From the IMG/VR virus record IMGVR_UViG_3300005577_000076, positions 1 to 26,716 of that record: a stretch of 26,716 nt of DNA, one strand, 5' to 3'. Below the pieces are notes generated by a model that was given only the letters and a program-made list of their open reading frames with translations, searched no databases and was not told the DNA's origin. This DNA is from a virus. A program made the translations under genes and the position numbers. Below are positions 1 to 26,716 of the stretch, piece after piece. Positions within the stretch are counted from its first letter, which is position 1. The number at the start of each line of letters is the position of its first letter.

Positions 1-133
1 CGGCGATGGCAGCAGCAGCCAGGGCGACACCGCCGGCCACCTTTAGCCAGGTGGGGCAGGTGGCGGGCTCGCCTTCCTCCGCGTGCATCCGCGCGATGTG
101 TGCGCGTTCCCGTTTTGTGGGTTCTCGTTTCAT
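1..133 (-). CDS. Hypothetical small protein, partial (runs off the left edge)
   Basis: The leftward ATG at 133-131 opens a frame that stays open to the window edge (44 codons). The visible protein starts MKREPTKRERAHIARMHAEE, a charged N-terminus, and then moves into an Ala/Val/Gly-rich hydrophobic stretch that could begin a membrane helix. A purine-rich GAAAGGAAAG lies about ten bases upstream and can serve as a ribosome binding site. It follows the two other leftward genes in the same orientation and is probably in their transcript. Function is not recognisable and the C-terminus is missing. Confidence 0.45.
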   Translation of the reverse strand, partial: MKREPTKRERAHIARMHAEEGEPATCPTWLKVAGGVALAAAAIA

Positions 134-222
134 GGGTCGTCGTCTTTCCTTTCGGTTTGGCTTGCCTTCATCAGGGGGGAGGGTGCCACCACTCCCGCGA
201 CCGGGTTGCCCCGGTTTCGGCG

Positions 223-822
223 CTAGTCGACCAGCTCGCCCTCTTCGTTGGCCTTGTAGGTGCCCAGCAGCCGCCCGATGCCGCCGAGCGGGTCGAATGC
301 GTGGACGTGATACTCGCCCGCCGCTTCCCCATAGGGCAGCAGGTCACAAGCCGCCCCTGCCCCTACTTCAGCAGCGCCGACCTCGGTGTTTGCTTCAATA
401 TAAAAAGCCTCGGGGAGGTTGGCATGGCGCACAAAATAGCCCTTGCGGGTTTCCTCGTCGCTGTCGCTGTCGTAGATCTCGCGCTCTTCCATGAAAGTAA
501 AGTTTACCGGGCTTTGTGCGTTGCCGTTCTCGTCGGGGATACTCGGGGGCAAATCGTCGGAAAAGGTGCCCATGAGGCCGCTGCGGAGGTAAACGCTGAT
601 TTCATCAGCATCCCACCCCATCGGGAGGCAAAGGGTGATTGTCGCCACCACGTCCACCTGCTGCTGCTCGTGGCGTGCGGTGGGGTTCTTTTCCCATGAA
701 GCCTTCACGAAGTCGGAGAGCGCAGCCCATGACCGGCGAGCTTCGCCGGTGTGGTAGGTCGGGAGTTTGAGCAGGTCGGCCTCATAGGCCAGCTGCCCGG
801 GGGTTTTGGCGGTTTGTGTCAT
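223..822 (-). CDS. Hypothetical phage protein, 199 aa
   Basis: This leftward frame begins with ATG at 822, preceded by GAAAGG eight bases upstream, and ends with TAG. The protein is acidic and soluble-looking, with no membrane segment. Its middle contains a very acidic stretch (EEREIYDSDSDEET) and its end is Gly/Glu-rich. It starts four bases after the stop of the upstream leftward gene, so the two are almost certainly co-transcribed and probably translationally coupled. The opposite-strand frames here have a poor, arginine- or cysteine-rich composition and no ribosome binding site. I recognise no family. The position, pointing away from the virion genes, would fit an early or DNA-metabolism module, but that is inference from layout only. 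Confidence 0.72.
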   Translation of the reverse strand: MTQTAKTPGQLAYEADLLKLPTYHTGEARRSWAALSDFVKASWEKNPTARHEQQQVDVVATITLCLPMGWDADEISVYLRSGLMGTFSDDLPPSIPDENGNAQSPVNFTFMEEREIYDSDSDEETRKGYFVRHANLPEAFYIEANTEVGAAEVGAGAACDLLPYGEAAGEYHVHAFDPLGGIGRLLGTYKANEEGELVD

Positions 823-826
823 GTCT

Positions 827-1396
827 TTAGCCTTTCAAGATGTCGGATTGGATTTGGATGAAGGTGAGCGCGTTATCGGCTTCACGCTTCCAGCGCGGGA
901 GCTGGGAGTCACAAAACAGCGTAAAAGCCAGCTTGTTGACCGTGCCATCGGCCACCGATTTAATGATGGCCGCCGCCTTGTCCTTCTCGATGCGGAGGTG
1001 GGAGGCGAGGTGGTCGACGTTGGCGGGGTAGCGCTCGGGGTTTGTGGCGTTGGGGTTGGCTCCGTGCTTGATGCAGCCGCCCGCGTGATACCAACCATTC
1101 TCGACCGCGTACATGGGAACGCCATTATCATCGGACAAATGCACCGCGACAACCAGCGCCGCCGCCTTCCAATACTTGACGATAAGCTCGTGGCAGCAGC
1201 CGCCGAAATCAATATCGCGGCTTACGGGGCGAGTGGTATATGGCCGGTTCCAGCCGTTGACGGTGGCGGAGAAGTGCGGGCGCTCATTGCCCGCGAGCTG
1301 GTGGAGCTCAAGTGTGACCTCAAAGCTCACGCGCTCACCCTGCCATAACTTGCCGGGGAACCAGCGCACGGCCTTCGCGATTGTGGTGTCTTTCAT
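827..1396 (-). CDS. Hypothetical phage protein, 189 aa
   Basis: The leftward frame could begin upstream at 1471 or 1411, but the ATG at 1396 is chosen because AAGGG sits seven bases before it and the protein then starts MKDTTIAKAVRWFPGK. The sequence is a balanced mix of beta-like and helical segments: an early part with KLWQGERVSFEVTLELHQLA, a Cys/His/Trp-containing centre (FGGCCHELIVKYW, then GWYHAGGCIKHG), and a helical C-terminal third. The Cys and His residues are suggestive of metal binding, but their spacing matches no motif I can name. It is the first gene of the leftward operon and reads into the 199-aa gene four bases after its stop. Confidence 0.7.
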   Translation of the reverse strand: MKDTTIAKAVRWFPGKLWQGERVSFEVTLELHQLAGNERPHFSATVNGWNRPYTTRPVSRDIDFGGCCHELIVKYWKAAALVVAVHLSDDNGVPMYAVENGWYHAGGCIKHGANPNATNPERYPANVDHLASHLRIEKDKAAAIIKSVADGTVNKLAFTLFCDSQLPRWKREADNALTFIQIQSDILKG

Positions 1397-1631
1397 AGGA
1401 TTACCCTTCATTGTTTGAACGTAAGCAGGGATGCAAAGCCCTACCAACGCCCCCAAGCTACACCACCCCACCGCCTCACGTCAAGCCCCTACCGTCGCCC
1501 CCACATACACACCCACCACGCACACGCACGAGCGCACGCACACACGATACGGGTGGACGCGGTGGTGGTCGTCGGGCATAGTCAATTCCAAGCGCCAGCC
1601 GCCGACCTCCCCCACCCAGCCAGAAGGTACG

Positions 1632-1647
1632 CATAATAGTCATTATG
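1632..1647. promoter_or_regulatory. Perfect 6-4-6 dyad, possible operator or promoter element
   Basis: CATAAT and ATTATG are perfect reverse complements separated by AGTC. The site is AT-rich inside a GC-rich region. The left half (CATAATAGT) differs by one base from CATTATAGT at 2036-2044, the promoter ahead of the virion genes. It could be a regulator-binding site, or -10-like sequence for either strand: leftward, TATTAT lies 18 bases after TGGAAC, a weak match to a sigma70 promoter for the leftward operon. Confidence 0.35.
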
Positions 1648-1778
1648 TTAAACATGGTTCCACGCTTCTCTTCAAGGTGAGAGCCAACAAACAATGGGAA
1701 TGGTGAAACAATAGCAGCACTTCCACCCAAATCGGCACAGAAAGCACACAAGCGAGGGGAACAAATAGGGGGGCGGGG

Positions 1779-1793
1779 GGCGGAAATCCGCCA
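1779..1793. repeat. 15-bp dyad motif, copy 1
   Basis: GGCGGAAATCCGCCA contains the perfect inverted repeat GGCGGA-AA-TCCGCC. A copy with one changed base lies 120 bases downstream at 1899. Repetition of a symmetrical motif in a control region suggests a protein-binding site. Confidence 0.4.
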
Positions 1794-1898
1794 AAAACGA
1801 CCCCCGGCCTCCGAAACGCGGCCCGTCAACCCCCGTGAGGTAGCACCCCCGCTACATTTTCCATTTTGGGTTTTACATCAGATACTTGGATTGGAAGT

Positions 1899-1913
1899 GG
1901 CAGAAATCCGCCA
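1899..1913. repeat. 15-bp dyad motif, copy 2
   Basis: GGCAGAAATCCGCCA matches the motif at 1779-1793 at 14 of 15 positions. The single change (G to A) weakens its dyad symmetry by one pair. Confidence 0.4.
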
Positions 1914-1935
1914 GTTAAGGCCCCCCCAGGATGTC

Positions 1936-1978
1936 CGGTAAGCCCCCCGGCGTCCCGCGCTCGGAAGGGAGCTTACCG
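1936..1978 (+). promoter_or_regulatory. Inverted repeat, possible RNA stem-loop
   Basis: CGGTAAGC (1936-1943) and GCTTACCG (1971-1978) are perfect complements across 27 bases. The interior can pair further, CCC with GGG beyond a one-base bulge. No U-run follows, so it is not an ordinary intrinsic terminator. It lies just before the 2013 promoter. Confidence 0.35.
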
Positions 1979-2012
1979 TCCACCCCCCCTCAAAGTCAAG
2001 ATAGAGGACTGT

Positions 2013-2041
2013 TTGGAATTATGGAGATCGATATTCATTAT
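2013..2041 (+). promoter_or_regulatory. Sigma70-like promoter ahead of the virion operon
   Basis: TTGGAA (4 of 6 to the -35 consensus) is followed after exactly 17 bases by CATTAT (4 of 6 to the -10 consensus). The expected start near 2047-2049 coincides with the first base of the leader hairpin at 2048. The same stretch, TCATTATAGTGAG, also resembles the initiation half of the T7 RNA polymerase promoter (TCACTATAGGGAG), but the upstream recognition half does not match. A phage polymerase promoter therefore cannot be excluded. Confidence 0.45.
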
Positions 2042-2047
2042 AGTGAG

Positions 2048-2084
2048 GTGCCCAGCTACCCGGCTTTGGGCCGGGGCTGGGCAC
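2048..2084 (+). promoter_or_regulatory. Strong 5' leader stem-loop
   Basis: GTGCCCAGC (2048-2056) pairs perfectly with GCTGGGCAC (2076-2084), and CCCGGC (2059-2064) pairs with GCCGGG (2070-2075). This makes a 15-bp GC-rich stem with a two-base bulge and a five-base loop. It is not followed by a U-run and lies 58 bases before the first start codon, so a leader role is more likely than termination. It could protect the 5' end or be an RNase III-type processing site. Confidence 0.55.
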
Positions 2085-2142
2085 TCCCGTTGTGTAAACC
2101 CGGAGGAAAGTGTAGGTTTTTAAGGTAAAGGAGATTATGCAG

Positions 2143-2739
2143 ATGGCGGACGTAATTTCGGCGGGAAACCAGCCGGTTAAGGAGAAAAAGCGTGGCAGGG
2201 GGCGGCCGCCTAAAACTTTAGCGGAAAAGAAGAAGGGGGGTGTGGTGGGCTCGACACAGTATAGCCAGGACGACATCGCCTTCTGCAAGCACATTGTCAT
2301 AGGGGGCTCGCCTGCAGATTTCTTTGTGCAGCGGGGCGTGGAGGCCGATAACGCGCCGGTGGAGGCGGCGGTGTTATTGGGCCGTTTGGACATTCTCGAC
2401 CTCATCGACCGGCTGTTGGCGACGACGGGTGATGGCACTTCCATCAAGAAGTCGGCCCTGATAACCTACCACTGGCGTCGGATGCTGGATCCGCGAACCC
2501 CGCAGGCCAGTAAAGACGCATCGGCAAAGGAAGTGAAGGATCTGATGGGCTTTAGCAACGACAAGAACCAGGGTGTCCGCATCCTGCTCAACGTCCAGCT
2601 GGGGAACGGCAAATCCATCGTAACCTCGGTGAACGGGCAGAAGGGCCAGATTACCGATGTGCCGGTGAATGACGACGAAACAGGAGCATTAGAACATGAA
2701 CAAGGAACCGAAGCCGGCTCTCCCGAGCCTGCCGAGTGA
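2143..2739 (+). CDS. Basic DNA-binding-like protein, candidate small terminase subunit, 198 aa
   Basis: The first rightward gene. ATGs lie at 2137 and 2143; AAAGGAG ends at 2133, giving a spacing of three bases to the first and nine to the second, so 2143 is preferred. The N-terminus carries a strongly basic KKRGRGRPPK segment, an AT-hook-like minor-groove binding motif. A helical middle follows (DDIAFCKHIV to DLIDRLLATT), then a second region ending in an acidic Glu/Pro tail. Small terminase subunits recognise phage DNA and load the large subunit, and they usually lie just upstream of it. Here four small genes intervene before the large terminase. The assignment rests on position and the basic motif, not on a recognised family, so a transcription regulator remains possible. 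Confidence 0.6.
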   Translation: MADVISAGNQPVKEKKRGRGRPPKTLAEKKKGGVVGSTQYSQDDIAFCKHIVIGGSPADFFVQRGVEADNAPVEAAVLLGRLDILDLIDRLLATTGDGTSIKKSALITYHWRRMLDPRTPQASKDASAKEVKDLMGFSNDKNQGVRILLNVQLGNGKSIVTSVNGQKGQITDVPVNDDETGALEHEQGTEAGSPEPAE

Positions 2740-2938
2740 GATCCCGGCGGTGCGCCAGCGCACCATCGGTGATGTGAAGGTGAATATCCGCGAGATCACC
2801 ACCAGCGAGGTTGACGACGGCGGCGCTGCAGCCCGGCGCGAGTATGAGCTGCAGGATCAGGCGGCGGCCAAGAACCCCGAGCCATCGGATAATTCCGATG
2901 AGGCGACCCCTGGCCCGGACAGCGAGCCGGCTGAATAA
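2696..2938 (+). CDS. Hypothetical acidic protein, 80 aa
   Basis: The ATG at 2696 has AGGAG nine bases upstream and overlaps the end of the preceding gene by 44 bases in another frame. The protein is polar, proline-rich and acidic towards its C-terminus, and probably largely disordered. It ends in SEPAE, and the preceding protein ends in PEPAE, although the two ends come from different frames and positions. Stop TAA is directly followed by the ATG of the next frame, suggesting coupled translation. No family is recognised. Confidence 0.55.
   Translation: MNKEPKPALPSLPSEIPAVRQRTIGDVKVNIREITTSEVDDGGAAARREYELQDQAAAKNPEPSDNSDEATPGPDSEPAE
2883..2900. repeat. 18-bp perfect inverted repeat inside a small gene
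   Basis: CATCGGA-TAAT-TCCGATG is a perfect seven-base stem with a four-base loop within the 3' part of the 80-aa gene. It may be an RNA hairpin between adjacent small genes; chance is also possible. Confidence 0.3.
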
Positions 2939-3475
2939 ATGGTTGGCGGCGTATCCCCCTTCGCCGCCCAGCTGCTTCGGGAAATCGAAGCCGCCGGCGT
3001 CGCTGCCGGCAAAGTGAAGGTGAGCTCGCGTGTGCGTGACGGGTTGCTGGTGCTTTACTGCAGCTGGCGATGCGGCCCTTACACCGTTTACGACCTCACT
3101 TTTTTTTCGCCAGGCGAAGGGCCTGGCATATTTTTAACTGCGCTCGTCGGGCGCGTAGCGAAAGCAATCGAACGTGGATACATTCCTAGCGGATACGGAA
3201 CAGAAAATTACACCCCCCGAACCTTCGGTTCCCCAGGGCAAAACCCTGCAGGAGCTCGCGCTGGACGCGGGGTTCGCCTTCAACGAAACGGGGATGCGGC
3301 TGGGGAAGGCGATGAACAAGCTGCTGGAACGCTACTCCGATCGGCCGAAGGCTGTGGTATCGGTGATAGTGTGGCCGGCGTTGAGCAGCTCGGGCATGTG
3401 GGCCTCGTGGCTGACAGCGCGGATAGAGTTTCCCGGGGAAAAAGAACCCCTGGAAGTAAGAGAGCTGGCGGTTGA
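2939..3475 (+). CDS. Hypothetical protein with overlong overlapping tail, up to 178 aa
   Basis: ATG follows the previous stop directly (TAAATG), with no clear ribosome binding site, so translation is probably coupled. Residues 1 to about 85 look like a real protein: a helix (FAAQLLREIEAAGV), beta-like strands (DGLLVLYCSW, YTVYDLTFF) and a helix ending in VAKAIERG. After that the sequence becomes Gly/Arg/Ala-rich and resembles an out-of-frame reading of the well-formed protein encoded at 3174-3587. Either the true product is overprinted for 300 bases, or the frame changes near 3159-3220 and the two frames form one product of about 215 residues. A single-base change in the C6 run at about 3214-3219 would join them. 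Function unknown. Confidence 0.4.
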   Translation: MVGGVSPFAAQLLREIEAAGVAAGKVKVSSRVRDGLLVLYCSWRCGPYTVYDLTFFSPGEGPGIFLTALVGRVAKAIERGYIPSGYGTENYTPRTFGSPGQNPAGARAGRGVRLQRNGDAAGEGDEQAAGTLLRSAEGCGIGDSVAGVEQLGHVGLVADSADRVSRGKRTPGSKRAGG

Positions 3476-3587
3476 CATCGACGATCTCGAAAGAGCGGCG
3501 AAGGAAACGCTGAACCAGCTGGTTAGAAAACTGACGAAGGAAGGGAAAACCCCAAATGGAACCAACAACGGCACAACTGGCGCTTAG
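3174..3587 (+). CDS. Hypothetical alpha/beta protein, 137 aa (GTG start)
   Basis: The frame opens at 3159 after a TAG, and GTG at 3174 is the first usable start; no clear ribosome binding site precedes it. The protein has normal composition: a polar N-terminus, helices (TLQELALDAGF, GKAMNKLLERY), two or three strands (KAVVSVIVW, ASWLTARIEFPGE) and a charged C-terminal helix (DLERAAKETLNQLVRKL). The strand-strand-helix half resembles the first half of the protein encoded at 2939, suggesting either a duplicated domain or one gene broken by a frame change. It overlaps the next gene by 32 bases. No family recognised. Confidence 0.6.
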   Translation: MDTFLADTEQKITPPEPSVPQGKTLQELALDAGFAFNETGMRLGKAMNKLLERYSDRPKAVVSVIVWPALSSSGMWASWLTARIEFPGEKEPLEVRELAVDIDDLERAAKETLNQLVRKLTKEGKTPNGTNNGTTGA

Positions 3588-3888
3588 TGCGGCCGGTTTA
3601 GTCGGCGGCCTCGTGATCGCCGGAATAGTAATCCGCCTCGGCATCCGCGCCGCGCGGGAAGTATGGAAGGCGGTGCGCCGCGACGTGGAGCGGGAAGCTG
3701 CATCGCGCTTCGGTTGCGCCCTGGCGAGCGAGATCCAAAAACGGCACATGAGCGTGGCCGCCCGGGTCGATGAAGCCTGCGACGCCAAGAACGGTATGTT
3801 CCGCAAGGCCGACGCAATCCGCGTGTGCGACCAAATGCTCGAAGGCATCCTGCTCTCCACCACCGAGCTCTACGCGAAGATCAAGTAG
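3556..3888 (+). CDS. Single-pass membrane protein upstream of terminase, 110 aa
   Basis: ATG at 3556 overlaps the preceding gene by 32 bases, with AAGGG about ten bases upstream. Residues 7-28 form one hydrophobic helix (ALSAAGLVGGLVIAGIVIRLGI). It is followed by a strongly charged helical region (REVWKAVRRDVEREAASRF) and a helical C-terminus. In T7 the gene just before the large terminase encodes the inner-membrane spanin Rz (gp18.5), which also has an N-terminal membrane anchor and a helical periplasmic part. The architecture and position fit that role, but there is no lipoprotein partner in or beside it, and the basic residues just after the helix would favour a cytoplasmic C-terminus. The spanin role is therefore only a possibility. 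Confidence 0.65.
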   Translation: MEPTTAQLALSAAGLVGGLVIAGIVIRLGIRAAREVWKAVRRDVEREAASRFGCALASEIQKRHMSVAARVDEACDAKNGMFRKADAIRVCDQMLEGILLSTTELYAKIK

Positions 3889-5432
3889 TGACGCAGGACT
3901 TCCAGCTCACCTACAATGCGCCGCCGACGGTGGCCCGGTTTATGGACAGCCGGGCCTTTGTCGCGTGCATCATGGGGCCGGTTGGATCCGGCAAGAGCTC
4001 GGGAGTGTGTTTTAAGCTGCTGCAGCTGAACCTTGAGCAGCCGCCTTCTCCGATCGACGGGATCCGCCGCGCACGCACCGTGATCATCCGCAACACCTAC
4101 AACGACCTCGAAGCCACCACTCTGCAGACGTTCAACGATTGGTTTCCCCCCGAGATCTTCCCGGGATACTACATGCGGACGCGCCCGCCAAAGCGCCTGA
4201 TTGAGTTTCACACCGACCCCGACCCGACCAGCGAGTTTGAGGCGGAGCGGAAGAACGGCCGGCACTACCACATGGAGTTTTGGTTTATCGCGCTCGACCG
4301 CGAAGAGCACGTCCGCAAGCTGAAGTCGCTGGAAATGACGAACGCCTGGATCAACGAAGGCTCCGAAGTCGTTTATGTGATCTACAAACACCTCACCACC
4401 CGCGTCGGCCGCTACCCGGCGATGCGCCATGGTGGGGCTCCGCAGCGTTGTGTGCTGATTGATACCAACCCCCCGGACAAAAAGCATTGGATCCACGACG
4501 TTTTCGAGAAGAAAAAGCTATATCCGATTTATAAGCAGCCCTCCGGCCTGGCTCCCAATGCCGAAAACATTGAAAACCTGCCAGTTAATTACTACATCGA
4601 AATGATGAAAAACCTCGATGAAGATGAAATTGAGGTACTGGTTAAGGGCAATTTCGGCTCGATAAAGCGTGGCGAGCCGGTTTATGGCAAGTTTTTCAAC
4701 TCGAGCATCCACGTCGCCAACGAAAACCTCGATGCGCTGCCGAAGGAAATGAACGTGCCGCTCCACATCGGCGTCGACTTTGGCCTCACCCCCGCCGCCG
4801 GCGTCTGGCAGAAGCGGCCGAACGGGCAATGGGTGATGCTGGCCGAGTTTGTGCCGGTGGACAGCAAGGGCGACCTCATCGTCATGGGGGCCGAGCAGTT
4901 TGCGCCGGCGCTCAAAACCTTCCTGGGCGAGCGGTTCGGCGTCGGCTACCCCTACATGATGCACGGCGACCCTGCCGGCAACCACCGCAGCGAAACCGAC
5001 AGCACCGTTACTCCCATGACGGTATTTTGGAAAAAGGGGCTGAATATCCACCCCGCCCCCACCAACGACCTCAAGGCCCGCCTGATGTGCGTGCGTAACC
5101 CGCTGCGTCGCCTGGTCGACGGCCAGCCCGGGTTGCTGATTGACCCCCGGTGCGAGAGATCCATCGCGGGCTTCGGCGGCGATTACCACTACCGCAAAAC
5201 CCGCATTATGGGGGTGGTGAAACTCTCCGATGTGCCGGAAAAGAACGACGCATCGCACATCATGAACGGGAACGAGTATGCCCTTTCCGGCGGCGGCGAG
5301 TTTCTGAATATCCGCCTGGACGAGGAAGAGGGCGCGACCGAGCTGGTGACGGAGCCGATGGTGATGGACGTGGGCTTCAACCCACTTTCCGGCCGCAGTA
5401 ATCAGTGGAAAATGGACAACTCCGATGAATGA
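3888..5432 (+). CDS. Large terminase subunit, T7 gp19-like, 514 aa
   Basis: The DNA-packaging motor ATPase and nuclease, which docks on the portal. The chosen start is GTG at 3888, overlapping the previous stop as TAGTG; upstream codons in this frame to 3825 only mirror the preceding gene. The N-terminal ATPase shows Walker A GPVGSGKS at residues 30-37 and a Walker B-like segment AWINEGSE with probable catalytic Glu157. The C-terminal nuclease half has the acidic residues expected for an RNase H fold: Asp297 in GVDFGLTP, Asp361 in HGDPAGN, and Asp454 in NDASHIMNGNEYAL. Length is close to that of T7-type large terminases (about 585 residues in T7). It overlaps the next gene by eight bases (5425-5432). 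Confidence 0.93.
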   Translation: MTQDFQLTYNAPPTVARFMDSRAFVACIMGPVGSGKSSGVCFKLLQLNLEQPPSPIDGIRRARTVIIRNTYNDLEATTLQTFNDWFPPEIFPGYYMRTRPPKRLIEFHTDPDPTSEFEAERKNGRHYHMEFWFIALDREEHVRKLKSLEMTNAWINEGSEVVYVIYKHLTTRVGRYPAMRHGGAPQRCVLIDTNPPDKKHWIHDVFEKKKLYPIYKQPSGLAPNAENIENLPVNYYIEMMKNLDEDEIEVLVKGNFGSIKRGEPVYGKFFNSSIHVANENLDALPKEMNVPLHIGVDFGLTPAAGVWQKRPNGQWVMLAEFVPVDSKGDLIVMGAEQFAPALKTFLGERFGVGYPYMMHGDPAGNHRSETDSTVTPMTVFWKKGLNIHPAPTNDLKARLMCVRNPLRRLVDGQPGLLIDPRCERSIAGFGGDYHYRKTRIMGVVKLSDVPEKNDASHIMNGNEYALSGGGEFLNIRLDEEEGATELVTEPMVMDVGFNPLSGRSNQWKMDNSDE

Positions 5433-5835
5433 CGTGGAGAACCCGCCGCGAGATTGGTATGTGGTTTTTAACGCCGGCGGCCGCCGGTGGTGGTGGTCGA
5501 AATACCTGCAGCCCGGCTTCTCCCATGCCTTCGTCATTGGCGAAATCACCGAGAAGCTCTCCGTTGCGATCGACCCGGTGTTGCACGGCTGTAACATCAT
5601 CCATTGGAACGATGAAGCCGAGATTGTGGCCCGCTGCTACGCCTCTTACCCCGACCATACCGTGCTGAAAGTGACGCTACCCGGGGAGCCGAGAAAGCTT
5701 TTCCAGCTAGAGAGTCATTGTGTTGGGGTGGTAAAGCGTATTATGGGTATTGAAAGTGGTTTGACGCTCACCCCGCACGGCCTTTACCGGCTTCTCTGCA
5801 GGAAATACGCCGCCACCCAGGTAAATCCATTCTAA
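5425..5835 (+). CDS. Small phage protein with conserved-looking His and Cys, 136 aa
   Basis: ATG at 5425 lies inside the end of the terminase gene, so translation is likely coupled. The protein begins with an aromatic segment (DWYVVFNAGG, then RRWWWSKYLQPGFSHAFVI) containing His34. Near the C-terminus, Cys99 heads a helix (HCVGVVKRIMGI), followed by TPHGLYRLL. A strand-borne His preceding a helix-capping Cys recalls the circularly permuted papain-like (YiiX-type NlpC/P60) arrangement. I infer this only from the pattern and do not recognise the family with certainty. Genes of similar size and composition sit beside the terminase in other podoviruses without known function. Confidence 0.8.
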   Translation: MNDVENPPRDWYVVFNAGGRRWWWSKYLQPGFSHAFVIGEITEKLSVAIDPVLHGCNIIHWNDEAEIVARCYASYPDHTVLKVTLPGEPRKLFQLESHCVGVVKRIMGIESGLTLTPHGLYRLLCRKYAATQVNPF

Positions 5836-5850
5836 CGGGAGTGTTGTGAA

Positions 5851-6066
5851 ATGTCCGGCCCCAAACAAAAAGGCCCCAGCCAAGCGGAGCTCGACCTGCA
5901 GCGCCAGCAGCAGGATCAAATGGATCAGCAGAAGCGCGATCTCAAGGATCAGGCTGACTCCGCCGCCGCCATCCGCCGCTCGCGCATGTTCGGGCTGGCG
6001 GGCCTGATGAACCAGGACACCGGCGCGGTAGGCGTTCCCGACCGCAAGCAGAAAAACCTCGGATAA
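5851..6066 (+). CDS. Small Gln/Asp-rich helical protein, 71 aa
   Basis: ATG at 5851 has GGGAG nine bases upstream, and its TAA overlaps the portal start by one base. The protein is very polar, with a Gln/Asp/Lys-rich helix (AELDLQRQQQDQMDQQKRD) likely to form a coiled coil, and ends in MFGLAGLMNQDTGAVGVPDR. A short protein of this kind directly before the portal is common in podoviruses, but its role is not established. A minor virion or portal-assembly role is conjecture from position. Confidence 0.75.
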   Translation: MSGPKQKGPSQAELDLQRQQQDQMDQQKRDLKDQADSAAAIRRSRMFGLAGLMNQDTGAVGVPDRKQKNLG

Positions 6067-7703
6067 TGGCCGAATACGTCGCAACAATGCCGAGCGCCGG
6101 GAAGGGCGACGATGAAGTAACCTTCCTCCGCGATTTCGTGGACGCGGTGGCACGCCGGCAGCTGTATGAGCCGACGATGTATGACACCTACCGCTGGTTG
6201 ATCCCCACCCGAGAAAACTTCTACCAGCCGACCGAAGGCCAGCGCCGCGATGAGCACCTTTTCGAGAGCGGCACCCAAGCGGCCGCCATCAATTTCGCCA
6301 ACCGCATCCAATCCATCATGCTTCCGCAGTTCCGCAACTGGGCGGGGTTGAGCCCGGGCACCAAGTTCCTCTCGATGCCCTACGAGGCGCGGCTGCAGGC
6401 GCAGATCCAAACCGAAACCGTAACCCAGCTGATGTTCGCTCACCTGCACCAGAGCAACTTCGACAGCGAAGTCACCCCCAGCCTACTCGACCTGGGCGTC
6501 GGCACCGGCGCATTGCTGCTGCAGCCGGGATCTCTCGAAACCAACATCTTCCAGTTTCAATCCGTTCCCCAAGCCGAGCTCTTCCTGCAGGAGGGGCCTT
6601 ATGGTTCTGTGGGCACCAAGTTCCGCCGCTACAAAATGGCCGCGCGCAACATCAAGCCGACGTGGGATGATGCCGAGCTGCCGGAAAAGCTCACCAAAAT
6701 CATCGATGCGACGCCCAACCAGCAGATTGAGCTCATCGAGGGTATCCGCTACCAGCCGCACCTCGACGAAAAGCGGCCGTATTGCTACTACGTCCTCGAG
6801 CCGACCGAGAAAAAGTTTATCGTAAAGCGCCGCTACCGCACCGATCCACTCATCGTGTTCCGCTGGATGCGGATGCCCGGTGAGGTTTACGGTCGCGGCC
6901 CCTTCATGACCGCCTTGGCCGACGTGAAGGTGATGAACAAGGTGCTCGAGTATATTCTGCAGAATGCGGCGATGGCGATTGCCGGCGTCTACATGGTGCA
7001 GAGCGGCACGGTGATGAACCCGAAGAAGCTCAAGTTCCAGCCTGGTATGATGATCCCGGTGCTCCCCACCGGCGGCAACCACAAGCCCATCGAGCGCGTC
7101 GACAACAACGGCAACTTCGATGTCGGCCAGATGATCGTGAAGGACATGCGCGAGGCGGTGAACAACCACCTCTTCAACAACCCTCTTGGATCCATCAACG
7201 ACCCGGTGCGGAGTGCCACCGAGATTTCCTACCGCCAGCAAGAGTTTGCCGACCGCATTGGTTCCAGCTTCGGCCGCCTGCACTTCGAGCTCATCCAGCC
7301 ACTCGTCGCGCGGATGCTCGACATCATGGATCAGCTGGGCGTGATCGACCTGGGCGGCCTCAAGGTGAACGGGCAGGAGCTGAAAGTCAGCGTGGAAAGC
7401 CCGATTGCCGAAGCTCAAAACATGGAAGAAGCCATGCGTATCGACCGCTTCATGAAAACCATCCTGGGCACGGCCGGCATGCAGGGCCTCACCCTCGGCA
7501 CCAAGCTCGAGGATTACCCGGAAATCATGGCCGAGCTGTTCAAGGTCACGCCGCGTCTGGTTCGCCCGAAGAGCGAGCGCGACCAGATGCAGCAGGATCT
7601 CGCTGCCGGCATGATGGCCGGTGGTGCTCCGGGGCAACCCGGGGGCGGCGGGATCGACCCGGCCGCGTTGACGAAGGTTGCAACGGCGGGCGTCGGGAGT
7701 TAA
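6066..7703 (+). CDS. Portal (head-tail connector) protein, T7 gp8-like, 545 aa
   Basis: The dodecameric portal at the capsid vertex, through which DNA enters and leaves and to which the tail attaches. Length 545 matches T7 gp8 (536). Family features include the early block of polar helices and RYRWLIP-like aromatic segment, FANRIQSIMLPQFRNWAGL, the central KVMNKVLEYILQNAAMAIAG helix, and the late RSATEISYRQQEFADRIGSSFGRLHFEL helix with the LIQPLVARMLDIM segment. A Gly/Pro/Met-rich tail ends the protein. The start overlaps the stop of the preceding gene (TAATG). The stop codon lies in the loop of a small hairpin (7694-7710) before the next gene. Confidence 0.92.
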   Translation: MAEYVATMPSAGKGDDEVTFLRDFVDAVARRQLYEPTMYDTYRWLIPTRENFYQPTEGQRRDEHLFESGTQAAAINFANRIQSIMLPQFRNWAGLSPGTKFLSMPYEARLQAQIQTETVTQLMFAHLHQSNFDSEVTPSLLDLGVGTGALLLQPGSLETNIFQFQSVPQAELFLQEGPYGSVGTKFRRYKMAARNIKPTWDDAELPEKLTKIIDATPNQQIELIEGIRYQPHLDEKRPYCYYVLEPTEKKFIVKRRYRTDPLIVFRWMRMPGEVYGRGPFMTALADVKVMNKVLEYILQNAAMAIAGVYMVQSGTVMNPKKLKFQPGMMIPVLPTGGNHKPIERVDNNGNFDVGQMIVKDMREAVNNHLFNNPLGSINDPVRSATEISYRQQEFADRIGSSFGRLHFELIQPLVARMLDIMDQLGVIDLGGLKVNGQELKVSVESPIAEAQNMEEAMRIDRFMKTILGTAGMQGLTLGTKLEDYPEIMAELFKVTPRLVRPKSERDQMQQDLAAGMMAGGAPGQPGGGGIDPAALTKVATAGVGS

Positions 7704-7710
7704 TCTCCCG
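7694..7710 (+). promoter_or_regulatory. Stem-loop carrying the portal stop codon in its loop
   Basis: CGGGAG (7694-7699) and CTCCCG (7705-7710) form a perfect six-base stem with loop TTAAT, which contains the portal stop TAA. The GGGAG of the stem is also the only ribosome-binding-like sequence before the next ATG at 7713. Ribosomes terminating on the portal message would open it, so it could couple translation of the two genes. Confidence 0.4.
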
Positions 7711-7712
7711 GC

Positions 7713-8126
7713 ATGACAGGACGCATGCACGAAATACCAGAAGGAGAAGGCCAGATCAGCGGGCTCCCCGACACGTCGGCGGAGCCCGCACCTGCGACCA
7801 GCTTTACCCCCGAGCTCGAAGCCGCCGGCATCCGCCCGCGTGACGAGAACGACCCCGCCGAGAAGATGGAAATGCAGCAAAAAACGCTGCGAGATCTCGC
7901 GGGGGAAACCGGCCTCTCTTTCGCCGCCCTCCGCGCCGGCAAGCGCCTACTCGCCAGCGCCGACGGCATCGCCCTCTTCGTGGCCCTGCGCCAGCTCTAC
8001 GAGCAAAACCCCTTCACCGCGCCAGGCTGCGACGCCGGCTACCCGCATAAACGTGACGGGCAGGCAGACGTGGTGAGGCTGTTGCGACGCATCCGCGAAG
8101 CTGACATCATAGCAATCGAAAACTAA
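7713..8126 (+). CDS. Hypothetical protein between portal and scaffold, 137 aa
   Basis: ATG at 7713 is nine bases after the portal stop; an ATG at 7725 is possible but its AGGA is too close. The first 40 residues are acidic and Pro/Ser-rich and probably disordered. The rest is helical (MEMQQKTLRDLAGETGLSFA, then ADGIALFVALRQLYEQNPF), ending in a charged helix (ADVVRLLRRIREADIIAI). The product is small, soluble and lacks a membrane segment. Genes in this slot are frequent in podoviruses with a T7-like head module, but I do not recognise this one. Confidence 0.78.
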   Translation: MTGRMHEIPEGEGQISGLPDTSAEPAPATSFTPELEAAGIRPRDENDPAEKMEMQQKTLRDLAGETGLSFAALRAGKRLLASADGIALFVALRQLYEQNPFTAPGCDAGYPHKRDGQADVVRLLRRIREADIIAIEN

Positions 8127-8141
8127 TCAAGGAGTAAAATC

Positions 8142-9050
8142 ATGGCTGATACAGGATTACAGGCTGGTGCCGAGGGCATCGATGAAGCAGCGGCGGGTGG
8201 TGCTGCTGCAGCTGCCGGGGGTGCGAGCGGAAGCGACGCTGCCGGTGGTAATGCGGGCGGAAACAAGGATGGCGCTGCAGGCGCTGGTGCTGGCGGCGAT
8301 AAAGGCGCTGCAGGCGCTACCGGCTCTTTCGCCTACGACAAGCCCGGCCTCTCGAAACACTATGGCCTGCCTGAAAAGTTCGCCAACGCAGAGGATCCCG
8401 TCAAGGCCATCGTCGAAGCCTACACCTCCCTCGAGAAGGGGATGCCTAAAGCCCCGGACACCTACGAAATCAAGCTCGCGGACGACATCACGAAATCGGG
8501 CTTCAAGATTGAGGCGGACGACCCCGCGATGAAGGAAGTGCTCGAGATCGGCAAGAAGCACAAGATCTCGGGTGAGGCGATGAACGACCTGGCGAACCTG
8601 CACGCCCGCTTGATGGTGGCGATTAACCCCGATCGTGGCGCTGAAATGACCAAACTTGGTGCAAATGGAACACAGACCATCGGCCATAACGTCGCATGGC
8701 TCAAGAAGGTTGTCGGTGACAAAACCGTGTCCGATAAACAGGGCTCCCCGAAGCTGGCCGACGTGCTCATCAACATGCCGCGCACGGCCGACGAAGTGCT
8801 CGCCATAGCAGCTCTTCGCCAGGCGGTCGGCATCGATAAGGCCATCCCCACCACACAGACGGATGGCGTAGGAAAAACGCCTCTCGACCAGCTGAACGAG
8901 CTCAAGGCCCAGCTGCCCGAGCTCACCAGCCACTCCACCAAGGCGAACCCCGCCAAGGCCGAGCAAGTGCGGAAGGAAATCGCGGATCTTTTGAACCGCT
9001 ATCCCGACCTCAAAAAGCAGCGCGACCAGCAGTTCCAATCCGTCGCATAG
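8142..9050 (+). CDS. Capsid scaffolding protein, T7 gp9-like, 302 aa
   Basis: Directs capsid assembly and is absent from the mature head. The start has AAGGAG eight bases upstream. Residues 1-60 are a low-complexity Ala/Gly tract, probably disordered. A domain follows (YGLPEKFANAEDPVKAIVEAY, then APDTYEIKLAD), found in many phage scaffold-like proteins, and the C-terminal third is helical and charged (KAEQVRKEIADLLNRYPDLKK). A basic C-terminal helix is the usual capsid-binding element. Length and position immediately before the capsid gene match T7 gp9 (about 307 residues). A strong terminator follows at 9068. Confidence 0.82.
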   Translation: MADTGLQAGAEGIDEAAAGGAAAAAGGASGSDAAGGNAGGNKDGAAGAGAGGDKGAAGATGSFAYDKPGLSKHYGLPEKFANAEDPVKAIVEAYTSLEKGMPKAPDTYEIKLADDITKSGFKIEADDPAMKEVLEIGKKHKISGEAMNDLANLHARLMVAINPDRGAEMTKLGANGTQTIGHNVAWLKKVVGDKTVSDKQGSPKLADVLINMPRTADEVLAIAALRQAVGIDKAIPTTQTDGVGKTPLDQLNELKAQLPELTSHSTKANPAKAEQVRKEIADLLNRYPDLKKQRDQQFQSVA

Positions 9051-9067
9051 GAGCGAAATCGTGCATG

Positions 9068-9095
9068 AGCCCCCTTGCGGGGGCTTTTGCTTTTT
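9068..9095 (+). terminator. Intrinsic terminator after the scaffold gene
   Basis: AGCCCCC and GGGGGCT form a seven-base stem (9068-9074 and 9079-9085) with loop TTGC, followed by TTTTGCTTTTT. This would limit read-through from upstream into the capsid gene. A separate transcription start downstream is therefore expected. Confidence 0.75.
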
Positions 9096-9140
9096 GCGAT
9101 GTGTGATGTGACGGCGTGAATGGATAATCGCATCACGGCA

Positions 9141-9166
9141 GACCCGACGGCAACGAGCGGATAATC
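9141..9166 (+). repeat. 26-bp direct repeat before the capsid gene, copy 1
   Basis: The 26 bases beginning GACCCGACGGCAACGAGC and ending GGATAATC occur again without mismatch at 9224. The end GGATAATC also appears at 9122-9129. The copy lies between a terminator and the capsid gene, where a strong promoter is expected. I infer a promoter or activator element; upstream -35 sequence for sigma70 is poor. Confidence 0.6.
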
Positions 9167-9223
9167 TAGCCAAGCGACCCGGCACCAGCTGCCTCCCGGT
9201 AGGGGGAAGGCCCTACAAGCACC

Positions 9224-9249
9224 GACCCGACGGCAACGAGCGGATAATC
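9224..9249 (+). repeat. 26-bp direct repeat before the capsid gene, copy 2
   Basis: An exact copy of 9141-9166, offset by 83 bases, ending 45 bases before the capsid start codon. Both copies are in the same orientation as the capsid gene. The size suits a recognition sequence for a phage-encoded single-subunit RNA polymerase. Confidence 0.6.
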
Positions 9250-9294
9250 GAGGCGAAGGCAAAAAAGAATTGAAACCAACTAGGAGATACTTCG

Positions 9295-10191
9295 ATGGCC
9301 GATAACACCGTCACCGATTACCTGTCTGGTGTAGGTCGTGAGGAATACGACTCCAACGTGAAGCAGGCCTACCAGGCCGAAGGCGACATGCTGGTTCGTA
9401 GCGTGATGTTCAAGCCTTACAAGGGCAAGAAAGTCTACTTCCGCCGCACCAACAACAAAAAGCGCATGCAAGAGCGCACCGGCTCGAGCTTCCAGCCCGT
9501 CACCAACGATGGCCTGCTGCACAGCCTGATCCCTTGCCCGATCCGCAAGTTCCACCTCACCACTTTCAGTGATGAAATGGATCGCGAAACGGTGGATTTT
9601 GATGAAATCCCCCTGATCGGTGAAGCCCACGGTAAGGCCGCCCGCCGGATGCGTGACCAGGTTATTCTGGACGCCCTGGCCCAAGCCCTCACCGATGGCA
9701 TCATCCCGGCCGCCAACATTATCAGCGTTGATTTTGGTGGCACCGGCAGCAACCTGCTCTTGGATAAGACTTCCGAGCTGCGCCGCATCATGAACAAAAC
9801 GAGCATTCCGATGAATGATCGTGCGTTGGTGGTCGGTTCCAGCCAGGAGAGCTTCTACCGCGAGCAAACCAAGGTTGCGTCCGTCGACTTCAACGACCAG
9901 AAACCGCTCGCCGGCGGTGGCCTCATGATGAGCCACAACGGCTTCGGCTTCTACGTCGTGCCCGACATGGACGAAGGTGGCCTGCCGATCGACGCCAACA
10001 ACGTGCGTACCTGCTACAGCTACTCTAAGGGTGCTGTTGGCTTCACGTCCGTTATGGAGCCGACCGTCAAGGCGGGTGACAACCTGAACGTGCTGGCCTA
10101 TCAATACAGCACGATCATGATGTGCTCCGCCGTGGTCATTGACCCCGCCGGTGTGTTCGTCATTTACTGCGACGAGGACGACACGGTTTAA
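9295..10191 (+). CDS. Major capsid protein, 298 aa
   Basis: Forms the icosahedral shell. ATG at 9295 has AGGAG eight bases upstream, an excellent ribosome binding site. The identification rests on position directly after the scaffold, isolation by its own control elements, and sequence character: N-terminal helical arm (DYLSGVGREEYDSNVKQAYQ), a long beta-rich and charged E-loop-like segment (YKGKKVYFRRTNNKKRM), helix with RRMRDQVILDALAQAL, and a C-terminal Gly/Asn-rich part ending in PAGVFVIYCDED. At 298 residues it is shorter than T7 gp10A (345), but an HK97-type fold is expected. A UUCG-capped hairpin follows the stop. Confidence 0.88.
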   Translation: MADNTVTDYLSGVGREEYDSNVKQAYQAEGDMLVRSVMFKPYKGKKVYFRRTNNKKRMQERTGSSFQPVTNDGLLHSLIPCPIRKFHLTTFSDEMDRETVDFDEIPLIGEAHGKAARRMRDQVILDALAQALTDGIIPAANIISVDFGGTGSNLLLDKTSELRRIMNKTSIPMNDRALVVGSSQESFYREQTKVASVDFNDQKPLAGGGLMMSHNGFGFYVVPDMDEGGLPIDANNVRTCYSYSKGAVGFTSVMEPTVKAGDNLNVLAYQYSTIMMCSAVVIDPAGVFVIYCDEDDTV

Positions 10192-10195
10192 GGTT

Positions 10196-10213
10196 TGGGG
10201 GCTTCGGCCCCCA
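10196..10213 (+). promoter_or_regulatory. UUCG-capped stem-loop after the capsid gene
   Basis: TGGGGGC and GCCCCCA form a perfect seven-base stem closed by TTCG, an exceptionally stable tetraloop in RNA. It begins five bases after the capsid stop. There is no U-run, so it is more likely to protect the 3' end of the capsid message than to act as a standard terminator. Confidence 0.6.
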
Positions 10214-10253
10214 CCCCTAGTTCCGTGAAACTGCAACAACAGGAGATAAGAAG

Positions 10254-10559
10254 ATGGCAAACGCTTTTACCGTTGCAACCTTCTGGCCGAAGTATCCCCG
10301 CTACGACAGCAATATGCCGATCGAGTGGGTTTACAAAACGGCCGACACCCAGGCGCAAGTCAAGGTGGATGGCTACTGGAATTACGCCACAAATCCCCGC
10401 CTGAAAGAGGTTAAAGCCCTCGACACCATTCTGGTGTATGGCGGAATTGTGAATGGCGTGGCAACCACCGTCAGCCTCCACGTCGTCTTGAGCGTCGATA
10501 CCGTCAACGGAACCCTCGTGGTTTCCGACGGCACGACCATCAGCGTGGCAAACACCTAA
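10254..10559 (+). CDS. Small capsid-adjacent beta-rich protein, 101 aa
   Basis: ATG at 10254 has AGGAG eight bases upstream. The protein has no signal or membrane segment and is rich in Val, Thr, Gly and aromatic residues, with a predicted all-beta C-terminal half (DTILVYGGIVNG, TVSLHVVLSVD, GTLVVSDGTTISV). It lies between the capsid stem-loop and an intrinsic terminator, and so appears to form a two-gene unit with the capsid. That position is typical of head decoration or stabilising proteins. I recognise no family, so this is inference from place and fold character. Confidence 0.8.
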   Translation: MANAFTVATFWPKYPRYDSNMPIEWVYKTADTQAQVKVDGYWNYATNPRLKEVKALDTILVYGGIVNGVATTVSLHVVLSVDTVNGTLVVSDGTTISVANT

Positions 10560-10577
10560 TCGGTGTTGAAGTAACCG

Positions 10578-10615
10578 AAAAGCGGGGTGTGGCCGTAGCC
10601 TCGCCCCGCTTTTTT
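10578..10615 (+). terminator. Intrinsic terminator closing the capsid unit
   Basis: AAAAGCGGGG (10578-10587) pairs with CCCCGCTTTT (10604-10613), followed by more T. A short GGC/GCC inner stem is also possible. It corresponds in place to the T7 terminator downstream of the capsid gene, which lowers but does not abolish transcription of the tail genes. Confidence 0.78.
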
Positions 10616-10632
10616 CATAAAGGATTTAAGAA

Positions 10633-11217
10633 ATGGCTACCAGCAGCGTCGATATTTGCAACCAGGGCGTGATCCTCATTGGCGACGCCGGCAGCATAAC
10701 CTCCTTCGCGGAGGCTTCGCGGCCTGCCCAGGTCGCCGCCGCGCAATACCGGCGCATCAAGGAAACTCTGCTCTCGAAGCGCAACTGGAAGTTCGCCTCT
10801 TTCTGGCGGCCGCTCAACCGCCTCACCACCCCGCCTAAAGCCCGCTGGGCCTACGCCTTCGCCGTTCCCCCGGGTGCGTTCCGCGTCTACGAAGTGGATG
10901 GTGATTTTGATTATGAGATCCTCGAGGGCGGCAAGCAGCTGCATTGCGACGAGCCGGAAGTGATGGGCCTGTGTCTGATGAATGTGGTGGAGGCTTACTT
11001 CCCCGCCTTTTTTGAAACGGTGCTGGTAGAGCGCATGGCTGGCGTGTTCGGCGTGGGGGTGCTCGGCAAGCCCGACATCGCCCGCTACTGGAACAACGAA
11101 GCCGCCGGCCACCTTCTCGAAGCGGAGTTTCTCGACGACAGCATGGATCCGCCAGATGCCCCGCGCATGAATGAATTGACCCGGATGCGTAGCGCCGGCG
11201 GGGGCATCCTCATTTAA
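10633..11217 (+). CDS. Tail tubular protein A, T7 gp11-like, 194 aa
   Basis: The gatekeeper ring between portal and nozzle of the short tail. ATG at 10633 has AGGA eight bases upstream. Length equals T7 gp11 (196). Family features are the helical opening with DICNQGVILIGDAG, the segment AQYRRIKETLLSKRNWKFASFW followed by the basic/aromatic turn, a central WAYAFAVPPGAFRVYEV strand pair, and the late helical segment near ARYWNNEAAGH. Its TAA overlaps the ATG of the next gene by one base. Confidence 0.88.
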   Translation: MATSSVDICNQGVILIGDAGSITSFAEASRPAQVAAAQYRRIKETLLSKRNWKFASFWRPLNRLTTPPKARWAYAFAVPPGAFRVYEVDGDFDYEILEGGKQLHCDEPEVMGLCLMNVVEAYFPAFFETVLVERMAGVFGVGVLGKPDIARYWNNEAAGHLLEAEFLDDSMDPPDAPRMNELTRMRSAGGGILI

Positions 11218-13193
11218 TGGCTACCGTCCGCACCCTCAAAGTTAAATATACCAGCGGCGAGCTCGACCCCCGCCTGATTGCGCGTAACGATACCCGCCAC
11301 CTCGAGGAAGGGGCGGCAAAAATGCGTGACGTGCTGCTGCTCACCCAGGGTGGCTTCGTCCGCCGGCCGGGGCTCGAGAAGCTGGTGGCCCTCGGCTTCG
11401 ACGGCTACGCCCGCGTGATCCGCTTCCGCTTTAACAAGGATCAGCAATACCTCCTGTGCTTCAAGGACACCCAGCTCCGCATCTTCCGCGTCGACACCGA
11501 CGACTCTCTGCTCCTGGTGGCAACCCTCAACTCCGGCGACGGTGCGGTGTGGACGGCCGACCAGGTGAAGAAGATTTGGGTGACGCAATACACCGACACC
11601 ATGATCATTTTCCACAATGACGTTGAGCCGGTGAAGCTGAAACGCGGTGGATCTCACACCAGCTGGACGCTCACCGCCTGGGGCGCGGCCAACATTCCGT
11701 TCTTCCCCTTTGCCGGCACCACCGTCACCGCTCCTGCCGGCACGCTCACCCCCTCCGGCACCACCGGCACCGTCACCCTCACCGCCAGCACCGGCACCCC
11801 CTTCTCCGCCGCGACCGTCGGCCAGTATATCAACGGCAACGGTGGCCGCGCCCGGGTTGTGCAATACAATTCCGGCACCGTCGTTCGTGGGGTTATGGAC
11901 ACCACATTCTACGACACCACCGCCATCGCCTCGGGCAGCTGGAACATCGAGAGCGGGTATGAAGCAAGCTGGTCGAACACGCGCGGCTGGCCCAGCAGCG
12001 GAGCCCTCATCCGCCAGCGCCTCTTCGTCGGTGGATCCACACAGATCCCGAACGGGGTGTGGGGGAGCCGGATCGGCATTCCCTTCGACTTCGACATTGG
12101 CCGTGGCCTGGACAACGAAGGGATCGCCTACATCACCGACGGCGAGCCGGATCCGATTGTCGGCACCTATGCCGGCGCTCACCTGATGTTCTTTTCCCAA
12201 AGCCGCGAAATGTTCGTGCCCTATGCCAACGGCAGCACCCCGACATTCACCCCGGGCAGCTTCTCCATCATCAACGCCTCCGAGAACGGCACCCGCGCCA
12301 TTAAGCCGGTTTCCGTCGAGGGGGCCATCTACTTCGTCGGGGATGGCGGTAAAACGATTTATGCGGCGGTTTATAACGACGTGAAGCAGGCTTACGAAAG
12401 CGCCTCCGTCACCACGCTCTCCGCCCACCTCATCCGCGACCCGCAGGATATGGCCTACCTCCGGCCAAGCGACGACTCCACGGCAAACTACATTCTGGTG
12501 GTGAACGGCGACGGCACACTCGCCACCCTCAACACCCTCCGGGCAGAAGAGATCAACGGTTGGACGTTGCAAACCACCACCGGCCGCCACCTCTCCGTCG
12601 CGGAAATGGACAACCGGGCCTACTTCACGGTGAGCCGCACCATCAACGGCGTTACCCAAACCTTCATCGAACGCTGGAATTATGCCAACTGGCTTGATTG
12701 CAGCGTGGTAAAAAGCGGGGCATCCGCAACGGTATGGAGCGGCTTCTCCCACCTCAACGGCCAGAACAGCTCCATCCGCGCCGACGACTTCATCGTGGCC
12801 GACCAGGCCCCCGCCAGCGGAAACATCACTCTGGCTAAGGCGGCGACCTCGGTGGAAGCCGGCCTGCCCTTCCTCGCCGTCACAACCACGATGCCTTACG
12901 ACGTGAAGCTCGGGCTCTACGATACCTTCGGCAAACCCCGGCAGCTGGTGCGTGTGGACATCGAAACCTTCAACACCCGCGAGTTTGTCGTGAAGTGTAA
13001 AAATGACACGGTGATTTACCGCCCCCCTCTCAAAAAGTTCGACGGGGCCTTATTCGACGCGCCAGCCGAGTCATTTTCTGGCAAAGTTCCTGTATGGCTT
13101 GGTGTGGTCGACGTGACCGCTCAGCTGACAATAACCCAAGAAAAACCGCTCCCCCTCGGCATCCTCGGGGTAGCGTTGGAGGTAAACTTCTAA
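11217..13193 (+). CDS. Tail tubular protein B (nozzle), T7 gp12-like, 658 aa
   Basis: The large beta-propeller tail nozzle that attaches the fibres. It starts in the TAATG overlap with gp11-like. N-terminal signature residues include VKYTSGELDPRLIARNDT and KMRDVLLLTQGGFVRRPGLE, typical of the family. The rest is long and beta-rich, with SWSNTRGWPSSGALIRQRLF near the middle. It is shorter than T7 gp12 (794), though within the range seen in related podoviruses. Residues 170-215 are a Thr/Gly-rich insertion. The stop overlaps the start of the next gene (TAATG). Confidence 0.9.
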   Translation: MATVRTLKVKYTSGELDPRLIARNDTRHLEEGAAKMRDVLLLTQGGFVRRPGLEKLVALGFDGYARVIRFRFNKDQQYLLCFKDTQLRIFRVDTDDSLLLVATLNSGDGAVWTADQVKKIWVTQYTDTMIIFHNDVEPVKLKRGGSHTSWTLTAWGAANIPFFPFAGTTVTAPAGTLTPSGTTGTVTLTASTGTPFSAATVGQYINGNGGRARVVQYNSGTVVRGVMDTTFYDTTAIASGSWNIESGYEASWSNTRGWPSSGALIRQRLFVGGSTQIPNGVWGSRIGIPFDFDIGRGLDNEGIAYITDGEPDPIVGTYAGAHLMFFSQSREMFVPYANGSTPTFTPGSFSIINASENGTRAIKPVSVEGAIYFVGDGGKTIYAAVYNDVKQAYESASVTTLSAHLIRDPQDMAYLRPSDDSTANYILVVNGDGTLATLNTLRAEEINGWTLQTTTGRHLSVAEMDNRAYFTVSRTINGVTQTFIERWNYANWLDCSVVKSGASATVWSGFSHLNGQNSSIRADDFIVADQAPASGNITLAKAATSVEAGLPFLAVTTTMPYDVKLGLYDTFGKPRQLVRVDIETFNTREFVVKCKNDTVIYRPPLKKFDGALFDAPAESFSGKVPVWLGVVDVTAQLTITQEKPLPLGILGVALEVNF

Positions 13194-13825
13194 TGAGCGG
13201 CACCGCACGCACGATCGGACTCATGGCCCTCGCTGGGGGCATTGGCTTTGCAACTGGCGGTTTGGGCTTCGCCGCGATGCCCGCCATCGCCGGAGCTGGC
13301 GGAGCGGCAGCTGCAGGAGGTGCCGCAGCTGCCGGCACGGCCGCCACCACCGCCGCCAGCTCTGGCTTCTTCGCAACCATCATGGCTTCCCCCTGGACTT
13401 CGTTTGGCCTCTCCGCATTGAGCGCCGGTGGTTCCCTCTTCTCCGGCATGCAGGCTTCCAAGGCCGCGAAGATCGAGCAGCAATACAAGGATTTCGCCGT
13501 GGGCAATGAGAAGGTGAAAGCCGCTGCCATGGAAAATGAGCGCCTCGATAAACTGCTCCGCACGCAGGCCGCGCAAGATGCCACCTTCGCCGGCCGTGGC
13601 ATCCAGCTCAACAGCCCCAGCGTGCAGACGATTAACCAGGACACCATCAACCAGAGCCGCATCACCGGCGACCTGCAGAACCTGGCATCAGCTTCCACCA
13701 TCAGCTCCCTCCGCGCCGACTCCGCTGCCTCCGGCTCCGAAGCCAGCAACGCCCTCATCAAGGGGGGCACCGATGCGGCGAGCGGGCTTATGACCTGGTA
13801 CATGAACAGGAATAGGATCGGATAA
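13193..13825 (+). CDS. Internal virion (ejection) protein, T7 gp14-like, 210 aa
   Basis: The frame is open from 13094, but ATG 13193 is chosen: it overlaps the previous stop and GGAGG lies ten bases upstream. The N-terminus has hydrophobic Gly/Ala helices (TIGLMALAGGIGFATGGLGF, followed by an Ala-rich run), then a Ser/Gly segment and a polar helical half (KAAKIEQQYKDFAVGNEKVK, then GRGIQLNSPSVQTINQDT). T7 gp14 is 196 residues, hydrophobic at its N-terminus and inserts into the outer membrane to start the DNA channel. Size, character and position all agree. Confidence 0.78.
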   Translation: MSGTARTIGLMALAGGIGFATGGLGFAAMPAIAGAGGAAAAGGAAAAGTAATTAASSGFFATIMASPWTSFGLSALSAGGSLFSGMQASKAAKIEQQYKDFAVGNEKVKAAAMENERLDKLLRTQAAQDATFAGRGIQLNSPSVQTINQDTINQSRITGDLQNLASASTISSLRADSAASGSEASNALIKGGTDAASGLMTWYMNRNRIG

Positions 13826-15534
13826 TGGTCGATTTTAACAACGTCGTTCGCCTAAACTTCGACATTCCGCAAGGGCTGGGTGGTGCGTCCACCGTCCGCG
13901 TTTCGCGCGATGCCGCGCAGGTATGGAGCGGGGTGTCGCAGCTGGCCTTCCAAACCGCCAACAAGGTGCAGCAGAATGAAGCCGAACGGGTGAAGCTCGA
14001 GGCCAGTAAGCAAGGCATTACTGACTATGTGGAAGGCAAAGCCACGCTTGATAATCTGCCACCCGACGACACCATCCGCAACCAGGCTTACCGCAGCGCC
14101 GCCCTGAATGGTGCCTCCGTGGATCTCGACGTGGACATGCAGAGCAATTTCGGGAAGATCCTGGCGGAAAATCCCAATGACCCGGAAACCATCGCCAAGC
14201 AAACCCAAGCCTATGTGCAGGGTAAGCAGGACGTTTTGGTGCAAAAAGCCCCCGACCTGCTGGAACGCTTCACCACTTCGGCCGGATCGATGCGCGGCAA
14301 AATGCTCGCCACCGCTCAAGGCAACCTGGTGCAGAAGCAGCGCGACGAAGCAAAGGCCCGCGTGAACACGGCAGAGCAAGCCTACGCACCAATGGCGGCC
14401 GACGCGCTGGCCCGGGGCGATCACGAGCTCTTTCAGGAAACCATGTCGAAGATGCACACCGTCTACTCCGACGCGGTGAGTGTGAACGCGCTTCTCCCTG
14501 CCGAAGCCGCCGAGAAGGCGATCGTGGCCGAGCGGAAGATCCGCAACCAGGCGCTCACCCTGCAGGGCCTCCGTGCCGGCGACCCGGTAAAGTTCGTGAG
14601 CAGCCTGCCGGAGGTTGCCGTGAAGAACGGGCTCGAGGCCGACGACGTGGTGGAGATCACCAACAAAACCATCAGCTACGCCAGCCAAAAAAATACGATG
14701 GAAGAACAGGCACGCGTTAAAAATGAGCGTGCAACTAAGCTCCAAGCGGCGTCTGATTACCTTGACCTGAAAGTGAAAGCCGATGCACACCAGCTCACCA
14801 GCGACGATATTCGCGCCTATGGGGATAAATACAAAAGCTCCTTCGATGTTAGCTCCGACATCACCCAGCTTTTCTCATCTAAAAAAGAAGCTGCTCAATC
14901 TAGCGACCTGGCGACCCTCGCCCAAACCTATAAGGGCGTCAGCGACCGATCCGAAACTGTGGATTCCATCATCACAAAACACAAGGCTGGCCTCCTTTCT
15001 ACGCAGGATAGCCGGGATCTCGTAGAAATGGTTGCTAACTCCGATAAGAATAACGTGATCAACAGCCAGCAATATAAAACTTTCCAGCAGCAGCTCTCCA
15101 CCGTGTTCCCCGCCACCGATGGCGCAGCCATACCCGGCATGCCGAAGTGGATGCAAAACGTCGACGAACAGGCAACACAGCTCCGCAAAACCGCAGAGCT
15201 CGAGGCTCAACGCCGGCTGCTTGATAAGCCCGACGACATTTCCTCGATCGGAGAATGGGGCAACGAAATCATTACCCGCGTTGCTGGCCCGCGCTACACC
15301 CAGCAGCAGATGATGGCCCTCCGTTCGCAGGCCACCGGCATCCTCGGCGGGGTGGACGTGTTCAACAGCCGCTACGATTGGCCTACCGTTCAGGAGATGA
15401 TTGTGAAAAGATATGCCAGCGACGACCGCCAGGCAGCGCAAAAACTTCGTGAAATGGAGCTCATCACGAACCGTTATAACCAGCTCCTAGACTCAACAGC
15501 AAAGGTGCAAAATGGCAAACCTGCAGCAAAATAA
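13825..15534 (+). CDS. Internal virion (ejection) protein, T7 gp15-like, 569 aa
   Basis: ATG at 13825 overlaps the previous stop (TAATG). The protein is almost entirely predicted helix and rich in Ala, Gln, Asp and Lys, without membrane segments. Repeated heptad-like stretches occur around QVWSGVSQLAFQTANKVQQ and YVQGKQDVLVQKAPDLLERF. T7 gp15 (747) is a helical protein that forms the periplasmic part of the ejection tube, and this shorter one occupies the same slot between gp14-like and gp16-like. The assignment is by position and composition. It overlaps the next gene by 23 bases. Confidence 0.72.
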   Translation: MVDFNNVVRLNFDIPQGLGGASTVRVSRDAAQVWSGVSQLAFQTANKVQQNEAERVKLEASKQGITDYVEGKATLDNLPPDDTIRNQAYRSAALNGASVDLDVDMQSNFGKILAENPNDPETIAKQTQAYVQGKQDVLVQKAPDLLERFTTSAGSMRGKMLATAQGNLVQKQRDEAKARVNTAEQAYAPMAADALARGDHELFQETMSKMHTVYSDAVSVNALLPAEAAEKAIVAERKIRNQALTLQGLRAGDPVKFVSSLPEVAVKNGLEADDVVEITNKTISYASQKNTMEEQARVKNERATKLQAASDYLDLKVKADAHQLTSDDIRAYGDKYKSSFDVSSDITQLFSSKKEAAQSSDLATLAQTYKGVSDRSETVDSIITKHKAGLLSTQDSRDLVEMVANSDKNNVINSQQYKTFQQQLSTVFPATDGAAIPGMPKWMQNVDEQATQLRKTAELEAQRRLLDKPDDISSIGEWGNEIITRVAGPRYTQQQMMALRSQATGILGGVDVFNSRYDWPTVQEMIVKRYASDDRQAAQKLREMELITNRYNQLLDSTAKVQNGKPAAK

Positions 15535-18500
15535 CGACCAGCTTTACCTGCAGGGGCAACAGGCCAAACAGGTTGACCCTTACCTTGACCAGGTGCAGCA
15601 GATTAAGGCCCGCATCGCCGGCACTCCCACCGGCCCCGGGCGTCCGGCCGAAGGATCCTCCCCCACCACCCCGGCCGTGAATGCCGAGCTCGCCCCCGCC
15701 ACCGCGCCCATCAAGCCCACCGGCCCGGTAATCACACCCGAGCGCGTACAAACCCACCTGCAGGCCGACACCGCCACCTTCAACGGTGGCAAAATCGCGT
15801 TTGAACCTTCCCCCAGCTGGGAAGAGGACATCGGCTACCGCACCGTGATTGGTGGTGCGCGTGATGCGGCCGAGAGCGTGAAGAACCTCACCGTCGACCT
15901 CGGCAACCTGGTTGCTAAAAATGTGCTCGACCCCGCCGCCTCCTACCTCGCCAACACCAAGCCCGGATCCCCCGAGTATTACGACGCGCTGGCGGAAAAC
16001 CTCAAGTCGCGCTTTTCCCTCCCCGACGTTCCCGAGCCCGACCGGGCTATTCTCGGTTACGCGCGGCCGGTAGTGCAGTTCCTCGCCCCCTTCGCTGCCA
16101 TTGGCAAGGTAGGCATGATCGCCAAGGCTGGCGACGCACTCGAGAGCGGTGTGCAAATCCTCGCATCCAAAACCGGCAGTAAGGTTGTGGAAAAGGTCGC
16201 CGGCGCTGCAGCCAAGGGTATCGTTCCGGGCGCGGCCGCAGACTTCACCGCCTTCGAGCCCGACCAAAAACGGCTTTCCGATCTGCTTACCAGCGTGGAC
16301 AACCCGGTGCTCAACAACACCGTAACGCAATACCTTGCCCACCATGGCGACGACACCCCGCTCGAAGGCCGCCTGAAAAATGCGATCGAAGGTGCCGGCC
16401 TCGGCGGCTTGGTAAACGAGCTTATCCTCGGCATTAAAGCGACCAAAGCCAGCGGTGCGATGCGCCAGGTGGAAGGTGCTGCCGGCCGTGCCACCGCCGC
16501 CGGCGCTGATGCCGCCCCCGGTACTACCCCGCAAGCTGCCGCGCAAGCCACCCTATCCCCCGGGGCCGAGGTAAAGGCTGAAACGGGTGCCGGCGCTACC
16601 CACGCCACCGACCCCCTGATCAACGCCGGCGAGAAGCAACCAACCCCGGCTGCAGCTGCAGAAGCTCCGGCCGCACCAGCTGCTCCTATCTTCGCCCAAG
16701 CCGACCCCGCTGCCCGCGACCTGGCTATTCGCGTAATGCTGGGAGAAGCCAGCAACCAAGGCGATGAGGGCCTCGCTGCCGTCGCAAATGTTTATGCGAA
16801 CCGAGCAACGGCCGGGAAATACGGCAAAGATCTCGGCGGCATCCTGAAAAAGAAAGGTGCCTTCGAGGCCTACGGCGACCCCACCGCCCGGGCAAAGCTG
16901 ATGGCGATTGACCCCAACAGCGAGGAATATAAAAAAGCCGCGCAGATCTTCGATGAGGTTTCCAATGGCACCCGGCCGGACAACACCGGCGGGGCTACCC
17001 ACTACCTCAACCGCAACCTGCAGGCCGCCGAAGGGCGCGATCAACCGAAGTGGTCGAAGGGCAAGGTGCTTGCCCAGGTTGGCGACCACACATTCCTCTC
17101 CCCCGACGGAGCCCCGGTAATCAGGGGCGTTAGCGCATCTAAGGCTCCGGCCGGAGCGGAAACGCTGGTAGTAAACTCCGCCGCCCCGGGAACCAGCGCC
17201 GAGCGCCTGGCGGCCGAACAAGCCGTTCCCCCCGTCACCCCGCAGGCGAAGCAGGCGAAGATGGCGCAGTTCGTCAAGAATGCCCGCGATGGCCTATGGG
17301 ATAAGGCATGGGATGATATTCACCCCATCAAAAACATGGACGATAACGAGCTGGCGAAGGTCGTGGGTGAGCTCTACAACACCGAGAAGGCCGCCGTTGA
17401 GGCTGGACGTGGTGGGGCAAAGGTTGACGCCACCGGCCGCCGCGTGATGAGCGATGCCGAGCTGGCAGATCTCACCGCCAAATCCGGCCTCACCGCCGAC
17501 GATGTGCTTTCCTTCACCGAGGATCAGCTCTCCAACTTCGAGGTGAACGCCAACCTCACCCGCTACATCGCCCGCGCGTCCGCCAAAAACCTCAAGGCGG
17601 CGACCGACGAGGTTTACACCAGCGGCGGTTCCCCCGAGGCATACGAGAAGCTCACCGATGCGTACCGTTTCGGCCTCCGCGCCCTCACCGCCAAGGCCCG
17701 CGTTGCCGCCGCCTCCGCCCGCAGCTTGCGGATGGAGCGTTTCTTCACCGAGGAAAACCAGCTGGCCGTCGGCCTGCAGAAGGCCTTATCCGACGTGCGG
17801 AACGTGAACACCGTGCGGATTGGTGAGATCATGAAGAACATGAACAACGACCAGGCTGGCGATTTCCTCGTCGAGCTCGGCCGCCGGAGTTATGCCCAGC
17901 GTGCCGGCGATGCGGTTTATGAAGCCTTCGTGAACAATATCCTCTCCGGCCCCGCCACCCACCTCACCAACATCGTGAGCAACCTGGCCTACGGGGCGCA
18001 AGAGCTCACCGCCCACGCGGTATCCGCCATCCCCGGGGCCCGCAAGGCCTTTCGTCGTTACCAAAACTTCCGGGGCGCGAACCTCGGCCCTGCCGGCCAG
18101 GCCAACATCAACACCTTCGATGAAACCCGGGCAATGCTCACCTCGAGCCTGCAGGGCTTCTCTGATGCGATTTCCCTTTACGGCAAGCACGTCGTTGCCC
18201 CCGCGCTCGAGGGCGACTTTGTAGGAGCTGCCAAGGGCTTCTCGACAGCAGCCGACGCGGTGGAGAAGCTCACCCCCTCCGGCGCACAAGGTTCCAAGTT
18301 TGAGAGCGGCCCCGGTGCCATCAGCGGCGACCTGCTCAATCCCTTCGCCAGCATGCGCGACCGCGACGACCACATTGGCGCTTTCGCCCGCATGACCGAC
18401 GTGGGTTTGGATTGGCTGGGCTGGACGCTCCGCCGCCCCACCGCCGTAATCAAGGGCACCGACGACATCTTCAAGGCCGCATGGTATCGCTCCGGCCTCA

Positions 18501-20065
18501 CCTATAACGCCATGCAGGCGGCGCAAACTGAAATGGTCGACCAGACGCTGCGTTCCGGCAAAGCCATCCTCGACCCGGATGCCTTCGCCAAGGCCAATAA
18601 AGAGGCCATCTGGCAGCGTGCCCAGGATCTGATGAGCCAATCCGACCCCAACCGTTTCTCGGCCGAGGACATCTTGAAGCAGGATCTGGTGCGCCGGTAT
18701 GCCTCCGATCTGGCAAAAGACTGGACTTTCCAAAGCGAAATGGGGAAAACCGGCGAGGCCGTGCAGAACCTGGTGAGCAACCTGCCTACCGCGAAGTTCG
18801 TGCTGCCCTTCGTCCGCACCCCCACAAACCTCATCTACAAGGGAATTATTCAGTATTCTCCGCTGGCCGATGCCCCGATGCTCACCCGCTTCAACGGCCA
18901 GATCCGCGAAGCCATCCAGCGCGGCGGCCCCGAAGCCGACCTGGCAATGGCGCGGGTAGCGGTGGGCACAAGCCTGATGGCGGCCATGACCGGCCTTGCG
19001 ATGGACGGCCGGGTGCAATGTTCCCTCTCCTACGACCCGGGCAAGCGCAACGTGCAGCGTGGTGTAGGGTTGCAGCCGGACTCCGTATCCATCAACGGCC
19101 AAAACTACAGCTTCCAAAAGATACAGCCGATGGCCCTCACCGCCTGCATGGCTACCGATATTTCCAATGCCCTCAAGGTTTACAACCCGGCCGACCCGGA
19201 CGAGGACAATGCGATGATGCGGATGGTTGGTGCCGGCGTGAACGCCATCGCCGCCAGCGTGGGCAACAGTACCTGGATGGAGAGCTTCGCGCAGTTCTTC
19301 GGCATTCTCTCCGGCACACAGAATGACGGCCGCACGATTGGCGATTTCCTCTCCCGCCAGATTTCCTCGGCCGCCGTGCCGCTTTCCGGGCTCATGAAGC
19401 AGACGACGCGCGAGGTTGATCCCTATATGCGCGAAGCAACCTCCGTTTGGCAGCAGGCCCGGGCAATGATCCCCGGCCTCTCCGAAGGCCTGCCCGAGCG
19501 CCGTGACTTTGACGGCTACCCGGTTAAGCATACCGACGCGGTGAGCTGGGGCGTCCTGCCGGTGAGCCGCACCAAGATCTCCACCGACCCGGTTTACCAG
19601 GAGTATTACCGCCTCAACATGAGCATGGAAATGCCGCCGCGCTCGGTCGGGAACGGCACCCGCATGAACAACGAGGAATACAGCACCTTCCTCGGCATCA
19701 TGGCGGACGGCAAAATCTTCCCCGGGGCGGATGGTAAGATGCTCACTCACCACCAATACGTCGAGAAACTGCTCAATAGTGACCAATATAACAAGGATTT
19801 TGAGGCGTATTTCGATAAGATGTATGCCCAACACCCCGAGCTGCCCGACAGCGCGGCCGATGCCCTGCGTGCAAATATGCTCTCGCAGATCCGGCAAACC
19901 GCCATCAGGGGCGCACGCGCGGTGTTCCTTTCCTCCCCCGCCGGCGCGAATCTCCGCGACCGCATGGCGCGTGATGAATTAGGCACGCTGGACATCGACA
20001 TAAACAACGCGATGTCGACAATCCCCGTTGAACAGCCGGTGTTAAACATGATACCGAAAAGGTAA
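15512..20065 (+). CDS. Large internal virion protein with SleB-type cell wall hydrolase domain, T7 gp16-like, 1517 aa
   Basis: The largest ejection protein; AAGG lies six bases before the ATG at 15512. Residues 1-300 are polar and helical, and 310-390 are an Ala/Pro-rich linker. Residues about 395-530 match the cell wall hydrolase SleB (Hydrolase_2) family, with ARDLAIRVMLGEASNQGDEG carrying the probable catalytic Glu412, then AVANVYANRA, a GAFEAYG segment, and GGATHYLN through VGDHTFLSPDG. The rest (about 980 residues) is helical and contains NNILSGPATHLTNIVSNL, often seen in podovirus ejection proteins. In T7 gp16 (1318 residues) a lytic transglycosylase lies at the N-terminus; here a different hydrolase fold seems to do that job, opening the peptidoglycan during DNA entry. 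The stop is 14 bases before the fibre gene. Confidence 0.85.
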   Translation: MANLQQNNDQLYLQGQQAKQVDPYLDQVQQIKARIAGTPTGPGRPAEGSSPTTPAVNAELAPATAPIKPTGPVITPERVQTHLQADTATFNGGKIAFEPSPSWEEDIGYRTVIGGARDAAESVKNLTVDLGNLVAKNVLDPAASYLANTKPGSPEYYDALAENLKSRFSLPDVPEPDRAILGYARPVVQFLAPFAAIGKVGMIAKAGDALESGVQILASKTGSKVVEKVAGAAAKGIVPGAAADFTAFEPDQKRLSDLLTSVDNPVLNNTVTQYLAHHGDDTPLEGRLKNAIEGAGLGGLVNELILGIKATKASGAMRQVEGAAGRATAAGADAAPGTTPQAAAQATLSPGAEVKAETGAGATHATDPLINAGEKQPTPAAAAEAPAAPAAPIFAQADPAARDLAIRVMLGEASNQGDEGLAAVANVYANRATAGKYGKDLGGILKKKGAFEAYGDPTARAKLMAIDPNSEEYKKAAQIFDEVSNGTRPDNTGGATHYLNRNLQAAEGRDQPKWSKGKVLAQVGDHTFLSPDGAPVIRGVSASKAPAGAETLVVNSAAPGTSAERLAAEQAVPPVTPQAKQAKMAQFVKNARDGLWDKAWDDIHPIKNMDDNELAKVVGELYNTEKAAVEAGRGGAKVDATGRRVMSDAELADLTAKSGLTADDVLSFTEDQLSNFEVNANLTRYIARASAKNLKAATDEVYTSGGSPEAYEKLTDAYRFGLRALTAKARVAAASARSLRMERFFTEENQLAVGLQKALSDVRNVNTVRIGEIMKNMNNDQAGDFLVELGRRSYAQRAGDAVYEAFVNNILSGPATHLTNIVSNLAYGAQELTAHAVSAIPGARKAFRRYQNFRGANLGPAGQANINTFDETRAMLTSSLQGFSDAISLYGKHVVAPALEGDFVGAAKGFSTAADAVEKLTPSGAQGSKFESGPGAISGDLLNPFASMRDRDDHIGAFARMTDVGLDWLGWTLRRPTAVIKGTDDIFKAAWYRSGLTYNAMQAAQTEMVDQTLRSGKAILDPDAFAKANKEAIWQRAQDLMSQSDPNRFSAEDILKQDLVRRYASDLAKDWTFQSEMGKTGEAVQNLVSNLPTAKFVLPFVRTPTNLIYKGIIQYSPLADAPMLTRFNGQIREAIQRGGPEADLAMARVAVGTSLMAAMTGLAMDGRVQCSLSYDPGKRNVQRGVGLQPDSVSINGQNYSFQKIQPMALTACMATDISNALKVYNPADPDEDNAMMRMVGAGVNAIAASVGNSTWMESFAQFFGILSGTQNDGRTIGDFLSRQISSAAVPLSGLMKQTTREVDPYMREATSVWQQARAMIPGLSEGLPERRDFDGYPVKHTDAVSWGVLPVSRTKISTDPVYQEYYRLNMSMEMPPRSVGNGTRMNNEEYSTFLGIMADGKIFPGADGKMLTHHQYVEKLLNSDQYNKDFEAYFDKMYAQHPELPDSAADALRANMLSQIRQTAIRGARAVFLSSPAGANLRDRMARDELGTLDIDINNAMSTIPVEQPVLNMIPKR

Positions 20066-20079
20066 CGAGGTATTAAAAC

Positions 20080-20523
20080 ATGGCCGATGAAGTCGTTTTA
20101 GAGCAGCAGCCGCTCAACATCTACACCGCAACGGTGGGTCAGGATGATTTCGATTTCCAGTTCCGCGTTGACAAGGAAGAATGGCTTAACTTCACCGTCG
20201 ACAGCGTTGTGATGATCGATGGCATCGATTATGAGATCGTAACTGGCGGCCTCGAGGATCCTGATGGCGGCACCGTTCACCTCTTCACCCCGCTCGATGG
20301 CGGGGAAGTCGTGAGCTTGAGCCGTAACGTCGTGCTCTCCCGCGATAACCGCTACAGCGCCGGCAGCGATATTTCCTCCGAAGCCCTTGAGTCTGATTTG
20401 GATACGATTTGGATGGTGCTGCAGGATCAGCGCCGCGACATCGACCGCCGCATCGGCTTCCCCATCGATAGCGTGATTGACGCAACGGTCGTCGGCCTCC
20501 CCCCCCCTCGAACGACCTGGTGA
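20080..20523 (+). CDS. Tail fibre anchor, T7 gp17 N-terminal domain-like, 147 aa (5' part of a split spike gene)
   Basis: This part attaches the fibre to the tail. GAGG lies nine bases before the ATG. Residues 5-115 match the T7 tail fibre N-terminal domain: IYTATVGQDDFDFQFRV, GIDYEIVTGGLEDPDGGTV, and a helical neck (ALESDLDTIWMVLQDQRRDIDRRIG). After LPPP the frame ends RTTW-stop. In the -1 frame the text continues as PSNDLVIAWDGNLG, which is what normally follows this domain in podovirus fibres. The frame change lies at a run of nine C (20499-20507). I regard this and the following frame as one gene of about 1156 codons, either shifted by the ribosome or polymerase, varied in phase, or broken by a sequencing error. 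Confidence 0.85.
   Translation: MADEVVLEQQPLNIYTATVGQDDFDFQFRVDKEEWLNFTVDSVVMIDGIDYEIVTGGLEDPDGGTVHLFTPLDGGEVVSLSRNVVLSRDNRYSAGSDISSEALESDLDTIWMVLQDQRRDIDRRIGFPIDSVIDATVVGLPPPRTTW
20499..20507 (+). other. C9 homopolymer: frame-change site in the tail spike gene
   Basis: Nine C separate the anchor frame from the spike frame. The spike frame is closed upstream by TGA at 20478 and the anchor frame closes at TGA 20521, so the switch must fall in 20481-20520, and this run is the only homopolymer there. One extra C, or a -1 slip on the CCC-CCC codons, joins the frames without any other change. Confidence 0.75.
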
Positions 20524-23500
20524 TCGCGTGGGATGGCAACCTCGGCAAAATGAAGAACGGCCCGAGCACCGCCAGCATTTCCGCCGCCTCCGGCTTCGCA
20601 GCTGCAGCATCCGCCTCCGCCATCGCCTCCGCCGGCAGCGCCGCCCTCGCACAAAACTATGCCGCCGCCGCGCAAGCAGCGGTTGACCAGGCGGTCGGTG
20701 TTCCCGGCAACAGCCTGGTTCGCCCGTCCGGGGCCATTCTTTTCCGCTCCCTCTCCGACCATTTGAGCCAGGGTGCCAAGGTTTTTCACTCCAAGGATTT
20801 TAGCGGTATCGACCACACCGGCGTCACCGACAGCCTCTCGGGGATGCAAAAGTTCTTCAACAAGGCGGGCGACCTCAACAGCCACACCATCCTCATCATC
20901 GACTCCGGCAAGATCAAGCTCGGGAACGACGTGGCCGCGATGAGCGCCATCCTGGGCAACCTCACCATCAACGCCATCAAATACCTCTCGACCAACGTGG
21001 TGAAGGTTAATATGTCCTTGGGTAGCGCACTCACCAGCTCTACCGTTATCAACGCCATTGCCACCGGCAGCTCCTTCCTCACCATCGAGGGCGCGGCGAA
21101 CGACGATAACAACGGCCGCTTCACGATTACCGACATGAAGAACGCCTCGGCATCTTCTACGGCCAACGGCAGCACCGATACCTTCTCCTTCCCCTCCTAC
21201 CTCGAGAATGCCGGCGAGCTCACCGTCACCGTCGCCAAGAGCTACACCGGCGATGGATCCACCGTCACCTATGCCTTCCCCCCGCAAATCTCCGCTGCCG
21301 GCGAGCTGGCCGTTACCGTGGCTGGCGTGCTCAAAACGAACGGCGTGCATTACAACATCGATACTGGCGGCGTAGGCAACCCTGCCGGCGGCACCATCAC
21401 CTTCACCGGTGGCAACACCCCGGCCAACCTGGCGGCGATTGTGCTCACCGCAACAAAGGTGAACGGTGTCCACTACAACATCAACACCGGCGGCCTGCAG
21501 AACCTCACCGGCGGCATGATTACCTTCACCTCCGGCAACGTACCCGCCAACGCCACCACCGTCGCGCTGCAGGGGCAGAAGTATGTGCTCATCAGCACCA
21601 CCCGCTCCGACGCCAGCCTGGACGAAACCAGCCTCAACCTCACCAGCAACACCAACCGCATCCGCATCGCGGGCATGGAGTCACTCTACTACCGCGACAA
21701 CTGCACCATCATCTGCCACGCGGAGCTCATCGACTATATCAACACCGGCAAAAACTTCTGCATCAGCAGCTATAACCCGGATAACGATGCCGGCATCCTC
21801 ACCGTTCAGGTGTTTTGGGATTTTCAGGGCGGCTTCCTTCGCTTCCCCGATGTGAGAAACTTCACGCAGAGCCAAAAAGGGCTCGGCATGACCAACGTGG
21901 AATACTTCGGTGTGAAGGGCTATCGCACCGTCGGATACATGGAAAACAGCTTTACCGGGCAGGGCCGCAACTCTCGCTACGGTGTTATCACCGGCGCTGG
22001 TATTTTCAGCGGCGACACCGTGGGCGAGGATGGATGGCACCACACCCGCAACTGCTGGGATATTATCATTGCCGACATGATCATCTTCGGGGGTGACGAC
22101 TGCATCAGCCTTACCCAGGAGAACGACGCGGCCGCCTACCTGATGGAGCGCATTCAGATCTCCAACTGTATCCTCCGCACCAAGAACAATAGCTCCTTCA
22201 AGTGCCTGCTGGACTCCGTGAGCGTGAATGCCGGCGCACGCATCCGCGACATCACCGTCAACGGTTGCCACTTCGGCGTTCAAAACAACACCGGCGCGGG
22301 TTCCCTCGTCCGCCTCACCACCATCACCGGCTTCGAGGAAAGCCTCTGCGATGTGATCCTTAGCGATTGCACGATGGATAACCAGGCGGGCGGCGTAGGC
22401 TTCCTCGCCAGCACCAGCATCCGCTTCGATTACACCGCCCGTTGCCAGCTCTCCGACAGCTCCATCACCGGCTGCGTCCGCAACGCCATCATCATGAATG
22501 GCGGCTATGACAACGTGATCAAGGATAACCTCATCGGCATGCCGGCGACGCAGGCCTCCGTGACCGACGTTACCGGCACCATCACCGACATTGCCTCGGT
22601 ATCTGGCACCACCATGAAGGCGACCTTCTCCGGCTCCCCGGACTTCTCCACCGTCGGAGCGACCTTCACCACCATCACCATCACCGGCGCGGCGCTGCCT
22701 TCCAACAACGGCACGTTCATCGTCACCACCTCCGACAACACCCTGAAAACGGTGAGCTACACCAAGCACGCCAAGGTGGCCGGGGCTTCCTTTAACGAAA
22801 CCGGACTCACCGCCACCGGCACCGTGCGGAAGCAGGCTGGTGAGCTTATCTCCCTCGCGGGCGGGGATTGCCACAAGATCTCCGGCAACGATTTCATCGG
22901 TTCCTACACCGACGCCGGCGGCAAACTCGTCACCGCCATCAATGCCATCGTGCTCAAAACCAACTCCGCCACCAGCCAAGAGCCGGTGAACATTCGCATC
23001 AACGACAACCACTTCGAGAAGTTTGTCACCAGCGGCATCGTGTTCCTGCAAAACGGGCAATACATCATGGTCGACGGCAACAAGGCGTGCAAAAACACCG
23101 CGACCGTCTGGCTGCTCGAGGGCTCCGGCGCGACCGGCAACAACGTGTTCCTCGACAACGAGGAATATGGCAACCAGCGCACCGTTGCGAGCTTCCAAAT
23201 GGCGAAGGCAACCAGCCGCCACCAGCGCAATATGGGCAGCAATGCCGACGTTGTGACCGGCACCGCCACCCTGCTCGCGGCCGCCACCACCATCGTTATA
23301 AACATTCCCGACTCCACCACCGGCCCGTCTGGCACAAACGCTGCATCCGACGACGCGACCCTTGGCTGGACGCAGGGCTTTAACCAGGGCGACCCGAAGC
23401 CGCTGAACTTCTCGTTCGTATTCACCAGCTCCCCGGGCAACGCAACGGCATGGTGGGTGGGCTATAACAGCGGCACCCGCAACCTCACCATCACTTTCAA

Positions 23501-23549
23501 CAACGCACCAGGCGCTGATGCTACGATCGCTTGGCGACTCTTCCTCTAA
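20520..23549 (+). CDS. Tail spike, beta-helix with GH28-like motif, about 1009 aa (3' part of a split gene)
   Basis: The host-binding and probably polysaccharide-degrading part of the spike. The nominal GTG start at 20520 has no ribosome binding site, and protein-like text begins before it, supporting continuity with the anchor. After an Ala/Ser-rich helix (residues 18-60) come beta modules, including two tandem copies of GVHYNIxTGGxxNxxGGxITF about 41 residues apart. Residues about 380-700 form a right-handed beta-helix-like region, with NCWDIIIADMIIFGGDDCIS holding GGDDC at residues 524-528, the GH28 (polygalacturonase-like) acidic motif. The C-terminus is beta-rich and ends in ATIAWRLFL, typical of trimerising spike ends. 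The substrate cannot be told from sequence. Confidence 0.85.
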   Translation: MIAWDGNLGKMKNGPSTASISAASGFAAAASASAIASAGSAALAQNYAAAAQAAVDQAVGVPGNSLVRPSGAILFRSLSDHLSQGAKVFHSKDFSGIDHTGVTDSLSGMQKFFNKAGDLNSHTILIIDSGKIKLGNDVAAMSAILGNLTINAIKYLSTNVVKVNMSLGSALTSSTVINAIATGSSFLTIEGAANDDNNGRFTITDMKNASASSTANGSTDTFSFPSYLENAGELTVTVAKSYTGDGSTVTYAFPPQISAAGELAVTVAGVLKTNGVHYNIDTGGVGNPAGGTITFTGGNTPANLAAIVLTATKVNGVHYNINTGGLQNLTGGMITFTSGNVPANATTVALQGQKYVLISTTRSDASLDETSLNLTSNTNRIRIAGMESLYYRDNCTIICHAELIDYINTGKNFCISSYNPDNDAGILTVQVFWDFQGGFLRFPDVRNFTQSQKGLGMTNVEYFGVKGYRTVGYMENSFTGQGRNSRYGVITGAGIFSGDTVGEDGWHHTRNCWDIIIADMIIFGGDDCISLTQENDAAAYLMERIQISNCILRTKNNSSFKCLLDSVSVNAGARIRDITVNGCHFGVQNNTGAGSLVRLTTITGFEESLCDVILSDCTMDNQAGGVGFLASTSIRFDYTARCQLSDSSITGCVRNAIIMNGGYDNVIKDNLIGMPATQASVTDVTGTITDIASVSGTTMKATFSGSPDFSTVGATFTTITITGAALPSNNGTFIVTTSDNTLKTVSYTKHAKVAGASFNETGLTATGTVRKQAGELISLAGGDCHKISGNDFIGSYTDAGGKLVTAINAIVLKTNSATSQEPVNIRINDNHFEKFVTSGIVFLQNGQYIMVDGNKACKNTATVWLLEGSGATGNNVFLDNEEYGNQRTVASFQMAKATSRHQRNMGSNADVVTGTATLLAAATTIVINIPDSTTGPSGTNAASDDATLGWTQGFNQGDPKPLNFSFVFTSSPGNATAWWVGYNSGTRNLTITFNNAPGADATIAWRLFL

Positions 23550-23564
23550 GCAAAGGAGATGTTT

Positions 23565-23942
23565 ATGAACTCGATCCCGCTCCCCTCCCCGGATCACACC
23601 CTCGATCTCTTCGGCCAATATGGCGGCCTGATTGGTGTGATTATTGGCATGCTCTTCCTGCTCATCCTCGCCGGCAGCGTGATTGGCTTCTTCCTGCAGC
23701 GGTGGAACAGCGTCGCCACGCACAAGCGGATGGAAGAGCTGGCCGCCACAATCGCCGGCCAGGGCAAGGATATTGCCGCCTCCATCCGCGACACGGCCGA
23801 CACCTTTGTCACCGCGCTCGAGGGCCTGCAGAAGAACCAGCAGGAGGAACGGAAGGAAATGCTGGGCCTGATTAACGACCTTTCCCGTCGGGGAAACGTG
23901 GCACATAAGCCACGAACCATCCCAATGAAGCGTGCAGCATAG
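23565..23942 (+). CDS. Membrane-anchored coiled-coil protein, 125 aa
   Basis: AAAGGAG runs directly into an ATG at 23559, too close for use; the ATG at 23565 has ideal six-base spacing and is chosen. Residues 18-42 form one hydrophobic helix (YGGLIGVIIGMLFLLILAGS and on), followed by a long charged helix (KRMEELAATIAGQGKDIAAS, then LEGLQKNQQEERKEMLGLI) likely to be a coiled coil. A single N-terminal anchor with a helical tail is the shape of an inner-membrane spanin, but also of other phage membrane proteins. It lies between spike and the terminator at 23948. Lysis role is likely from place only. Confidence 0.75.
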   Translation: MNSIPLPSPDHTLDLFGQYGGLIGVIIGMLFLLILAGSVIGFFLQRWNSVATHKRMEELAATIAGQGKDIAASIRDTADTFVTALEGLQKNQQEERKEMLGLINDLSRRGNVAHKPRTIPMKRAA

Positions 23943-23947
23943 GCTTG

Positions 23948-23979
23948 ACGGCTCCCGAGTGGGGCCGTAATTGTTTTTT
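23948..23979 (+). terminator. Intrinsic terminator before the secreted cassette
   Basis: ACGGCTCC and GGGGCCGT form an eight-base stem (one T-G pair) with loop CGAGT, followed by AATTGTTTTTT. It separates the virion/spike genes from the signal-peptide genes, so the latter are either read through or started from a promoter I cannot see. Confidence 0.7.
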
Positions 23980-24001
23980 ACCAACCAGAAAGGCATACAC
24001 A

Positions 24002-24523
24002 ATGCGTAAACTCTCACTCAAAGCCCTGGGGTTCGCCATTGTAGCGGCCCTCATCACCCTCTCACCGGCCGTAAAAGCGGCCAACCTCGACGATGGCCTC
24101 GTCGCCGGTGCGTGGAAAACCTCGGTCATTAACGATGGCGACGTGACCCGCTATGTGGCGGCCACCCTGCTCACCGCCGCCCAGCCGAGCGCAACCGAGA
24201 TCACCCTGCCGACCGACCGCCTCGGCACCGCGCAGGCGATCATGCAAACCTCGGGCACCTTGGTCGACGGGATCTCCGGCACCATCACCCAGGCACCGTA
24301 CCCGGCTAGCTTCATCATCGGTGGTGTCACCTACACCGACCCGGTATCCATCACCACCCAAGTCGGGGATCTCGTTACCACCACCACCGTTGTCACCGCC
24401 CAGCTGCGGGGCGATGCGGTGCGCGTGAAGCCGAGCGCCCCCAACCTGGCTGCTGCCGAGCGCGTCAAGGTGTTCATCACCTGGAACGTCGCCAAGGCTA
24501 ACAGCCGCTGGCCCGCCCGCTAA
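24002..24523 (+). CDS. Secreted protein 1 with Sec signal peptide, 173 aa
   Basis: The frame opens earlier, but ATG 24002 has AAAGG eight bases upstream and gives a textbook signal peptide: basic RK start, hydrophobic core, and AVKA-A cleavage after residue 26, with no lipobox cysteine. The mature part (about 147 residues) is rich in Thr, Val, Ala and Ile, with strand-like segments (AQAIMQTSGTLVDGISGTI, VTYTDPVSITTQVGDLVTTT), and no cysteine. The product would go to the periplasm or beyond. It is the first of three adjacent genes with the same design and its TAA overlaps the next ATG (TAATG). I recognise no family and know of no standard T7-type counterpart. Confidence 0.82.
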   Translation: MRKLSLKALGFAIVAALITLSPAVKAANLDDGLVAGAWKTSVINDGDVTRYVAATLLTAAQPSATEITLPTDRLGTAQAIMQTSGTLVDGISGTITQAPYPASFIIGGVTYTDPVSITTQVGDLVTTTTVVTAQLRGDAVRVKPSAPNLAAAERVKVFITWNVAKANSRWPAR

Positions 24524-24981
24524 TGTTCAACGTCACCGCCATTAAGCGCAGCGCCTGGGGTATCCTGGGCGCGGCGCTTTTGTCTGCTTCCGCCTTCGCG
24601 GCCGACCTGCAGCCCTTTGAAGTGCAAACCAACAGCCAGGGCGAAGTTCTCGGTGTGCCGGTAAACACCCCCAAGGGCGGCATGACGCGCCTGCCCACCA
24701 CCACCTCCAAGACTTTCGTGCTCACCAGCGGCACGCAGATCGTCGGCTTGCCCGCGACCGGCAATTACCTGGTGTGCCCCTTCTCCCTGCAGGCCGACCC
24801 CTGCGGCGCGACCCCCACGCAGAATACCGAAGTGCTCGATGGCACCTCCGCCTGGACGCTCAACCCGGGCATCCTCAAGGTCGGCCCCATCAGCGGCAGC
24901 ATCGTATGGGATCGCTTCTACGCCACCGCTTACGACGTGAGCGGCACCGGCCTTGCCCCCAAATACTACAAGAAGCCGTAA
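24523..24981 (+). CDS. Secreted protein 2 with Sec signal peptide, 152 aa
   Basis: Coupled to the preceding gene by a TAATG overlap. The N-terminus has Lys8-Arg9, a hydrophobic core (WGILGAALLSA) and a likely cleavage AFA-A after residue 26; there is no lipobox. The mature protein has two cysteines in CPFSLQADPC, probably a disulphide in an oxidising compartment, and Thr/Gly/Pro-rich strand-like segments. Charge and hydrophobicity suggest a soluble periplasmic or surface domain. Function unknown. It ends one base before the next start codon. Confidence 0.82.
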   Translation: MFNVTAIKRSAWGILGAALLSASAFAADLQPFEVQTNSQGEVLGVPVNTPKGGMTRLPTTTSKTFVLTSGTQIVGLPATGNYLVCPFSLQADPCGATPTQNTEVLDGTSAWTLNPGILKVGPISGSIVWDRFYATAYDVSGTGLAPKYYKKP

Positions 24982-24982
24982 C

Positions 24983-25753
24983 ATGAAGATCCTCCGTCAA
25001 CTTGTCCTGGCGGCGCTTCTCGTTGCCCTACCCTTTACCGCCAAGGCGGACGGCACCCTCGGCATGTGGGGCCCCTACCTCTCCTTCGCCAGCGGCGGCC
25101 TTGTCAGCGGGCAGGACATCACCCCCGGTAATGTGACAGCCAGCGGTATTTTCACCGGCGACGGATCTGGGCTCTTCAACCTCAACCTGGCGCAAGTCAG
25201 CTCGACGAACCCCGCCACCAGCTCCACCATCCTCGTCGGCGGGATCTCCGGCACCCTCGTTGCCGGCAGCACCAACACCGCCAGCATGACCACCATTTAT
25301 GCGGTGAATAACCTGATCATCGGCAATAGCGCCAGCGTTCCCAGCCTCTCCGGCAAGCTGCTCATCCGCCAAACCTCCGACGGCGCGGGCCTTGCCATGC
25401 GGATCTACAACCAGAGCCAGAGCCAGTTTACCGGCGTCGGCATGGATACCTCTTCGGTGCCGTGCTGGTATCGCGGGGCCAGCTGCATTGTGAACCTGAT
25501 GTCCACCGGCATCAGCGTTGCGGTCGTCAGCGCCACCACCGGCAACTTCGGCGGCACCGTGAGCGCGTCGCAAGTCAGCGCCACCACCGCTTCCCTCACC
25601 ACCATCCAATTCGCGCAGAACAACACCGGCTCGGCCCCGTTCACTTGCGCGGCCGGCACGAAGAACAGCATGCAGCTCGCCAGCAATTCCCTGCCCAACT
25701 TCTGCAACGGTTCGAGCTGGGTTAAATCCGACGGCACGGCTGCAGTATGGTAA
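24983..25753 (+). CDS. Secreted fibre-like protein 3 with Sec signal peptide, 256 aa
   Basis: ATG 24983 starts two bases after the previous stop; in-frame codons upstream belong to other reading. Signal peptide: KILRQ start, hydrophobic core LVLAALLVALPF, and TAKA-D cleavage after residue 22. The mature chain looks like a phage or surface fibre: the SGIFTGDGSGLFNLNLAQVS element near the start is common in tail fibres, and the end carries four cysteines and FCNGSSWVKSDG, a familiar fibre C-terminal pattern. Ser/Thr/Ala repeats (VSATTGNFGGTVSASQVSAT) make up the middle. A fibre-like chain with an export signal is unusual, because virion fibres assemble in the cytoplasm. The stop overlaps the endolysin gene. 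Confidence 0.82.
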   Translation: MKILRQLVLAALLVALPFTAKADGTLGMWGPYLSFASGGLVSGQDITPGNVTASGIFTGDGSGLFNLNLAQVSSTNPATSSTILVGGISGTLVAGSTNTASMTTIYAVNNLIIGNSASVPSLSGKLLIRQTSDGAGLAMRIYNQSQSQFTGVGMDTSSVPCWYRGASCIVNLMSTGISVAVVSATTGNFGGTVSASQVSATTASLTTIQFAQNNTGSAPFTCAAGTKNSMQLASNSLPNFCNGSSWVKSDGTAAVW

Positions 25754-26205
25754 GCCTCACCTTTGGTTCCGTCAGCCAGGCGCACCTCGCCGGCGTCACT
25801 CCTGCCCTTCGGGGCATTTGTGTCAGGGCCCTCGAGCTCGGCAGCTCCATCGGCTTCGACTTCTCCGTGATTGACGGCCTCCGCACCCCGGCCGAGGCGA
25901 AAGCCAACACCGCCAAGGGCACCAGCCAAACCACCCACAGCAAGCACCTACCCAGCCCTCCCGATGGTTTGGCCCGGGCGGTTGACCTGTGCCCCTACCC
26001 CAAGGTTCAAAATGGCCTGCAGGTCGATATGGCAGGCTGGGCCACCCAACCCGAAGTGCTCGGCCGGTGGTGGACACTACGCGCCCTGATGATGCTCGCG
26101 GCCGCCGAGCAGGGCCTCACCCTCCGTTGGGGTGGGGATTGGGATAGCGACCTGGACATGCGCGACCACACCATGCTTGATGCGTTTCATTTCGAGCTGG
26201 TGTAG
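25747..26205 (+). CDS. Endolysin, M15-type peptidase, 152 aa
   Basis: A peptidoglycan peptidase, probably L-alanyl-D-glutamate-type, for host lysis. ATG 25747 lies inside the end of the preceding gene. Family elements: Arg46 in VIDGLRTP, His67 and Asp80 in the region SKHLPSPPDGLARAVDLC (an expanded SxHxxGxAxD zinc motif), and a C-terminal LDAFHFEL with Asp145 and His148. WGGDWDSD precedes it, as in M15 endolysins. There is no signal peptide, so a holin or other membrane protein is needed to let it reach the cell wall. The single domain has no obvious wall-binding part. Confidence 0.85.
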   Translation: MVSLTFGSVSQAHLAGVTPALRGICVRALELGSSIGFDFSVIDGLRTPAEAKANTAKGTSQTTHSKHLPSPPDGLARAVDLCPYPKVQNGLQVDMAGWATQPEVLGRWWTLRALMMLAAAEQGLTLRWGGDWDSDLDMRDHTMLDAFHFELV

Positions 26206-26229
26206 AATTAACCAAAAGGAGAACCCCTC

Positions 26230-26589
26230 ATGAATATCTTTGCTCGTGCCGCTGCCGCCCTGGCCGGTTACAAAACCCACGTTGCCAATATCTCGAGTGC
26301 GGCCGGCACCCTGCTCGTCGCCTCCGGCTTGAACGTCGACCCCCAAACCATCACCGACATCGCCATGAACGGCGTGACCACCGCCCAACAAGCGGCCCAG
26401 CTCGGCTCCGAACTCTCCGGCGCGAACTGGCAGCAAGTGGGCATCGGCCTTGGCGTGGCCCTCGGCGGCAACCTTCTCTCGAGCCTGATGCGCTCCCTCG
26501 TCGCAACCCCGGGCACGCTCGCGGTGGTGACAGGTGTTGCCCAGGCCGTTGCACAATCAGGACAGGCCACGATTAAATCCGGCAAATAG
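26230..26589 (+). CDS. Small hydrophobic protein, possible holin, 119 aa
   Basis: AAAGGAG lies eight bases before the ATG. The N-terminus has an amphipathic Ala-rich helix, then GYKTHVANISSAAGTLLVAS and GLNVDPQTITDIAM, which resemble small phage holins with a YKT...GLxVDP pattern. A second weakly hydrophobic part is IGLGVALGGNLLSSLM and LAVVTGVAQAVAQ. Helices are short on large hydrophobics for a confident membrane call. Location directly after the endolysin supports a lysis role. The Gly/Ala character could also fit a minor virion protein. It is followed by a terminator. Confidence 0.75.
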   Translation: MNIFARAAAALAGYKTHVANISSAAGTLLVASGLNVDPQTITDIAMNGVTTAQQAAQLGSELSGANWQQVGIGLGVALGGNLLSSLMRSLVATPGTLAVVTGVAQAVAQSGQATIKSGK

Positions 26590-26604
26590 GCCGGCCTCTA
26601 CCTC

Positions 26605-26632
26605 AAGCCCCCTTATTCGGGGGCTTTTGTTT
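26605..26632 (+). terminator. Intrinsic terminator after the lysis genes
   Basis: AAGCCCCC (26605-26612) pairs with GGGGGCTT (26619-26626), loop TTATTC, followed by TTTTGTTT. Stem and tail closely resemble the scaffold terminator at 9068. Confidence 0.78.
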
Positions 26633-26689
26633 GGGCGTAGGGTTGAAGGGTTAAGCGTAACACCTCACCTCTTACCCACGGAGATCCCA

Positions 26690-26716
26690 ATGCCCCGCGA
26701 TCCGAACTGGTTGCCG
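26690..26716 (+). CDS. Start of an unknown gene, partial at the right edge
   Basis: ATG at 26690 has GGAG six bases upstream and opens MPRDPNWLP before the window ends. It follows a terminator by 57 bases, so it may begin a new transcription unit. Too little is visible for any functional call. Confidence 0.4.

Follow-up and report, generated by a model that had tools for sequence, protein, structure and literature searches.

The window analysed here is a stretch of 26,716 nucleotides from an uncultured phage (positions 1 to 26,716 of the IMG/VR virus record IMGVR_UViG_3300005577_000076). Its predicted gene neighbourhood is that of a podovirus structural block, with genes for a portal, a major capsid protein, a tail protein and an internal virion protein, and with spanin- and endolysin-like genes downstream. 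Within the internal virion protein (1517 aa; 15512–20065) residues 389–509 match PHROG 15649, which is annotated as endolysin, and residues 1062–1415 match the internal virion protein PHROG 6651.

This gene is followed on the plus strand by two overlapping open frames. The first (20080–20523) encodes an N-terminal tail-fibre anchor, 147 aa as written, which starts at an ATG preceded by a Shine-Dalgarno-like GAGG and ends in ...VVGLPPPRTTW*. Residues 9–118 match the tail protein PHROG 1640 (E = 7.7e-9) at the N terminus of its 765-aa profile; the anchor also matches PHROG 6518 (E = 6.3e-6) and a profile of 18 fibre sequences (59 bits), and gave no match in Pfam at E 0.001. On the homology of this domain the gene is predicted to be a member of the T7-type tail fibres and spikes. 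The second frame is open from 20481 to a stop at 23549 and overlaps the anchor ORF by about 40 nt (20481–20523). Its product, 1009 aa when counted from the earliest possible start codon (20520–23549), is called the spike here, a label taken from a preliminary description of this DNA and kept for convenience.

The spike consists of an alanine-rich stalk, anchor-like repeats and a long distal part. Its sequence has no match in PHROG, Pfam or PDB, and an AlphaFold model of the spike alone from a single sequence was unusable (pLDDT 34.6). The alanine-rich region after the neck has its like in the stalks of related fibres. An anchor-like domain is present within the spike (21218–21551, plus strand) in two partly nested copies, with a 91-nt repeat, 74% identical and 123 nt apart, and is similar to the gene's own N-terminal anchor (E = 3e-5) as well as to the N termini of fibres from Prochlorococcus and Pelagibacter phages (cyanophages and pelagiphages). 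It may serve another tail protein as a dock, or may be left over from a duplication. Doubled anchors may also exist outside this phage, since one related fibre (locus L190, 2995–4554) seems, by eye, to carry a second anchor-like domain shortly behind the first.

The spike frame is offset by −1 from the anchor frame and the two meet only at a run of nine C (C9) at 20499–20507 (plus strand; context CCT CCCCCCCCC TCGAAC), as had been described before and as direct reading of the sequence confirms. Through the run the anchor frame reads CTC CCC CCC CCT CGA ACG ACC TGG TGA and then ends; one base earlier, the sequence is read as CCC CCC CCC TCG AAC GAC CTG GTG, in a frame that stays open up to 23549. 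The run holds the heptamer C_CCC_CCC (20499–20505) and continues into C_CCC_CCU (20502–20508), both of which lie in the zero frame of the anchor and consequently in the correct phase for a −1 shift. A conceptual join of anchor and spike reads ...DATVVGLPPPSNDLVIAWDGNLGKMKNGPST, with ...VVGLPPPSNDLVIAWDGNLGK across the junction. The joined peptide is VVG-LPPPSNDLVIAWDGNLG, with three prolines after the leucine; the join at the neck proposed in the preliminary description stands, but the LPPPPS given there does not.

The position of the frame change was located independently of the run by a Viterbi frame model based on the codon usage of the window genes and blind to the run, which placed the coding switch at 20501/20502; a sliding codon-usage score located it at the same place. 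Every other frame change found by the model in the structural block can be ascribed to a gene boundary. Both halves are intact ORFs with a strong codon-usage signal, which implies that the break is either recent or functionally bridged. When the codons of the window genes were shuffled synonymously, 26 of 500 shuffles (5%) contained a run of at least nine C or G, and in a 39,029-bp relative C9 is the longest homopolymer, followed by one T8 and several runs of 7. A run of this length is only slightly out of the ordinary; that it falls at the frame change is much more so, since the chance that the longest run would fall within the frame overlap of about 40 nt is, by our estimate, roughly 1 in 1000.

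The first start codon of the spike frame is the GTG at 20520, which lies within the neck and overlaps the anchor stop TGA as GTGA. It has no Shine-Dalgarno sequence (+0.1 kcal/mol, against −7.2 kcal/mol at the anchor start), which bears out the earlier remark that the spike start lacks a ribosome binding site, and the spike frame appears to have no usable separate start. The ATG at 20550 was considered for this role and rejected: its energy (−6.0 kcal/mol) lies in the top 10% of random sites, and initiation there would remove the neck.

At 105 of 105 related loci, many of them redundant or nearly identical, the anchor continues into the fibre in one frame for more than 200 residues without a stop, which makes the window the exception. 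These loci come from viral and bacterial contigs and comprise 80 gathered with a marine family member as query, 20 retrieved with an alignment that had the joined sequence at its head (20–36% identical, the known copy being left out) and 5 from bacterial genomes. At the loci L192 and L194 the tblastn match passes through the junction in one frame. Among the set of 80 loci no neck contains a long run (C/G of at least 7, A/T of at least 8), which argues against an old and conserved recoding site. The neck itself (SNDLVIAWDGNLGKMK; 20508–20555, plus strand, in the −1 frame) stands where related fibres have their L-x-F/W-D-x-x-G neck. In alignments with 18 related fibres and L192, inclusion of the neck added 0.8 bit to the profile score of the anchor alone, a gain equalled by 34 of 500 shuffles, and pairwise p values ranged from 0.07 to 0.98, the best relative standing at about 0.07; homology of the neck is therefore suggestive but short of statistical significance. 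The comparison across the neck suggested in the preliminary description thus favours one gene through the unbroken frames of the relatives, while the match of the neck is weak. The consistently fused architecture, the switch of codon usage inside the run and the lack of a good spike start support the view that the two frames represent one ancestral gene whose frame changes at the C run.

Searches of phage records, by DNA or protein, returned no full-length relative, a search of bacterial genomes with the portal gave no match, and close relatives in viral contigs amount to one identical contig, IMGVR_UViG_3300026116_000066. This contig is identical over the 26,716 bases save three substitutions that lie within about 100 bases of the window end, and it also carries C9. 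The substitutions (T/C, at window positions 26613–26617 with respect to this longer contig) suggest strain variation or an artefact at the contig end. A scan for the site by a pattern in which the run could vary in length matched only the same contig, and no C-run length variants were seen in the sequence collections searched, where the site is represented by two contigs, both C9 and possibly derived from the same reads. The preliminary description had offered recoding, variation between C9 and C10 or loss of a C in assembly; what these share, one ancestral gene with a frame change at the C run, is upheld, and length variation in the population was not seen.

The explanation favoured here, with somewhat less than even confidence, is that C9 is a genuine frame-breaking length allele, recent or partly rescued, at a run prone to replication slippage in a normally fused spike gene. 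A single ancestral gene would have encoded one polypeptide made up of a T7-type anchor, the neck and the spike, and in this lineage the neck would have gained a long C run (CTC CCC CCC CC.) liable to slip during replication. With C9 in the assembled genomes the spike would be in the −1 frame and most translation would give the 147-aa anchor-only protein; full-length spike would be supplied by other genomes of the population in which the length of the run keeps the frame, by low-level −1 ribosomal slippage, or by both. The C9 allele would be recent and coexist with in-frame lengths, or would be tolerated because ribosomes slip by −1. Three elements of this explanation are inferred: the reality of the allele, variation of the run and the rescue. 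The second contig, identical and C9, argues against a one-off base error, although only in part, as a single set of reads or one sampling site may underlie both assemblies. Against a length allele, a C9 majority should be counter-selected if the spike is essential, unless it is rescued, and homology of the neck, which would be proof of the join, lacks significance. The order of preference, with recoding placed after the length allele, followed by assembly error and two separate proteins, is held with low certainty.

Recoding at a fixed C9, by which −1 frameshifting on C_CCC_CCC or C_CCC_CCU, programmed or of the 'savior' kind, would yield a minor full-length spike and an excess of anchor-only protein, is possible though rather unlikely. 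The heptamers are in the correct phase and both contigs are C9; moreover, few spike copies are needed per virion in T7. In E. coli, with a pseudoknot as stimulator, C_CCC_CCC is one of the motifs listed as shifting most efficiently to −1; when no stimulator was present, however, shift-prone motifs exceeded the background of about 0.05% by a factor of only 2.1 to 10 (PMC4066793). At this locus the downstream RNA is less structured than shuffled sequences (z +1.7 and +2.9) and has no Rfam match, the upstream sequence shows no Shine-Dalgarno-like stimulator, and the site is not conserved in the 80-locus set. A functional extension, in which C9 is maintained and anchor-only and anchor-plus-spike proteins are produced by −1 slippage or phase variation, such that spike number or attachment would vary between particles or genomes, is doubtful. 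Transcriptional slippage restoring the frame in some mRNAs is very improbable: the run is long enough (at least 8) and rescue on A11 is known in Citrobacter tssM (PMC4256274), but G and C runs are reported not to be prone to slippage in E. coli transcriptomes (PMC5574713).

A sequencing or assembly artefact, in which the real run is in frame and the consensus has lost a base, is unlikely, even though the break falls on a homopolymer in metagenome contigs, all relatives are fused and the spike is likely to be essential. The two contigs agree, the rest of the structural block has no further frame change beyond gene boundaries, and short reads, if such underlie these contigs, in general seldom miscall a C9/C10 majority. 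An arrangement of two proteins, with an anchor-adaptor and a spike that is made by stop-start coupling at the GTGA (20520–20523) and docks on the anchor, is improbable. The overlap leaves coupling formally possible, adaptor/spike pairs are found in other phages and anchor-like domains do occur within the spike; however, a purine before TGA creates such an overlap automatically and is common by chance, the GTG has the poor energy given above, the start of the spike would fall within the neck and none of the 105 related loci has this organisation. The GTGA overlap, the in-phase heptamers and the disfavoured status of transcriptional slippage on C runs were absent from the preliminary description.

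If the run truly varies or is recoded, it would give a podovirus a simple mutational or translational route to tune its receptor-binding protein. Invertible segments and diversity-generating elements are the routes otherwise known for such tuning. If it does not, the locus represents an ordinary slippage mutation or an assembly error, and calls for caution when split spikes are annotated in metagenomic phages. That the C run acts as an on/off switch for host attachment is speculation, and a limited search of the literature found no phage spike phase-varied by a homopolymer.

The gene shares with T7 gp17-type fibres (PHROG 1640; MEP301 gp22, HTVC035P gp46) an N-terminal anchor, an LxFDxxG-like neck, an Ala/Ser-rich stalk and a distal domain; in these relatives anchor and receptor-binding part lie in one unbroken frame, whereas here the frame is broken by −1 at C9. 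Slipped-strand phase variation at poly-C or poly-G tracts is known from Campylobacter surface genes and type III methyltransferase genes (PMC3711429; PMC10877375). There too the length of a C or G run within the coding frame determines whether a surface-acting protein is completed, and C9 is likewise a homopolymer in frame at the break; in contrast, the gene here belongs to a phage and the run is only nine long and was observed in a single length. In 'savior' systems, such as +1 frameshifting at CCC-AGG-C in E. coli rpoB (about 5%; PMC7022156) and the Citrobacter tssM indel rescued by transcriptional slippage on A11 (PMC4256274), the gene of an important protein is also out of frame beside a slippery tract. 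Rescue is demonstrated in those cases and only possible in the spike gene, and it would take place by −1 on a C run rather than by +1 or on poly-A. The behaviour of this gene would resemble either poly-C/G phase variation or 'savior' frameshifting.
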